Below are positions 1 to 64,000 of a stretch of DNA of 64,000 bases, piece by piece. The stretch is taken from NCBI RefSeq assembly GCF_028622115.1, contig NZ_CP097263.1, positions 9,311,501 to 9,375,500 of the forward strand, given 5' to 3'. The notes beneath the pieces were generated by a model that had not been told where the DNA came from, searched no databases, and saw only the letters and a program-made list of their open reading frames with translations. The position numbers and the translations under genes are program-made. This DNA comes from Kutzneria chonburiensis (lineage in GTDB: Bacteria > Actinomycetota > Actinomycetes > Mycobacteriales > Pseudonocardiaceae). Numbering within the stretch: position 1 is the stretch's first letter; each line of letters opens with the position of its first letter.

Positions 1-505
1 CCTCGTCGGGGATGTGGTGCAGCAGTGCGAACAGCAGCAGCCCGACCGGCTGGTCGAAATCGATCAGGTGCTGCACCTCCGGCGACGACAGCACCGCGCC
101 GGGGCGGCGGAAGTCCTCGTGCACGACAGCGGCGAACTCGTTGTCCTGCAACAGAAGTTCACTGTGGACCACGGCCGTGGGCTCGCGATCGACGTACACG
201 ACGCGGCAGCGCGGGTCCTTGGCCTGTGCGACCTCGTGCACGTTCCCGACGGTCGGGATGCCCGAGCCGATGTCGATGAACTGGTGCACGCCCAGGTCGA
301 CCAGGTGGCGAACAGCGCGGCGCAGGAACGCGCGATTGGCCCTGGTCAGGTACTCCACCTCGGGCATCGCCTTGATGACCTGCCGCGCCATCTCCCGGTC
401 GGCCTCGGAGTTGGTGGCCCCGCCGAGCAGATAGTCGTAGATGCGGGCCGCGTTGGGCGTGTCGAGGTCGATGTAGGTGTGAGCCCAGCTCGTGTGGTCA
501 AGCAC
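1..505 (-). CDS. SAM-dependent methyltransferase, DUF574 family (3' end off window)
   Basis: The first 168 codons of a minus-strand gene starting at GTG 505 are visible; the rest lies beyond base 1. The N-terminus has the family hallmark NAARIYDYLLGG at residues 18-29, followed by the SAM-binding strand and glycine loop FIDIGSGIPT at 76-85 and an acidic segment VVYVDREP that would bind the SAM ribose. This matches the actinobacterial S-adenosyl methyltransferase family PF04672 (DUF574), soluble proteins that occur in many copies in actinomycetes and whose substrates are mostly unknown. No partner gene is evident; it is transcribed in the same direction as the cobalamin locus, with a 90-bp gap. 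Confidence 0.85.
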   Translation of the reverse strand, partial: MLDHTSWAHTYIDLDTPNAARIYDYLLGGATNSEADREMARQVIKAMPEVEYLTRANRAFLRRAVRHLVDLGVHQFIDIGSGIPTVGNVHEVAQAKDPRCRVVYVDREPTAVVHSELLLQDNEFAAVVHEDFRRPGAVLSSPEVQHLIDFDQPVGLLLFALLHHIPDE

Positions 506-561
506 GGCGCACCTCGTGGGTCCGGTGCTGCGGCGGCGCGCACCCTGGCGTTTCGGTGGTA

Positions 562-587
562 GCCCCGGGAAGTGTAGTGACCGGGGC
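562..587 (-). terminator. Possible hairpin terminator after the cobalamin/cobalt operon
   Basis: A GCCCCGG/CCGGGGC stem of 7 bp with a 12-nt loop lies just after the stop codon of the last operon gene. There is no T-run, so termination here is only a guess. Confidence 0.3.
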
Positions 588-595
588 CGGGACGT

Positions 596-1675
596 CTACC
601 TACCTTGAGGTAAAACCCCGTCCGCCTGGGCAGGGCGGTCTCCCTGTGTTGCCGTTACAGCGTCCGATCGGGTGATGTTCGGAGTCCGAAGCACCGTGAC
701 CAGCAGGCCGACCGCGACACCGGCTGTGATCGACACCAGCGCGCGGTCCAGTTCCACCGGCAGCGCCACGATGCTGGTCGAACTCCACCACACCGGCAGG
801 TCCTGGAGAAAGGCGAGGGCGCCCAGGCCAACCGCGGCCAGCGCGGCGAACCAGCGTCCGGTGCTCCGGTTGGCCGCCAGCAGCGCCACCGCGGCCGCGC
901 CGACGAGCCAGGCGAGGATCACCGGCAGGTACTCATGCGCCACGATGGTCCACTGATTCTCGGCCTGACGGCCAAGAATTGTCGCAATTCCGTGGGTGGC
1001 GCCGGCCAGCACCAGCACGGCCGTCGCGGCGGCCAGCGGGCGCTGGCTGCGGCGGACCAGGCCCAGCAGCGAGGTTGCGATCGCGAGAGACACCGTGACC
1101 AGGATCCACGGCGCGGGCGACGGCCCCGGCAGCCAGCGGAGCTCGCCCCGCACCTGGTAGGTCCTGCCGTCGGAGACAAGATCGACCTGCCACGCCCGGA
1201 TCAGGTGCTCGCTGTCCGGATCGGCGAGCACTTGCGACGGAAGTGTTGCGTCACCCCAGTGCGCGTAGTGATCGTGCCACTGCACCACCGGGTCGGCGGA
1301 AAGACGTTGCCAGCGCGGCGCCACGGCCGCGTCGCCGGTCGGCTTCTCCGGGTCCTCACTGATGTCGCCGGACGGCGTCGCCTCGGTCGGGATGGCGGCG
1401 TTGACCGCCGCGCCGTCCGAACCGATCTGGTAGCGCTGCGCCCCGTCCGGGTCGAGCACGACGACATCCGTTCGAGTGGAATTGCGCAGCCACAGGGCCT
1501 CGCCGTTCTGCAACACCCGGAACTCGACGCCCGGCGGCAGAGTGGTCGACGGAATCAGCGCGCTGCTCAGGTCGCCGACGCGGTCCGGCGGCGTGTGCGC
1601 GTCGGCCTCGTGCGCCGAGGCGGGGCCGGCCAGCGCCAGCAGCAGCACGGCGACCAGGGCGGCAAGGCGGGCCAC
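596..1675 (-). CDS. Exported multi-pass membrane protein at the end of the cobalt operon
   Basis: 359 residues. Residues 1-21 look like a signal peptide ending at an AxA site, followed by His22 and His27. A roughly 170-residue extracytoplasmic region contains a compact histidine cluster (His134, His136, His139, in WHDHYAHW). About five membrane segments follow (near 190-207, 213-234, 244-268, 275-291 and 312-329). I do not recognise a named family. The start ATG is 4 nt after the cbiX-cbiO stop, so it is almost certainly in the same transcript. Context plus exposed histidines suggest a metal-handling role in cobalt uptake, for instance in place of the missing CbiN, but that is inference. Confidence 0.7.
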   Translation of the reverse strand: MARLAALVAVLLLALAGPASAHEADAHTPPDRVGDLSSALIPSTTLPPGVEFRVLQNGEALWLRNSTRTDVVVLDPDGAQRYQIGSDGAAVNAAIPTEATPSGDISEDPEKPTGDAAVAPRWQRLSADPVVQWHDHYAHWGDATLPSQVLADPDSEHLIRAWQVDLVSDGRTYQVRGELRWLPGPSPAPWILVTVSLAIATSLLGLVRRSQRPLAAATAVLVLAGATHGIATILGRQAENQWTIVAHEYLPVILAWLVGAAAVALLAANRSTGRWFAALAAVGLGALAFLQDLPVWWSSTSIVALPVELDRALVSITAGVAVGLLVTVLRTPNITRSDAVTATQGDRPAQADGVLPQGR

Positions 1676-1679
1676 TTCG

Positions 1680-3370
<1,691 letters not shown>

Positions 3371-3374
<4 letters not shown>

Positions 3375-4147
3375 GCCGTCGCCCACGCTGTCGCCGTCAA
3401 CACCGCGAAGATCGCCGGGATCGTCAGCGCCGCCGCCCAGGTCTTCGGCTTGGCCGGCTCGCCGGTCAACGTCGCCGGGAGCGATCCCTCGTAGCCGCGG
3501 GACGCCATCGCCAGGTAGACGCGTTCGCCCCGTTCAAAGGCGCGGACGAACAACGCCCCCACGCACAGCGCCATGTCCTTGGCCTGCCACAGCCAGCGCG
3601 GATCCGCCCCGCGGCAGGCCCGGGCCGTGCGCAGGCGATTGAGCTCCGAGTTCAGCACCTCGACGTACCGGATCATGAAGGAGGCCACCGCCGTGAAGAT
3701 CTTCGGCACTTTCAGGCGCTCAAGGCCGGTGATCACCTCCGGCAGCGGCGTTGTCGCCGCCAGCACACCCGTGGCCAGGAGACCGAAGCTGGCCTTCAGC
3801 ACGATCGCCGCCGCGGAGTGCAGGCCCGCGACCGCCAGTGGGACGCCGAGGACGTGGATTTTCTCGCCGGTCGCGAGGAACGGCAGCAGAATCACGAAGA
3901 ACACGAACGGGATCTCCACCACCAGCCGGCGCAGCAGCGTCGCCGCCGGAATCTGCGCGACGTACGCCGCGGTCGCCAGGACCAGCGCGTAGCCGAGGTA
4001 CGGCCAGTACGTGTCCCTCGGCGTGCAGGCCACCAGCAGAATGCACAGCGCCGTCGCCGCCACCTTGCACTGCGGCGCCGCGCGGTGCAGCGGCGTGTCC
4101 GCCGGGATCAGCAGGTCCGCCCCCGGATTGTGAGCGGCTCCGCTCAC
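3371..4147 (-). CDS. cbiQ: Cobalt ECF transporter transmembrane subunit CbiQ
   Basis: 258 residues with several hydrophobic segments, the T-component of an energy-coupling-factor cobalt importer. The cytoplasmic coupling motifs typical of ECF T-components, two short arginine/glycine boxes, are visible as ACRGAD (near 177-182) and ASRGYEG (near 215-221); these contact the grooves of the ATPase. It lies between cbiM, 70 bp upstream, and the fused cbiX-cbiO, which it overlaps by 4 bp. With CbiM and CbiO it forms the import complex in the cytoplasmic membrane. No cbiN is visible in the locus. Confidence 0.92.
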
Positions 4148-4217
4148 TGCGGCACCTCGCTAGCGCTCGGTGTCCGCGTTCCCGGACGCACTGCGTCGAA
4201 TGCGTTCGCAAGCTCGT

Positions 4218-4880
4218 TCATGCGCTCGCCCGGCTCAGATGCCGGCCCACTCGCACCAGATCCGGCCTCAGTCGCAGCAGCGCCGCCACGATCAGGCCCG
4301 TCACCAGGCCCTCGAACACCGCGATCACCGTGTACGTGCCGATCGTCGTCACCGCCACCGTCGTGGCCGGCACACTCGTCGCGCCGCCGACCGCGTACTC
4401 CAGGCTGTACAGGACCGATCCCGCGGTCACCGACACGAATCCCGCCAGCCCACAGGCGATCGCCGCCCAGAGCTTCGTTTTCGGCAGCACCTTTCGCAGG
4501 CCCAGGATCAGCGGATACCCCACCAGCGCCGGGATCAGCGCCATGTTCACCGCGTTGACCCCCAGCGCCGTCACCCCGCCGTCGCCCGCGAACAGGGCTT
4601 GCACCACGAGGACCACCGAGATCACCACCGGTCCCAGCCAGGGTCCCAGCAGCGCCACCGCCAGCGTCCCGCCCAGCAGATGGCCGCCCGTGCCCACCCC
4701 GATCGGGAAGATCGGCGCCTCCAGCACCAGGAAGAACGCCGCCGCCAGCCCGGCCAGCGGGATGTCCCGGTCCCGCAGCGACGGCCCCAGGTTCCGGCTG
4801 CACAGCGCCAGCCCGGCCACCGCCACCACGCCGCCGGCGATGGAGACCGGCGCATTCACGAACCCGTCAGGAATGTGCAT
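4218..4880 (-). CDS. cbiM: Cobalt ECF transporter substrate-binding subunit CbiM
   Basis: 220 residues beginning with MHIPDGF, the family signature in which the N-terminal amine and His2 coordinate Co(II). Six or so hydrophobic helices follow, with a second conserved histidine in GVGTGGHLLGG (near 61-71). It is the S-component that captures cobalt for the corrin pathway encoded upstream. The start ATG 4880 lies inside the end of cobA (14-bp overlap), so translation is probably coupled. Regulation is presumably through the upstream cobalamin riboswitch. Confidence 0.95.
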   Translation of the reverse strand: MHIPDGFVNAPVSIAGGVVAVAGLALCSRNLGPSLRDRDIPLAGLAAAFFLVLEAPIFPIGVGTGGHLLGGTLAVALLGPWLGPVVISVVLVVQALFAGDGGVTALGVNAVNMALIPALVGYPLILGLRKVLPKTKLWAAIACGLAGFVSVTAGSVLYSLEYAVGGATSVPATTVAVTTIGTYTVIAVFEGLVTGLIVAALLRLRPDLVRVGRHLSRASA

Positions 4881-5916
4881 CGGATCCCTCCTCCGGTCGG
4901 CTGTCGGTGGCCGCGTTTTCCCCGGCCAGTCCTGCTGTGGCGAGGTCTGCCCCGACGAGATCTGCCCCGGCCAGTTCTGCCCTGGCGAGTTCCGCCTCGG
5001 CCGGTTCTGTCCCGGCGAGGTCCGCTCCGGCCGGTTCTGCTCCGGCCGGTTCTGCTTCGGCGGGGTCTGCCCTGGCGACTTCTGCCTCGGCCCGTTCTGT
5101 TCCGGCGGGGTCTGCCCCGGCGAGTTCCGCGCCGACCGGTTCTGCCTCGGCCGGTGTTTGTCCGTCCGGTTTCGGTTCGGCGGGTTTCGGTCCGGCTGGC
5201 CTTTCCACGGCCAGCAGGTCGAGCGCAGCGACCTCGCCGACCACGAAGGTCACCGGCGGGCGCAGCCTCGCGTTCGGCAACTCGGCCAGCGTGCCCAGCT
5301 CGGTGCGCTGGTGCGGACGGCTGGCCGCGCTGATCGCCGCGACCGGGGTGTCGGCGGCCAGGCCGCCGGCCATCAGTCGAGCGGCGATGTCCCGCAGCGC
5401 GGACCGGCCGGTGAGCACGACGATCGTGCCGCCGACACGGGCGACGGCGTCCCAGTCGATGCGCTGGCGGTACTCGGGGTCGTCATTGCCGGCGATGACG
5501 GTCAGCGTGGTGGCGACCTGCCGGACCATCACCGGGATCCCGGCCAGCGCCGGCGCGGCGATCGCGGCTGAGATGCCCGGCACGATGTCGAACGGCACAC
5601 CGGCGGCAGCAAGCGCGATGGCTTCCTCGCCGCCGCGCGAAACGACGAACGCGTCCCCGGCCTTCAACCGGACCACCTCGCGGCCGTCCCGACCAAGTTG
5701 GACAAGAAGCTCGTTCACGTCTTTCTGCGGCCAGGCGGCACGGCTGCCTGCTTTTCCAACGCAGTGCAGAATTTCAGCCGAGTCGGCAATGGCAACGATG
5801 TCGGCCATCGACGGACGGTCGTAGACGACAACGTCGGCCGACTTGAGCAGTTCGACCGCGCGGCATGTGAGCAGACCGGGATCACCGGGGCCGGCGCCCA
5901 CGAGGTGCACGGTCAC
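4867..5916 (-). CDS. cobA: Uroporphyrinogen-III C-methyltransferase with repetitive C-terminal tail
   Basis: 349 residues. The first ~250 are a SUMT domain with VHLVGAGPGDPGLLT at the N-terminus, YDRPSM, and a central RLKAGDAFVVSRGGEE segment; family members more usually have GGDPFVFGRG there, so two positions are unusual. It makes precorrin-2 from uroporphyrinogen III using two SAM. The start is the GTG at 5916, overlapping the cobJ stop as GTGA. The last ~95 residues are a run of Ala/Glu/Gly/Pro-rich five-residue units resembling degenerate pentapeptide repeats, not part of normal SUMT. Its function is unknown and it may be a disordered spacer. Confidence 0.9.
   Translation of the reverse strand: MTVHLVGAGPGDPGLLTCRAVELLKSADVVVYDRPSMADIVAIADSAEILHCVGKAGSRAAWPQKDVNELLVQLGRDGREVVRLKAGDAFVVSRGGEEAIALAAAGVPFDIVPGISAAIAAPALAGIPVMVRQVATTLTVIAGNDDPEYRQRIDWDAVARVGGTIVVLTGRSALRDIAARLMAGGLAADTPVAAISAASRPHQRTELGTLAELPNARLRPPVTFVVGEVAALDLLAVERPAGPKPAEPKPDGQTPAEAEPVGAELAGADPAGTERAEAEVARADPAEAEPAGAEPAGADLAGTEPAEAELARAELAGADLVGADLATAGLAGENAATDSRPEEGSDAHS
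4912..5197 (-). repeat. 15-bp tandem repeat encoding pentapeptide-like tail of CobA
   Basis: About 19 imperfect 15-bp units are read in frame as five-residue blocks of the form A-(G/E/R)-(A/T)-(D/E)-(L/P), for example AGADL, AGAEP, ARAEL, AEAEV. The units differ mostly by single bases, as expected for replication slippage. Confidence 0.85.
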
Positions 5917-6668
5917 CCGGTGCTCCGCGCGGCCGCCGAGCGCGGCGTGACCAGCCAGTCGCCGAACCGCCGGGTGGTCGACGAGCCGACCAGCACGGTG
6001 GTGGTCATGCCGACTTTTTCGCAATCGAGCTCGCCGAGCGTGGTGAGCTCGACGCGCTGCCCGTCCCGGGCGATGTCGGCGACCAACGCCACCGGAGTAG
6101 AAGGTGCTCGACGTTCCAGCAACACTTCGCGGGCGCGGTCGAGCTGCCACGGCCGTCCCTTGGAGCGCGGGTTGTACAGCGCAATCGCCAGGTCGGCTTC
6201 CGCCACCGCCCGGAGTCGACGTTCCACTTCCTCCCAGGGAGTCAGCAGATCGGACAGCGTGAGACAGGCGAAGTCGTGCGCAAGCGGGGCGCCGACGAGC
6301 GCCGAGGCAGCGAGCGCCGCGGTGACCCCAGGAAGCACGCGCACCTCTGGTCTTGCATTTTCCTCGATTTCGTACGCATTGCTCAGCGCCAACGTCGCCA
6401 TGCCGTACACACCGGCGTCGCCCGACGACACGAGCACCACCCGTCGTCCACCGGCCGCGGCCTCGACGGCCTGCTCGGCGCGCAAAGTCTCCTCGGTCAT
6501 TCGTCCGCGGACGACGAGTTGGTCGGCGTGGAGGATGTCGTCGCACGCATCTATATAGGCGGAGTAACCGTAGACCGCCTCGGCATCGGCGATCGCCTCG
6601 GTCGCGGCCGGCGTGCGGTGTCGTGCGTCGCCGGGACCGAGACCGACGATGGTGAGCACACCGGTCAT
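5913..6668 (-). CDS. cobJ: Precorrin-3B C17-methyltransferase
   Basis: 251 residues of the tetrapyrrole methylase fold: N-terminal VGLGPGD (near 7-13), the CobJ-typical YGYSAYID segment, SSGDAGVYGMA (SAM loop) and a LYNPRSKGRPWQL block near the C-terminal third. It catalyses ring contraction with methylation at C17 in corrin ring synthesis. The ATG at 6668 overlaps the cobM stop as ATGA, and its own stop overlaps the cobA GTG, so cobM-cobJ-cobA are translationally linked. Orthologues can be fused to CobI; this one is not. Confidence 0.92.
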   Translation of the reverse strand: MTGVLTIVGLGPGDARHRTPAATEAIADAEAVYGYSAYIDACDDILHADQLVVRGRMTEETLRAEQAVEAAAGGRRVVLVSSGDAGVYGMATLALSNAYEIEENARPEVRVLPGVTAALAASALVGAPLAHDFACLTLSDLLTPWEEVERRLRAVAEADLAIALYNPRSKGRPWQLDRAREVLLERRAPSTPVALVADIARDGQRVELTTLGELDCEKVGMTTTVLVGSSTTRRFGDWLVTPRSAAARSTG

Positions 6669-7501
6669 GGGAGCCTCCGCTTCTCCACCGGAATCGGCCG
6701 GCCCTCCGTGCTGCCCTCGGCCGACCGCCGCCGGCACCCGTGCGAATAGGCCGGGTCGTACAACCTGGTCCGCTGGACCTCGCGGTCGTCGCGGAGCGCT
6801 TCGCCGACGAGCACCAGAGCGGCAGTCCGGATGCCGGATGCACGAAGCTCGGCCGCGAGCTCGCCGACAGTAGTTTTGATAATTCGCTCGTCCGGCCACG
6901 TCGCCTTCGCGACGACGACCGCGGGCGTTTCGGCGGCGTACCCGTTTCCGTCGGCGAGCAGCTCGGCTTGCAACTGCTCGGGACGTTGGGCGGAGAGGTA
7001 GACGGCCATCGTCGTGCGATGCGATGCGAACGAGGCGACCGTCTCGCCATCCGGCATCGAGGCAGCCGTTCGGCCGCCAGCCAGGCGTGTTAACACGATC
7101 GACTGCGAAACCGTCGGTGAAGTCAGTTCACAACCAACAGCGGCTGCGGCAGCGCCGAGCGAACCGACACCCGGCACGATTTCGTACGGCCGACCGCTCC
7201 GTCGACACCACTCGATCTGCTCACCGATCGCCCCATAGACGGTCGGGTCGCCGGAGTGCAGCCGGACAATCGCCGCGTCGGGGTGGGCGGCGTAGACCTC
7301 GAGCACGTCCTCCAGCGTCATGCCGGCGGAGTCGTGTCGCACCGCCGCCGGGTTGGCGTGGTCGAGAACCTCGGCCGGCACCAGCGACGACGCCCACACC
7401 ACGACGTCGGCCCTGGCCAGCCGGTCGGCGCCGCGGAAGGTCATCAGGTCGGCCGCGCCGGGCCCGGCGCCGACGAACGAGATCAGTCCGGGTGGGATCA
7501 C
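6665..7501 (-). CDS. cobM: Precorrin-4 C11-methyltransferase
   Basis: 278 residues. FVGAGPGAADL and TFRGADRL at the N-terminus, ASSLVP, and the HSGDPTVYGAIGEQ SAM loop (near 81-94) are diagnostic of CobM/CbiF. It adds the C11 methyl group in corrin synthesis. The GTG start at 7501 has no good Shine-Dalgarno; instead its GTGA overlaps the stop of a 13-codon leader ORF that has a perfect GGAGG. This suggests translation by coupling. It is the first enzyme gene after the cobalamin riboswitch. Confidence 0.93.
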   Translation of the reverse strand: MIPPGLISFVGAGPGAADLMTFRGADRLARADVVVWASSLVPAEVLDHANPAAVRHDSAGMTLEDVLEVYAAHPDAAIVRLHSGDPTVYGAIGEQIEWCRRSGRPYEIVPGVGSLGAAAAAVGCELTSPTVSQSIVLTRLAGGRTAASMPDGETVASFASHRTTMAVYLSAQRPEQLQAELLADGNGYAAETPAVVVAKATWPDERIIKTTVGELAAELRASGIRTAALVLVGEALRDDREVQRTRLYDPAYSHGCRRRSAEGSTEGRPIPVEKRRLP

Positions 7502-7539
7502 CGCGGACCCTGCCCGAGGCGCAGCCCGATGCCAGCCAT
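7498..7539 (-). CDS. 13-codon leader ORF between the riboswitch and cobM
   Basis: ATG at 7539 is preceded by GGAGG (7549-7545) with a 5-nt gap, the best ribosome binding site of the locus. It encodes MAGIGLRLGQGPR and its TGA overlaps the GTG of cobM. It may be a true coupled leader peptide through which the riboswitch gates ribosome entry to cobM, or the remnant of a longer upstream gene. No homology can be claimed at this length. Confidence 0.45.
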   Translation of the reverse strand: MAGIGLRLGQGPR

Positions 7540-7549
7540 CACATCCTCC

Positions 7550-7760
7550 GTGCGACGCGTGTCAGTCGCGTGGCCGGTCTCCTGGCTCCCGGATCACCGC
7601 CGTCGCCGCGCCTTCCCAGGCTCGCGCCCAGTGGCTGTTCCTCTGCGGGACGACTTCCCGGTCACAGTGGCGGGACCGCGCCGGATTCGCACCGGCTTCC
7701 CGTAACCACGCTCGCGGAGCAGGTTAACCGACGAGTCGGCGGGCCGACACCGCCGACTAC
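7550..7760 (-). promoter_or_regulatory. Cobalamin (B12) riboswitch controlling the cob/cbi operon
   Basis: Read on the minus strand, the segment shows the conserved core in order: GGGAAGCCGGTGCGAATCC followed by CCCGCCACTGTGA (about 7720-7665), a second GCCACTGGG element, and the B12 box AGCCAGGAGACCGGCC (about 7588-7572). These match the adenosylcobalamin riboswitch consensus. Ligand binding would sequester the ribosome binding site just downstream (GGAGG at 7549-7545), shutting off cobM, cobJ, cobA and the cobalt importer when B12 is abundant. Outer boundaries (P1 stem) are approximate. Confidence 0.95.
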
Positions 7761-7795
7761 GGTGTGAAACAGTCCAGCCGAGGGGAAACCGAGAC

Positions 7796-8341
7796 GTGCC
7801 GCGAGTGCCGCATCCGATCGAGTCGGAGTCGTACGAAATCCTCCGCCGGCGCGTCGACACCGCCGGCCTCGGGCCGCTGTCGCGGGCCGTCGTCGAACGC
7901 CTCGTGCACACCACCGCCGACGCCACCTGGGCCGGCGACCTGCTGGTCGACGAGCAGGCGCTGGCGGCGGGCCGACAGGCGCTGGCCGACGGCGCGCCGG
8001 TGATCGCCGACGTCCGGATGGTCGCCGTCGGCATCACCAGCCGACCGGCCACGGTCATCGCCGAGCGGACTTGCGGATTGGAGGAGTTCGTACGAAATGC
8101 TCCGGTCGGTGCGGTGTGGGCCATCGGGCAAGACGTGGCGATAGTCACCGAACTCGTCGCCCGCTGCCGGGCCGGCGAGATTCAACCGGCGCTCGTCATC
8201 GCGCTGCCGGCCGGTTTCGTCGGAGCCGTCGAGGCCAAGCGGGCGGTACGCGAGTTGGGTATCCCGGCACTGACCAACCGGGGTGAGCGTGGTGGTGCGG
8301 CGCTGGCGACTGCGGCCGTCAACGCACTGCTCTATCTCTGA
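7796..8341 (+). CDS. cobH: Precorrin-8X methylmutase
   Basis: 181 residues, short for the family (about 205-220) at the N-terminus but with the expected blocks: YEILRRRVD, PLSRAVVERLVH with the catalytic histidine in RLVHTTAD (near 42-44), the VIADVRMVAVGI segment and PAGFVGAVEAKR. It moves the C11 methyl to C12, giving hydrogenobyrinic acid. GTG start. It is divergent from the riboswitch-led operon and carries no riboswitch of its own on the plus strand, so it may be regulated differently. cobG, cobI, cobK, cobL and cobN are not in the window. Confidence 0.92.
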   Translation: MPRVPHPIESESYEILRRRVDTAGLGPLSRAVVERLVHTTADATWAGDLLVDEQALAAGRQALADGAPVIADVRMVAVGITSRPATVIAERTCGLEEFVRNAPVGAVWAIGQDVAIVTELVARCRAGEIQPALVIALPAGFVGAVEAKRAVRELGIPALTNRGERGGAALATAAVNALLYL

Positions 8342-8432
8342 CGCCGCCAACGGAGGGTGTCCCGCACGTTCGGTATGCCGTTAACGTGACGTGCGCTGGA
8401 TTGGCAAGTTGCTAACGAGGGGAGCGTGGCGC

Positions 8433-9182
8433 ATGTCCATCGGCCAGGACGAGTTCGTATCGGCCGCAAAAGACCTGATCGACCAGTTGGTCACCACCCA
8501 GCGCGAAGCCATCGCCGCCGCCGCGGCGCTGGTCGCCGACTGCGTGCTGGCCGACGGCGTGGTCCAGGCGTTCGGCACCGGCCACTCGCAGGGACTGGTG
8601 ATGGAGATCGCCGGCCGGGCCGGCGGCCTGATCCCGACCAACAAGCTGGCGCTGCGCGACGTCGTCACCTACGGCGGCGCGCCGGTCGACTCGCTCGACT
8701 CGCACACGGAACGCGATCCGGCGATCGCGCACCGCGTGTACGAACTGGCCTCGCCGCGTAAAACCGACCTTTTTGTCATCGCGTCCAATTCCGGCGGAAA
8801 CGGTTCGATCGTCGAAATGGCCTCGCTCGTCAAGGAGCGGGGACACGGCCTGATCGCGTTCACGTCGCTGGCCCACGCCACCGCCGTCGAGTCGCGGCAT
8901 CCCTCCGGCAAACACCTGCACGAGCTCGCCGACGTCGTCATCGACAACTGCGGTCCGATGGGCGACACGCTGCTGCCCATGCCCGGCGGCGGCCAGGTCT
9001 GCGCGATCTCGTCGATCACCTCGGCCTTCGCCGCCCAGATGATGCTGGCCGACGCCTGCGCGCGCCTGGTCGCGGCCGGCCACACCCCGCCGGTGTATCT
9101 GTCGGCCAACGTCCCCGGCGGCGACGAGCACAACAAGGGACTCGAGTCGCACTACGCCGGCCGAATCCGCCGCGACCCGTAG
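8433..9182 (+). CDS. SIS-domain protein of the UPF0309 type
   Basis: 249 residues from ATG 8433, preceded by GAGGGGAG. A sugar isomerase (SIS) fold: FGTGHSQGL (near 47-55), a serine/glycine phosphosugar loop ASNSGGNG (near 116-123), FTSLAHATAVESRHPSGKHL, and a C-terminal SANVPGGDEHN. The overall pattern matches the UPF0309 family of actinobacteria, thought to bind phosphosugars, but substrate is unknown. No clear operon partner; cobH ends 91 bp upstream. Confidence 0.85.
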   Translation: MSIGQDEFVSAAKDLIDQLVTTQREAIAAAAALVADCVLADGVVQAFGTGHSQGLVMEIAGRAGGLIPTNKLALRDVVTYGGAPVDSLDSHTERDPAIAHRVYELASPRKTDLFVIASNSGGNGSIVEMASLVKERGHGLIAFTSLAHATAVESRHPSGKHLHELADVVIDNCGPMGDTLLPMPGGGQVCAISSITSAFAAQMMLADACARLVAAGHTPPVYLSANVPGGDEHNKGLESHYAGRIRRDP

Positions 9183-9188
9183 TCGTCG

Positions 9189-10178
9189 TTACCGCGGCGG
9201 GCCGTAGAAGCCGGCCAGTCTGGACACCGTCGAGGTAATCATGTCGCGGAGCTCGGCGGGGTCGAGGACCTCGAGCTCGGCGCCGAAGCGAAGGAACTCG
9301 GCGTGGGCGTGGCGGAGGCTCTCGGTCGGGACGACGGCCTCGACCCAGCCGCCGGGGTCGGGCGGCGAAAAGGTGGCGGTGACCAGCTCGGCGACCTGAC
9401 GGCCGAGAAAAGCCGGGAGAGCCCGGACGGCGTTGGGGGAGAGGCGGACCCGGGTGTCCACGGTCCGCATCCGGGTCTCGAAGTGTCCGGCCCAGTCCCG
9501 CCAGTAGGCGGCGAGGTCGAAGTCGGCCGGGCGGGAGAAGCGCTCGTCGAGGGCCTGCACGCCGAGGACGTTGGACACGCGGAAGGTACGGAGGTCCGCG
9601 CCGGCCAGGGCGACGAGGTACCAGGTGCCGGCCTTGAGCACGACGCCGAGCGGGGCCAGGCGCCGCGTCACCTCGCGCGGCGTCTTCCACCGGCGGTAGC
9701 GAATCTCGACCATTTTTTCATTCCAGACCGAATCGGCAATCTCGGCGAGGAAGGGAACCTCGTCGGCTTCGCGCAGCCAGCCGGGGGCGTCGAGGTGGAA
9801 GCGCTCGCGGATGCGGCTGGCCCGTGCGCGCAGGTCGGGTGGCAGGGCGGCGAGCATCTTGAGCTCGGCGGTGGCGACGACGGTGCCGAGCCCGAGCTCG
9901 GCGGCGGGTCCGGGCATGCCGGCCAAAAACAGCGAATCGGCCTCGTCGGTGGTGAGCCCGGTCAACCTCGTTCGATAGCCGTCGAGCAGCTGGTAACCGC
10001 CGGCCGGCCCACGGTCCGCGTAGACGGGCACGCCCGCGACGGACAGGGACTCGATGTCCCGATAGACCGTTCTTACCGACACCTCTAGTTCGTCGGCGAG
10101 CTCCTGCGCGGTCATCCGGCCCCTGGTCTGCAGCAACAGCAGAGTGGACAACAACCGGCTCGCGCGCATACCCGGCAT
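9189..10178 (-). CDS. WYL-domain transcriptional regulator (YafY type)
   Basis: 329 residues. The N-terminus is a DeoR-like winged helix (residues 1-60: MRASRLLSTLLLLQTRG, then ELADELEVSVRTVYRDIESL), followed by a PAGGYQLLDGYRT linker and a WYL sensor domain (about 140-220, with WKTPREVTRRLAPLGVVLKAGTWYLVA in two parts) and a C-terminal extension. Such proteins bind DNA in response to ligands or nucleic acids. It is convergent with the SIS gene (6-bp gap) and 6 bp downstream of a winged-helix protein gene on the same strand, so the two may be cotranscribed. Confidence 0.9.
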   Translation of the reverse strand: MPGMRASRLLSTLLLLQTRGRMTAQELADELEVSVRTVYRDIESLSVAGVPVYADRGPAGGYQLLDGYRTRLTGLTTDEADSLFLAGMPGPAAELGLGTVVATAELKMLAALPPDLRARASRIRERFHLDAPGWLREADEVPFLAEIADSVWNEKMVEIRYRRWKTPREVTRRLAPLGVVLKAGTWYLVALAGADLRTFRVSNVLGVQALDERFSRPADFDLAAYWRDWAGHFETRMRTVDTRVRLSPNAVRALPAFLGRQVAELVTATFSPPDPGGWVEAVVPTESLRHAHAEFLRFGAELEVLDPAELRDMITSTVSRLAGFYGPPR

Positions 10179-10184
10179 TGTGGG

Positions 10185-11279
10185 TCAGGCGAACCGGACG
10201 ACCGCGGTCGGCACTCCGCGAACCTCGGCGATCCGGTCGGCCTCGGCCTGCACGTCGTCCCGCAGCGCGGGGTCCACGTCGGCGTCGAACGAGGTGACGG
10301 TGACCTCCAGCTTCTTGCGGCCGACCAGCCGCGATCGCCACATGCCACCGATCTGACCGTCGACGAGCAGCGCGCCGGGATTGCCGAGGATCTGCCACAG
10401 CGCCTTCTGCTCGGCCCGGTCGGGCACGAGCAGGTCGCGGTCGCGGGCCTGGAGGAACGGGTCCATCGCCGGCAGCAGTCGAACGAGCTCCACTCGTTCA
10501 GATTCGAGGAGTTCGTCGACATTGCTCGAAGGCAACCACGCGCGTCGACCGTCGACGGCGACCTCCGCGAGGTCGTCGGGCCAGATCTCGCGGACGTTGG
10601 CCGTCGACGTGTCGAGCCACTTCGCAACTTCGGACGGTGTCGCCGGCCCGAGGAAGCGGAGGTACCGGTGCACCAGCCCGTGCGGATTAGTGGATTTCGT
10701 AGGAATTGGTCCGCGTTTGCTCAGCGGTTCGAGCAGCAGACCGGTCTCGCCGGCGCGCAGCCGCACGCCGCCGGGCAGCGCGCCGAGCCGGAAGGGCTGC
10801 TCATATATATGTGTCGACTTGCAGGCCGGGCAGGCCTTGAGCTGGCCCGCCGGCATCAGCTTGGTGACCGCGGCGCTGGCCGCGCCCTTGGTCATCGGCT
10901 TGGTGACGACCTCCCGCATCGACTCCGCGATCAGCCGGTACGTCTCCAGCGCGTTCAGCCCGTCGGTGACCGTGCGGGACTTCGGCCACATCAGGCGGGC
11001 CCGCGCGTCGGTGTCGCTCCACGGCCAGAGCTCGCCGGCCCATCGCCGCAGCTCGCCGGGCCGGTGGTAGTACGGGGCGCCACGCAGCGTCCACGCCAGC
11101 TCGTACCCCTCAAGACTGACCGGTCCCGTGGTGCGGGCGGCCAGCGCCAGCTGGGCCGAGCCGGTCTGGGTGTCCTGCAGCCCGATGTCCAGCACGGCCG
11201 GCTCCTCGCTGTCGCGGAGCAGCCCGTGCTGGCGGACGCGGTACCACATCACCTGGTCACGGCTGACGTTCTTGGTCAC
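10185..11279 (-). CDS. Winged-helix DNA-binding protein, HTH_42/YcaQ-AlkX family
   Basis: 364 residues. The pattern VMWYRVRQHGL at the N-terminus, LDIGLQDTQTGSAQLALAAR, AWTLRGAPYYHR, the ATPSEVAKWLDTS helix-turn-helix near 225 and LLVDGQIGGMWR near the C-terminus place it in PF06224. E. coli YcaQ/AlkX of this family is a DNA glycosylase for interstrand crosslinks. A CPACKS pair sits mid-protein. Whether this member is a glycosylase is not decided by the sequence alone. Confidence 0.82.
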   Translation of the reverse strand: MTKNVSRDQVMWYRVRQHGLLRDSEEPAVLDIGLQDTQTGSAQLALAARTTGPVSLEGYELAWTLRGAPYYHRPGELRRWAGELWPWSDTDARARLMWPKSRTVTDGLNALETYRLIAESMREVVTKPMTKGAASAAVTKLMPAGQLKACPACKSTHIYEQPFRLGALPGGVRLRAGETGLLLEPLSKRGPIPTKSTNPHGLVHRYLRFLGPATPSEVAKWLDTSTANVREIWPDDLAEVAVDGRRAWLPSSNVDELLESERVELVRLLPAMDPFLQARDRDLLVPDRAEQKALWQILGNPGALLVDGQIGGMWRSRLVGRKKLEVTVTSFDADVDPALRDDVQAEADRIAEVRGVPTAVVRFA

Positions 11280-11344
11280 GGCGTCATCATCACCCGAAAG
11301 ACTGCCACCCGCTGTCAGGATCAGCCCTTGGCTACCATCGCCGC

Positions 11345-11953
11345 GTGACCGAGCAGCACCAGCACTACTTCACCGCCGACCCGAACGCGGTCAGCGACCC
11401 GCGGGTGCTCACCGTCGAGCTGCCCGACCTGACGCTGAAGCTGACCACCGACGCCGGGGTGTTCTCGCCGAAGCAGCTCGACCCGGGCACGAGGGTGCTG
11501 CTCGAAAACGCCCCCGCGCCGACGGCCGACGGCGACCTCCTGGACGTCGGCTGCGGCTACGGCCCGATCGCGCTGACGCTGGCCAAGCGCTACCCGGGCC
11601 GGCGGATCACCGGTGTCGACGTCAACACGAGGTCGCTGGAACTGGCCCGGGCCAACGCGAAGGCGGCCGGCGTCGACACGATCACCTGCCTGCTGCCCGA
11701 CGAGGTGCCGGCCGACGCCCGGTTCGCGGCGATCTACTCGAATCCGCCGATCCGCATCGGCAAGCAGGCACTGCACGAGCTGCTGCTGCACTGGCTGGGC
11801 CGGCTGCAGCCGGACGGCGTCGCCTATCTGGTGGTGCAGAAGAACCTCGGCTCGGACTCGTTGGCCAAGTGGCTTACCGAGCAGGGCCATGCCACCGAGC
11901 GCATCGCCACCGACAAGGGCTACCGCGTGCTCGCCACGAGGCCCAAGCCGTAG
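11345..11953 (+). CDS. RsmC-like class I methyltransferase
   Basis: 202 residues, GTG start. A small methyltransferase domain of the MTS family: TDAGVFSPKQLDPGTRVLL, LLDVGCGYGPIALTL (near 66-80), GVDVNTRSLELA and the catalytic SNPPIRIGK (near 131-139), the N-P-P-(F/I) motif of N2-guanine or glutamine methylases. E. coli RsmC methylates G1207 of 16S rRNA; this short form corresponds to the catalytic half only, as is usual in actinobacteria. Divergent from the winged-helix gene with a 65-bp spacer. Confidence 0.88.
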   Translation: MTEQHQHYFTADPNAVSDPRVLTVELPDLTLKLTTDAGVFSPKQLDPGTRVLLENAPAPTADGDLLDVGCGYGPIALTLAKRYPGRRITGVDVNTRSLELARANAKAAGVDTITCLLPDEVPADARFAAIYSNPPIRIGKQALHELLLHWLGRLQPDGVAYLVVQKNLGSDSLAKWLTEQGHATERIATDKGYRVLATRPKP

Positions 11954-12673
11954 TCACTCCTCGTTGTCGGCCTCGCCGGTGTCGACCGCCAGCACGCCGC
12001 GCTGATCCGACAGACCGGTCACGAGCGAGGTCAGCTGCCGTGGTCCGGTCAGCCGCAGCCGCAGGTCGATGACGTTGGTCGACTCGTTGCGGTTGGTCGA
12101 GGCGTGCTCGACGACGTACCCGGACGTGGTGACGAGCTCCAGGATGTCGCGCAGCGCGCCCTCGCCGTCCCGATAGCTCGTCCGCACAATCGTGGTCGCC
12201 GGCCGGGACCGGGTGAGCAGCCGGACCAGCGGCGGATATCCGTAGACCACAAGGAAATGCGCCGCGGTGACGAACACCGCCAGCAGCGGCAGGCCGGCGG
12301 CGCAGGCGCAGCCGACCGCGACGCTCACCCACACCACGGCGGCCGTGGTCAGGCCACGCACGATGTTCTGCCGGACGAAGATCAGGCCACCGCCGATGAA
12401 ACCGACCCCGGACACGATCTGCGCCGCGACCCGCGACGGGTCCAGCACGATGCGCCCCTCGGCCAGCACGTCGGTGAAACCGTATTTGCTGACCAGCAGG
12501 AACAGCGCGGCACCCAGTCCGACCAGCGTCAACGTGCGCAGGCCTGCGCTTTTCTGCTTGAGTTCCCGCTCAAGTCCGATCAGCGAGCACAGCACGAGCG
12601 CGGTGGCCAGTTCGATGATCTGCGTCCAGCCCTGGCCGGACGGTTCACCGAAGGACACCAGCTCGGTCATCAC
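11954..12673 (-). CDS. MgtC/SapB family membrane protein
   Basis: 239 residues. Four or five hydrophobic segments in the first ~150 residues contain the family signatures LIGLERELKQKSAGLRT (near 32-48) and the glycine-rich VSGVGFIGGGLIF (near 87-99), then a cytoplasmic ACT-like domain (about 155-230). MgtC proteins support growth at low magnesium and intracellular survival. It starts (GTG 12673 or ATG 12670) immediately after the stop of the SpoU methyltransferase gene and abuts the convergent RsmC-like gene with no spacer. Confidence 0.9.
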   Translation of the reverse strand: MMTELVSFGEPSGQGWTQIIELATALVLCSLIGLERELKQKSAGLRTLTLVGLGAALFLLVSKYGFTDVLAEGRIVLDPSRVAAQIVSGVGFIGGGLIFVRQNIVRGLTTAAVVWVSVAVGCACAAGLPLLAVFVTAAHFLVVYGYPPLVRLLTRSRPATTIVRTSYRDGEGALRDILELVTTSGYVVEHASTNRNESTNVIDLRLRLTGPRQLTSLVTGLSDQRGVLAVDTGEADNEE

Positions 12674-13615
12674 TCACTCGTTTCGTCGCAGGCTCTCCCG
12701 GACACGGCGGAGAAAGCCGCTCAGCTGCGCCTGCTCCGCCGCGCTGAGACCGGTCACATCCTCTCCCGAGTACCCCGACTCCCGCAGATCGGAAACGGTC
12801 GCGACGAGCTCGCCGACCGTCGGGCCGAGCTTGGCCAACGCCATCAGGCCGCGCAGCTCGTAGAGGCTGATGCCGGTGGCCACACCGACGTTGAGCGACT
12901 CGACCTCGCCCGACATCGGGATCCGCACGACGTGGTCGGCCAGCGCCAGCACCTCGTCGCCGACGCCGTCGGTCTCGTTGCCGACGACCAGGGCGACCGG
13001 CCGACCGCTCAGCCGCACCGACCCCTGCGTCGTGTCGGCCCGGCCTGAAGTTGCAACCACCTCGAAACCGCGGGCCTGGAGGTCACGCACCGCTTCGACC
13101 GGTGTGTCGTAGCGACGGAGTCGGGCCCGCAACACGGCCGCGCGCGAGGCGTCCAACACGCGGCGACTGGTCAGATCGGTCTCGGGGTCGGTGCAGACGA
13201 TGTCGGCGACGCCGAGTCCGACGGCCGTCCGCACGATCGTGCCCAGATTGCCCGGGTCGAGCACGTTGTCGAGCACCACGGCGAAATCCCCGTACGGCTG
13301 GTCGGCGTCGGTGGCTCGCAGTTCCGCGACCGCGAGCCAGGACACGGTCCGGTTCAGCCGCACCGCCTGCCGCAGCACCGACTCCTTCGCCACCAGCATC
13401 GGCACGTGGGCCTCGGCCAGCAGCGCCGTCACCGGGTCCGAGGCGCCCTCGGCCGCGAGCACGAACCGCAGCGTGGCGCCGGCCTCCACCGCCTGGGTGA
13501 TGAGCGCGGCGCCTTCCAGCAGACAACCGCCGGCCTCGGCCCGGCCCGTGCGGCTGGCGAGGGCGCGGATCTGCTGTAGGTGGTCGTCCTTGAGCGAGGT
13601 GATGACTGCTGGCAC
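12674..13615 (-). CDS. TrmH/SpoU family RNA 2'-O-methyltransferase
   Basis: 313 residues. An N-terminal substrate-binding domain (about 1-105) precedes a SPOUT knot with the three motifs: VLDNVLDPGNLGTIVRTA (near 117-134, including the catalytic arginine region), ALVVGNETDGV (near 209-219) and IPMSGEVESLNVGVATGISLYE (starting near 234). It would 2'-O-methylate rRNA or tRNA. The C-terminal ~60 residues are an extra helical extension. Possible two-gene operon with the MgtC gene. Confidence 0.9.
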   Translation of the reverse strand: MPAVITSLKDDHLQQIRALASRTGRAEAGGCLLEGAALITQAVEAGATLRFVLAAEGASDPVTALLAEAHVPMLVAKESVLRQAVRLNRTVSWLAVAELRATDADQPYGDFAVVLDNVLDPGNLGTIVRTAVGLGVADIVCTDPETDLTSRRVLDASRAAVLRARLRRYDTPVEAVRDLQARGFEVVATSGRADTTQGSVRLSGRPVALVVGNETDGVGDEVLALADHVVRIPMSGEVESLNVGVATGISLYELRGLMALAKLGPTVGELVATVSDLRESGYSGEDVTGLSAAEQAQLSGFLRRVRESLRRNE

Positions 13616-13688
13616 GGCGACGACCGTAGCGGCCGGTTCCGTCGCCGCAGCGCATAGGCTGTGTCGAGACCGTCAGGAGGGGTCCGCC

Positions 13689-14900
13689 GTGATTGAACGC
13701 CGTCTGCCGCGTCCACGCGAGCTTGCGCAGCTGCTCCGGCCGAAGCCGTTCGTCCTGGACCCGACGGAGCGGCGTCTCGCCGGCGCGCACACCATCGCGG
13801 ACCTGCGCACCATCGCCCGTCAGCGCACGCCGCGCGCGGTGTTCGACTACACCGACGGCGCCGCCGAGTTGGAGGACAGCCTGCGCCGTGCGCGCACGGC
13901 GTTCCGCCGTGTCGAGTTCCGGCCCAACGTGCTGCGCGGTGTCGCCGACCCGGACACCAGCGTCGAGGTGCTGGGCCGGCGCAGCGCACTGCCGTTCGCG
14001 TTCGCGCCCACGGGCTTCACGCGCATGATGAACCACGAGGGCGAGCGGGCTGTCGCCAAGGTCGCGCAGCGCGTGGGCATCCCGTTCTCACTGTCCACGA
14101 TGGGCACCACGTCCATCGAGGACGTCGCCGCCGCCGCGCCCGACGCTCGCAAGTGGTTCCAGCTGTACGTCTGGCGGGACAAGGGCGCGGGCCGTGAGCT
14201 GTTGCAGCGCGCGCAGGACGCTGGCTACGACACCGTGATGCTCACGGTCGACACGCCCGTCGGCGGCGCGCGCATGCGGGACGTGCGCAACGGCCTGACC
14301 ATTCCGCCGGCGCTGACGTTGCGCACCTTCCTGGACGGCGCCACGCATCCGGCTTGGTGGTTCAACCTCCTAACGACCGAGCCGCTCACGTTCGCCTCGC
14401 TGACCGAATGGGGCGGCACGGTCGAGGAGCTCATCAACTCCATGTTCGACCCGACGCTCAACTTCGACGACCTGGACTGGGTGCGCGAGCTGTGGCCGGG
14501 CAAGCTCGTGGTGAAGGGCATCCAGAACGTCGACGACGCCCGCGACGTCGTCAAGCACGGGGCCGACGCCGTGCTGCTGTCCAACCACGGCGGCCGGCAG
14601 CTCGACCGCGCGCCGACTCCACTGGAGCTGCTGCCGCAGGTCGTGGACCAGGTGAAGGGGGACGCCGAGGTCTGGCTGGACACCGGCATCCTGTCCGGCG
14701 CGGACATCGTCGCCGCCCGTGCCATGGGTGCCGACCTGTGCCTGGTCGGCCGCGCCTACTTGTACGGGCTGATGGCCGGCGGCGAGCGCGGCGTGCAGCG
14801 CACGGTCGACATCCTGCGCAAGGAGATCGTGCGGACGATGCAGCTGCTCGGCGTGCGCGCCGTCACCGATCTGCGCCCCAGCCACGCGCGGCTCCGGTAG
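13689..14900 (+). CDS. lldD: FMN-dependent L-lactate dehydrogenase (LldD2-like)
   Basis: 403 residues from GTG 13689, which has AGGAGGGG upstream. The whole length aligns by eye with Mycobacterium LldD2 (Rv1872c): PRAVFDYTDGAAE, APTGFTRMM, FSLSTMGTTSIEDV, KWFQLYVWRD, RDVRNGLTIPPALTLRT and the active-site LSNHGGRQLDRAP with catalytic His300. The TIM-barrel enzyme oxidises L-lactate to pyruvate and passes electrons on at the membrane. The mycofactocin-linked MftD is a related alternative, but the N-terminus is closer to LldD2. The next gene starts 5 nt after its stop. Confidence 0.88.
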   Translation: MIERRLPRPRELAQLLRPKPFVLDPTERRLAGAHTIADLRTIARQRTPRAVFDYTDGAAELEDSLRRARTAFRRVEFRPNVLRGVADPDTSVEVLGRRSALPFAFAPTGFTRMMNHEGERAVAKVAQRVGIPFSLSTMGTTSIEDVAAAAPDARKWFQLYVWRDKGAGRELLQRAQDAGYDTVMLTVDTPVGGARMRDVRNGLTIPPALTLRTFLDGATHPAWWFNLLTTEPLTFASLTEWGGTVEELINSMFDPTLNFDDLDWVRELWPGKLVVKGIQNVDDARDVVKHGADAVLLSNHGGRQLDRAPTPLELLPQVVDQVKGDAEVWLDTGILSGADIVAARAMGADLCLVGRAYLYGLMAGGERGVQRTVDILRKEIVRTMQLLGVRAVTDLRPSHARLR

Positions 14901-14904
14901 CGCC

Positions 14905-17685
14905 GTGCTCGAGTTCAGACTGCTCGGCCCGGTCCGGGGCTGGCGCGACGGCGAGGAGCTCCAGCTCGGTCCACCGCAGCAGCGCACGGTGCTGGCGATG
15001 CTGCTGCTCAGCGACGGCAAGCCGCAGACGCCGGAGCAGATCGCCGATGCGCTGTGGGGCGTCGACGCGCCGTCGTCGGCGGTCGCCACTGTGCGTACGT
15101 ACATCCACCGTCTACGCCGTGTGTTCGGCGACGACCAGCACCTGCTCGTGCACGACAACAGCGGCTACCGCCTCGACCTGCCGTCGACGGCCACCGACGT
15201 GGGCAAGTTTCAGGAGCTCGTGGACCACGCCGCCGTCGCGCTCGACGCGGGGCGGTCCGACGACGCGGTGCGTGATCTCCGTGCGGCGATCTCGCTGTGC
15301 AGCGGCGCGCCGCTGGCGGCGTTGCCCGGCGAGTACGTGGAGGCCGAGCGTGCCCGCCTGCGGCAGCGCCGGCTGACCGTGCTGGAGGACCTGTTCCGCG
15401 CCGAGCTCGCCCTGGGGCGGCACGCCGAGATCGCTGACCAGTTGCAGGTTCTCGCCGCCGGCGAGCCGCTGCGCGAGTCCATGCACGAGCTACTGGTGAT
15501 GGCGCTGTGCCGTTCGGGTCGGCAGGCCGAGGCGATGCTGGCGTACGACCAGATTCGACGGCAGCTGCGCGAGGAGCTCGGCGTCGACCCGGGCGCGCGG
15601 CTGCGGGCGCTGTACGACCGGATGCTGCACGGCGAGGCGGAACCGCAGGTGCGGCCGGCGTTGCCCGTGGTGTCGCCGGCCCAACTGCCGGCAGACCTGC
15701 CGGTGTTCGCAGGACGTTCTTCGGCGCTGGCCGATGCGCACCACCGCCTGCCGAACGGCGACGGCGCGCTGGACCGCACGACCGTCACCGTCATTCAAGG
15801 GATGGCCGGTGTCGGCAAGACGGCGTTCGCGCTGCACTGGGCCCACGAGGTTGCCTCACGATTTCCCGACGGCCAGCTGTACGTGAACCTGCGCGGCTAC
15901 GACCCGGTCACCGTCGATCCGAACGACGCCGTGCGCGACTTCCTGCAAGCGCTCGGCGTGGCCGCCGCCCAGGTGCCCACGGAGCCAGCGGCGCGGCTCG
16001 GACTGTTCCGCAGCCTGCTGGCCGAACGGCGCTGCCTGCTGCTGCTCGACAACGCGCGCGAGTCGGCGCAGGTGCTGCCGCTGCTGCCGGGACGGTCGCG
16101 GTCGCTGGTCATCGTGACGAGTCGAGGACGCCTCGACGGCGTCGTCGCCGCGACCGGCGCGCGGCCGATCACGCTGGATCTGCTCAGCCGTGACGACGCC
16201 GTCGACCTGTTGTCGCAACGCCTTGGTGCAGAACGCATTGCCGCCGAACCTGTGGCCACGGACGCGATCGTGGACCGCTGCGCGCGGCTGCCGCTGGCAC
16301 TGTCCATTGTGTGCACGCGGATCCTCGCGCAGTCGAGCGAGTTCCCGCTCGCCGACATCGTGGCCTCGCTGTTCGGCCCACGGTTCTCGCTGGACGCCTT
16401 CGCCGCCTCCGATCCGAGCGTCGACATCCGCGCCGTGCTGCGGTCCTCGTATACCTCGCTGTCGGACGGCGCAGCGCAGATTTTCCGGCTGCTGGCACTA
16501 CATCCCGGGCCCACCGTTGGCGTGCACGCGGCGGCGAGCTTGGCGGCGGTACCGGTACGTACGGCCGCGGCGCTGCTGCGTGAGGTCGCGGACGTGCACC
16601 TGGTCACGGAGACCGCGCCTGGTCGCTACGGCTGGCACGACCTGCTGCGCGCGTACGCCACGGAGCAGTTGGAGACCACCACCGAGGGCGAGGCCGCGTT
16701 CCAGCGTCTCGCCGACCACTACCTGCTGACCGCGGACTGCGCGGCCCGCAAGGTGTCGGCGCAGAACGACGGCCCGGCGCCGTGTCAGCCGGCGGAGGGC
16801 GCCGTGTCGGTGGAGCTCGCCGACCAGGAGCAGGCCGTGCTCTGGTACATCACGGAGCGGCCGGCGACGATGCGCGTGCTGGAACTCATGGCCGCGCACG
16901 GACTGCACGAGCACGCGTGGCGCTTCGCCTGGGCGCTACGGCAGTTCCAGGATCGCCAGCAGCACTGGTACGACCTCACCGACGCCCACGCCATCGCCCT
17001 GCGGTCGGCGACGGAGGCCGGCAATCCGATCGGCATGGCCTACGCCCATCGCGGGCTGTCGCGGGCCGAATGCCGGCTGTCGCGCCTGAAGTCCGCGCGT
17101 AAGCACATGGACGAGGCGCTCGCGTTGTTCGAGCAGGCCGGCGCCACGGCGGCGCTGGCTTACGCGCTGCGGCAGTACACCTGGGTCGAGGAGTTGGACC
17201 ACGCCCCCGAGCGAGCGCTCGAGCACGCTACCCGCGCGCGTGACCTGTTCCGCGACCTGGCGTGGGGGCCCGGCGTGGGCGTCGCGACGATGACGATGGC
17301 CCGGTACTACAGCATGCTCGGCCGTGACGAGGAAGCCGTGCCGCTGGTGTACGAGGCGCTCATGCTGCTGCCGCCCGGCGACAATGCCGAGCTGGTCGGC
17401 GCGTGGGAAGTGCTCGGCGAGGCCTATTACCGGCTCGGCCGGTACGAGGACGCTATCGGCGCCCACGAGAACGCGGTGAAGGTTTTCGCTGCACTCCGCG
17501 CGGACGCCGACCAGGTCTCGGTGCTGCTGCGCATCAGTACCTGTCTGTTGGCGATGGAGCGGCGGGACGAAGCACGTGAGGTGCTTCGCCGCGCCGCCGC
17601 CATTCAACGCACGCTGTGCCCGGCCGCGATGGGCCCCACGATCCGGGTCGAGGATTGGGCCCAGTTGCTGACCGTCGAGCAGTGA
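14905..17685 (+). CDS. AfsR/SARP-family regulator with NB-ARC ATPase and TPR domains
   Basis: 926 residues, GTG start 5 nt after the lldD stop. Domains: OmpR-type winged helix (about 1-92), bacterial transcriptional activator domain BTAD (about 98-242, ending LGVDPGARLRALYDRML), an NB-ARC ATPase with Walker A GMAGVGKTA (299-307), LLLLDNA and the SLSDGAAQIFRLLALHPGP block (near 512), then TPR-like helical repeats to the end. This is the layout of AfsR and related large SARPs that switch on secondary metabolism. No biosynthetic cluster is visible, and its tight coupling to lactate dehydrogenase is unusual. Confidence 0.93.
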   Translation: MLEFRLLGPVRGWRDGEELQLGPPQQRTVLAMLLLSDGKPQTPEQIADALWGVDAPSSAVATVRTYIHRLRRVFGDDQHLLVHDNSGYRLDLPSTATDVGKFQELVDHAAVALDAGRSDDAVRDLRAAISLCSGAPLAALPGEYVEAERARLRQRRLTVLEDLFRAELALGRHAEIADQLQVLAAGEPLRESMHELLVMALCRSGRQAEAMLAYDQIRRQLREELGVDPGARLRALYDRMLHGEAEPQVRPALPVVSPAQLPADLPVFAGRSSALADAHHRLPNGDGALDRTTVTVIQGMAGVGKTAFALHWAHEVASRFPDGQLYVNLRGYDPVTVDPNDAVRDFLQALGVAAAQVPTEPAARLGLFRSLLAERRCLLLLDNARESAQVLPLLPGRSRSLVIVTSRGRLDGVVAATGARPITLDLLSRDDAVDLLSQRLGAERIAAEPVATDAIVDRCARLPLALSIVCTRILAQSSEFPLADIVASLFGPRFSLDAFAASDPSVDIRAVLRSSYTSLSDGAAQIFRLLALHPGPTVGVHAAASLAAVPVRTAAALLREVADVHLVTETAPGRYGWHDLLRAYATEQLETTTEGEAAFQRLADHYLLTADCAARKVSAQNDGPAPCQPAEGAVSVELADQEQAVLWYITERPATMRVLELMAAHGLHEHAWRFAWALRQFQDRQQHWYDLTDAHAIALRSATEAGNPIGMAYAHRGLSRAECRLSRLKSARKHMDEALALFEQAGATAALAYALRQYTWVEELDHAPERALEHATRARDLFRDLAWGPGVGVATMTMARYYSMLGRDEEAVPLVYEALMLLPPGDNAELVGAWEVLGEAYYRLGRYEDAIGAHENAVKVFAALRADADQVSVLLRISTCLLAMERRDEAREVLRRAAAIQRTLCPAAMGPTIRVEDWAQLLTVEQ

Positions 17686-17689
17686 ACCG

Positions 17690-19159
17690 TCACTCGACGA
17701 AGATGTCGACCGACGGCCGCATGCCCGCGCACACGCGCAGCACCTCGTGCACGACATGCTCCTCGAATTTTGCAAACTCCTCAAGATTGACGGACTGCTC
17801 GTCGTCGATGACCGGGTAGGCGCGCTGCGTCAGCGCGTAGTCGAAGCGCGGCGCCCACTTGCGCGCGCCGAGCCGGGCGGTGATCGAGCAGTTGTCGACC
17901 AGGTAGGCGATGCCGCGGGCGTGCATGTACGGGTTGAGCGAGTCGACCGCCTCGATCACCGACTCGTTGGCGATCTCCGAGTAGGGGTGGCCGAACTCCA
18001 GCAGCGCGTCGATCTGGGCCATCATCACGCCGATGAACACGCCCGCCGTGAACGGGTCCAGCGGGATCTCGTCGGGCACCCGGTCGGCCCGCACCTTCTG
18101 GCCGACCCGCCACATGTCGGCCTGGTCGATCTTGCCCATCGGGAACCGGGGCAGCCGCCTGCCGGCCAGCACGACGCTGCGCACCTCGTCGCCGGAGCGG
18201 ACCTCGTCGTAGATCTCGTGGATGAGTTCCAGCCCGACCGGGTAGCTCACCGAGTACGCCTCGGCGAACACCTGCTTTTCGTCAGAGTCGAGCTTTTTGA
18301 AAACGCCGAGCATTCCGTCACGCGAGATGATCCGTGAAATCGGGCCCGTGACCGACTCGGCGGAGTGCCGGAACGCCTCCTCGTCGCTCATGCCGTGGTC
18401 GCGGAACCGCCGGTACAGGCTCTCCACGATGCCGTGCAGGCCGCCGGCCAGGATGCCGCGCTCGCCCGACAGATCCGAGAGGTACTCGGATCGCAGCGTG
18501 GTCCGGAACGTGTACGGCGCGCCCAGACCGATCGACCAGCCCAGCGCGCGGTCGACCGCCCGGCCGGTGACGTCCTGGTGCACGGCGAAGCTGGCGTTGA
18601 TGCCGGCGCCGTTGACCTCGCGACCCTGGAGGTACAGCGCGCGGACCGAGGCGCCCATGCCCTTCGGGCAGACTGCGATCACGTCGACGTCGGTGGGGAA
18701 CGCGCCGCCGACCAGGTCGAGGTGGCCGAGCAGGAAGCCGTGGGACAAGCCGAGCGTGGTGCCCGGCTTGAGTGCCGCGAACACGTCTTCATAGGTCTCG
18801 GCCATCGCGCCGTCCGAGATCAGCAGGATCACCATGTCGGACTCGCGGATGACGTCGTACATCTCGCCCAGCGTGCCGTCCTCCGGCGAGAAGCCGGCCT
18901 GCACGGCGGCGTCCCACGACGCCGAGCCCCGCCGCAGCCCGACGGCCACGCGCACGGCGCCGCCCAACGAGTCGCGCAGGTTCTGCGCCTGCGCCGAGCC
19001 TTGCGGGCCCCAGCCGATCACGCCCAGCCGGCGCACGCCCTCGAAGGCCGCTGGCAGCCGGTCGAACAGGTGCCGGCCGCCGCGCACGATCGGCTCCTGC
19101 CGGTCGGCGACGGCGATGTACTCCTTGTCGAACACCTTCGTGTCGAAATCCAGATCCAT
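17690..19159 (-). CDS. ilvC: Class II (plant-type) ketol-acid reductoisomerase
   Basis: 489 residues, close to the 491 of E. coli IlvC and much longer than the ~335-residue class I enzyme usual in actinobacteria. Rossmann motif GVIGWGPQGSAQAQ at 46-59, then VCPKGMG and two copies of the knotted helical domain. It converts acetolactate and acetohydroxybutyrate to dihydroxy acids for valine and isoleucine. ATG 19159 is chosen because GAGGAGAG lies just upstream; a GTG 15 nt earlier is in frame. The MHS transporter stop lies between these two starts, so the pair is an operon. It may be a second KARI serving a special pathway. Confidence 0.9.
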   Translation of the reverse strand: MDLDFDTKVFDKEYIAVADRQEPIVRGGRHLFDRLPAAFEGVRRLGVIGWGPQGSAQAQNLRDSLGGAVRVAVGLRRGSASWDAAVQAGFSPEDGTLGEMYDVIRESDMVILLISDGAMAETYEDVFAALKPGTTLGLSHGFLLGHLDLVGGAFPTDVDVIAVCPKGMGASVRALYLQGREVNGAGINASFAVHQDVTGRAVDRALGWSIGLGAPYTFRTTLRSEYLSDLSGERGILAGGLHGIVESLYRRFRDHGMSDEEAFRHSAESVTGPISRIISRDGMLGVFKKLDSDEKQVFAEAYSVSYPVGLELIHEIYDEVRSGDEVRSVVLAGRRLPRFPMGKIDQADMWRVGQKVRADRVPDEIPLDPFTAGVFIGVMMAQIDALLEFGHPYSEIANESVIEAVDSLNPYMHARGIAYLVDNCSITARLGARKWAPRFDYALTQRAYPVIDDEQSVNLEEFAKFEEHVVHEVLRVCAGMRPSVDIFVE

Positions 19160-19170
19160 GACAGCTCTCC

Positions 19171-20472
19171 TCACGCGCCGACGGGGGCGGGAAGTTCAGT
19201 GGAGACGTGCCGGGTCTCCGGCAGCCCGAGCAGGCACAGCAGGCTCACCACGGCCGAGCCCGCCACGTACCAGCCGACGGCGGTCGTGCCGTTGGCGGCG
19301 GCCAGCGCTGCGGCGATGGTCGGGGCGAGCGCGCCGCCGAGCACACCGCCCAGGTTGTACGCGAACGACGACGCCGAGTACCGGTAACGCGCGTCGAACA
19401 GCTCCGGCAAGAACGCGCCGAGCGGCCCGTACACCCAGCCCATGGCACCCAGCCCCAAGGCGAACGCGACGCCGATCGACAGCGCGGTGCCCACGCTGAG
19501 CAGCGGGAACATTACGAGGCCGATGACGCCGGTGAACACGCAGCCGACGATCAGCACCGGTTTGCGGCCGTAACGGTCGCCGGCCAGGCAGGACAGCACC
19601 GTGGTCAGCGCCATCGCCCAGATCGCCGCGACCAGCAGGCCCAGTGCCTCCGACTTGGGCAGCTTCAGCGTGGTGGTGACGTACGACAGGCAGAACGTCG
19701 TCGTGACGTAGAAGACGACGTAGCAGGTGATGATCGTGCCGCCGCCCAGCAGCAGCCGCAGCGGCGCCTTGCGCAGCATGTCCACCAGCGGCAGCCGGCT
19801 CTGCTCACGCCGTCGTACCACCTCGGCGAACACCGGCGTCTCGGACAGCCGTAGCCGTACCACCAGCCCGACGACGACCAGCGCCGCCGACGCCAGGAAC
19901 GGGATTCGCCAGCCCCACGAGCGGAAGGCGTCGTCCGACAGCGCCGCGGACAGTGCGAGGAACAGTCCGTTCGCGGCGAAGAAGCCGATCGACGGGCCGA
20001 GCTGAGGGAACGTCGCGTACCAGGATCGGCGGCCGGCGGGTGCGTTCTCCACGGCGAGCAGCGCGGCACCGCCCCACTCACCGCCGAGGCCGATGCCCTG
20101 TAGGAACCGCAGCAGCACCAGGATCACCGGCGCGGCGACGCCGAGCGTCGCGTAGCCGGGCAGCAGGCCGATGGCCACAGTGGACAGGCCCATGGTCAAC
20201 AGGGACGCGACCAGTGTCGCCTTGCGGCCGACCCGGTCGCCGAAGTGGCCGAACAGCAGGGAGCCGAGCGGCCGGCCGATGAAGGCCACCGCGAACGTCG
20301 CGAACGACGCCAGTGTGGCGTTCACCGGAGCCAGAGTCGGGAAGAATGTCGTGTTGAGCACCAGCGCCGTTGCCGTGCCGTAGATGTAGAAGTCGTAGAA
20401 CTCGATCGCGGTGCCGATGAAGCTGCCGACGGCGATCCGGCCGATGGCGTAGGTGCTGCTCACCGGGGCCAT
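19171..20472 (-). CDS. MFS transporter, metabolite:H+ symporter (MHS) family
   Basis: 433 residues from ATG 20472; a TTG 27 nt upstream is possible. Twelve hydrophobic segments. AIEFYDFYIYGTATALV at the N-terminus, the MFS loop GHFGDRVGRK after TM2, FLQGIGLGGEWGGAALL in TM4-5, and a second loop AGDRYGRKP are typical of MHS symporters such as ShiA, KgtP and ProP. These import organic acids. Pairing with a KARI suggests a branched-chain keto- or hydroxy-acid substrate, but that is only inferred. Confidence 0.88.
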   Translation of the reverse strand: MAPVSSTYAIGRIAVGSFIGTAIEFYDFYIYGTATALVLNTTFFPTLAPVNATLASFATFAVAFIGRPLGSLLFGHFGDRVGRKATLVASLLTMGLSTVAIGLLPGYATLGVAAPVILVLLRFLQGIGLGGEWGGAALLAVENAPAGRRSWYATFPQLGPSIGFFAANGLFLALSAALSDDAFRSWGWRIPFLASAALVVVGLVVRLRLSETPVFAEVVRRREQSRLPLVDMLRKAPLRLLLGGGTIITCYVVFYVTTTFCLSYVTTTLKLPKSEALGLLVAAIWAMALTTVLSCLAGDRYGRKPVLIVGCVFTGVIGLVMFPLLSVGTALSIGVAFALGLGAMGWVYGPLGAFLPELFDARYRYSASSFAYNLGGVLGGALAPTIAAALAAANGTTAVGWYVAGSAVVSLLCLLGLPETRHVSTELPAPVGA

Positions 20473-20608
20473 GCTGGGACAACGCCGATGATGGGGCAAC
20501 CCAACTGCCCGATCGGGTAGCCGAACCGTGCCGCGGCGCTGGCGGCTACGCGACGTCTACGGGCCGTATATGCGCCGCTGTTAGTTTCCCCGCTGAAAGA
20601 TTTGTCCG

Positions 20609-23353
20609 GTGTCGACGGTCGAGGGGAGTGCGCCGATGGCCCACGACGGCACGCTGGTCGGTCGGAGCCGCGACCTGGCCCGGATCGACGAACTTCTCCT
20701 CGGCGACGGCACCGCACTGCTGCTGTCCGGCGAGCCCGGGGTGGGCAAATCAGTGGTGCTCGACGCCGTGGCCCGCGCCGCGGCCGCCAACGGCGTGCGG
20801 GTGCTGCGCGCCGACGGCGTCGAATTCGAGGCCGACATGGCCTTCGCCGGCCTCAACCAGCTGCTGCTGCCGGTCATGACCGCCGCCGACGGGCTCGACG
20901 GTCCCTACCGCGACGCGCTGCACGTCGCCGTCGGACTCGGAGACGGCGTGTCCCCGGGCCGGATGGCCGTGTCCAACGCCGTGCTCACGCTGCTGCGGGC
21001 CGTGGCCGTCGACCGCCCGTTGCTGCTCGTCGTCGACGACTTGCAGTGGATGGACCGGTCCAGCGTCGGCGTGCTGGGCTTCGTCGCCCGCCGACTGAGC
21101 GGCACTCGGGTCGGCGTCATCGCGGCGTCGCGCCTCGCCGAGGGCGTCTTCCCCTGCGGCACCATGCCCGAGTACCAGCTGCCGCCGCTCGACGACCAGT
21201 CCGCGCGACTGCTCGTGGGCGCGCGGTTCCCGGGACTGGCCGAGCGGGTGCGGCAGCGGGTGCTGGACGAAGCCCGCGGCAACGCGCTGGCGCTCCTCGA
21301 ACTCCCCGCGGCGCTCACCGGTCCACAACAGACCGCACAGGCCAGCTTGCCCTCCGTGCTGCCGCTCACCGACCGCCTGCGCGCGCTGTACGCCTCACGC
21401 ATCGGCGGGCTGTCCGGTTCGTGTCGACGCCTCGTGCTGCTGGCGGCGCTCGACGGCACCGGCGATCTCCAGGTCGTGCTCCAGGCGGCCGACTCACGTG
21501 ACGACCTGGCTCGCCTCGCCGAGGTAGAGCGCGACCAGCTGATCAACGTAGACGAAGGTCGAGGACGCCTCGCCTTCCGACACCCCCTGATCCGCGCCGC
21601 CGTCGTCGAGGAGTCCACCAGCGCCGAACGCCGTGAGGCGCACCGGGCGCTGGCCGGCGTACTGGAGTCGCAGCCCGACCGGCTCGCGTGGCACCTGGCC
21701 GAGGCTGTGCTGCGACCGGATGAGCACGTCGCCGAGCTGCTCCAGCAGACAGCGCACCGCATGCTGCAACGTGGCGACTCCGTCGGTGCCGTGGTGGCCT
21801 TGACCCGGGCGGCGCACATCAGCCCGCCCGGCGAGGGCCGCAGTCGGCGCTTCGCCGAGGCCGCCTACATAGGCGCCGAGGGGGCTGGCGTGCTGGCCCA
21901 CGCATCCGAACTCCTCGCAGACGCCCGCCGCGCCGGCCCCGAGACGCTGCACGCCGCCATCGCGGCCGTCTACCTGCTCATCAACGACGACGGCTCGATG
22001 GACACCGCCTACCGGCTGCTCGTCGGCGCCATCGAGGCCGACCACGACGACGCCGCCCTGGCCGACGCTCTGCACGCGCTGCTTTTGGTGTGCTGGTGGA
22101 GCGGGCGTGAGGAGTTGTGGCGGAGCTTCCACGCGGCGGTCGAGCAGCGGAAGTCCGAACTGCCGTTCGTGCTGCGGCTCACCGCGTTGACGTACCCCGA
22201 CCCGGCGCGCACCGCCAAGCTCGCGCTGCCCGACGCCGACGACCTTGTTGCCGCCGCCCACGACGAGACCGATCCCGCGGTCATCGTCCGCATCGGCGTC
22301 GCACTGTTCTATCTGGACCGGCTCGTGGACGTGCGTGACGCCATGTGGCGCGTCGTGCGCAACGGCCGCGACGGCGGACCGCCACGACGTCACCTCACGG
22401 CGCTGATGATCATCTGCCTCGACCACTACCTGACCGGCGAGTGGGACGAGGTCGCGCGGGCGGCCGAGGAGGGCATTGCCGTGTGCGACTCCTCCGGCTA
22501 CCGCTTCTTCCGGTGGTACTTCGACTACATCACCATGCTGCTCGCCGGCGCCCGCGGTGACAGCGCCACGGCGTTCCGGCTCGGCGAACGGGTCGTGCGT
22601 TGGGCAACGCCGCGTGGCGCCGGCACCGCCGTCGTCTACGCCAACCAGGCTCGCACGCTCGCCTGCCTGGGCAGCGGTGACTACGAGCGCGCGTACCAGT
22701 ACGCCACGGCGGTGACGCCCGTAGGCTCGCTCGCCTCGCACGTGCCGCACGCCATGTGGGGCGCCATGGACCTCGTCGAGGCGGCCGTGCGCACCGGTCG
22801 TCGCGCGGAGGCCGCCGCGCACGTCCGTGCGTTGCAGGAGGCCGACATTGCCGCACTGTCGCCTCGCTTCGCACTCATGGTGGCCGGAGCGGAGGCGCTG
22901 TGCGCCACCTCCGACGACGAGGCGCTGCGGTTGTACGAGAAGGCCCTTTCCACGCCGGGCGTCGAACGCTGGCCGTTCGAGGCGGCGCGAGTGCGCCTCG
23001 CGTACGGCGAGCGACTGCGCCGCGCCCGCGCCATCGTCGAGGCACGTGGCCCGTTGGCCGACGCCCTCGCCACGTTCGAATGGCTCGGGGCGCAGCCGTG
23101 GGTGCAGCGCACCCAGAAGGAACTCCGCGCCGCCGGGCAGTCCACCCCATCCACTTCTGATGGTGCGCTTCCTTTGACGCCCCAGGAGCTCGAGGTCGCC
23201 CAGCTCGCCGCCTCCGGTCTGACCAACAAGCAGATCGCCGAGCGACTGTTCTTGTCGCACCGGACGGTCGGCGCCCACCTCTACCAGATCTTCCCCAAGC
23301 TCGGGATCACCTCGCGAGCCGCACTGCGCGACGCCCTGGCCGCCGTCGGCTGA
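20609..23353 (+). CDS. Large LuxR-family regulator with AAA ATPase (LAL type)
   Basis: 914 residues from GTG 20609 (ATG 20636 is also possible). An N-terminal AAA/STAND ATPase with Walker A GEPGVGKS (41-48) and Walker B LLLVVDDLQWMDRSS (near 146-160), a long helical TPR-like middle, and a C-terminal LuxR helix-turn-helix (about 850-910: LTPQELEVAQLAASGLTNKQIAERL in two parts, SHRTVGAHLYQIFPKLGI). LAL regulators activate catabolic or antibiotic genes in response to a ligand. It is divergent from the MHS-KARI operon across 136 bp, making that operon a plausible target. Confidence 0.92.
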   Translation: MSTVEGSAPMAHDGTLVGRSRDLARIDELLLGDGTALLLSGEPGVGKSVVLDAVARAAAANGVRVLRADGVEFEADMAFAGLNQLLLPVMTAADGLDGPYRDALHVAVGLGDGVSPGRMAVSNAVLTLLRAVAVDRPLLLVVDDLQWMDRSSVGVLGFVARRLSGTRVGVIAASRLAEGVFPCGTMPEYQLPPLDDQSARLLVGARFPGLAERVRQRVLDEARGNALALLELPAALTGPQQTAQASLPSVLPLTDRLRALYASRIGGLSGSCRRLVLLAALDGTGDLQVVLQAADSRDDLARLAEVERDQLINVDEGRGRLAFRHPLIRAAVVEESTSAERREAHRALAGVLESQPDRLAWHLAEAVLRPDEHVAELLQQTAHRMLQRGDSVGAVVALTRAAHISPPGEGRSRRFAEAAYIGAEGAGVLAHASELLADARRAGPETLHAAIAAVYLLINDDGSMDTAYRLLVGAIEADHDDAALADALHALLLVCWWSGREELWRSFHAAVEQRKSELPFVLRLTALTYPDPARTAKLALPDADDLVAAAHDETDPAVIVRIGVALFYLDRLVDVRDAMWRVVRNGRDGGPPRRHLTALMIICLDHYLTGEWDEVARAAEEGIAVCDSSGYRFFRWYFDYITMLLAGARGDSATAFRLGERVVRWATPRGAGTAVVYANQARTLACLGSGDYERAYQYATAVTPVGSLASHVPHAMWGAMDLVEAAVRTGRRAEAAAHVRALQEADIAALSPRFALMVAGAEALCATSDDEALRLYEKALSTPGVERWPFEAARVRLAYGERLRRARAIVEARGPLADALATFEWLGAQPWVQRTQKELRAAGQSTPSTSDGALPLTPQELEVAQLAASGLTNKQIAERLFLSHRTVGAHLYQIFPKLGITSRAALRDALAAVG

Positions 23354-23357
23354 CCAC

Positions 23358-23510
23358 AACTTTGCAAAACTCCTCCAGTCCGCAAAACTCCTCGGCTTTG
23401 CCAAACTCCTCCGGCGCGTGCAACCTCCTCTGGTTCGCCGAACATCTCGACGTCGTGCAACCTCCTCCGGTTCGTCGAACTGCTCGACCTCGTGCGAGCT
23501 GGTCCACTTC
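23358..23510. repeat. Degenerate short repeats between two converging genes
   Basis: Iterated motifs follow the LuxR gene stop: (T)GCAAAACTCCTC occurs three times with small changes, then GTGCAACCTCCTC(T/C)GGTTCG occurs twice about 50 bp apart. The same TTGCAAACTC-plus-TTCGAC vocabulary reappears after 48124. No gene or strong hairpin is apparent. Confidence 0.6.
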
Positions 23511-23519
23511 ATCGACGTA

Positions 23520-25119
<1,600 letters not shown>

Positions 25120-25145
25120 GCACCGTGGTCAACCGACCACGGTGC
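25120..25145 (-). terminator. Hairpin terminator downstream of tRNA-Arg
   Basis: Perfect 11-bp stem GCACCGTGGTC / GACCACGGTGC with an AACC loop, 25 bp past the tRNA 3' end on its strand. Only a short T-rich tail (GCGTTTGTG) follows. Confidence 0.75.
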
Positions 25146-25169
25146 GTTGTGTATGCCCAGGAAAAGAAG

Positions 25170-25242
25170 TGCCCCCGGCAGGACTCGAACCTGCGACCAA
25201 GTGATTAGAAGTCACTCGCTCTGTCCGCTGAGCTACGGAGGC
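25170..25242 (-). tRNA. tRNA-Arg (anticodon UCU)
   Basis: 73-nt cloverleaf on the minus strand: acceptor GCCTCCG pairs with CGGGGGC (one T-G pair), D-arm GCTC...GAGC, anticodon stem GTGA/TCAC with loop CTTCTAA (anticodon TCT, reading AGA), T-arm GCAGG-TTCGAGT-CCTGC, discriminator A. The CCA end is not encoded. Confidence 0.95.
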
Positions 25243-25389
25243 TTGAGGCGTGCAGGCACACGCCCCGTGAGGTACATCGCTTCAGACGCCCCAGTCGTTT
25301 CCGGTTGACCCTCATTCGGATGATCACGATATGGACAACCACCGTGGGTGCCGCTTTCTGTACGCGGTGTTGTCAATCCGTCTTCGGGT

Positions 25390-26472
25390 TCACCGGATCG
25401 GGGCGGCGCTTGATGCGCGCACCACCAGTTCCACATCCAGTCTCACGGGTCTGCTCGGTCTGCCGCCGTCCAGCAGCGTCAGTGCCAGCTCACCGGCGAG
25501 CCGACCCTTCTCGACCAGCGGCTGACGGACCGTGGTCAGCGGCGGATCCGCGACACCTGCCGGCGGTGTGTCGTCGAATCCGACCACCGAGACGTCCTGT
25601 GGCACCGACAACCCGGCGTCGCGTGCGCCCTGGAGGGCGCCCAACGCCAGCTCGTCGGACATGCAGAGCAATGCCGTCGGCCGTGGGCTCTGTTGTAACA
25701 ACCAGCGGGCGGCGGTCCGGCCGTGCTCGCGGTCGCTGGCCCCGGCCTCCCAGACCGGCACCTTCTCCGGTGCGATCCCGGCGTCCGTCAGTGCGTCCAT
25801 GTAGCCGCTCAGCCGTTCGCGTGTCACGCGGAACGGTGATCCCGTACGGCGCTCCGGATCCGCCGGGCCCGTCCGACCGTCCGGTTGAAGGGTGAGCGAG
25901 ATCACGCCGAAGTCGCGGTGGCCCAGGTCGGTCAGATAACGGCCGGCGGACTGCGTTCCGCCGAAGTCGTCGAGTTCGACACGCGCCGTGCCGCCCGTCG
26001 CCGGCTGGTCCACAACCACCATCGGCAGCCGTCGCTGGCGTACCGCGGTCAGCGCCGGCGCGGTGTCCGGGAGCGAGTACGCCACGACCACGTCGGCCTG
26101 CGCGCGGGCGACGCTGTCCGGGCGCGGTCCGCCCGACTCGTCGCCAGGCAGCAGCACCAGGGCGTGGTCACGGCCGTCGACCGTGGCGGCCAGGGCGTCG
26201 AGCATGATCGTCAGCGCTGGGTCGGAGAAGGCGCTGGACAGGCCCGATCGCAGCATGAAGGCGACCGCCGCGGATTTGCGCGTGGCCAGGCTGCGGGCGA
26301 CCGGGTCCGGTCCGAGGTAGCCGAGCCGGTCGGCGACCTCCAGGATGCGCGTGCGTAGACCGGCCGAGAGCTGGTTGGGCCGGTTGTAGGCGTTGGACAC
26401 CGTGGCCCGCGAGACGCCGACGGCACGGGCGACCGTGTCCAGCGTCGGGCGGCGGGTTTGCTCGGTGTCCAC
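25390..26472 (-). CDS. LacI-family transcriptional repressor
   Basis: 360 residues from GTG 26472. An N-terminal LacI helix-turn-helix and hinge (about 7-57: TLDTVARAVGVSRATVSNAY, then ILEVADRLGYLGPDPVARSL) is followed by a periplasmic-binding-protein-like sensor domain that includes ALLCMSDELALGALQGARDAG and VPQDVSVVGFDDTPPA. It is divergent from an MFS transporter gene; a palindrome TGAAGCGCTTCA of the LacI/PurR operator type lies between them, so it very likely represses the transporter and itself. The inducer would be the sugar or nucleoside carried. Confidence 0.92.
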   Translation of the reverse strand: MDTEQTRRPTLDTVARAVGVSRATVSNAYNRPNQLSAGLRTRILEVADRLGYLGPDPVARSLATRKSAAVAFMLRSGLSSAFSDPALTIMLDALAATVDGRDHALVLLPGDESGGPRPDSVARAQADVVVAYSLPDTAPALTAVRQRRLPMVVVDQPATGGTARVELDDFGGTQSAGRYLTDLGHRDFGVISLTLQPDGRTGPADPERRTGSPFRVTRERLSGYMDALTDAGIAPEKVPVWEAGASDREHGRTAARWLLQQSPRPTALLCMSDELALGALQGARDAGLSVPQDVSVVGFDDTPPAGVADPPLTTVRQPLVEKGRLAGELALTLLDGGRPSRPVRLDVELVVRASSAAPIR

Positions 26473-26521
26473 AGGAAGAGCGTAGTTGGCGTGCAGGGGT
26501 GGGCTGACCCACTGGACTGTT

Positions 26522-26535
26522 CTGAAGCGCTTCAG
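26522..26535. promoter_or_regulatory. LacI-type operator palindrome
   Basis: Perfect 14-bp palindrome CTGAAGCGCTTCAG with the central CG step typical of LacI-family operators. It lies 51 bp before the repressor GTG and 32 bp before the transporter ATG, placed to block both divergent promoters. Confidence 0.88.
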
Positions 26536-26566
26536 TACAGTCGCGTTCCAGTCGAAGGGGGTACGA

Positions 26567-27768
26567 ATGCTGGCCAAGAGCACCGCTGTGTTCCTCGTGT
26601 TCGTGCTCAACGGAGTCGTGTTCGGCTCATGGGCCGCCCGCGTGCCGGCGCTCGCCGCCCAGGTCGGCGCCACGCCGGCCGGGCTCGGGCTGTCGCTCTT
26701 CGGTGTCAGCGTCGGGCTCATCGTCGCCGCGCCCATCGCCGGGCGACTTTGCGCCGCCTTCGGCTCCCGTGCCGTCATGGTGCTCGGCTGCGTCACCGGC
26801 TTCGTCGTGCTGCCCGTGCTCGGCCTGACGACCTCGCCGCTACAACTCGGCCTCGTGCTGTTCGTCCTTGGGCTGACTGTCGGCACCCTCGATGTCTCCA
26901 TGAACATCGCCGCCGTCACCGTCACCCGGCTGCTCGACCGCCCGCTCATGCCGGTGTTTCACGCCGGGTTCAGCGTCGGGGGTCTCGTCGGTTCTCTCGT
27001 CGCCGTGTTTTCCGCCGCTGTGCACTGGAGCCCGTTGCGCCAGTTCTCCATCCTGGCCGTGATTGGCGTTGCCGCCGTCGCGCTCATCCTCACTTCGCTG
27101 CCGGCCGAGGCCGGGAGCGGTCCCGTAGCCGGTCAGGTGACGTCGTTGTCGCCGGTCCATCGCCCGTCCGGCGGCCTTTGCTCTGGCTGCTGGCCTTGAT
27201 CGCGCTGTGCTCCGCCGTCGCCGAGGGCGCCTCGGCCGACTGGACCGCGTTGTTCCTCGTCCGCGAACGCGGTGTGCCCGAGTCCCTTGCAGCCGCTGGT
27301 TACTCCGTCTTCTCCATCGCGATGGCAGTGACCCGGTTGTGCGGTGAACGGGTGGAACGCCGCTGGGGCGCGTACCGAATGCTCGCTTTCGGCGCATCTC
27401 TCGCGGCCGTCGGACTTCTCGCCGCCGTCACAGTCCCCGTTCCCGTCGTCGCGTACGTCGGCTTCGCGTTCGCCGGAGTAGGGCTCGCCTTCTCGTTCCC
27501 CGTCACGATGGACCTCGCCGGCGCCGCCGGACGGCGTGCCGACGGGACCGGCGGTGAACGCGAGATCGGTTTCGTCACCAGCATCGCTTACGCCGGATTC
27601 CTCGGCGGTCCGCCGCTGCTCGGGCAACTCGCCCAGTGGAGCGGCCTCGGCTTCGCGCTCGGCGCCGCCGCCGTCATCGCCGCGCTGATCGTGCCGGGCG
27701 TGATTCTGGTGATTCGCGCCCGTCGTCGGGAATGCGCACCGCCCGCTGTCGGTGCGCCGACGATGTGA
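26567..27768 (+). pseudogene. MFS transporter (YbjJ-like), frameshifted near 27114
   Basis: ATG 26567 is preceded by GAAGGGGG. The N-terminal half (six membrane segments, with FGSWAARVPALAAQVGAT and TLDVSMNIAAV) ends out of frame at a stop at 27199. The C-terminal half (RRPLLWLLALIALCSAVAEG through SFPVTMDLAGAAGRR and six more segments) runs in the next frame to 27768. Adding one G to the GGG at 27113-27115 gives one 400-residue, 12-segment transporter with a hydrophilic central loop, so the break is probably a sequence indel. Similar to E. coli YbjJ. The adjacent LacI repressor and operator suggest sugar-type substrate control. Confidence 0.8.
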
Positions 27769-27795
27769 GCTGCGTCGCGGCCTACCCTCAAGTAC

Positions 27796-29834
27796 GTGGC
27801 CGAAGACGTCGTGACCGCCGAGCCCACACCCGGCGCACAGGTTCGCCGACCCGCCGGCATGCTCCCGCTGCTGTTGATCAGCACCGTCATCGCCGCGCTG
27901 GTCGCGGCCGTGTTGACGCTGTTCTCCGGCAGCGAGCTGCTGTACACCAACCTGGGGCTGCCCGATCCCGGCGCGATCACCCGCTACGGCATCACCGTCG
28001 TCCGCGTCCTCACGGAGGCCGCCTCGACCGTCTGCGTCGGCGCCCTGCTCTTCGCCGCGTTCTTCGTCGCGCCCCAGCGCACCGGGCGGCTCGCCGCCGA
28101 CGGCTATGCCGCCCTGCGCACCGCCGGCTGGTCCGCCGTTGCCTGGTGTGTCGGCGCCCTGCTCGAGGTGCCTTTCACTCTCGCCGACGCCGAGGGCAAG
28201 CCGATCAGCTTCATGCTGAACCCCACTGTCCTGTTCAGCAGCATCAACATCGTCGAGCAGGCCGAGGCCTGGGTCGTCACCGCCGTCATCGTCTTCGTGC
28301 TGGCGCTCGGCTGCTTCTTCGCCCTGTCATGGGGGTGGACCGCCAGCCTCTTCTTCGTCGCCCTGATCGGCCTCGTCCCCGTCGGCGCCAGTGGCCACTC
28401 CTCGGCCGGCGGCTCCCACGACCTCGCCACCAACAGCCTGCTGTACCACCTCATCGCCGCCGCCATCTGGGTCGGCGGCCTCGTCGCCCTGCTCGCCCAT
28501 GCCCGCCGCCGCGGCGCCGACCTCGGGCTCGCCACCAGCCGTTTCTCCAAGGTCGCCTTGGTCTGCTGGATCATCATGGCCGCCTCCGGCGTCATCAACG
28601 CCCTGGTGCGGCTGCCCGTCACCGACCTCTTCACCACGTCGTACGGCCTGCTCGTCCTCGCCAAGATCGCCCTGCTCGCCGTGCTCGGCGTCATCGGCTA
28701 CTTCCAGCGGGAACGCGGCGTGAAGGCCGTGCTCGCCACCGGCTCCGGCCGGTCCCTCATCCGGCTCGCCGGCGTCGAGGTGTTGATCATGTTCATCACC
28801 CTCGGCGTCGCTTCCGCGCTGGCCCGGACCCCACCGCCGCAGGACGTCTACAGCGCCGTCGGCGATGTCGAGCGCCTCATCGGGTATCCGCTAGACGGTC
28901 CGCCCACCGTGTTCCGGCTGCTCTTCGACTGGCGTTTCGACCTCGTCTACGGCACAGCCGCCATCCTCGGCGCCGCCGTCTACCTGCTCGGTGTCCGCCG
29001 GCTTCGCCAGCGCGGCGATCAGTGGCCCATTGGTCGCACCATCGCTTGGGTCGGCGGTTGCGCTGCCGTGCTCTTGGCGACCTCCTCCGGCATCGGCCGC
29101 TACGCCACCGCCATGTTCAGCGTGCACATGGGCGGGCACATGATGCTCAACATGCTCGCCCCGCCGCTGCTCGCCCTCGGCGGTCCCGTCACCCTCGCCC
29201 TTCGCGCCCTTCCCACCGCCGGCAAGGACCGCGCCCCGGGCCTCGCGAATGGCTGCTCGCCGCCGTCCACTCGCCCGTCGCGCGCGTCCTCACCCATCCC
29301 GTCGTCGCGCTCGTTCTCTTCGTCGGCTCCTTCTACGGCCTGTACTTCTCCGGCCTCTTCGACGCTGCCCTGAACTACCACTGGGCACATCTCGTGATGA
29401 ACGCCCACTTCCTGCTCGTCGGCTACCTCTTCTACTGGCCCGTCATCGGCATCGACCCCGCCCCCCGGCGTCTGCCGCCCCTCGGCCGTCTCGGCATGGT
29501 CTTCGCCTCCATGCCCTTCCATGCCTTCTTCGGCGTCATCCTGATGAGCATGCAGACCGTGATCGGCCAGAACTTCTACCGATCGCTCTCCCTGCCTTGG
29601 GTCACCAACCTGCTCTCCGACCAGCATCTTGGCGGCGGCATCGCTTGGGCCGCCGGCGAGATCCCCCTCCTGGTCGTCATGCTGGCCCTACTCGCCCAGT
29701 GGGCCCGTACCGACGAACGGGCCGCCCGCCGGTCCGACCGCCGCGCCGACACCGACGGCGACGCCGACCTCAACGCCTACAACGCGATGCTCCAACAACT
29801 CAGCGAGCCAGGCAGCACCCCCAAATCCAAGTAA
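27796..29834 (+). pseudogene. CopD-CtaG fusion membrane protein (copper handling/cytochrome oxidase assembly), frameshifted near 29238
   Basis: GTG start at 27796. The first part is a CopD-like membrane domain (about nine segments, with GHSSAGGSHDLATNSLLYH and AAAIWVGGLVALLAH). The second is a caa3-type CtaG domain with MFSVHMGGHMMLNMLAPPLLALGG (in two parts), HWAHLVMNAHFLLVGYLFYW and FHAFFGVILMS, rich in membrane His/Met residues that fit copper binding. The frame breaks at CCCCGGG (29234-29240); one extra G restores a 679-residue product close to the length of actinobacterial relatives such as Rv0102. Likely a sequence indel. It would supply copper to heme-copper oxidase. Confidence 0.82.
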
Positions 29835-30298
29835 CCCCGCCCAGCTTCCCCGAGCACCCCTCACCCCCAGGCGTTTCTCTCGGCCTCCTGGACCATCCGC
29901 GCACCACCCCGGGTCCGCCGCACGCCAACCATCTCTTCGTGCTGGGCCATGATCGCGCCTTAGCCACCCAACCCCATGCTCGACCTCAGCCTCGGCCCAC
30001 GGGTTTCGTGCCTCGCTAACTGCCGCTGCCCGCTCGCTGCTTTGCCACATCGCGCGCGCTAATCCAGTCGCCCCAACAACTCGGTGCGCCCGATGCCCCA
30101 GCGTCCTGACGCCTCTGCGCACCCGCAGCTCACGGCACTTCGACCACTCGGCGGTCTTGATGTCTTCGTCGTCTAAGCCGACCCGCGCGCCTCAAACCCT
30201 TGCGTCTCGGCTGTCCGCTCGTGGCAATCCCTAACACCCGCCCGTCCAATAGCCGGTTCCCCGGCCACCGCCGAGGATTCGAGCTCTGCTCGAAACGC
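29835..30298. other. Spacer between converging genes, no gene supported
   Basis: About 460 bp without a convincing ORF: reading frames lack family motifs and start signals. It ends in the strong terminator at 30299-30336. Confidence 0.55.
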
Positions 30299-30336
30299 AA
30301 CGACCCCGTCGGCACACCATCGCCGACGGGGTCGTT
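30299..30336. terminator. Bidirectional terminator between CopD-CtaG and the ABC exporter genes
   Basis: Perfect 14-bp stem AACGACCCCGTCGG / CCGACGGGGTCGTT with a 10-nt loop, 11 bp after the ABC permease stop on the minus strand. On the plus strand it would end transcription of the CopD-CtaG gene. Confidence 0.88.
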
Positions 30337-30346
30337 CCCATACAGG

Positions 30347-31198
30347 TCAGTTAGTCCGGCGGAAGTTCCGTGTCGCGATGGCCCCGCCGATCAACGCAAT
30401 CACACCGGAGATCGCCAGCGACGCGATCAGCGTGTACGCCGGGTTCGCCTCCCAGATCGTCGTCGCCAGCCCACGCGATGCAAAGATCGCGTAGCTCAGC
30501 GGGTTGACGTTGGCGATCACCTGCACCCACCCCGGCATCGTCGACACCGGCATGTAGGCGCTCGAGCCGAACATCAACGGGAACATCGTCAGGAACGCGA
30601 CCGCCTGCATCGTCTCGGCCTTCTTCACCCACGTCGCGATCGCCAGGAAGAGCCAGCCCAGGCCCCAGCCGACGACCAGCGCCACCAGCAGCGCCGCCGC
30701 CACTCCCAGCATGCCGCCGGCTGGCGTGAAGCCGAACAGCAGCGCCGCGGCGATCAGCATGACGACCAGCTGAATCGCCATCCGCACCGTGTCCGACAGG
30801 CTCCGGGCCAGCAGTACCGAGAACAGGCTGACCGGCATCGACCGGAACCTTGCGATCACACCGTTCGACATCTCCGTCAGCAACCCGACCCCGGAGCTCA
30901 TCGCCGAGGTCATTGCCGTCGTCACCAACGTCGACGGCAGCAGGTAGTTGATGTATGAGCCCCACTGGTGCAGGCTGCCCAGCTGGCTGATGCCGCCGAA
31001 CACCTGGCTGAACAGCAACAACATCACCAGCGGCTGCAGCAGACTGAAGAACATCATTCGTGGGTCGCGCAGGAACGTGTTGAGCGATCTCTGGGTGAGT
31101 ACCCACACCTGGGTGGCGAAGCTGCTGCCGTGCCAACCCAGGTCGTCCCGCCGCGGCACCTCGCCTGTCGGCGTAGTGGCTTGAACTGTCGTGGTCAT
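30347..31198 (-). CDS. ABC-2 type exporter permease, DrrB family
   Basis: 283 residues. Six hydrophobic segments with the ABC-2 membrane domain pattern: an N-terminal cytoplasmic stretch ending LTQRSLNTFLRDPRMMFF, then SSGVGLLTEMSNGVIARFRSMP (in two parts) and FGSSAYMPVSTMPGWVQ. It would form the membrane channel of a daunorubicin-type (DrrAB) drug or lipid exporter with the ATPase encoded 19 bp upstream. Its TetR-family regulator gene heads the operon. Confidence 0.9.
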   Translation of the reverse strand: MTTTVQATTPTGEVPRRDDLGWHGSSFATQVWVLTQRSLNTFLRDPRMMFFSLLQPLVMLLLFSQVFGGISQLGSLHQWGSYINYLLPSTLVTTAMTSAMSSGVGLLTEMSNGVIARFRSMPVSLFSVLLARSLSDTVRMAIQLVVMLIAAALLFGFTPAGGMLGVAAALLVALVVGWGLGWLFLAIATWVKKAETMQAVAFLTMFPLMFGSSAYMPVSTMPGWVQVIANVNPLSYAIFASRGLATTIWEANPAYTLIASLAISGVIALIGGAIATRNFRRTN

Positions 31199-31217
31199 CG
31201 GAATTCCCCTCGCCGAC

Positions 31218-32159
31218 TCAGGCAGCCGGTGCTTCGGTATTGACGGCCAGATACACGTCGTCGAGCGTCGGTTCGGTAAGCGCCAGCTCGCCCACCTCGA
31301 CCCCCACCTCGTCGAGCGCCCGCACCACGGTCGCCAGATCGGTCGACTTCTCCACCGGCGTCGTGACCGAGTGTCGCGCCTTGTCGTGAACCGGGTGCAA
31401 CCCCGCCTTGGACAGCGCGTTCAACGCCGTCGCCGCGTCCTCCGGCTCGGCCAGCACCACACTCACCGTGCGCTTGCCGACGCCGGCCTTCAGCTCCGTC
31501 GCCGTGCCCGCCGCGACCACCTTTCCCTTGGACAGCACCGTGATCGTGTCGGCCAGCCGGTCCGCCTCTTCCAGGTACTGCGTTGTCAGCAGCACCGTTG
31601 TTCCGTCACCCACCAATCCTTCGACGATCTCCCACAACCCGATCCGACTCATCGGATCCAGCCCCGTCGTGGGCTCGTCCAGGAAGATGACGTCCGGCCG
31701 ACCCACCAGGCTCGCAGCCAAGTCCAATCGCCGCCGCATGCCGCCCGAGTACGTCTTCGCCGGCCGGTCCTTAGCCTCCGTCAGGTCGAACGTTCCCAGC
31801 AGCTCACCGGCCCTGGCCGTCGCCTGCTTCTTGGTCGCCCCCAACAGCCTCGCGATCAGCACCAGGTTGTCGATCCCCGACATGTTCTCGTCGACCGACG
31901 CGAACTGCCCGGTCAAGCCGATCCGGCCACGTACGCGGTCGCCCTGGCTCACCACGTCCAGTCCGGCCACCGAGGCCGATCCCGAGGTCGGCTTGAGCAA
32001 CGTCGTCAGCACGTTCACCAATGTCGTCTTGCCGGCACCGTTGTGGCCGAGCAGCCCGAGCACCGTCCCTCTCGGCACCGCGATGCTCACGTCGTCCAGC
32101 GCTTTGACGGTGCCGAACGCCTTGCTCACGTTTCTCGCCTCGATCATCACTTCGGTCAT
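31218..32159 (-). CDS. ABC exporter ATPase, DrrA family
   Basis: 313 residues from ATG 32159. Walker A GHNGAGKTT (near 38-46), DrrA-type GLTGQFASVDENMSG, signature YSGGMRRRLDLAASL (near 136-150), Walker B VIFLDEPTTGLDP (near 157-169), LLTTQYLEEADRLAD, and the C-terminal extension ending EPTLDDVYLAV that marks DrrA proteins. It powers export by the downstream permease. With one base restored in the upstream TetR gene, the regulator stop would overlap this ATG as ATGA, tying the three genes together. Confidence 0.93.
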   Translation of the reverse strand: MTEVMIEARNVSKAFGTVKALDDVSIAVPRGTVLGLLGHNGAGKTTLVNVLTTLLKPTSGSASVAGLDVVSQGDRVRGRIGLTGQFASVDENMSGIDNLVLIARLLGATKKQATARAGELLGTFDLTEAKDRPAKTYSGGMRRRLDLAASLVGRPDVIFLDEPTTGLDPMSRIGLWEIVEGLVGDGTTVLLTTQYLEEADRLADTITVLSKGKVVAAGTATELKAGVGKRTVSVVLAEPEDAATALNALSKAGLHPVHDKARHSVTTPVEKSTDLATVVRALDEVGVEVGELALTEPTLDDVYLAVNTEAPAA

Positions 32160-32835
32160 TGCGGGTCCTTCCCCCTCGCTCCACTCCGGTGGCAACGGCT
32201 CCGTTCATGAAGAGATCGACGATCTCCGACACGAACGACTCCGGTTCCTGCTGCTCATCCCGGCCCGTCCGCGCTGCCTGCATCCTCGTCATGAAGGTCA
32301 GGCCCATCAGATAGCCCGCTGCCCGGTCCGCCGGCAACCGCAGTTGCTGCTGGCCCGACGACAACAGCGCCGAGATTGCCGTGGTCGTCCGTTCGAACTC
32401 ACCCAGCATCGGCGGCTTTCCCTGCCCGCCCGCCCTATCGTCCTTCTTGTGGTTGTCCTCGTTCGGCCGGTAGCCGGTGGCTCCCAGCGTGTGCATCAGC
32501 GCTCCCAGCCGGGCCGCCATGTCGTCGATCATCGTCATCGCTTCGATCAACCGACTCGTCAGCGGCTGGTCAGCCGAGATCGCGTTGATCCGCGCAACCA
32601 GCTCTCGTGTCCGGAACGCTCGCAGGACGCAGAAGTCCAGCAGCTCCTGCTTGTCCTTGAAGACACGGAAGATCGTGCCCTCGGCGATCCCCGCCGCCTT
32701 CGCGATCTGCCCGGTGGTGACGTGCGTGCCGTGCTCGGCCAGCAGGGGAATCGCCGCAAGGGCGATGGCCTCCTGCCGGTCCTCCGTGCTCATCGCAGGA
32801 GCACGCCGACGGCGCGGGGGTGACTCGGTGGACAT
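32156..32835 (-). pseudogene. TetR-family repressor of the DrrAB-type operon, frameshifted near 32173
   Basis: An N-terminal TetR helix-turn-helix (about 15-65: IALAAIPLLAEHGTHVTTG, IAKAAGIAEGTIFRVFKDK) and a helical ligand domain. As written, the frame misses its stop and runs another ~118 codons across the ATPase gene to 31804, with nonsense composition. If the C-run at 32171-32175 had six rather than five bases, the protein would be 226 residues and end in the ATGA overlapping the ATPase start. The ATG at 32793 is an alternative start. It most likely represses the exporter by binding the inverted repeats at 32847-32885. Confidence 0.82.
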
Positions 32836-32846
32836 GGAGACAGCTT

Positions 32847-32885
32847 ATGAGTGTGGACTCACTCATGCAATGAGTAATCACTCAT
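32847..32885. promoter_or_regulatory. Double inverted-repeat operator for the TetR repressor
   Basis: A perfect inverted repeat ATGAGT-AATC-ACTCAT occupies 32870-32885, and a second copy with TGAGT/ACTCA half-sites lies at 32847-32866. Both are 12-50 bp upstream of the TetR start and touch the end of the histidine kinase gene. The half-site matches sites commonly used by TetR repressors. Confidence 0.82.
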
Positions 32886-34279
32886 AGCGTTGCTGAAACC
32901 GGTCCCACCTGCGGAAGCCGGATCCACGCCTCGGTGCCCCCGCCCTCTCGCCTGCTCATCCATGCCCGACCACCGTGCCCCTGCACGACCTGCCTGACGA
33001 TCGCCAGTCCAAGGCCTGACCCCGGCATCTGCCGGGCTTCCTTCGTTCGATGGAACCGTTCGAAGACCCGCTCCAGGTCGTCCTCGGCGATACCAGGACC
33101 ACGATCCGCGACTTTGATCTCGGCACTGGCACCCCATTGCCGCACCAGCACCTCCACAGGAAGCCCCGGAGGCCCCCACTTCGCGGCGTTGTCCAGCAGG
33201 TTCAGCACCGCACGCTCCAACGCGTTCGCCTGCCCCCGCACCATCGCTGGCGCTTCTGTGAGCGTGAAGTTCACCTGAGGCGTCCTTGCCCGTGCCCGAG
33301 TCATGGCGGACCGTACGACTTCGGCAAGGTCGATCTCCTCGACTTCCTCCCCGGAGCGAGGATCGCGCGCCAGCTCGACGACTTCCTCGATGAGATGGTC
33401 GAGTTCGTGCATCTGGGCCTGAACGTCCTGCAGTAGCCGTTTCTTGTCCGCCGATTCCAACCGTCGCTCCGGATGATTCTCGGCCCGCAGAAGGAGATCT
33501 ATGTTCGTGCGCAAGCTCGTCAATGGCGTCGCCAGCTCATGACTGGCGTCCTCCACTAGCTGACGTTGTGCGTCACGAGAGGCGCCGAGCGCGTTGAGCA
33601 TCGAGTTCATGCTCTCGGCAACACGAGTGACCTCGTCGGGGTCTCGTTGGTCAACGGACACGGCAGCGCTGAGATCTTGTGTGCTGGCAACGTGTTCTGC
33701 GGCCGCGACAACCCGATCCACCGGCCGAAGACCTGCGCGCGTCAGCCAGTAACTCAGCACGCCGGCTGCCGCGATGCCCACGCCTCCGGTCAGCGCGAGC
33801 ACCAAACCGAAGCTGGCGAGCGTTCCGTTCATCTCGCTCAGGTCGATCGCAATCTGAATGGCGTGCCCGTTCGGTCCGGTCTGCTTCGTGCGGATCCAGC
33901 GGGTGAGCACTCGGTACGACGTCCCGTTGATCTTGACGTCCTCGGTCGTGTCATACAGCTCGCGCCGGGCGACCTGTCGATCGGCCGCCGATACCGGGAT
34001 CGACGCCTGCCCGACCGGCGTCAATGACGATCCGTCCGGGAAAACCGTCTGATACAGCGGCGTGTCGGGGCCACCACTCTGCACATTGGAACGCATCCCG
34101 GCCGAGTCGATCTTCACGGCGAAGACCACCTGACGGTCGAGGCGCTCGTTCACCACGTTGCTGAGCTGGTCACGAAGAAGGAGCCAGGCAGCGACGGATA
34201 CGCCGATCACGGCGACTGCGACCGCAGCCGCCGACACGACGCCGAGGCGCCGGCGCAGCGACGGTCGTCGTCCTTTCAC
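32882..34279 (-). CDS. Sensor histidine kinase, MprB-like
   Basis: 465 residues. Membrane segments near 12-36 and 155-178 flank a ~115-residue extracytoplasmic sensor, followed by a HAMP linker (about 180-235), the dimerisation helix with phospho-acceptor His247 in [16 protein letters not shown] (E. coli-type kinases usually have R where A250 is), and an HATPase domain with [22 protein letters not shown] and GSGLGLAIV. It would sense envelope stress and phosphorylate the response regulator whose gene overlaps it by 4 bp. Confidence 0.93.
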
Positions 34280-34956
34280 GCGTTCTCCGACTCCTTGAGC
34301 ACGTAGCCGACTCCGCGAACAGTGTGCACGAGGCGGGGCTCGCCCTGTGCTTCCAGCTTTCGGCGCAAGTAGCCGATATAGACATCCAAGCTGTTGGAGC
34401 CCGTACCGAAGTCGTACCCCCAGACCTCCGTGAACAGCACAGACCGTGACAGCACGCGGCGCGGATGTCGTAGCAGCAGTTCGAGGAGATCGAATTCAGT
34501 GCGGGTGAGGTCGATCATCCGGTCGGCCCTGAGCACCGTGCGCGCGGTGACGTTCAGTTCAAGATCTCCGAAGGAGAGCCTCTCGCTCCCGCCGGTGTCG
34601 GTGCGCCGGAGCAGAGCCCTCAACCTGGCGAGAAGTTCCTCGAGCGCGAATGGTTTGACGAGATAGTCGTCTGCTCCTGCATCGAGGCCGGTCACACGAT
34701 CGCCGATCGCGCGGCGGGCGGTCAGCATCAAGACCGGCACCCGGTCTCCGGTCGCCCGTAGACGACGACATGTCTCGAGGCCGTCGATCACCGGCATCAT
34801 CACGTCGAGCACGACCGCATCCGCCGGCCTGGCCGCCTGGGATTTGAGCGCCGACTCACCATCTGCGGCGAGTTCGACCTCGTAGCCCTCGAACCGGAGG
34901 CTGCGACTGATGGACTCGCGGACCGCGGGTTCGTCGTCTACGACCAGGACACGCAT
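34276..34956 (-). CDS. OmpR-family response regulator, MprA-like
   Basis: 226 residues. The receiver domain has the acidic pair DDE (7-9), phospho-acceptor Asp51 in VVLDVMMPV, and YLVKPF with the conserved lysine near 99. The C-terminal winged helix (about 130-225) includes [20 protein letters not shown] and VRGVGYVL. It forms a two-component system with the overlapping kinase gene (ATGA). Its targets are not visible, although the exporter operon follows. Confidence 0.95.
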
Positions 34957-36053
34957 GACGCCATCCTCACCGACATCGAGCGCAGTCGCGATTGTTCACA
35001 GCAACCTCTCAGTTGCTCAGGCGGCGGCCGGCGCCTGGCTCGGTTTGATCGTCCAGATCGTGCTGCTATGCCCGACCCGGATCTGGTCGACCGGGCAGTT
35101 CGTGAGGGCAGTGGCGTGTTCATCGCAGATGAGGACACGGCCGAGAACCGTTGATTGGCCGCCGTCGAGCCAGTGCACTGTGAACGAGATCTCCCGGAGA
35201 GCCGCCCCGGCCGCGCAGTCTGGGTGCACGCATCCGGTGTTTGGCATCGTGGAGTCCTGATATGGACTTGCGCCAGTGTCACCCGAAAGTGTTGTTGCTG
35301 ACGCGACTGGCCAGACCGGCTCTGTAGCTGCTTCCGACCCGGGAGCTTCTCCATGCGCCGGCTGCGCAACCTTGCGGCGGTCGCTGAGTTCGCTCGGCGG
35401 CTCAGGAACGGTGCCGTCCGGGCGGTCATGCTGTGTCGGGATGTCTGAACGGGGGTGTCTGTAGCCTCCGACGCATTATTGAAGGTCGTGGCTTCCGATA
35501 CGGTGGTCGAGGTGTCGGTTGGTGTGAGGGGATCCGCGCCGGGTTGGGGCCTGGGGGCGGTACGCGGCGAATAGCCGTCGTGCTCGAGACGGCGGGCGTT
35601 CACTACGCGTTGCAGAGCCTCGGGACTGGTACGTGTGGCGATGAGTTCGATCCAGTCGTGTTCGGCGCCTTGGACTGTGCCGAAACCGAGCCGGTCCACG
35701 GCGCGTACGAGGGTTGTCGCATGTGACCACGTGATCAGGCCGGACCGCAGCGCGACGTACGTACACGGGAGTTGGTCGCGTAGCCGGATGGCGGACACTG
35801 CGAGCTCACTGGCCTCGCGGCCCGAGAGGTGAAACTCGCTCTTGAGCAGTTCGGCGGCTGACGAGTGTCCGGTGCTTTCGGGCACGCCCTGGGAGGTCGC
35901 CACTGCCACGACGTGGCTCATGGCTGCGCGTACCTCTGATTCCAGGCAGACGAGTTTTCTCATCATCTCGATGAGTTCGCTGACGGTTCGGCCTCCTTCG
36001 GTGAGGTTTAGCGCTTCGAGTAGAAGCGCGGACTCGTTCGACGGTTCTTCCAT
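34938..36053 (-). CDS. DUF222 (13E12-type) protein lacking the HNH nuclease domain, probable decayed gene
   Basis: 371 codons from ATG 36053, which has AAGGGAG 8 nt upstream. Residues 1-160 are a recognisable DUF222 domain ([44 protein letters not shown] in parts, [19 protein letters not shown]). After that the frame becomes low-complexity Ser/Arg/Thr sequence without structure, and the C-terminal HNH nuclease normally present is absent. It even overlaps the response-regulator start by 19 bp. Base composition is lower in GC than its neighbours. I regard only the first ~165 codons as meaningful. Confidence 0.55.
35017..35247 (-). CDS. Small Cys/His protein, possible HNH remnant
   Basis: 76 residues in another frame inside the 3' part of the DUF222 gene. 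It contains CVHPDC near the N-terminus, then [10 protein letters not shown] and LICDEH, an arrangement reminiscent of the treble-clef HNH domain that usually follows DUF222 (C..PGC ... HW.DGG.T ... LC..HH), though key HNH histidines are missing. It could be the degenerate HNH end separated by frameshift, or an independent small zinc protein. Confidence 0.5.
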   Translation of the reverse strand: MPNTGCVHPDCAAGAALREISFTVHWLDGGQSTVLGRVLICDEHATALTNCPVDQIRVGHSSTIWTIKPSQAPAAA

Positions 36054-36340
36054 GGGCTGCTCCCTTGAGTTCGGGTGTCATTCAAGCTAAGCGCTTGATG
36101 AGGGATTTGCAACTGCGTCGATTTGACCCTGTGTCGATCTGGTGCGTATAGCACGGACGCCGGTCTTGTGGGTTGAATCAAGATCGACATGTGGATGGTC
36201 GTTCGTCGATCTTGAGTTGTCCACAGGCGATGGTGGCATCGCTTCCGTCCTGCCGCGTTGACGTGCACTGTGGAGCCGCTGGTGGTCGACGGCGTCCAAC
36301 GAGCCCGTAGACCGGATGTCTATCGCGAAGGGTGAGGTCG
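36054..36340. other. Spacer with inverted repeat and DnaA-box-like site upstream of ssb
   Basis: It holds a perfect 10-bp inverted repeat CAAGATCGAC (36179-36188) / GTCGATCTTG (36205-36214) and, 2 bp further on, TTGTCCACA (36217-36225), the actinobacterial DnaA-box consensus. The region lies between the divergent DUF222 and ssb genes and must contain their promoters. Confidence 0.6.
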
Positions 36341-36790
36341 GTGTACGAAACAGCAGTGACTGTCGTAGGTAACGTCGCCACGGACGTCGTTTTGCGTCAG
36401 CTTCAGGATGGAATTCCTGTCGCCAGCTTCGGTGTGGTTTCTAACCCGAGTCGATTCGATACGAAGACGCAGAGCTGGGTTGATGGCAACAAACTCTTCG
36501 TGTGGGTCAGTGGGTGGAGGCGTCTTGCGAATGGCGCTGCAGCGTCCTTGAAGAAGGGGGATCCGGTCATCGTGACAGGCAAGCTTCGTGTGGATCAATA
36601 CGAGAAGGACGGCGAGAAACGCACACTGGTCAAAGTTGATGCGAGTGCGATCGGTCCGAACCTGGCATTTTGCACGGCCGAGGCCCGGCGCGATGGTACC
36701 GGCGACATCGCTCCGTTCCTGCGAGCGGTCGACCTCGAGAAGATCAGCGACGACCAGTTGCCGCCGGCCCTGTCCGCGATCGCTGGGTGA
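36341..36790 (+). CDS. ssb: Single-stranded DNA-binding protein (SsbB-like)
   Basis: 149 residues from GTG 36341; a GTG 9 nt upstream is possible. An OB-fold: VYETAVTVVGNVATDVVLR, PVASFGVVSNPSRFD, FVWVSGWRRLANGAAASLKKGDPV (in two parts) and VTGKLRVDQYEKDGEKRT. It lacks the acidic DDDIPF-type tail of housekeeping SSB, fitting a paralogue of the mycobacterial Rv2478c kind (SsbB). It precedes ettA on the same strand, the gene order known from mycobacteria. Confidence 0.92.
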   Translation: MYETAVTVVGNVATDVVLRQLQDGIPVASFGVVSNPSRFDTKTQSWVDGNKLFVWVSGWRRLANGAAASLKKGDPVIVTGKLRVDQYEKDGEKRTLVKVDASAIGPNLAFCTAEARRDGTGDIAPFLRAVDLEKISDDQLPPALSAIAG

Positions 36791-37079
36791 AGTGCGTGGG
36801 CGCGTCGGCCGATCGTGGCCTTCGCGCCCACGTCTGTCTCTGCTCCTTGCTGCTCGACGGTGGCCAGCAGGGTCGGCAAGAGTGAGGTGCGCCACCTCGC
36901 AGGGGGTGGACACGATCCGTCGCGGCCGCCCGACGGGTCGTCACCGCAGGTGAGATGGGCCGAACGGCGGTACGGGACATCCCGGGAGTTCCTCGTTCGC
37001 GTCAACTTCAGTGACCCGTCCCGCCCGTTCGTGGCTACCGAGGTTCTGGTCCACTCCTCGTCGCTCTACGATCGCGCCC

Positions 37080-38756
37080 ATGGCCGAGTACATCTACACC
37101 ATGAAAAAGGCGCGGAAGACGCATGGGGACAAGGTCATCCTCGATGACGTCACCACCGCGTTCTACCCGGGCGCCAAGATCGGTGTCGTCGGCCCGAACG
37201 GCGCGGGCAAGTCGAGCGTCCTCAAGATCATGGCCGGTCTCGACCAGCCGAGCAACGGTGAGGCCTTCCTCAGCCCCGGCTACACCGTGGGCATCCTCCT
37301 CCAGGAGCCGCCGCTCAATGAGGAGAAGACCGTTCTCGGCAATGTCGAGGAGGGCGTCGGCGACATCATGGTGAAGCTTCACCGCTTCAACGAGATCGCC
37401 GAGCTCATGGCCACGGACTACTCCGAAGAGCTCATGGACGAGATGGGCAAGCTCCAGGAGGAGTTGGACCACGCCAACGCGTGGGACCTCGATTCCCAGC
37501 TCGAGCAGGCCATGGACGCCCTTCGCTGCCCGCCGCCCGATGCCGATGTGACGCTGCTGTCCGGTGGTGAGCGCCGCCGAGTCGCGCTGTGCAAGCTGCT
37601 GCTGAGCAAGCCCGACCTGCTGCTCCTCGACGAGCCCACCAACCACCTGGACGCGGAGAGCGTGCTCTGGCTCGAGCAGCACCTCGCCCAGTACGCCGGC
37701 GCTGTCCTCGCTGTCACCCACGACCGCTACTTCCTCGACAACGTCGCCGAGTGGATTATGGAGGTCGACCGTGGCCGCGTGATCGGCTACGAGGGCAACT
37801 ACTCGACCTACCTCGAGAAGAAGGCTGAGCGCCTCGCCGTCCAGGGCAAGAAGGACGTCAAGCTGCAGAAGCGTCTCAAGGACGAGCTCGAATGGGTTCG
37901 GTCCGGCGCCAAGGCCCGGCAGGCCAAGTCGAAGGCCCGCCTCCAACGCTACGAGGAGATGGCGGCGGAGGCTGAGCAGAACCGCAAGCTCGACTTCGAA
38001 GAGATCCAGATCCCGCCCGGCCCCCGTCTGGGCAGTGTCGTCGTCGAGGTGAACGACCTGCGTAAGGGCTTCGGTGACCGCGTCCTCATCGATGGTCTGT
38101 CGTTCGACCTGCCGCGCAACGGCATCGTCGGCGTGATCGGTCCGAACGGCGTCGGCAAGACCACCCTGTTCAAGACCATCGTCGGTCTGGAGCAGCCGGA
38201 CTCGGGCACCGTCAAGATCGGCGAGACGGTCAAGCTCTCCTACGTCGACCAGAACCGCGGCGGCATCGACCCCAAGAAGAACGTGTGGGAGGTCGTGTCC
38301 GACGGCTTGGACCACATCCAGGTCGGTCAGACCGAAATGCCCTCGCGTGCCTACGTCAGTGCCTTCGGCTTCAAGGGCGCCGACCAGCAGAAGCCGGCGG
38401 GCGTGCTGTCGGGTGGTGAGCGCAACCGCCTCAACCTCGCGCTGACCCTCAAGCAGGGCGGCAACCTGATTCTGCTCGACGAGCCGACCAACGACCTCGA
38501 CGTCGAGACCCTGGGCTCGCTGGAGAACGCACTTGAGCAGTTCCCCGGCTGCGCTGTGGTCATCTCCCACGATCGGTGGTTCCTTGACCGCGTCGCAACC
38601 CACATCCTGGCGTGGGAGGGCACCGACGAGCAGCCGGCGAAGTGGTTCTGGTTCGAGGGCAACTTCGAGGGCTACGAGAAGAACAAGGTCGACCGGCTGG
38701 GCATTGACGCGGCCCGCCCGCATCGGGTGACCCACCGGAAGCTGACACGGGACTGA
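37080..38756 (+). CDS. ettA: Energy-dependent translational throttle protein EttA
   Basis: 558 residues, the normal length. Two ABC-F ATPase domains in tandem: Walker A GPNGAGKSS (near 38-46) and GPNGVGKTT (near 360), signature LSGGERRRV and LSGGERNRL, Walker B LLLLDEPTNHLD and LILLDEPTNDLD, joined by a basic coiled linker (about 255-315) with the PtIM motif region. ABC-F proteins have no membrane part; EttA binds the ribosomal E site and gates elongation by ADP/ATP ratio. There is no clear Shine-Dalgarno before ATG 37080. Confidence 0.96.
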   Translation: MAEYIYTMKKARKTHGDKVILDDVTTAFYPGAKIGVVGPNGAGKSSVLKIMAGLDQPSNGEAFLSPGYTVGILLQEPPLNEEKTVLGNVEEGVGDIMVKLHRFNEIAELMATDYSEELMDEMGKLQEELDHANAWDLDSQLEQAMDALRCPPPDADVTLLSGGERRRVALCKLLLSKPDLLLLDEPTNHLDAESVLWLEQHLAQYAGAVLAVTHDRYFLDNVAEWIMEVDRGRVIGYEGNYSTYLEKKAERLAVQGKKDVKLQKRLKDELEWVRSGAKARQAKSKARLQRYEEMAAEAEQNRKLDFEEIQIPPGPRLGSVVVEVNDLRKGFGDRVLIDGLSFDLPRNGIVGVIGPNGVGKTTLFKTIVGLEQPDSGTVKIGETVKLSYVDQNRGGIDPKKNVWEVVSDGLDHIQVGQTEMPSRAYVSAFGFKGADQQKPAGVLSGGERNRLNLALTLKQGGNLILLDEPTNDLDVETLGSLENALEQFPGCAVVISHDRWFLDRVATHILAWEGTDEQPAKWFWFEGNFEGYEKNKVDRLGIDAARPHRVTHRKLTRD

Positions 38757-38771
38757 GGGCGGCAATCGATC

Positions 38772-41700
38772 GTGGCCGGCAGTGGCGAGACGCAGGCGGA
38801 TGCGGAGGTTGGCACGCTCAGCGTGCCTGCCTGGCAGCTGCGTTGGCGGGCTCCGGAACTGAGCCTGGTGCTCAGCGACCGGGCGTCAGCCCTCGCCACG
38901 GGTCGCCGGGACGATGTGGAGCGGTTGAGGGCGGAGACGCTCGCGGTATTCGCCCTCAACCAGCTCGACAAGGGTGTTCAAGCGGTCGAACGCGCAGTTG
39001 CAGCGCTCAAGGCTGCTGAGGCAGGCAATCATGACGAGATCGGCTGGCGGCTTCGCATCGAATTGGCGGCCTGCGCGCGCGCCGCAGGGGTACCGCTGAC
39101 CGGATTTGGTGTGCTCAAGCCGGTTTTGCGGACTGACGGCGTGCCGCCGGAGGTACGGGCATCTGCGCTCGTCGGGCTGACGGACTGCCTGGTGCTGATC
39201 GGTCGGAGCAAGGAGCTGACCGACGGGCTGGATCAGGCCGATCAGCTTTACGGCGAGGACACTGCTCTCGACGATGACGAGAAGTTGCTGTCGAGGGCAT
39301 TGCTGCGTGCTTCTGCGGCGCGACAGCATCGTCGATGGGGCGACTTGAAGGCTGCCGTTGGGGCGGCGCAGGACGGTCTCGCCCTGCTCGGCGAGTTGAG
39401 CGACGCGAAGGCTGACTCCGGGTACGTCGCCAGCCGGTTGGTGCTGGAACTCGTCTGTGCCTTGATGGATTCCGAGCAGCTGGCGGACGCGGTGAAGGCC
39501 GCTGAGGAACTGCTCGAACGACCCGTGCGGGCACCGTCGGCGGCAGCGGTCGGCTGGCTCAAGCTGGCGTTGGCGACGCGTGTCCACCTGCCGGCCGGCC
39601 GGACGGCCATTGCCAACGACCTGCTGCTCGATGTCGCCGATAGTGCTGTGCGGCATCAGCTTGATCCGCTGCTGTCGGAGAGCATGCTGGCGCTGTCGCA
39701 TGTTCACGAGATGGCCGGTCAACTCGCTGAAGCGTTGATCTGTCTGCGCAGCGCCCACACCGCGGAGCGGCGCCGGACTGCCGCCCTGTACACCGTGCGA
39801 ACGAAGCTCGCTGAGGAATTCGCGGCCGTACATCGCGAAAGTTCAGGGCTCAAGGAGCAGCTGCCGGGGTTGATCAGGCCGCGGAGGACCAACCCGGAGC
39901 CGCGTTCGGACACCGACGCTGTGACAGGGTTGCTGAACCGCAACGGATTCCGTCGGCAGATCGACGCCGTGGTCAACGGCGGTTACATCGACCACGCGTT
40001 GTCTCTGGTGCTGCTTGACGTCGACGTCGCCGGGACGAGCGGTAATGGTGTTGCTCCGGTGGACGAGCAGGTCATGCGCAAGATCGCCGATCGAGTGCGC
40101 GACACGGCTCCGGGCAAGGCCGCGGTTGGCCGAACCGCTGGTGACGAGTTGGCTGTGCTGCTGCCGGACACGACGCGGGACCAGGCTCAGCGTTGGGTGG
40201 AAGAACTCAGGTCTGAAGTGTCGCCGGGGTTGGCCGTCACGGTGACCACCGGTGTCGCTGAATATCGCCCGGGTAGCGGCGGCGAAGCGCTGCTCACCGA
40301 CGCGGATCAAGCCCTGTCGCAGGCCCGAGGCGGGGGCGGCCGGCGACGCCGTCGACCTGGTTGGTCGCGGCGCTGCACAGAAGGCCGAGACTACGGCGGA
40401 GCGAGTCGATCCAGCGCTTCGTCCGACTCCAGCACCTTCGGACGACTTGCCTCGCCGAAGGGTGCGGCGGGCTGACGAACAACCGGCGGGGTTGTCATCC
40501 GCGTGGGCTCAGGCGGCCGACCGATGGCGGATGGGCAATGCGGGCATGCCGTCCAACCCGGTGGAGATGGCGGATTCCGCGAACCTGTTCTCGGACGGGA
40601 CCCAGGCCTCGGACCGTGACCGGACGCAGGCACCAGGTGCGTTGGCGGCGTTCTTCCGTGCCGCGGCTGATTCGGCTTCGACGACGGTCGAGCCGCCGAA
40701 GGTCGAGTCCGCTGGTGGACGGCGGCGAGCCGAAGACCGTGAAACCGACGAGGAGAAGCCCTCCAACTCGCGGCGGCATGCCAATGACGAGACGGGCCGT
40801 CCGGGATTGGCCTCGTTGGTCGAGTTGCTGGCTGCCGCTGGGACTGGCGGCCGGCGTCGTGCGCCGGAACCACCCGACGCCGAGGCACTAGTTGCAACAG
40901 AGCCGACTGTCGAGCCGCAGACCGAGCAGCCGACGTCGACCGGGCGGCGTCGCCGAGCCGAATCGTTCGAACGCAGCGAGATTGCGGACGAGCTTCGTGC
41001 TGACTCAGGAAGGTGGCGGCTCGAGCCGCCGTCGACTCGGACCGCGAAGCAGGTACCTACGGTTGAACCTGCGGAGGTCCAGCCGTCCCAGCCGCTGGCT
41101 GCCTCTGTTGAAGATCCTTTTGTCCTGGCTGAAACACCAGCAGTAGTGAACACGCGCTCGACTGGAGACAACGAGCAGGCTGACGCCGGCACGGTTCCTT
41201 TCAGCACTCGTGCGGGCGTGCCGCATGAAGTCTTGGGGCAGGAGCGGGGCTCCGAGCGCGATCCGGAAAGCGCCTCCAAGCCGGATGCCGCCGTTGCGAC
41301 TGCCAGCTCGAGTGCCGATACGGCAGTGGCCGAGCGGTCCGCCGACGAGACGCCGGTGGTGCGCGAAGGTCGGCGCCCACGTTCGGAGTTGGCGGATCTG
41401 CTGGCCGAGGCACTGGTTGCCTTCGAGTCGACCGAACATGCCGGGCACACGAACTTCGACGACGAACCGCCGGCCGCCCGGCCGTACAAGGAGCCGTCGA
41501 CGGTCGATCAGTACGACTGGCAGCCGGAGCGGTCGGGGTCGAGGCACCGGCAGCCCGAACCGGAGGACCGGATCGAGGTGCCCAGCACTTCGTCCGAACC
41601 GCCGATGTTGTCCGATTGGGTGCTTTCTGGCCGAGAAAGCCAGCCGCCGCGATCCGACACGTCTGGGTTGGGTGACTGGGCCCCGACGCCGTACCGCGAG

Positions 41701-41787
41701 GACCGGCCGGCGGTCGATCATGATCCGCGACCGGTCGAGCCGGAACGGGACTGGTCGGACTGGACGTGGACCCCTCCGGAACGCTGA
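38772..41787 (+). pseudogene. GGDEF-like protein with long disordered tail, frameshifted near 40334
   Basis: GTG 38772 is 16 bp after ettA. Residues 1-365 are helical, TPR-like repeats; about 385-520 form a GGDEF-type domain with TDAVTGLLNRNGF and the active-site loop degenerated to RTAGDEL. The frame then breaks at CGGGGGCGG (40332-40336). Removing one G continues into a ~480-residue acidic, Pro/Ser/Glu-rich region with recurrent GRRRRAE-like motifs and a conserved-looking end (DWSDWTWTPPER), a 1004-residue product. The base is probably an indel. Whether it makes cyclic di-GMP is doubtful. It sits between ettA and gdh. Confidence 0.72.
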
Positions 41788-41953
41788 CCAGGCGAAAACC
41801 AACTCGTCAGTAACCTGAAGATGCGTGTCGGTGGCACCCGTCACAGGGTTCGATTCAGCTGCAACCCCTAGGCGTTTGCGGTGCGGCGACCCATCTAGGG
41901 TGGACTACGGTCCCGGCGCACCGAGGCGCCGGATAGCGTGGAGCCGCCTGAAA

Positions 41954-44900
41954 ATGACCTCGACTGGAGCCCCGTCCCGCCCTGCGACCGCCAGCACTGG
42001 CGTGAGCCGCGAAGACCGGCTGGACAGTCCCGAACAGGTACGCGATGAGCTGATCGGCGGCGCCGTTGCCGCCGCTCCGGAACTCGCAGAACTGATCCGC
42101 CTCTACTACCGCTACGTGCCCGCCGAGGAAGTCATCGACGACGACCCGAGCGACCTGGTCGGCGCGGTGCGATCCACCTACCAACTGGCGGACAACCGTG
42201 TCCCCGGCCGGCCGGTGGTTCGCATCCTCAACCCGACGCGGTCCCAGGACGGGTGGACGTGCCCGGTGACGGTCGTGCAGATCGTCACCGACGACATGCC
42301 CTACCTGGTCGACTCGATCTCGTCGGCGCTGATCCGCAGCGGAATCCAGGTGCACCGCGTCGTGCACCCGATCGTGGTGGTGCGCCGGGACGTGACGGGC
42401 GAGCTTCGCGAGGTGCTGCCGGAAGCGGACCCGGGCGACCCGCCGGCGGACACTCTCGCCGAGTCGTGGATGCACATCGAGGTCGACCTCATCACGGACG
42501 CTGAGCGCGGCCGGGAGCTCGAGAATCGCCTCATCACGGTGGTCAACGACGTCCGTGAGGTCGTCGAGGACACCGACAAGATGGCGGGCACGGCCCTGCA
42601 GCTGGCGGACCAACTTGAGCAGGCGCCGCCGCAGCTGGATGCGGAGGAGGTCGGTGACGGCACGAGCCTGCTGCGGTGGTTGGCCCGGGGGCACTTCACC
42701 TTCATCGGCTATCGCCAGTACGAGCTGGTCGAGGACCCTGCTGGTGGTGAAGAGCCGGCGTTGCGTGCGGTGTTGGCTTCCGGTTTGGGTGTGCTGCGTC
42801 AGGACAGCCTGGCGGCGCGGAGCCTGACCGCCGGCCCGGACACTGCGGCACAGGCGCTGGCCCCGGAGCTGCTGGTGCTGACGCAGGCGAGTGCGCCGTC
42901 TGCGGTGCACCGTTCGATGTACCCGTACTACGTGGGCGTGAAGACGTTCGACGCCGACGGCAACGTCAGCGGCGAGCACCGATTCCTCGGTGTCTTCACC
43001 ACGTCGGCGTTGCACGAGGATGTGCTGGACATCCCGGTGATCAGCCGCCGGGTCCGCAACGTCATCCACCGAGCTGGCTTCCCGCTGGAGTCGTACTCCG
43101 GCCAGCGGATGCTCGAGGTCATTCAGAACTACCCGCGCAGCGAGCTGTTCTCCACCGACGCGGAAACTCTGTACGACATCGCCACGGGCGTGCTGGCCCT
43201 GGCCGAGCGTCGCCGGCTGCGGCTGTTTCTGCGCCGCGACCCGTACGGGCGGTTCTACTCGTGCCTGGTGTATCTGCCGCGCGACCGCTACACGACGACG
43301 TCGCGGTTGGCGATGCAGGAAGTCCTGCTGGCTGAGCTGCAGGGCAAGAACCTCGAGTACAGCGCGCTGATCGGCGAGAGCCCACTGGCCCGCGTGCACT
43401 TCATGGTGCACACGGAGCCGAGCGAGGCGCCGGAGCTGAATGCTGCTCACATTCAGTCCCTGCTGGGTGAGGCCACCCGCAACTGGGACGACCGCATGGC
43501 GGACGCGATCCTGTCCGAGCACAACGAGCCCGAGCAGTCCTCGGAGCAGGTGAACCAGCTCGGCGCGGAGTCCGCCACCGAGCAGGGCCAGCGCTTCGCG
43601 ATGGCGTTCCCGGAGAGCTACAAGGAAGACTTCACCGCCACCGAAGGTCTGGCCGACCTGCGCCGGATCCAGCGACTGTCCGAGGGCGACCTGGACATGT
43701 CGTTCTACCTGCCGGCGGACGCGGAGCCGGGGGAGCGGCGGTTCAAGCTGTATCTCGCCGGCGCGCGGGTGACGCTGTCGCAGGTGTTGCCGGTGTTGCA
43801 GCGGATGGGCGTCGAGGTCGTCGACGAGCGGCCGTACGAGATCCAGCGCGAGGACGGCACCCAGTGCTGGATCTTCGACTTCGGTCTGCGCATGGAGCAG
43901 GGCGTACTTGACCGGCTCGCCACGCAGGACCTGGACACCGTCCGCGTTCTGTTCCAGGACGCGTTCGCGGCGGCCTGGCGCGACGAGGCGGAGGTCGACA
44001 GCTTCAACGCCCTCGTGCTGCGCGCCGGGCTCGGCTGGCGGCAGGCGTCGGTGCTCCGCGCGTACGCGAAGTACCTGCGCCAGGTGGGTATCCCGTACAG
44101 CCAGGACTACATCGAGGATGCGGTCCTGCGCTACACGAACGTCGCCGAGGCGCTGGTGCGGCTGTTCGAGTCGCGCTTCGACCCGGCGCTGTCGGACGAC
44201 ACCCGCGCCGGAGTGGTCTCGGCGTTGACGGCCGACATCTCGGAGCTGATCGACGAGGTCACCAGCCTCGACGCGGACCGGATCCTGCGGCAGCTGCTGT
44301 CGCTGATCAACGCGACGCTGCGGACGAACTACTTCGTGCGTGACGTGGACGGCAACGTGCGGCCGTACCTGGCGGTCAAGCTGGATTCCAGGTCACTGCC
44401 GGAGCTGCCGGATCCGAAGCCGCGCTTCGAGATCTTCGTGTACTCGCCGCGCTTCGAGGGCGTCCACCTGCGGTTCGGGCCGGTGGCCCGAGGCGGCCTG
44501 CGCTGGTCCGACCGGCGGGAGGACTTCCGCACCGAGATCCTGGGCCTGGTCAAGGCCCAGGCGGTGAAGAACGCTGTCATCGTGCCGGTCGGCGCGAAGG
44601 GCGGCTTCGTGCTCAAGCGGCCGCCGGCCCCCAAGGGCGACCCGGGCCTGGACCGCGAGGCGTTCCTGGCCGAGGGCATCACCTGCTACCGCATGTTCAT
44701 CTCAGGCCTGCTCGACCTGACCGACAACCTCGACTCGGGCGCGGTCGTGCCGGCCCCGCAGGTCGTCCGGTACGACGGCGACGACACGTACCTCGTCGTC
44801 GCGGCGGACAAGGGCACCGCGACGTTCTCGGACATCGCCAACGAGGTCGCGGGCAAATACGGCTTCTGGCTTGGTGACGCGTTCGCCTCCGGAGGCTCGG

Positions 44901-46924
44901 TCGGGTACGACCACAAGCAGATGGGCATCACCGCCAAGGGCGCGTGGGAGAGCGTCAAGCGGGCGTTCCGGGAACTGGGCGTCGACACGCAGACGCAGGA
45001 GTTCACGGTTGTCGGCGTCGGCGACATGTCCGGCGACGTGTTCGGCAACGGCATGCTGCTGTCCGAGCACATCCGACTGGTGGCGGCGTTCGACCACCGG
45101 CACGTCTTCCTCGACCCGAATCCGGTGGCGGCGCCGACCTTCGCCGAGCGGAAGCGCCTGTTCGAGCTGCCGCGCTCGTCGTGGGACGACTACGACCGCA
45201 GCCTGATCAGCGACGGCGGCGGGGTGTGGCCGCGGACGGCGAAGTCGATTCCGCTGAGCCCGCAGATCAAGGCGGCGCTGGGGATCGACGGCGACGTCGA
45301 GCACATGGCGCCGACCGATCTGATCAAGAGGATCTTGCTGGCGCCGGTCGACCTGCTCTGGAACGGTGGCATCGGCACCTACGTGAAGTCGGCGGCCGAG
45401 TCGCACGCGGAGGTCGGCGACAAGGCGAACGACGCGGTCCGGGTGGACGGCGCCGACCTGCGGGTGAAGGTTATCGGCGAAGGCGGCAACCTGGGGTTGA
45501 CGCAGCGTGGCCGGATCGAGTTCGCCCGTGCGGGCGGCCGGGTCAACACCGACGCGTTGGACAACTCGGCCGGTGTCGACTGCTCCGACCACGAGGTCAA
45601 CATCAAGATCCTGCTGGACCACCTCGTCGCCGAGGGCCAGCTGGACCGTGAGCACCGCAACGAGCTGCTGGCGGAGATGACCGACGAGGTCGGCATGCTG
45701 GTGCTCCGCGACAACTACTGGCAGAACAGTGTGCTGGGGGTCAGCCGGGCCCACGCGGCGCCGATGCTGTCGGTGCACGCGCGACTGGTCGACGACCTCG
45801 AAGCCAACCACGGCCTGGACCGCAACCTCGAGGCCCTGCCGTCGAGCATGCAGTTCAAGGCGCTGGAGAAGGCGGGCGACGGGCTGACCTCGCCGGAGCT
45901 GGCGACGCTGCTCGCGCACGTCAAGCTGGCGATCAAGGACGAGGTGCTGGCCAGCACCCTGCCCGACTCGGACGTGTTCGTGCGCCGGCTGCCGGAGTAC
46001 TTCCCGAGCAAGCTGCGGGAGCAGTTCGGCAACGCGATCGGCTCGCACCCGCTGCGCAAGCAGATCACCACGACGCTGCTGGTCAACGAGGTCGTCGACG
46101 GCGGCGGCATCTCCTACGCGTTCCGGCTGGCCGAGGAGGTCGGCGCGAGCTCGACCGACGCGGTCCGGGCCTATGCGGTGGTGACGAACGTCTACGGCCT
46201 GCCGGAGATCTGGCGCGAGATCGACGCGCTGGACAACAAGGTCTCCACGGATCTGCAAAATTCGCTGATGTTGGAGACGCGCCGACTGCTCGACCGTGCG
46301 TCCCGGTGGCTGCTGTCGAACCGCCCGCAACCGCTGGCCGTGGGCGCCGAGATCAATCGCTTCTCGGCGATGGTGAGCGAGTTGGCACCGCAGGCGCTGA
46401 ACCTGTTGCACGGCCGGGAGCGCGAGATCGTCGCCGGTCACGCGCAGCAGCTGCTCGACCAGGGTGCCCCCAAGCACTTGGCGGAGCGCGTTGCCGCACT
46501 GCTCTACACGTACGGCCTGCTGGACATCAGCGAGGTCGCGGAGCTGGCGGAGCGCGAAGGCCTGGGTGTGGAGCGCACGCACCAGGAGACCGCGGAGCTG
46601 TACTACGCGTTGTCGGAGCATCTGAACATCGACCAGATGCTCAGCTCGGTCAGCGCGCTGGAACGCGGCAACCGCTGGCACGCGCTCGCCCGCCTGGCGC
46701 TGCGCGACGACCTGTACTACTCGCTGCGGGCGATCACCCTCGACGTGCTCCGGCACAGCGACCCGGGTGAGAGCCCCGAGGTGAAGATCGCCAACTGGGA
46801 GCAGTCCAACGCCTCGCGGCTGGGCCGGGCCCGGGCAGCGCTGCAGGAGATCAGCCGGGTCGGCCGGCTCGATCTGGCGACGCTGTCGGTGGCGGCGCGG
46901 CAGGTGCGCAGCATGATCCGCTGA
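41954..46924 (+). CDS. gdh: NAD-specific glutamate dehydrogenase, large class
   Basis: 1656 residues from ATG 41954; an upstream in-frame start at 41825 would add 43 poorly conserved residues. Lengths of relatives are about 1590-1650. N-terminal ACT-like regulatory segments precede the catalytic core with FGPVARGGLRWSDRREDFRTE (two blocks), AVKNAVIVPVGAKGGFVLKR and GDMSGDVFGNGMLLS, then a helical C-terminal domain. It deaminates glutamate to 2-oxoglutarate; mycobacterial GDH is controlled by GarA and PknG. It follows ettA and the GGDEF-like gene as in related actinobacteria and ends at a strong terminator. Confidence 0.95.
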   Translation: MTSTGAPSRPATASTGVSREDRLDSPEQVRDELIGGAVAAAPELAELIRLYYRYVPAEEVIDDDPSDLVGAVRSTYQLADNRVPGRPVVRILNPTRSQDGWTCPVTVVQIVTDDMPYLVDSISSALIRSGIQVHRVVHPIVVVRRDVTGELREVLPEADPGDPPADTLAESWMHIEVDLITDAERGRELENRLITVVNDVREVVEDTDKMAGTALQLADQLEQAPPQLDAEEVGDGTSLLRWLARGHFTFIGYRQYELVEDPAGGEEPALRAVLASGLGVLRQDSLAARSLTAGPDTAAQALAPELLVLTQASAPSAVHRSMYPYYVGVKTFDADGNVSGEHRFLGVFTTSALHEDVLDIPVISRRVRNVIHRAGFPLESYSGQRMLEVIQNYPRSELFSTDAETLYDIATGVLALAERRRLRLFLRRDPYGRFYSCLVYLPRDRYTTTSRLAMQEVLLAELQGKNLEYSALIGESPLARVHFMVHTEPSEAPELNAAHIQSLLGEATRNWDDRMADAILSEHNEPEQSSEQVNQLGAESATEQGQRFAMAFPESYKEDFTATEGLADLRRIQRLSEGDLDMSFYLPADAEPGERRFKLYLAGARVTLSQVLPVLQRMGVEVVDERPYEIQREDGTQCWIFDFGLRMEQGVLDRLATQDLDTVRVLFQDAFAAAWRDEAEVDSFNALVLRAGLGWRQASVLRAYAKYLRQVGIPYSQDYIEDAVLRYTNVAEALVRLFESRFDPALSDDTRAGVVSALTADISELIDEVTSLDADRILRQLLSLINATLRTNYFVRDVDGNVRPYLAVKLDSRSLPELPDPKPRFEIFVYSPRFEGVHLRFGPVARGGLRWSDRREDFRTEILGLVKAQAVKNAVIVPVGAKGGFVLKRPPAPKGDPGLDREAFLAEGITCYRMFISGLLDLTDNLDSGAVVPAPQVVRYDGDDTYLVVAADKGTATFSDIANEVAGKYGFWLGDAFASGGSVGYDHKQMGITAKGAWESVKRAFRELGVDTQTQEFTVVGVGDMSGDVFGNGMLLSEHIRLVAAFDHRHVFLDPNPVAAPTFAERKRLFELPRSSWDDYDRSLISDGGGVWPRTAKSIPLSPQIKAALGIDGDVEHMAPTDLIKRILLAPVDLLWNGGIGTYVKSAAESHAEVGDKANDAVRVDGADLRVKVIGEGGNLGLTQRGRIEFARAGGRVNTDALDNSAGVDCSDHEVNIKILLDHLVAEGQLDREHRNELLAEMTDEVGMLVLRDNYWQNSVLGVSRAHAAPMLSVHARLVDDLEANHGLDRNLEALPSSMQFKALEKAGDGLTSPELATLLAHVKLAIKDEVLASTLPDSDVFVRRLPEYFPSKLREQFGNAIGSHPLRKQITTTLLVNEVVDGGGISYAFRLAEEVGASSTDAVRAYAVVTNVYGLPEIWREIDALDNKVSTDLQNSLMLETRRLLDRASRWLLSNRPQPLAVGAEINRFSAMVSELAPQALNLLHGREREIVAGHAQQLLDQGAPKHLAERVAALLYTYGLLDISEVAELAEREGLGVERTHQETAELYYALSEHLNIDQMLSSVSALERGNRWHALARLALRDDLYYSLRAITLDVLRHSDPGESPEVKIANWEQSNASRLGRARAALQEISRVGRLDLATLSVAARQVRSMIR

Positions 46925-46938
46925 GATCGACGGACGAC

Positions 46939-46971
46939 GGGCCCCGCCGGCGAGCGTCGCCGGTGGGGCCC
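46939..46971 (+). terminator. Terminator after gdh
   Basis: 15-bp stem GGGCCCCGCCGGCGA / TCGCCGGTGGGGCCC with one G-T pair and a GCG loop, 15 bp after the gdh stop. A weak TGTTCGT tail follows. Confidence 0.85.
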
Positions 46972-47064
46972 TGTTCGTACCGGCTGCCGTCCGTGAAATG
47001 GGCTCCGAGCTGGCTGAGTAGGATCCGATACCGAATCAGGGCATCAGCCAGGGAGGCGTTGTAG

Positions 47065-47496
47065 TTGGGTGTCTTCGTCGCGCAGGTGCGACCGCGGTGG
47101 TCCGACATGGATGCCTACGGGCACGTCAACCACGCGAACACGGTCACCCTTCTCGAAGAGGCGCGAGTCGCGCTCGTGTTCACCGAGGCGGCGAGGCAGG
47201 GCCTCGTCGACATGTCCCGCGGCATGGTCGTGGTGAAACTGGCGGTGGACTACCGCGTGCCCCTGGTGTTCGACGGGGGAGCGGTCGACATCGAGATGTC
47301 CGTGCGCGATCTGAAGGCGTCGTCGTTCATGCTGGACTACGCCGTGCGCACTGGTGGAAACGGTTCGTCGACGGTCGCGGTGACAGCGGAGACGCTGATC
47401 TGCGCCTACGACGTGGACGAGACGAGGCCGCGGCGGTTGACCGACGCCGAGCGGGACTTCCTCGCGAGCTGGCATTCCGGGGGCGCACGTGGCTGA
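47065..47496 (+). CDS. Hotdog-fold acyl-CoA thioesterase
   Basis: 143 residues, probably from TTG 47065, with GGGAGG 9 nt upstream. VRPRWSDMDAYGHVNHANTVTLLEEARV (two blocks) carries the 4HBT-type catalytic Asp followed by GHVNHA, and the strand MVVVKLAVDYRVPL is typical. It would hydrolyse acyl-CoA or aromatic acyl-CoA in the cytoplasm. It corresponds in position to mycobacterial Rv2475c beside gdh. The next gene overlaps by 8 bp. Confidence 0.88.
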   Translation: MGVFVAQVRPRWSDMDAYGHVNHANTVTLLEEARVALVFTEAARQGLVDMSRGMVVVKLAVDYRVPLVFDGGAVDIEMSVRDLKASSFMLDYAVRTGGNGSSTVAVTAETLICAYDVDETRPRRLTDAERDFLASWHSGGARG

Positions 47497-48124
47497 GTTG
47501 GTATTCGCCGATCCGTCGGAGCGCGACGACCTCGGCGCGTTCGTGGCCCGGGCCGTGCGCCTGGACCAACAAGGCGTCGTGCGCCTGCGCAACCGCGGCG
47601 AGGACCGGGTCGAGGCGTGGGTGGCGACGCCGTTCGACGTGTTGGCAACGCGGACCGTCGCCGGTTCGGCGACGCCGTCCGATGTGGCGGTCTCGGGCAG
47701 CGAACTGCTCGCCGGCCTGGCCATCCTGCGCGGCGACCGGGTGGATCCGGGTGCGTCGAAGGACCTGATGTGGCGTAGTGCCCTGCCCCCGGCTGACGGG
47801 TGGAAGCAGGTCGACGACCTGCCGGTGACCGTGATGACGGAGCTGGCCGACCAGGGCGTGGCGGTCGCGCGTGAGAACTCCGGCCCGCACGGCACGCCGC
47901 CGGCGTCGCTGCTGGACCAGACGGTGCTGACCGTCAGCGGCAGCGGACTGGACGTCAAGATTCCGCTGCGCTGCCTGTTCGCGCTGTCCGGGATGGGATT
48001 CCTGGGCTCCGGCGACACGGGCGACAACGTGCGCGTGACGGCGACCGACGCCTGGTTGCGCATCGACGCCCGGTTTGGCGCGGTGGTCCGTCGCCGCCAC
48101 GCGTTGCTGCCGTTGCTGGTCTGA
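47489..48124 (+). CDS. Conserved actinobacterial protein of unknown function
   Basis: 211 residues, GTG start inside the end of the thioesterase gene (8-bp overlap), so translation is coupled. No catalytic motif or membrane segment is seen; it is a soluble mixed alpha/beta protein with ADPSERDDLGAFVARAVRLD at the N-terminus and GFLGSGDTGDNVRV near the end. Its place next to the thioesterase corresponds to Rv2474c in mycobacteria, whose function I do not know. A partner role with the thioesterase is plausible. Confidence 0.75.
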   Translation: MAELVFADPSERDDLGAFVARAVRLDQQGVVRLRNRGEDRVEAWVATPFDVLATRTVAGSATPSDVAVSGSELLAGLAILRGDRVDPGASKDLMWRSALPPADGWKQVDDLPVTVMTELADQGVAVARENSGPHGTPPASLLDQTVLTVSGSGLDVKIPLRCLFALSGMGFLGSGDTGDNVRVTATDAWLRIDARFGAVVRRRHALLPLLV

Positions 48125-48230
48125 CGAAGTCCAGCAGTTCGACGAAGTCGAGCTCTTTTGCAAACTCGGGCTTTTTGTCGAAGTCGACTTCGCCGGCCGG
48201 GATGGGGCAGACCGGCGAAGTCGACCAGAT
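48125..48230. repeat. Degenerate TTCGAC/GAAGTCGA repeats between converging genes
   Basis: Repeated GACGAAGTC and TTCGACGAAGTCGA elements, a CTCTTTTGCAAACTC motif and a perfect 14-bp palindrome CGAAGTCGACTTCG (48179-48192) fill the spacer after the stop at 48124. It resembles the spacer at 23358-23510. Confidence 0.6.
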
Positions 48231-48232
48231 GG

Positions 48233-50068
48233 TCAGCGGAGCATGAACTCGCGGACCGACAGTGCGCGGTTGACGACGCGGACGTCGCCGACCCAGCCGT
48301 AGAAGCCCTGGTCGACGGTGCGGTCGTAGTCATAGGCCCCGAGCAGCCAGTTGCCGGTGCCGGCGATGCCGACGGCTGGGGTCTTGGGGTTCCGCAGAAC
48401 TCGACATCCGTTGACGAACATTGACGTGTGTTGCCCGTCGTTGACCAGAGCGACATGCCACCACTGGTCGAGGGGGAGCTCGTGGCCCCAGGACGTGGAG
48501 ATGCCGGTCTGGTTGAGCGCGAAGACGGCCCACTGGAACTGGGCGCCGTCGGACAGGGCGAGGGTGGCGGCGGGCTCGAGAGGGTCGTCTCCGGTCTTGC
48601 CGGCGTCGCGGCCGCGGCACAGGCGGGAGAAGATGCCGCACCACGCGTGCAGACCGTTTTTGAAATCTGCGGGAACTTTGACGAACGCCTCGATCGTGTA
48701 GCCGTGCTCGAAGTTGGCGGAGTTCAGCGGTGCGCCGTCGACGGTCTGCAGGTAGGCGCCGTGGCCAGGGTTCTTGCCGCCGTCGAAACGGAGGCTGCCG
48801 TGCGCGGGTGCACCTGGGGCGAAATCGGCAGACCAGGTCAAAGCTGACGCGGAGCTGCCGGGCATGGTGACCCGGACGAGATCGTTGCCCCGGCCGGAGA
48901 GGTCGCGCTGGACGAGACTGTCGGCGAAGGGCGTGCCGGCGGCGGGGCCGTTGTCGAACCGCCAGTAGGCGAGGGTGCCGGGGATCAGGAGGTCGCGTGC
49001 CGGGCGGGAGACCGGCGGCGGCACGGGGGCGAAGCCGCTGAACCGGTCGGTGAAGTTGATGTCGACCGTGAAGCGGTTGACGGGACCGGTGAGCTCGATT
49101 TCGCGGCGGTCGAGCTCGTTGAGACGAGACGAGTTCTGGGCGAGTAGCCAGGGCGAGATGGTCGAGACGTCGATGACGTTGCGGGCCAGGTCGAAGCGGT
49201 AGAGCCGGATCATGGCGCTGCCGCCGTAGTAGTGGTCCTGGTAGTTGGTGATGTGCACGTGGACGTCGTGACCGGCTTTGTTGTGCAGCGTGGCCCGGCC
49301 GGGCGGCCAGAAGTGGCCGTTGAGGGTGAGGAAGATCTGGTCGTTGTCGTCGATGAGCTGGTCCCACAGCTGCTGCCCGTAGTCGGACAGCGAAGCCTGG
49401 CCGGAGTCGTCGGCGTAGGCGAGTTCGTGTGTGGTGACGATGACCGGCGTCTTCGGGTGCTGGCGGATGACCGACCGGGCCCAGTCGAAGCCGGCGGGCG
49501 ACAGCCGCCAGTCGAGGGCGAGGACGAGCCAGTCACGGCCGCCGCCGCGGAACACGTGGTAGCTGTTGTAGCCGTCCTTCGACGACCCGCGGAACGTCGG
49601 CGAGCTGCGGAACCGCTGCGGACCGAACGTCGACAGCCACGGGGTGCTGCCGCGCTGGTCGGTGGTGGAGGAGTTCACGTCATGGTTGCCGGCGAGCACG
49701 CTGTAGCCGACGCGATTGCGGTCGAGCGCCTGGAACGAGTGGCCGATCTGGGCGATCTCGCCGGCTTCGCCGTGTTCGGTGAGGTCGCCGAGGTGCGAGA
49801 GAAAGACAACGTTGTCGTCGCCGCCGTCGAGGACGTAGCGCAGCGAGGCGTCTAAGGGGGCGGCGTCGCCGCGGTCCTCGTCGAACAGGTACTGCGTGTC
49901 CGGCATGACGACGAGCGTGAAGCGCGGGTCGTTCGGATCGGGGCACCAGCCGGCGGTCGACGACGGGTCGGCGGCCGCGGACACGGCGCCGAGCGCGCCG
50001 GTCGCCGCGACCCCCGCACCGAGAAGCCCAGCACCGCGCAGGAAGCTGCGACGACTTGAGTCACTCAT
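48233..50068 (-). CDS. Tat-exported metallophosphoesterase with LamG-like lectin domain
   Basis: 611 residues from ATG 50068. SSRRSFLRGAG at the N-terminus is a twin-arginine signal. The calcineurin-like phosphoesterase core shows MPDTQY (near 55-60), HLGDLTEHG with Asp95, AGNHD (near 126-130), TTHELAYAD and NGHFWPPGR, the metal ligands in order. After residue ~365 there is a concanavalin/LamG-like jelly roll with YWRFDNG, GYTIEAFVKVP and WWHVALVNDGQHTSMFVNG (two blocks). It is probably a secreted phosphodiesterase or phosphatase bound to a surface glycan. It is downstream of the GH13 gene, 85 bp apart. Confidence 0.9.
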   Translation of the reverse strand: MSDSSRRSFLRGAGLLGAGVAATGALGAVSAAADPSSTAGWCPDPNDPRFTLVVMPDTQYLFDEDRGDAAPLDASLRYVLDGGDDNVVFLSHLGDLTEHGEAGEIAQIGHSFQALDRNRVGYSVLAGNHDVNSSTTDQRGSTPWLSTFGPQRFRSSPTFRGSSKDGYNSYHVFRGGGRDWLVLALDWRLSPAGFDWARSVIRQHPKTPVIVTTHELAYADDSGQASLSDYGQQLWDQLIDDNDQIFLTLNGHFWPPGRATLHNKAGHDVHVHITNYQDHYYGGSAMIRLYRFDLARNVIDVSTISPWLLAQNSSRLNELDRREIELTGPVNRFTVDINFTDRFSGFAPVPPPVSRPARDLLIPGTLAYWRFDNGPAAGTPFADSLVQRDLSGRGNDLVRVTMPGSSASALTWSADFAPGAPAHGSLRFDGGKNPGHGAYLQTVDGAPLNSANFEHGYTIEAFVKVPADFKNGLHAWCGIFSRLCRGRDAGKTGDDPLEPAATLALSDGAQFQWAVFALNQTGISTSWGHELPLDQWWHVALVNDGQHTSMFVNGCRVLRNPKTPAVGIAGTGNWLLGAYDYDRTVDQGFYGWVGDVRVVNRALSVREFMLR

Positions 50069-50152
50069 GCGCGGCAAGCTAGCCGCCCATCGCCAACGCG
50101 GACGGAACTGCGGGTGAACGACGCCGGATGTGTGGTCGGTCGGAAGGCGCGA

Positions 50153-51748
50153 TCACACCAGCCAGACGGCGGTGTCGGGCGGGAGCAGGTCGGCGGCCAT
50201 GGGCCCGCTGGCCAGCAGCACCTGCCCCGGCGGCAGGGGCACCGGAGCACTGCCGGTGTTCAACGCGCAGATCAACCCTCCGCCCTTGCGACGGAAGGCG
50301 AAGCAGCCGGGCGGGGCTCCGTACCACTCGAGGCTCTCGCCGCCGAACGCCGGATGGGTTTTCCGCAGCTCGAGGGCCTGCCGGTAGAGGGACAGCATGG
50401 AGCCGGGATCCTCCAACTGGGCCTCGACGGTGAGCCCGGCCCACTCGTGCGGCATGGGCAGCCAGGTGACGACGCCGGAGGAGAAGCCGAACGGAGGCTG
50501 CGAGCCCTCCCACGGAATGGGCACACGGCAGCCGTCACGGCCCCGGTCGGTGTGCCCGGACCGAAGCCAGATGGGGTCCTGCAACGCCCACTCGGGTAGC
50601 TCGACGTTGGGCAGCCCGAGTTCCTCGCCGTTGTAGACGTACACGACGCCGGGCAGGGCGAGCTCGACCAAAGCCATGGCCCGGGCCCGCTGCCGGCCCA
50701 GCAGACCATCGCCGTAGCGGGTGACGTGCCGGATGACGTCGTGGTTGGACAGGGTCCAGGTGGCGGGGGAGTCGACGTAGGTGACGGCGGCCAGCGAGGA
50801 CTCGATGGCGGTACGCACGGAGTCGGCGTCGAAGTCGGCTTCCACGAGACGGAAGTTGAAGCCGAGATGGAGCTCGTCGGCCCGCAGGTAGCGGGTGAAC
50901 CGCTCGTTCTCCTTGACCCAGATCTCGCCGACGGCCATGGCGTTGGGGTACTCGTCGAGCACCTTGCGGATCATGCGGTGGATCTCGTGCACGCCGTCGT
51001 CGTCGAACCGCGGGTCGAGGGCGTTGTCGTGCAACACGCCGGCGCCGACGGAGGCCCGGGGGTCCATGTCGGGCAGCCCGTACGGCTTGGCCATGCCGTG
51101 GGCGACGTCGATACGGAACCCGTCGGCGCCCCGGTCGAGCCAGAACCGCAAGGTCCGCTCGAGGTCGGCCCGAACCTCGGGATGCGCCCAGTTCAGGTCG
51201 GGCTGCTGCGGCGCGAACAGGTGCAGATACCACTGCCCGTCGGCGACGCGCGTCCAGGCGGGCCCGCCGAAGACGCTGGTCCAGTTGTTGGGCGGCAACG
51301 AACCGTCGCCGCCGCGACCCTCACGGAAGTGGTACCGCTCCCGCTCGACACTGCCGGGCCCGGCCCGCAGCGCGGCCTGGAACCACTCGTGCTGGTCGCT
51401 GGTGTGGTTGGGCACCAGGTCGACGGTGACCTTGATGCCGCAGTTGTGCGCGTCGGCGACAAGCCGGTCGAACGCGGCCAGGTCGCCGAACAGCGGGTCG
51501 ACGTCCCGAGGGTCGGCGACGTCGTAGCCGTGGTCGGCCATCGGCGACCGGTAGAACGGCGTCAGCCACAGCGCGTCGATGCCGAGCAGCTCCAGGTACC
51601 CCAGCCGGGACCGGATGCCCTCGAGATCGCCGACGCCGTCCCCGTCGGAGTCCGCGAAGGACCTGACGTACACCTGGTAGAAGACCGCCTCCCGCCACCA
51701 AGCAGACTTCTCGGCGATCTCGGCATGAACGTCAGCGGATCGTCGCAC
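50153..51748 (-). CDS. aglA: GH13 alpha-glucosidase
   Basis: 531 residues, GTG start. A GH13 alpha-amylase fold with WREAVFYQVYVRSFADSDGDG, DLVPNHTS (110-117), GFRIDVAHG with nucleophile Asp214, acid/base Glu275 in GEIWV, and SNHDV with transition-state Asp337. The sequence fits oligo-1,6-/alpha-1,4-glucosidases of actinobacteria (M. tuberculosis AglA, Rv2471). No signal peptide, so it acts in the cytoplasm on maltose, isomaltose or related oligosaccharides. Its position next to glbO is the mycobacterial gene order. Confidence 0.92.
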   Translation of the reverse strand: MRRSADVHAEIAEKSAWWREAVFYQVYVRSFADSDGDGVGDLEGIRSRLGYLELLGIDALWLTPFYRSPMADHGYDVADPRDVDPLFGDLAAFDRLVADAHNCGIKVTVDLVPNHTSDQHEWFQAALRAGPGSVERERYHFREGRGGDGSLPPNNWTSVFGGPAWTRVADGQWYLHLFAPQQPDLNWAHPEVRADLERTLRFWLDRGADGFRIDVAHGMAKPYGLPDMDPRASVGAGVLHDNALDPRFDDDGVHEIHRMIRKVLDEYPNAMAVGEIWVKENERFTRYLRADELHLGFNFRLVEADFDADSVRTAIESSLAAVTYVDSPATWTLSNHDVIRHVTRYGDGLLGRQRARAMALVELALPGVVYVYNGEELGLPNVELPEWALQDPIWLRSGHTDRGRDGCRVPIPWEGSQPPFGFSSGVVTWLPMPHEWAGLTVEAQLEDPGSMLSLYRQALELRKTHPAFGGESLEWYGAPPGCFAFRRKGGGLICALNTGSAPVPLPPGQVLLASGPMAADLLPPDTAVWLV

Positions 51749-51850
51749 GGGGTGTCATATTGCCACCCGTCCGGGATCGGTTGTCCCCTAACGGGTTACG
51801 CCAGGCGGAAAACCGTGGTCAGCCGCGCAGTGATCGTTCTCACCGGGACC

Positions 51851-52234
51851 TCACACCCAGGTGTTGATCAGGCTGTTGGCCGCCATCTCCAGATAGGCCC
51901 ACAGCTGCTGGCGTTCGGGCTCGGCCAGCCGCTCCTCGTCGACGGCGATCCGCATGCAGCGCAGCCACGCGTCCCGCTCGATCGGCCCGATGCTGAACGG
52001 CACGTGCCGCATCCGCAGCCGCGGGTGTCCACGCTGGTCGGAGTAGGTGTGCGGGCCACCCCAGTACTGGATCAGGAACAGCCGCAGACGCTCCTCGGCC
52101 GGCCCGAGGTCCTCCTCCGGGTACAGCGGACGGAGCACCTCGTCCTTGGCGACCTCGGCGTAGAAGCGGCCGACGATGCGGCGGAACGTCTCCTCGCCGC
52201 CGACGGCCTCGTAGAAGTTCTGCGGCGTTCCCAC
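51851..52234 (-). CDS. glbO: Group II truncated hemoglobin
   Basis: 127 residues. Tyr25 (B10), Tyr38 (CD1), the proximal His77 in [10 protein letters not shown] and Trp90 (G8) match the O2-binding residues of mycobacterial trHbO. It binds oxygen very tightly and may help deliver O2 to the membrane or detoxify NO and peroxide. The order glbO-aglA is as in M. tuberculosis. It lies 30 bp after the MscS gene stop, so cotranscription with mscS and the peptidase is possible. Confidence 0.95.
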
Positions 52235-52264
52235 GTCGTCAATCCTCGCACTCGCGGGCGGCGG

Positions 52265-53248
52265 TCAGCCGCCCAGGTCGGACGACTTGCTGTCGTCGAA
52301 GCCGGTGGGGCGCGGCCGGGCCGGCGCGGGCTTGCGCTCCTCCTCCGCCTTGGGCGGCGTGCGCACGAACGGCGGCTCGATGCCGGCGGCCACGAAGGCG
52401 CCCATGATCCGGGCCCGCAGCGCCCGCTGCGTGGCCCACTGCCGGCCAGGCCGGACCTTGACGGTCAGCCGCAGGGTGATGCCCTCGGAGGTGACCTTCT
52501 CCACGCCCAGCACCTGCGGCGCGTCCAGCACGTCCTCGGCCAGCGGGGCCTCGGCCACCGCGGCCTCGACGGTCTCACCCATCAGCTCCAGCGCGTCGTC
52601 CACGCTGGCGTGCCCGAACGGCACGTCGACGACGGCGACGGCGAAGCCCTGGCTGGAGTTGCCGATACGCACGATCTCGCCGTTGCGCACATACCACACC
52701 GTGCCGTTGACGTCACGCAACGTGGTCACGCGCAGTCCGACGGCCTCGACGGTGCCGGTGGCCTGCCCAGCGTCGATCACATCGCCGACGCCGTACTGGT
52801 CCTCCAGCATCATGAACACGCCGGACAGGAAGTCCCGGACCAGCGACTGGGCGCCGAAACCGATGGCGACGCCGAGCACACCGGCCGAGGCGATGATCGG
52901 CGTGATGTCGATCTTGAACTGCTGCAGCACCATCAGGAACGCGATGCCGGCGGTCAGCAGCGTGGTCAGCGACTTGAGCACCGAGCCGATGGTCTTGGCC
53001 CGCTGCCGGCGTCGCTCGGACCGCTGCGGAGCGGGCAGCTGCTGCGCCCGCTCCTTCAGCGGCTTGAGCAGCGGCGGCATGTCGCCGTTGCCCTGGGTGA
53101 ACTTGTCGATCATCCGGTGGACCATGTACCGGATCACCACGGCGATGGCCACGATGATCGCGATGTTGATGGCCCCGGCGACTAACACTGGCCAGTTGTC
53201 GGCGAACCAGCTCGCCGCCGCGACCACGTTGGTGCCTTGCCCGGTCAT
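52265..53248 (-). CDS. MscS-family mechanosensitive ion channel
   Basis: 327 residues from ATG 53248, overlapping the peptidase stop as ATGA. One helix near 15-40, a basic linker, then the pore region: ITPIIASAGVLGVAIGFGAQSLVRDFLSG (shown here in parts as IASAGVLGVAIGFGAQ and LVRDFLSGVFMMLED) typical of MscS TM3, followed by the beta domain with GDVIDAGQATGTVEAVGLR. The C-terminus is a Pro/Glu/Lys-rich tail. It releases solutes on hypo-osmotic shock. Confidence 0.92.
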   Translation of the reverse strand: MTGQGTNVVAAASWFADNWPVLVAGAINIAIIVAIAVVIRYMVHRMIDKFTQGNGDMPPLLKPLKERAQQLPAPQRSERRRQRAKTIGSVLKSLTTLLTAGIAFLMVLQQFKIDITPIIASAGVLGVAIGFGAQSLVRDFLSGVFMMLEDQYGVGDVIDAGQATGTVEAVGLRVTTLRDVNGTVWYVRNGEIVRIGNSSQGFAVAVVDVPFGHASVDDALELMGETVEAAVAEAPLAEDVLDAPQVLGVEKVTSEGITLRLTVKVRPGRQWATQRALRARIMGAFVAAGIEPPFVRTPPKAEEERKPAPARPRPTGFDDSKSSDLGG

Positions 53249-55374
53249 GTATCCAGTTCCTCCAGCTCCAAGCCGACCTGATGGGCGAGGAAGCCGAGTT
53301 CGTCGACGGCGAGCGCCACGCTGCGCGACACCGACCGGGCCGCGTGACCGACCTCGGTCTCGCGGCGGATCAGCACCGGGTGCTTGGTGGGGTCCGCACT
53401 GGTGGCGTGCTGCAACGCTGCGCACATCTTGCGGGCGTGGTTCGGGTCCACCCGGCTGTCCGACTCGAACACGGCGAACAGCACGGCCGGGTACTCGACC
53501 TCCTCGATCACCCGATGGTACGGGGAGTAGGCCAGCAGCCAAGCCAGCTCCTCGGCCACGGCGGCGCTGCCGTACTCCTCCGCCCACAGCCTGCCCAGCA
53601 GAAACCGCTCGTACCGCACCATGTCCAGCAGTGGTGCGGAACACACCACCGCGCGGTACAGCTCCGGCCTTTGGGTCAACGCCGCTCCGACAAGCAGACC
53701 ACCGTTGGATCCGCCGGAGATCGCCAGCTGCTCCGGCGTCGTCCAGCCCTGCCGGATCAGGTACTCGGCGGCCGAGTGGAAGTCGTCGAACACGTTCTGC
53801 TTGCGGTCACGCATGCCGGCCTGGTGCCACTGCTCGCCTTCCTCGGCGCCGCCACGCAGCGACACGAGGACCCACACGCCGCCGGACTGCACCCACGCCA
53901 GCGCGTTGCTGTTGTAGCCGGGGCGGCGCGTGACGGCGAAGCCGCCGTAGCCGGTGATGAGCGTGGGCAGCGGCTGCGTGGGCCGGCCGTTGGGCGACAC
54001 CACGAACATGCGCACCACGGTGCCGTCGCGCGACACGTACTCGAGCTGTTCGGTACGCACGTCCGGCACCTCGACGGCACCCGGCGCCGCGGCCCACAGC
54101 TCGGTGTCGGTCGCGCCGATTCGGTACGTGCGCACGCACGTGGGCGTGGTGAAGTCGGTCCAGCCGAACCAGACGACGCCCTCGTGGCCGTTCGTCCGAG
54201 CGTCGGCCATGGTGATGCCGTGCAGGCTGCCCTTGCTGGGCAACGGCACCTGGCTCACGTGAGTGCCGGTCGACGGCTCGTGCAGGTGCAGCTCCGACAC
54301 GGCGTGCCGCGTGCGCTGAAGCAGGATGTGGGCGCCCTGACCCGATTCGCCGCGCACCCACTCGGCGTTCTCCAGCACGGAGTCGCGCTCTTCGGCGACG
54401 AGCTCGGTCCAGTGCTCACGGCCAGGCTGCCGCGGGTCGGCGACGCACAGCCGCCCGCGCGGGGCGTCCAGCGTCGTCAGCAGGTACAGGCGGCCGTCGC
54501 CGGCGACCCATGCGTTGCACCGCGCGCCGCCCTCGTCCGACACGACGTCGTTGAGCACGAACTCGTCCGCCGTGAGGTCGGCGATCCACACGGCCTCGCG
54601 CTGCGTGGTGCCGCGCCGGCCGTCGACGATCAGCCAGTGGCCGTCCTCGGAGGTGTGCAGCGTGAAGTAGTACGTGGGGTCCATGCCGTCGCCGTGCACG
54701 TTGACGTCGTTCGCGATGTCCGTGCCGACACGGTGGCGCCACACGCGGTGGTGGAACAGCTCCTCGCCCTCCGGCACGTCCGCCAGCGGCAGGCGGCGGA
54801 TGTAGAAGAACTCCTCGCCGCCGGGCAGCCAGCCCACCGAGCTGTACCGGCAGCGGTCGATCGGGCCGTCCAGCAGCTCGCCGCTGTCCACGTCGAGTAC
54901 GTGCAGCAGCGACTCCTCGTTGCCGCCGACCGAGATCTGGTACGCCAGCAGCGCGCCCTCGCGGCTCGGCGACCACGTGTCCAGGGTCGTGCGGCCGGAC
55001 GGGTCGAGCACCGTGACGTCGAGCAGGACGCGCTCGCTGCCGTCGCGGTCGCGCAGCCACAGCGCGGCGTGGTCCTGATCCGGGTTGCGGCGGGTGAAGA
55101 ACGCGCGGCCGTTACGCCAGACGGGTGCTCCCACGCTGCCGGCGGCCGTCAGCCGCTCCAGCCGCCCGCGCAGCGCGTCCCGGCCCGGCAGCGCCGTCAG
55201 CCACGACTCCGTGAACGTGTCCTGTGCGGCCGACCAGGCGACGGTGCGCTCGTCGGCCGGGTCCTCCAACCAGCGGTAAGGGTCCGACACAGCGTGTCCG
55301 TGCAGGTCCTCCACGAGCGCCAGCCGCTCGGCCGGGGGATAGGACGCCGTCGAATGGGGTGCAGCCTCGGTCAT
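53245..55374 (-). CDS. Prolyl oligopeptidase (S9A)
   Basis: 709 residues, normal for the family. Residues 15-70 and 450-709 form the alpha/beta hydrolase domain, 75-440 the seven-bladed propeller. DPYRWLED near the N-terminus, Ser556 in SGGSNGGLL, Asp643 in RVDPNHA and His677 in EVGHAA make the triad. No signal peptide, so it is cytoplasmic; it cleaves short peptides after proline. It heads a cluster with mscS and glbO. A 14-bp palindrome 75 bp upstream may be its operator. Confidence 0.95.
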   Translation of the reverse strand: MTEAAPHSTASYPPAERLALVEDLHGHAVSDPYRWLEDPADERTVAWSAAQDTFTESWLTALPGRDALRGRLERLTAAGSVGAPVWRNGRAFFTRRNPDQDHAALWLRDRDGSERVLLDVTVLDPSGRTTLDTWSPSREGALLAYQISVGGNEESLLHVLDVDSGELLDGPIDRCRYSSVGWLPGGEEFFYIRRLPLADVPEGEELFHHRVWRHRVGTDIANDVNVHGDGMDPTYYFTLHTSEDGHWLIVDGRRGTTQREAVWIADLTADEFVLNDVVSDEGGARCNAWVAGDGRLYLLTTLDAPRGRLCVADPRQPGREHWTELVAEERDSVLENAEWVRGESGQGAHILLQRTRHAVSELHLHEPSTGTHVSQVPLPSKGSLHGITMADARTNGHEGVVWFGWTDFTTPTCVRTYRIGATDTELWAAAPGAVEVPDVRTEQLEYVSRDGTVVRMFVVSPNGRPTQPLPTLITGYGGFAVTRRPGYNSNALAWVQSGGVWVLVSLRGGAEEGEQWHQAGMRDRKQNVFDDFHSAAEYLIRQGWTTPEQLAISGGSNGGLLVGAALTQRPELYRAVVCSAPLLDMVRYERFLLGRLWAEEYGSAAVAEELAWLLAYSPYHRVIEEVEYPAVLFAVFESDSRVDPNHARKMCAALQHATSADPTKHPVLIRRETEVGHAARSVSRSVALAVDELGFLAHQVGLELEELDT

Positions 55375-55448
55375 CTGCCGAAGAGTAGCGACCTAGGTGA
55401 AAACGATCGCCGTTAGGCCACGGTTCACCATGGATTTCACGACGGGTT

Positions 55449-55462
55449 CATGACATGTCATG
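55449..55462. promoter_or_regulatory. Palindromic operator candidate upstream of the peptidase operon
   Basis: Perfect 14-bp palindrome CATGACATGTCATG, followed at once by another CATGTCA half-site (55463-55469). It lies 75 bp before the prolyl oligopeptidase start. The binding protein is unknown. Confidence 0.45.
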
Positions 55463-55946
55463 CATGTCAGGGCGGAGGGCCTGGGGCTGCGGGCGATTCG
55501 GGACACACCCCTTCTGACCTGCTGCTTTGGTCGGAGGACGTCCGGTTGGGTCCGACCCGGTCCGGACGTCTGCCGGCCTGGAGGCGGCCTGGGGCCGGCG
55601 GCGGTGCTGGTGCCGAACCACCCCTCAGCCTCACCCGCCCGTTGCCCTCGTCCATGCCGCCGTTAGCGCCGGGCCGGCCGGGTCAAGGCATCTTTCCCGC
55701 CTTGATGCGGCTGGTCCGGTGTTAAAGGATCAAGCAGGAGGGCTGGGTCTCGTCCGCGTGTGAAGCGGCCGGCCTCGGGTACTCCCGACCTGCGGTCCCT
55801 GATGTCCCTCCCCTGGCGTCAGGGGCCGCCTCGTGTCCGGGGTCAATGCCGCTGAGATCGAACTGAGCCGGCTCGGAGCCATGGCCACTGGTGCTGATGC
55901 CTATGGACCCTGCGCGCCGTCGTCGGCGGCGTTCTGGCGTGCCCTG

Positions 55947-56071
55947 CGGGCCGTGCCCGGAAGGGTCGCCCGGCCCGGCGGAGCATGAGGGCCGTTGGCG
56001 TGCCCTTCCGGGCCGAACGGCCCGGTGACCGGCGCTGCCAGGGCGACCGCCGCGCCGCCGCCGGCGGCGCG
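55947..56071. repeat. Cluster of GC-rich inverted repeats
   Basis: The arm CGGGCCGTGCCCGGAAGGG (55947-55965) is complementary to CCCTTCCGGGC...ACGGCCCG (56003-56024) with a 3-nt bulge. The second arm can itself fold as CCGGGCCG-AA-CGGCCCGG. A further perfect 9-bp hairpin CGCGCCGCC / GGCGGCGCG lies at 56051-56071. Such foldable DNA may be a terminator, REP-like element or transfer-related site. Confidence 0.6.
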
Positions 56072-56143
56072 CCTTGATCCCATAGAGCCAAATTCGGCAG
56101 TGCAACAAGGACGTGCATACGCGATTGGATCTATACTGCCTAG

Positions 56144-57493
56144 ATGGCGGGCCCGGACAGTGCGGACAGTGACGGCACAAACACTCGGGAGTCTGCGTCG
56201 GAGCCCGCGTCTTCGGAACACGGAAGCGATGTTGCCGAGTACGTTATTCGGGTCAAGGCAGCGGATCGTAGTGCTGTTACCTTGGGTGATGTGGTTGGTC
56301 CGGCGGCTGCGCATATGGCTGATGTTCAGCGTTCGTTGGGGTTGTCGGCGCTGGGAGATTCCGCTCGGCTTATGGACGGCGTTGGCGGTTTGCGTGGCGT
56401 AGCCGATTACCTTGCCTCGGTTAAGGGTATGGCTGCTAGGACTGCGGTTTTTGATGATGTGGTTGGTCCGGCGGCTGCGCATATGGCTGATGTTCAGCGT
56501 TCGTTGGGGTTGTCAGTGCTGGGAGATTCCGCTCGGCTTATGGACGGCGTTGGCGGTTTGCGTGGCGTAGCCGATTACCTTGCCTCGGTTAAGGGTATGG
56601 CTGCTAGGACTGCGGTTTTTGATGATGTGGTTGGTCCGGCGGCTGCGCATATGGCTGATGTTCAGCGTTCGTTGGGGTTGTCAGTGCTAGGAGATCCCGC
56701 TCGGCTTATGGACGGCGTTAGTGGCATTACGGGCGTCGCCGACCATCTAGCTTCGGTTAATATCGAAGCATTGGGGGCTGTGAAATTTTACGACGCGCTT
56801 ATGCCTACCATGACGACGTCGTTTGGCGTTCAAAATGCTGTCGACTACATGACAAGAAGTCAACAGACTGGCCTTGGGGTGGTCACAGCGCTTGAAGAAT
56901 TTAGGGCTGTAGTTCCGTCGGTGATCTCTAATCTGGCTGGGGCTAGTGGACCAATGTCTGGTGTTAACTTCTCTCGAACGGCATTGGCAGGCCTGGTTGA
57001 CGGTTCTCGGCGCATGCAAGAATTCGACGTTGTAGCAAGCTTTGATAACTCGGCGCTGTGGCGGGGTGAGCGACGGTTGGCCGAGGAAGCGGTCAACCGT
57101 TCGGTTGCCGAGCTACTTGAAGTGTTGGCGACAAGTACGGCGCGAGAGTCAATGAAGGATCCGGGTTCTTCGGTCAATGCTTTTGCTGCATTGGCGGATG
57201 ATGACCTGCGGCTCGGTCTTACAAACTATCCTTATGCGCCCACTTCGGCTGCTCTGGATGATGAAACTTCTTCTTTGCTTGACCAACTTCGCAGTAATAT
57301 CAATGATCGACTTGAACGTATGGGCATCTCTGGGGCGACCAGGGTTGTGATTGGAACCCTGCTATTTGAGTGTTCTGTCATTCTATACTTTAGTGACCAT
57401 GCTGCATTTGCTGCAATTAATGACGTCTTCTCGTTTCCCGCAAATATCCTAGGTTGGGGATTGTTTGTGTTTGCAATGAGCAAGAAGAAGTAA
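56144..57493 (+). CDS. Unknown protein with 56-residue tandem repeats and C-terminal membrane anchor
   Basis: 449 residues; ATG 56144 has no strong Shine-Dalgarno. After a ~45-residue Ser/Glu-rich start there are nearly three copies of a 56-residue repeat (about 49-104, 105-160, 161-205) beginning DVVGPAAAHMADVQRSLGLS and including RLMDGVGGLRGVADYLASV. The middle is helical without a recognised motif. Two hydrophobic segments near 400-418 and 428-445 end in SKKK, suggesting a membrane anchor with a cytoplasmic tail. Codon and base usage (many T/A third positions) differs strongly from neighbours, indicating transfer. I do not recognise the family. Confidence 0.8.
   Translation: MAGPDSADSDGTNTRESASEPASSEHGSDVAEYVIRVKAADRSAVTLGDVVGPAAAHMADVQRSLGLSALGDSARLMDGVGGLRGVADYLASVKGMAARTAVFDDVVGPAAAHMADVQRSLGLSVLGDSARLMDGVGGLRGVADYLASVKGMAARTAVFDDVVGPAAAHMADVQRSLGLSVLGDPARLMDGVSGITGVADHLASVNIEALGAVKFYDALMPTMTTSFGVQNAVDYMTRSQQTGLGVVTALEEFRAVVPSVISNLAGASGPMSGVNFSRTALAGLVDGSRRMQEFDVVASFDNSALWRGERRLAEEAVNRSVAELLEVLATSTARESMKDPGSSVNAFAALADDDLRLGLTNYPYAPTSAALDDETSSLLDQLRSNINDRLERMGISGATRVVIGTLLFECSVILYFSDHAAFAAINDVFSFPANILGWGLFVFAMSKKK
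56288..56760 (+). repeat. 168-bp in-frame tandem repeat, 2.8 copies
   Basis: Units start at 56288, 56456 and 56624. Units 1 and 2 differ at only a couple of bases over 168 bp; unit 3 is almost identical for about 90 bp and then diverges. The nucleotide-level identity shows recent duplication. Confidence 0.95.
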
Positions 57494-57532
57494 ATCTTCT
57501 GAGTGGGGCCGGGTCTGGCATTGCGGTTGATT

Positions 57533-58345
57533 TCATCTGCTGGGGCTGAAAGTCAAGCTTGTTTGTATGAGCGGAAGTAGGTCTGAGGCTAGCCTGGGGC
57601 TTGTGGCAATAGTCTCGGCCGATTTATGCGTGTGAGGACTGCCCGTGCTATCGATTACCAAGGCGCCCGCTTCGCGGGCGATAAGGACGCCCGCTGCCGT
57701 GTCCCAGGGCTTATTTGCAAGGATCACCGTGGCGTCAATACGGCCTTCCGCGACCCAAACTAGATCCAGTGCGGCGGTGCCGAACATTCGGACTCGTTCG
57801 ACGTTGTCGGCCAACAAGGTTGTCAGCTTGAGTCGTTTGGCGTTCTTGGCGGCGGCGTCTTTGCCTACTGCGTAGTCGCCGATAGAGACGATGGCCTTGC
57901 TTAGGTCGTCGGTGGTGCTGGCGCGCAGGCGCTTGCCGTTGACGAAGGATCCGAGTCCTTCGGCGGCGGCGTATTGGAGGTCGAGGAACGGGGCGGAGAT
58001 GGCGGCGACGATGGGGGTGCCGTCGCGGACCAGGGCGAGGGAAGTGGCGCAGAGGGGGAGACCGTGGACGAAGTTGGACGTGCCGTCGATGGGGTCGAGG
58101 GTCCACGTTAGGCGGTCGGGGCCGGCGAAGGGGCGTTCGCCTTCTTCTTCGCCAAGGAAGCCGATCTCGGGGGTGGCCTCTTCGAGGTAGGCGGAGATCT
58201 CGCGTTCGATCTTCAGGTCGACTTCGGTGACGAAGTCGCGGTCGCCCTTCTGGTGGATCTCGTGGGGCGCTGCCTTCTTGATCAGGTTGTACCCGATCTT
58301 GACGGCGTTCTGGGCTATCTCGATGAGCTGGGTCGTCTGCCTCAT
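57533..58345 (-). CDS. Inositol monophosphatase family protein
   Basis: 270 residues from ATG 58345 with AGGAGGT 8 nt upstream. The metal-binding motifs are all present: GEEEGE (65-70), DPIDGTSNF (84-92) and KPWDTAAGVLIAREAG (212-227). It would hydrolyse a sugar- or nucleotide-phosphate (inositol-1-phosphate, PAP or similar); the true substrate is not evident. The start overlaps the stop of the DUF5919 regulator gene as ATGA, so the two are made together. In this mobile context a signalling role is more likely than inositol metabolism. Confidence 0.9.
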   Translation of the reverse strand: MRQTTQLIEIAQNAVKIGYNLIKKAAPHEIHQKGDRDFVTEVDLKIEREISAYLEEATPEIGFLGEEEGERPFAGPDRLTWTLDPIDGTSNFVHGLPLCATSLALVRDGTPIVAAISAPFLDLQYAAAEGLGSFVNGKRLRASTTDDLSKAIVSIGDYAVGKDAAAKNAKRLKLTTLLADNVERVRMFGTAALDLVWVAEGRIDATVILANKPWDTAAGVLIAREAGALVIDSTGSPHTHKSAETIATSPRLASDLLPLIQTSLTFSPSR

Positions 58346-59241
58346 TCGGTTACCTCCTGGGCGCGATCCCACATGGATTCGAAGACCTGGGTGAACGTGT
58401 CGTACAGGCCCATGGTGCCGTCCTTGCGCTCCATGACCAGCGTCGGCGACTCGACGCCTCGTGCATCCGGTAGGTAGGGCTGCACGATGCAAGAGCGGTT
58501 GTCGATGATGGTGATGTTGAAGCGGAGCGATTCGTCGTAGGTACGGATCTGTAGGCGGGCCTGGGCGTCGGGGGATAGTCGTGTGCCGATTCGGCGAAGA
58601 GCCTCGATGTTGAGCCGGGTTAGGGTGGCGAGGTGTCCGGGTGGTTGGGACTCCTCGCGTTCGCGTGCCTTGATGTGATCGCCTTCGGGCGCTAGAAAGA
58701 GACACTCGACGCTGGTGCCGGATTCAAGGAGGTCAAGAAGAGCCTTGTCCGGGTAGTGCTGGCACAAGAGGTTCAAGGACAAGCCGGACATGCGGATACG
58801 CTGTGCGCCGTCGAACAGTTCGTGTGGCGGAAGCTTGTGCATGAACTCGGATCGACTGGGGAAGACGGCGACGACATCGGCCACGCCTGGCGGCAGCGGC
58901 ATTGTCACCGCTGACGGTAGGGTGCTCGGCCTCGCTGTCACCGCGTCCGCCTTTCGGGGTGGCTCGGGGACGAAGTCGACGCCCCCGTCGTGCGGTTCGA
59001 AGAGCTCGGTGGCTGTCCACCCCGGAAACATCGCCTCCAGAATGCGGCAGTGGTCGGCGTATGGCAGCGTCGCCAACTCACCGGAAAGCCATCGGTAGAA
59101 CTGTGCCTTGCTCGGACCACCTCCGATCAAGTCTGGTTCGATCTTCTTGGCAACTCGGTCGTACTCACGCCGAAATGCCGTGTGTCCCTGTAGGTGTCGT
59201 TGCTTGAGTAGCACCTTAAGCAGCGTCGGCTTGTCCGTCAC
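58342..59241 (-). CDS. Helix-turn-helix protein with DUF5919-type C-terminus
   Basis: 299 residues, GTG start with GAGGGGTGAG upstream. The N-terminal ~80 residues form an XRE-like helix-turn-helix (GGGPSKAQFYRWLSGELATL, then HCRILEAMFPGW). A Pro-rich linker leads to a C-terminal domain (about 120-290) with RIRMSGLSLNLLCQHYPDK and LFLAPEGDHIKARE, fitting the actinobacterial DUF5919 family of putative regulators. It is divergent from the transfer operon, separated by a spacer with direct repeats, so it may control element activation together with its coupled phosphatase. Confidence 0.82.
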   Translation of the reverse strand: MTDKPTLLKVLLKQRHLQGHTAFRREYDRVAKKIEPDLIGGGPSKAQFYRWLSGELATLPYADHCRILEAMFPGWTATELFEPHDGGVDFVPEPPRKADAVTARPSTLPSAVTMPLPPGVADVVAVFPSRSEFMHKLPPHELFDGAQRIRMSGLSLNLLCQHYPDKALLDLLESGTSVECLFLAPEGDHIKAREREESQPPGHLATLTRLNIEALRRIGTRLSPDAQARLQIRTYDESLRFNITIIDNRSCIVQPYLPDARGVESPTLVMERKDGTMGLYDTFTQVFESMWDRAQEVTE

Positions 59242-59270
59242 TAGCTCACCCCTCAGTTTCGGCGAGACGA

Positions 59271-59339
59271 GACGAGACTAGCACATAGATGAGACACAGA
59301 CGAGACTAGGCGAGGCAGAGAAGTTCGAGACGGGACTCG
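59271..59339. promoter_or_regulatory. Direct-repeat operator region of the element
   Basis: GACGAGACTAG occurs at 59271-59281 and 59299-59309, and a two-mismatch copy GACGGGACTCG at 59329-59339 (28- and 30-bp steps). The array sits between the divergent DUF5919 regulator and the first transfer-operon gene, a likely binding site for that regulator. Confidence 0.6.
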
Positions 59340-59440
59340 TACGGGCCAAGAGGGGACCCTGCTTCGGGGCAGTCTGAGGGTGTCCGCCGGAGAAGGCGGC
59401 CAGGGGCCGGGTGACCGGCACTGACCTAGGAGGCGAATAG

Positions 59441-59926
59441 ATGCCAGCACCGCAGGATGTGCGATTCACCGTTTCGTTCGACGAGTGGTTCCCGCAGGGT
59501 CTCTACCTTATGGGCGAGCTGACCCAGGCATTCGAATACCAATCGCAGGAGGAGAAGGCCAAGGGGCGGCCGGCTCGGCCGATCGTGGACCAGGCGACCG
59601 GGCTCTACGTGTACCGCGGGCAGTGCTCGGACCCGGCGGCGGAGAAGGCCCGGGAGCAGGCGTTCACGGTGGAGTTCGTGGCGAGTGTCCAGCCAGTGCC
59701 GCCGGCCGCGATCGCGCCGAATGTGCCGGTGCGCGCGATCGTGCTGGAGGGGATGACTGTCCGTCCGAGGGCGGAGGCGTCCGGACAGGCGAAGTGGCTC
59801 ACGTACCAGATCAGGGCTACCGGTATGCGCGCTGTGGCCACTGGTCCGCAGGGCGGCTCCGGTCGATCGGCGAAGGCTGCCGGCGATGGGGGCCAGAGCG
59901 AGGCTCCGAAGTCCAACGCCGCATAA
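59441..59926 (+). CDS. AICE-associated protein of unknown function
   Basis: 161 residues; ATG 59441 follows a strong AGGAGG. Residues 1-135 look like a compact beta-rich domain (VRFTVSFDEWFPQGLYLMGEL, GLYVYRGQCSD, VRAIVLEGMTVRPRA) and the last ~30 are Gly/Ala/Ser-rich and probably disordered. No catalytic motif is recognised. As first gene of the operon behind the divergent regulator it may be an early accessory, replication or transfer factor. Confidence 0.75.
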   Translation: MPAPQDVRFTVSFDEWFPQGLYLMGELTQAFEYQSQEEKAKGRPARPIVDQATGLYVYRGQCSDPAAEKAREQAFTVEFVASVQPVPPAAIAPNVPVRAIVLEGMTVRPRAEASGQAKWLTYQIRATGMRAVATGPQGGSGRSAKAAGDGGQSEAPKSNAA

Positions 59927-59936
59927 GGGGCCGGCG

Positions 59937-60215
59937 GTGCTGAGGGTGCCTGAGCAGATGGTCAAGCGGTGGGAGAGCGCCTACCGCTTCTATCAGGAGG
60001 CGAACCTGATAGCCGGCTCGGGCCGGGTGAGCGATGTCGCGGTCGCGGACATGGTGCGCGCCTCGCGAGAAGTGGCGACGGCCTGGCGGGCGTTCAGCTA
60101 CGTCGACGAGCTGCCGTGGTGGGCGGTCGCAGCGGTTGCGACGGCGGCACAGGCGTTCGAGGGCCAGGCGCGGGAATGGGAGCGGCGGGCGCGTCCCGGA
60201 GGTGATCAGCAATGA
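59937..60215 (+). CDS. Small helical AICE protein
   Basis: 92 residues from GTG 59937, with AAGGGG upstream; the region before it overlaps no needed sequence. Predicted helical (RVPEQMVKRWESAYRFYQEA, SDVAVADMVRASREVATAWR). No family recognised. Its stop overlaps the next ATG as ATGA. Confidence 0.65.
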   Translation: MLRVPEQMVKRWESAYRFYQEANLIAGSGRVSDVAVADMVRASREVATAWRAFSYVDELPWWAVAAVATAAQAFEGQAREWERRARPGGDQQ

Positions 60216-60349
60216 GCGGTCAGGAGGCCGACCGTGCCGGGCTGGCTGACGCGGAGTTGGAGGCGCTCGCGACGTCGTGGCCAGTGGCGGAGACCGATGA
60301 GGAGATCGACGCAATTCTGACCGGCTTGGCGTCGGGAGGTGCTCTGTGA
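60212..60349 (+). CDS. 45-residue AICE protein
   Basis: ATG 60212 lies in the ATGA overlap with the previous gene. The product (starting MSGQEADRAGLADAELEALA) is acidic and helical and has no recognised domain. The tight coupling on both sides (its TGA overlaps the next ATG as TGATG) is the main support that it is translated. Confidence 0.6.
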   Translation: MSGQEADRAGLADAELEALATSWPVAETDEEIDAILTGLASGGAL

Positions 60350-60621
60350 TGGACCTTGATCATTTGGCGCCAACCCTGACGACTGTGCCGGTGGAGAACC
60401 TGGCCGACGTGGTCTTCGAGTACTCGGCGGATCGGCGGCGGTTGCGGGTTCGGCTTCCGGCTGGGGCCAACGGGGTCGTTGTGGACCTGTCACGGTCGGC
60501 AGCGATGGACCTGGCGGAGAAGGTCAACGCTCGTGTCGTGGGCATGGCCGATCCGGTGGTGCCGCCGCAGCCGCGTTGTCAGGGGCCGGCGATGGTGTCA
60601 GACGGGGAGCGGCGACGGTGA
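60349..60621 (+). CDS. Small AICE protein of unknown function
   Basis: 90 residues; ATG 60349 has GGGAGGT 7 nt upstream. It has a beta-rich middle (VVFEYSADRRRLRVRLPAGA, VVVDLSRSAAMDLAEKVNA) and a Cys-containing tail. The last base pair group overlaps the next GTG as GTGA. No known family is recognised. Confidence 0.65.
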   Translation: MDLDHLAPTLTTVPVENLADVVFEYSADRRRLRVRLPAGANGVVVDLSRSAAMDLAEKVNARVVGMADPVVPPQPRCQGPAMVSDGERRR

Positions 60622-60932
60622 CTGACCAGGACTGGACGTCCGCGTGGATCGACGACGCCGAACGGCCTGTCGACCCAATGGAGGAGTTGGCGATCACGCT
60701 CGGGACGGAGATCCGTGAGCTGCGGGAGGGCTTGGGCTGGTCGCGCTCGATGCTGGTTCGTCGCTCTGGAACGGCGCGCTCGTGGTTGACGCGCCTGGAG
60801 GACGGCAACGGCCTTCCGTCGGTGGTGGTGCTGCAACGGCTCGCCTCGGTGATGGGCAAGCGGCTGTGGATCACGTTGATCGACGAGCGGGACCGGTTGC
60901 CGCCGCGCTACTCGACAGGGAAGGAGGTGTGA
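60618..60932 (+). CDS. XRE-type helix-turn-helix regulator
   Basis: 104 residues from GTG 60618 (GTGA overlap). Residues ~25-80 are a Cro/CI helix-turn-helix: LGTEIRELREGLGWSRSMLVRR, SGTARSWLTRLEDGNGLPSVVVLQRLASVMG (quoted in parts), then a short basic tail. It probably regulates element functions. It is inside the transfer operon rather than divergent. Confidence 0.82.
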   Translation: MTDQDWTSAWIDDAERPVDPMEELAITLGTEIRELREGLGWSRSMLVRRSGTARSWLTRLEDGNGLPSVVVLQRLASVMGKRLWITLIDERDRLPPRYSTGKEV

Positions 60933-60937
60933 GGCGA

Positions 60938-61480
60938 ATGAGCAGGGAGCGCATGGAAGAGCTCAGGGAGGTTGCGGAGCGGTCGGCGCGGCGACGTGAG
61001 GACGCGCTGGACGTGTTCATGGTGTTGGTGGACGGTGACTTCTCTCCCGCTGGTGGGCCGGCGGCACAGGTGCAGTGGTGGAACTACTTGTCCTTCGTGG
61101 CGGCGGGTCTCGGCACGACTACGCGGGCTGTGCGGTCACTGTTCATCGGCCAACTGGAGGAGCTGGGCGGCCGGTTGGACGCCGACTATCCAGAGCTGAA
61201 GGGTGAGCTGCCGCAGAACGCGGATCAGCTGGCCGAGATGTCGGCGGCGGACCTGCTGGTCTATGTGCTCGCGATGGGACCAGAACCCAAGGATGGGCAA
61301 GGGTTTGTGTCCTGGGCAGTGACACGGCGGTACGCGTTGACGGCGGTCGCGGATCGGCTGGCGCGGTGCTCTGAGGCGTGGAACGGGTTGGTGACCGGCG
61401 CTGATCGGCGCGGTCGGACGGTGCTGCGGGTGAACGCGCGGAGCACGTCAACTGCCAACACCACAACAGGTTTCGACTAG
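60938..61480 (+). CDS. AICE-associated protein of unknown function
   Basis: 180 residues from ATG 60938, with GGAGG (in AAGGAGGTGTGAGGCGA) upstream. Mostly helical (SRERMEELREVAERSARRRE, AVRSLFIGQLEELGGRL, FVSWAVTRRYALTAVADRLA). No recognised motif. It follows the XRE gene by 5 bp and belongs to the same transcript. Confidence 0.7.
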   Translation: MSRERMEELREVAERSARRREDALDVFMVLVDGDFSPAGGPAAQVQWWNYLSFVAAGLGTTTRAVRSLFIGQLEELGGRLDADYPELKGELPQNADQLAEMSAADLLVYVLAMGPEPKDGQGFVSWAVTRRYALTAVADRLARCSEAWNGLVTGADRRGRTVLRVNARSTSTANTTTGFD

Positions 61481-61878
61481 TGGTGGGGCGGGGGTGGGCA
61501 TCTTCGTTGACACGATGCGTCCACCCCCACTGGCCACCTGACACGAAGGTGGGTGGTTGCTCGGTGAACCTGGGGACGTTGTGCTTGAGCTGGAAGGAGA
61601 ACCGGCGAAAGAGCTGGGCGTTGCGGCGGATGCGGCGGCGTCGGAAACGGTGGAAGTGGCGTCGGTGCGGGGACTGTCCCGAGTGGGGATGGTCGTGCAG
61701 CCGGCGCTATCTGTGCCGGGAGTGCCGGTGGAACCGCGACGCGCGGAAACATCTGCAACACAAGGAAAAAGCTCGATGAACTCAACTCGATAGCGGTGCG
61801 GGAGGGGACGGCTTTGTCTTGGCGGACCGTCCGTCCCCTTCCACTTCAACGTCCACAACCCATGTAGGGAGCGGAACA
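61481..61878. other. Spacer with only weakly supported small ORFs
   Basis: About 400 bp between two firm genes. Two plus-strand frames are open for 70-80 codons; only one (next entry) contains a plausible motif. The region otherwise shows no terminator or repeat. Confidence 0.5.
61564..61779 (+). CDS. Possible small Cys-rich basic protein
   Basis: 71 codons from GTG 61564, start uncertain. The translated product is very basic and contains CGDCPEWGWSC and LCREC, a two-CxxC arrangement that could bind zinc, ending RKHLQHKEKAR. No ribosome binding site is obvious and a competing frame is also open, so it may not be real. Confidence 0.35.
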   Translation: MNLGTLCLSWKENRRKSWALRRMRRRRKRWKWRRCGDCPEWGWSCSRRYLCRECRWNRDARKHLQHKEKAR

Positions 61879-62058
61879 GTGACAAGCGTAGCGGACCGCG
61901 CGCACGGGTCGTCAAGCCCCCTGTCGTGTAAGGGTTTCCGAGGTCGTAGCACTCGAAAGTGTGTGCGATGCGGGAAGTTCGCTCGCTTCGAGCCGGGTCG
62001 TCAGGTGTGCAGCCTGTGCCTGGGTCACCTTCCGCTGATCTATCCCAAGGCGGGGTAG
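61879..62058 (+). CDS. Small zinc-ribbon protein
   Basis: 59 residues from GTG 61879, with AGGGAGCGGAAC upstream. A Ser-rich start is followed by CVRCGKFARFEPGRQVCSLC, two CxxC knuckles typical of a zinc ribbon. Small zinc-ribbon proteins are common in AICE transfer operons. Function not known. Confidence 0.6.
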   Translation: MTSVADRAHGSSSPLSCKGFRGRSTRKCVRCGKFARFEPGRQVCSLCLGHLPLIYPKAG

Positions 62059-62165
62059 GCGCTTCCTGTTCATGGGTCGTGGATCGGCCGACTCGACGAC
62101 GCCCGTCGTCTGTGCTCGGTCGCAAGCCAAAAGCGGCGTACTCGAACAGAAAGGCTCTACCTGTC

Positions 62166-63698
62166 ATGGGGAACCTCAAGCGTGACGCGGAAGCGGCCGG
62201 CTGTCTGGTCCTGTTGGGCTTGGCGGTGGGCTGGTTGGTCGCGAAGCTGGTGAAGACTGTCTTGTGGTTGCTATGGAAGGGAATCCGGCACGGCCTACCG
62301 GCGCTGTGGCGAGGGGTGAAGTGGCTGAACCGCCACCCTCGGACCACAGCGACTCTGCTTGTGCTTGCCGGCCTGGTGACCCTCGGGGCGGTGCTGCGGG
62401 CCTGGGCGGTGCTGGCGTTCGTGGGCCTGGTGCTCGTCGGCCTGGCCGTCGTTGTCGGACCGGTGTTGGCGTGGCGGGCCCCGGTGTGGTGGGAGCGATG
62501 GGTGTGGCGCTTCGTGCGGTCCTGGTGGCTGAGGTGGGTGTTCTACGTGCCGCGTTGGGAGTCCTGGGCGCGAGGCTGTGGCCTGGCGATCGTGGATGAG
62601 GCCACGCTGGCGGTGTCCCTGCCGGTGATCATCAAGGTCACGACGGGGCCGGCGTGGGATGAGGTCCGGGTGTCGATGGCGGTCGGGCAGAAGACGGAGG
62701 ACTTCGAGGAGCGGGTGCGGGAGTTGGGGCACGCTCGGCGGTCGGCTCGGTGTGTGGTGCGGGAGTTGTCGCCGGGTGTGGTGTCGGTGGACTTCCAACG
62801 TCGTGACCTGATCGCCGGCGTGGTGCCTGGCGCGTCGATCCCGGTGGAGATGCTGGGGGACGCGGTGGACCTGTTCTCGGTGCCGGTAGGGGTGTCGGAG
62901 TACGGGCGGGTCCTGCGAATGCCGCTGTTCGGTTCGCACACGTTCTGTGCGGCGACAACCGGCGCGGGTAAGAACTCGTTCACGTGGGCTCCGTATCCGC
63001 TGCTTGCTCCGGCGGTGCGGGACGGCCTGGTGACCGTCTCCGGGATCGACCCGAAGGGGATGGAGCTGGCTTACGGGCGAGGCTTGTTCCGCCGGTACGC
63101 GGACACTCCGAAGGCGGCGGTGGAGCTGCTGGAGGAGCTGGTGGAGTCGATGCAGGCGCGCAAGGTGAGGCTGGCGGGTCGGCGGCGCAAGGTGGTGATC
63201 TCGCGGGACAACCCGTTGGAGATTCTGGAGTTCGACGAGATCGCGGCGTTGACCAAGTACCTGGGGGACAAGAACCAGCGGGCGCGGATCGAGTCGTTGG
63301 TGGGTCTGCTGTTGACGCAGGGGCGTTCGTTGGGGTTCGTGGTGCGGGGCTACGTGCAGGAGCCGACGAAGGAAACCGTTGTGTGGCGGGAGCTTTTCCC
63401 GTACCGGATGGCGATGGCGCTACCCACTGCTTCCTATGTGGACATGGTGTTGGGTGACGGCGCGTACGAGCGGGGCGCGCGGGCGGACCGGATCCCGGCG
63501 GACACCCCGGGTGTGGGGTACGTGCTGGAGGAGTGGCGTCGGGTGCCGGTGAGGGGTCGGGTCGCGTGGACCGGTGACGCCGGGATCGAGGAGTTGGTGG
63601 ACTACGTCAACGCGCCGGCTCGGGGCGACGACATGTCCGGTGGTCGGGTCGTGGAGTTCTTGCGGCGCAACGGGAATGCGGGCGGTGAGGCGGCGTGA
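62166..63698 (+). CDS. FtsK/SpoIIIE-type DNA translocase for conjugative transfer (TraSA/TraB-like)
   Basis: 510 residues from ATG 62166. Two or three membrane segments near 12-38 and 62-105 are followed by a motor domain with Walker A-like ATTGAGKNS (263-271), IDPKGME (294-300) and Walker B LEILEFDE (351-358), then LLTQGRSLGF and a translocase C-terminal part. In AICEs this single protein moves double-stranded DNA between mycelia. The first Walker A glycine is Ala and the residue after Lys is Asn, an unusual loop. The repSA-like gene overlaps its stop as GTGA. Confidence 0.9.
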   Translation: MGNLKRDAEAAGCLVLLGLAVGWLVAKLVKTVLWLLWKGIRHGLPALWRGVKWLNRHPRTTATLLVLAGLVTLGAVLRAWAVLAFVGLVLVGLAVVVGPVLAWRAPVWWERWVWRFVRSWWLRWVFYVPRWESWARGCGLAIVDEATLAVSLPVIIKVTTGPAWDEVRVSMAVGQKTEDFEERVRELGHARRSARCVVRELSPGVVSVDFQRRDLIAGVVPGASIPVEMLGDAVDLFSVPVGVSEYGRVLRMPLFGSHTFCAATTGAGKNSFTWAPYPLLAPAVRDGLVTVSGIDPKGMELAYGRGLFRRYADTPKAAVELLEELVESMQARKVRLAGRRRKVVISRDNPLEILEFDEIAALTKYLGDKNQRARIESLVGLLLTQGRSLGFVVRGYVQEPTKETVVWRELFPYRMAMALPTASYVDMVLGDGAYERGARADRIPADTPGVGYVLEEWRRVPVRGRVAWTGDAGIEELVDYVNAPARGDDMSGGRVVEFLRRNGNAGGEAA

Positions 63699-64000
63699 GC
63701 ATGGTTGATGAGGCAAGCCGCGGGACTGCCCTCGATGGCGGCGCGGTGCCGTCGTTTCCCACCGATGTCGCGGGCCAGTCGCGGGCGGAGCGGGCGCGGA
63801 TGCCGATCACGATGGACGTGGCGGTGGCTGCGGCGGAGAAGTTCGGCGTATGCGTCCGACCGCTCGTGAAGGAGGTGGAGGACCCGGACGCGTTCGAGCT
63901 GCGCTACGTGGCGGTCCCCTGCGGGTCGACGCTGGAATCGGTGTGCGGGCCGTGCGCGAAGAAGGCCAAGGCGCTGCGGATGACCCAGTGCCGCGAGGGC
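63695..64000 (+). CDS. RepSA-like replication initiator (3' end off window)
   Basis: The first 102 codons are visible, from GTG 63695 (GTGA overlap with the translocase stop; ATG 63701 is possible). The segment VAVPCGSTLESVCGPCAKKAKALRMTQCREG (seen in three parts: CGSTLESVC, GPCAKKAKALR, TQCREG) is the cysteine-rich N-terminus characteristic of RepSA-type rolling-circle initiators of AICEs and actinomycete plasmids. The catalytic region lies beyond the window. Confidence 0.85.
   Translation, partial: MSMVDEASRGTALDGGAVPSFPTDVAGQSRAERARMPITMDVAVAAAEKFGVCVRPLVKEVEDPDAFELRYVAVPCGSTLESVCGPCAKKAKALRMTQCREG

Follow-up and report, generated by a model that had tools for sequence, protein, structure and literature searches.

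The gene at positions 56144-57493 (+ strand) of the window, the whole stretch of 64,000 nucleotides analysed here, raises the question of what a protein of no recognised family, built on near-identical repeats and encoded at the rim of a mobile element, might do. Its open reading frame runs from an ATG at 56144 to a stop codon at 57491-57493 and encodes 449 amino acids; a -10-like TATACT, found by eye closely 5′ of the gene, suggests a leaderless start. From the letters of the DNA, an earlier note had called it a transferred gene of foreign base composition with recently duplicated 168-bp in-frame repeats and two C-terminal helices as a membrane anchor.

The repeat gene and the element that carries it

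The repeats bear out that description. As determined by Tandem Repeats Finder, the array extends over 56287-56719 (period 168, 2.6 copies, 98% match), and its score of 838 is the highest among the 13 arrays reported for the window. The longest exact self-match of the gene spans 171 nt at an offset of 168, in frame, and another spans 60 nt. At the protein level there are three units of 56 amino acids (56291-56458, 56459-56626 and 56627-56794, + strand). Copies 1 and 2 differ at 2/168 nt, whereas copy 3 differs from copy 2 at 2 nt over the first 31 codons and then at 34/75 nt. Since the first two copies are near identical and the third is diverged past codon 31, an older generation of repeats appears to have been re-duplicated recently. 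Elsewhere in the window, an imperfect 15/45-bp tandem array lies at 4920-5152 and a cobalamin riboswitch at 7555-7725 (- strand; Rfam RF00174, 98.7 bits).

The absence of a recognisable family, also claimed before, held in every comparison. No Pfam or NCBIfam family scored above its curated cut-off, PADLOC gave no match, the best PHROG match had an E-value of 0.002, and searches of plasmids and phages returned nothing; no homologue of known function was found in the searches made. A Pfam match to the Xre/MbcA/ParS C-terminal domain (E 0.0009, 19 residues) was rejected because its score of 19.6 bits falls short of the cut-off of 24.5 and it is confined to the repeat, and matches to fumarate hydratase among solved structures (E about 1) were taken as chance. 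The gene is single-copy in its own 10.4-Mb genome, where the next match has an E-value of 0.21.

Comparison with congeneric genomes fixes the boundaries of the mobile element at whose edge the gene had been placed. The left flank of the repeat gene matches four of six other congeners at 89-92%, and in all four the match stops at 55465. The same four genomes display an empty site: the left flank passes without a break into the sequence on the right side of the integrase, and ATGTCATGCAT is present once. The remaining two congeners show greater divergence (75-78%); their matches reach query positions 760 and 720, and the right flank is nearby. Because the empty site of the four congeners holds a single copy of this 11-mer, the AICE spans 55455 to about 67083: the attL core ATGTCATGCAT (11 bp) occupies 55455-55465 on the + strand, and the 11-bp attR lies beyond the window end, at 4573-4583 of locus L110, equivalent to about 67073-67083 of the window. 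A 22-bp imperfect repeat, also considered as att, gave way to the 11-mer in the light of the empty sites. In this AICE the repeat gene comes first, and its description as transferred is borne out by this position and by the empty sites.

The backbone begins right of the repeat gene with an inositol monophosphatase-family (IMPase) gene (57533-58345, - strand; PF00459, E 1.9e-59) and a DUF5919 regulator (58342-59241, - strand; PF19319, E 8.3e-29). They are followed by a conserved frame (59441-59926, + strand), which by eye resembles a 152-aa frame of the element in genome G015, and by a TraB-type FtsK/SpoIIIE-like transfer protein (61959-63698, + strand; PF01580, E 0.002, below the cut-off). Past the window end, in L110, a RepSA gene (PF20199, E 3.9e-74) and an integrase gene (PF00589) both score above the cut-off. 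The element thus comprises the integrase, RepSA-type Rep, att repeats and empty site of an AICE, together with an FtsK match (PF01580, E 0.001-0.002) that stays below the cut-off. At E<=1e-15, relatives of the DUF5919 regulator occur in 68/259 same-family genomes, a count that includes the own genome. By eye, IMPase-like frames adjoin some of them (L062, L072 and L109), and in G015 a NUDIX gene occupies the IMPase position beside the regulator.

A constant hairpin and variable repeats

A full-length protein search among 297 same-family genomes matched the C-terminus of two further proteins. A profile built on the C-terminal ~80 residues, run over 390 same-family genomes at E<=0.01, matched 8/390; after rejection of G078 and G016 as unlike, the gene itself and five relatives were left, in G096 (truncated at the contig end), G076, G015, G146 and G169. 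The last is weak, with a profile E-value of 0.0016 and a pairwise E-value of 0.002 at best, and was missed by alignment A3 at E<=0.5. That alignment gave matches in 62/390 genomes, the strong ones being its own five source sequences and the next having an E-value of 0.013. On reading of their frames, the candidates at L002, L005, L012 and L013 were dropped as unrelated, L005 stemming from the full-length search. A class-wide draw of 394 genomes yielded one match, the own genome; the family is rare. Scans of viral contigs gave no confirmed member, scans of genome contigs added none beyond G096, and neither the L017 relative compared with phages nor the L016 (G015) relative compared with plasmids found a match.

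The six proteins have a common layout: the start is polar, the middle varies, and the C-terminus forms a hairpin whose loop resembles INDVFSFPAN. When their last 75 residues were compared by BLAST, eight of the ten pairs without G169 had E-values of 1.3e-7 or better, and the two other pairs E 6e-5 and 0.007; the N-terminal parts gave nothing better than E 0.023 and cannot be aligned (all of these E-values refer to the six-sequence set). As judged by hydropathy and alignment, two hydrophobic segments end the repeat protein, the two C-terminal helices of the earlier note: helix 1 at about residues 401-417 (57344-57394, + strand) and a short helix 2 at about residues 435-446, which with its basic tail KKK is encoded by 57446-57490 (+ strand; alignment and charge count). 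The short loop between them (57395-57445, + strand; alignments A1 and A3) bears INDVFSFPAN, and the family motif, read by eye, is [IV][SN][DE]xFGFPAN. Hairpin and loop motif are both present in the repeat gene; membership of G169 by these features is weak, and in G146, as in G169, the motif is degenerate. The loop carries a net negative and the tail a net positive charge in the repeat protein and its five relatives (6/6), and the stretch ahead of helix 1 is net positive in 4/6, G096 and G169 being the exceptions. According to the positive-inside rule, these charges point to an N-in/C-in topology in which the repeats and the basic tail are cytosolic and the short loop lies outside. Structure prediction, one of the checks named in the earlier note, gave two single-sequence models, both all-helical and of low confidence (mean pLDDT 38.8 and 47.3), too poor for use.

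Beyond this anchor, the genes duplicate parts of themselves independently of one another. The longest exact duplications are 171 and 60 nt in the repeat gene, 60 nt in G076, 47 nt in G146 and 48, 27 and 18 nt in G169; the complete G015 gene reaches just 13 nt, and the truncated G096 fragment has none. Exact in-frame duplications hence occur in four of the five complete genes or, with the repeat gene set aside because its repeats were the reason for choosing it, in three of four, and the duplicated sequences are unrelated between genes. Every listed exact repeat of at least 13 nt is in frame, at spacings of 168, 336, 144, 108, 318 and 90 nt. As a control, 2/267 called genes of at least 200 aa in the same and related loci contain an exact repeat of at least 40 nt, and one of the two is the G169 relative, so that 1/266 other called genes do. 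Among 96 low-GC frames, the same threshold selected four: three belong to family members, the repeat gene among them, and the fourth is antisense to one member. Because four of the five complete members duplicate unrelated sequence, we regard this as a pattern of diversification, in agreement with what had been noticed in the repeat gene.

Relatives near other AICEs, which the earlier note had suggested looking for, do exist. The G015 relative resides on a RepSA AICE, where it faces a NUDIX gene and a DUF5919 relative, followed by FtsK-like (by eye) and RepSA genes; an HD-domain gene starts 20 nt downstream of it on the same strand (L016 7774-9233), a possible operon. The others lie on mobile-type elements or near a phage gene. 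In G076 the relative adjoins a serine recombinase (PF07508) on an element with FtsK-like and, by eye, SpdB-like genes, and in G096 it precedes a NUDIX gene on a contig with SpdB-like and FtsK-like genes (by eye). The G146 relative is part of a 4.4-kb element at tRNA-Leu (L112 4605-8977), bounded by 41-bp att repeats and carrying an integrase (PF00589) and a xis-like gene (by eye); two small minus-strand genes of this element resemble, by eye, a toxin-antitoxin pair. In G169, the relative lies on a contig of 3.6 kb, next to a major capsid gene of SU10 type (E 1.9e-84).

The family is no fixed companion of the AICE backbone. In 60 loci around DUF5919 relatives, no open reading frame reached E<=1 with the family profiles; with alignment A3 at E<=10, an added repeat-gene control scored 91 bits in the same loci and the next best match 4.7 bits. 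Since these 60 loci gave no family frame, the repeat gene is cargo and not a constant partner of the DUF5919/IMPase module.

A candidate replication origin at the border of a cargo slot

The DNA just 5′ of the gene is common to the window and G015, whereas the two proteins are without match outside the anchor. This shared DNA contains a GC-rich hairpin (56051-56071, + strand; 9-bp stem cgcgccgcc/ggcggcgcg, loop gcc) and a conserved 27-mer, CTTGATCCCATAGAGCCAAATTCGGCA (56073-56099, + strand), and the repeat gene begins 44 nt behind the two. The shared 26-mer was found with up to three mismatches in 91/200 same-family genomes, and its reversed control in none among the matches listed; in the window it occurs once, with an expectation of 0. 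A perfect stem of at least 7 bp precedes 49/64 distinct related sites, compared with 51/3200 single-base shuffles. Over the 64 sites, conservation begins with the GC-rich hairpin and ends after CTTGATCCCATAGAGCCAAATTCGGCA, at no more than 0.4 bits per position from +27 on.

The site is tied to one class of Rep. RepSA proteins of 58 genomes split into two score classes, class B comprising those of 360 bits or less. A site upstream on the same strand and within 15 kb accompanies at least 24/48 class-B Reps, a lower bound because the count used the 42 motif sites among those listed, and 0/52 class-A Reps; the count covered 100 RepSA matches of at least 247 bits and left out five partial ones from G010, G011 and G046 (331-354 bits). 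The distance from site to Rep for the 24 is 3.1-9.5 kb, no differently oriented Rep lies within 15 kb of the sites used, and 18 of the 42 have no listed RepSA gene downstream. A second RepSA gene of the same genome (G000:C1:9557072-9558421) belongs to the other, higher score class.

Published work provides a frame for this site. A 2011 AICE survey (PMC3218068; Ghinet et al.) distinguishes two RepSA subfamilies, SAM2 and MR2, and predicts that MR2 Reps recognise their own dso binding regions; it also reports pC194-like nick sites for AICEs, taken from an earlier review. The nick site of pC194, CTTG^AT, is the reverse complement of the sequence given in PMC5037232. The G015 Rep is 46.9% identical to the Rep of pMR2 over 97%, and the assignment of the window's Rep to RepSA(MR2) rests on the score class that it has in common with the G015 Rep (251 and 328 bits). 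In pMR2 (NC_006910.1), the best match to the site, 21/27, lies on the Rep strand between int and the next genes, directly behind a GC-rich stretch able to pair, and surpasses the best of 30 one-strand shuffles of pMR2 (19/27). A Nocardia record has a 22/27 site and a Nonomuraea record an 18/27 site, each behind a stretch that looks hairpin-like by eye; the shuffles covered pMR2 alone, these two stretches are longer, and 18/27 is by itself within chance. We infer that hairpin and 27-mer are the double-strand origin (dso) of the RepSA(MR2) subfamily, with the putative nick at CTTG^AT. A promoter is the less likely reading of the 27-mer because the hairpin stands at a nearly fixed distance and the site is tied to one Rep class.

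Behind the site, the DNA changes in character. The median GC content per 700 nt at 62 sites falls from 0.693 before the site to 0.536 after it, and the drop amounts to at least 5 points at 52/62 sites. For the repeat gene itself, GC is 54.3% and GC3 0.50, compared with 69-72% GC in the 1-kb windows on its left and 64-69% in those on its right past 58 kb. The foreign composition reported earlier is thus real, but it is usual for the slot and not special to this gene. From site to site the slot holds different, unrelated low-GC genes; as far as known, the repeat gene and its G015 relative are the only family members placed in it. At one site (L139 488-1444), a low-GC (0.42) multi-helix membrane protein without Pfam match lies directly behind the candidate dso.

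What the slot holds was examined with 30 cargo frames from 29/64 sites, hand-selected by length and low GC, a non-random choice that sometimes passed over the nearest frame. Defence-type Pfam domains are present in 13/30 of these selected frames, or in 14/30 if the generic AAA_23 is counted: ApeA, Fic, GmrSD (2), ABC-3C CTD10 (2, at one locus), a DpnII/MboI nuclease, Mrr with nSTAND3, AAA_21/AbiEii-type (2), a DNA methylase, an EcoRV nuclease and a Schlafen AlbA_2 domain. Others lack a defence look (ParA, HAD, NT5C, DUF6119, GMT-wHTH and a below-cut-off MauJ), and many are without match. Against PADLOC, 31 cargo proteins (including the repeat protein, itself unmatched) matched 252 families, compared with 16 families for the 22 nearest called genes upstream of the site; these figures are matches per family and not counts of proteins with any match, and upstream genes with matches include HEAT-ARM_XIII (5e-54) and AbiEii (4e-8).

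A proposed defence cargo and its alternatives

Taken together, the slot, the mobility and the independent duplications make a membrane-anchored sensor/effector the most likely product, and we propose, at somewhat less than even confidence, that the repeat gene is defence or exclusion cargo of a RepSA(MR2)-type AICE. Defence or exclusion, already favoured in the earlier note, is the best candidate function because the slot in related elements often holds restriction, ApeA, GmrSD, Mrr-nSTAND3, ABC-3C, AbiEii-like and Schlafen-type genes. In this model, the C-terminal two-helix hairpin would anchor the product in the cell membrane, and the long helical repeat region would lie on the cytosolic side. 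Detection of an invading phage or competing element would fall to the repeats, which might act directly or assemble on it; the hairpin, as effector or docking part, might stop infection or entry at the membrane in the manner of abortive infection or superinfection exclusion. The repeats would change by unequal recombination while the anchor stays constant, and recognition could therefore shift quickly.

A narrower role as entry-exclusion or conjugal-immunity factor of the AICE is rather unlikely. Membrane-bound repeats would then block an FtsK/TraB-type pore or related incoming AICEs, either replacing a Pif-like NUDIX protein or acting alongside it. The AICE-type elements with a NUDIX or IMPase neighbour in the window, G015 and G096 speak for such a role, as does the NUDIX protein Pif of pSAM2, which confers conjugal immunity according to PMC3218068. 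Yet the G146 relative sits on its 4.4-kb tRNA-Leu element, in which no transfer gene was seen, the G169 relative adjoins a phage capsid gene, and the recognisable slot genes are mostly of anti-phage type and not immunity genes. Pif shares the element type and the NUDIX or IMPase neighbour with the repeat gene; it differs from the repeat protein, which lacks a NUDIX domain as judged by Pfam, is predicted to be membrane anchored and has variable repeats.

Also unlikely is a selfish or nearly neutral cargo gene, an orphan that evolves fast, owes its repeats to slippage and plays no part in defence. AICE cargo is often decaying, as stated in PMC9513070, and the codon changes between copies 2 and 3 (8 synonymous, 14 nonsynonymous) reveal only weak constraint; nevertheless, all five complete genes keep intact open frames, the listed exact repeats are spaced in frame and the anchor is conserved, which indicates selection on the protein. 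Quite improbable is a toxic membrane protein that keeps the element in the population by addiction, as toxin half or as partner of the HD, NUDIX or IMPase neighbour. The small membrane hairpin with its basic tail and the HD-domain gene close behind the G015 gene would suit it, but no partner is constant (the neighbour is an HD-domain gene in G015 and a convergent IMPase gene in the window) and a toxin would not need a long variable repeat region. Repeats commonly change in copy number among surface proteins; an outward-facing surface or contact protein varying under phage or immune pressure, a possibility raised in the earlier note, is nonetheless highly improbable, as the start is acidic and not signal peptide-like by eye, only the last ~50 residues, behind the repeats, are hydrophobic, and the charges of loop, tail and pre-helix stretch favour two cytosolic ends with a short outside loop.

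The proposed defence cargo has counterparts among known systems. Hotspots of phages and their satellites, reportedly described by Rousset et al. in 2022, are said to be fixed slots in which unrelated defence genes swap. The AICE slot is likewise fixed; it differs in beginning at what is probably a rolling-circle origin. Two-helix membrane effectors of abortive-infection and CBASS-like systems combine a cytosolic sensor part with a short membrane hairpin. The predicted layout of the repeat protein is similar, whereas it has no PADLOC or Pfam match and no recognised nucleotide-signal partner. In staphylococcal rolling-circle plasmids, the DSO-qacC-SSO arrangement, in which a mobile cargo gene adjoins the double-strand origin (PMC5037232), is a precedent for cargo beside such an origin, as the repeat gene adjoins the candidate dso; the AICE replicon is of another type, and unrelated cargo genes contrast with one spreading gene. 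pMR2 (NC_006910.1) resembles our element in its Rep, related to that of G015, and in its hairpin-like stretch and 21/27 site, but behind its site lie genes for a hypothetical protein and a glycosyltransferase instead of the repeat-hairpin family. A Streptomyces AICE survey records variable cargo with restriction and abortive systems (PMC9513070), and a survey of Actinobacteria defence restricts its mobile-element analysis to plasmids and prophages (PMC10482375). Searches of the open literature, with subscription journals mostly outside this scope, yielded no title or abstract opening that describes the repeat-hairpin family or an MR2-dso defence slot.

On a more tentative note, we suggest that MR2-type AICEs possess a defence cassette slot bordered on the left by their rolling-circle origin, in which cargo may be swapped at the Rep nick site, and that the repeat gene founds a self-diversifying membrane defence family with a fixed two-helix effector and a sensor rebuilt by in-frame duplications. 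The hairpin and the CTTGAT...ATTCGGCA site would constitute a concrete candidate for the MR2 dso predicted in PMC3218068. This candidate site would mark where MR2-type elements exchange cargo and may serve as a sequence handle to new actinobacterial defence genes without known homologues. The repeat-hairpin family, in turn, would represent a bacterial immune-type protein that may alter its specificity through repeat duplication.
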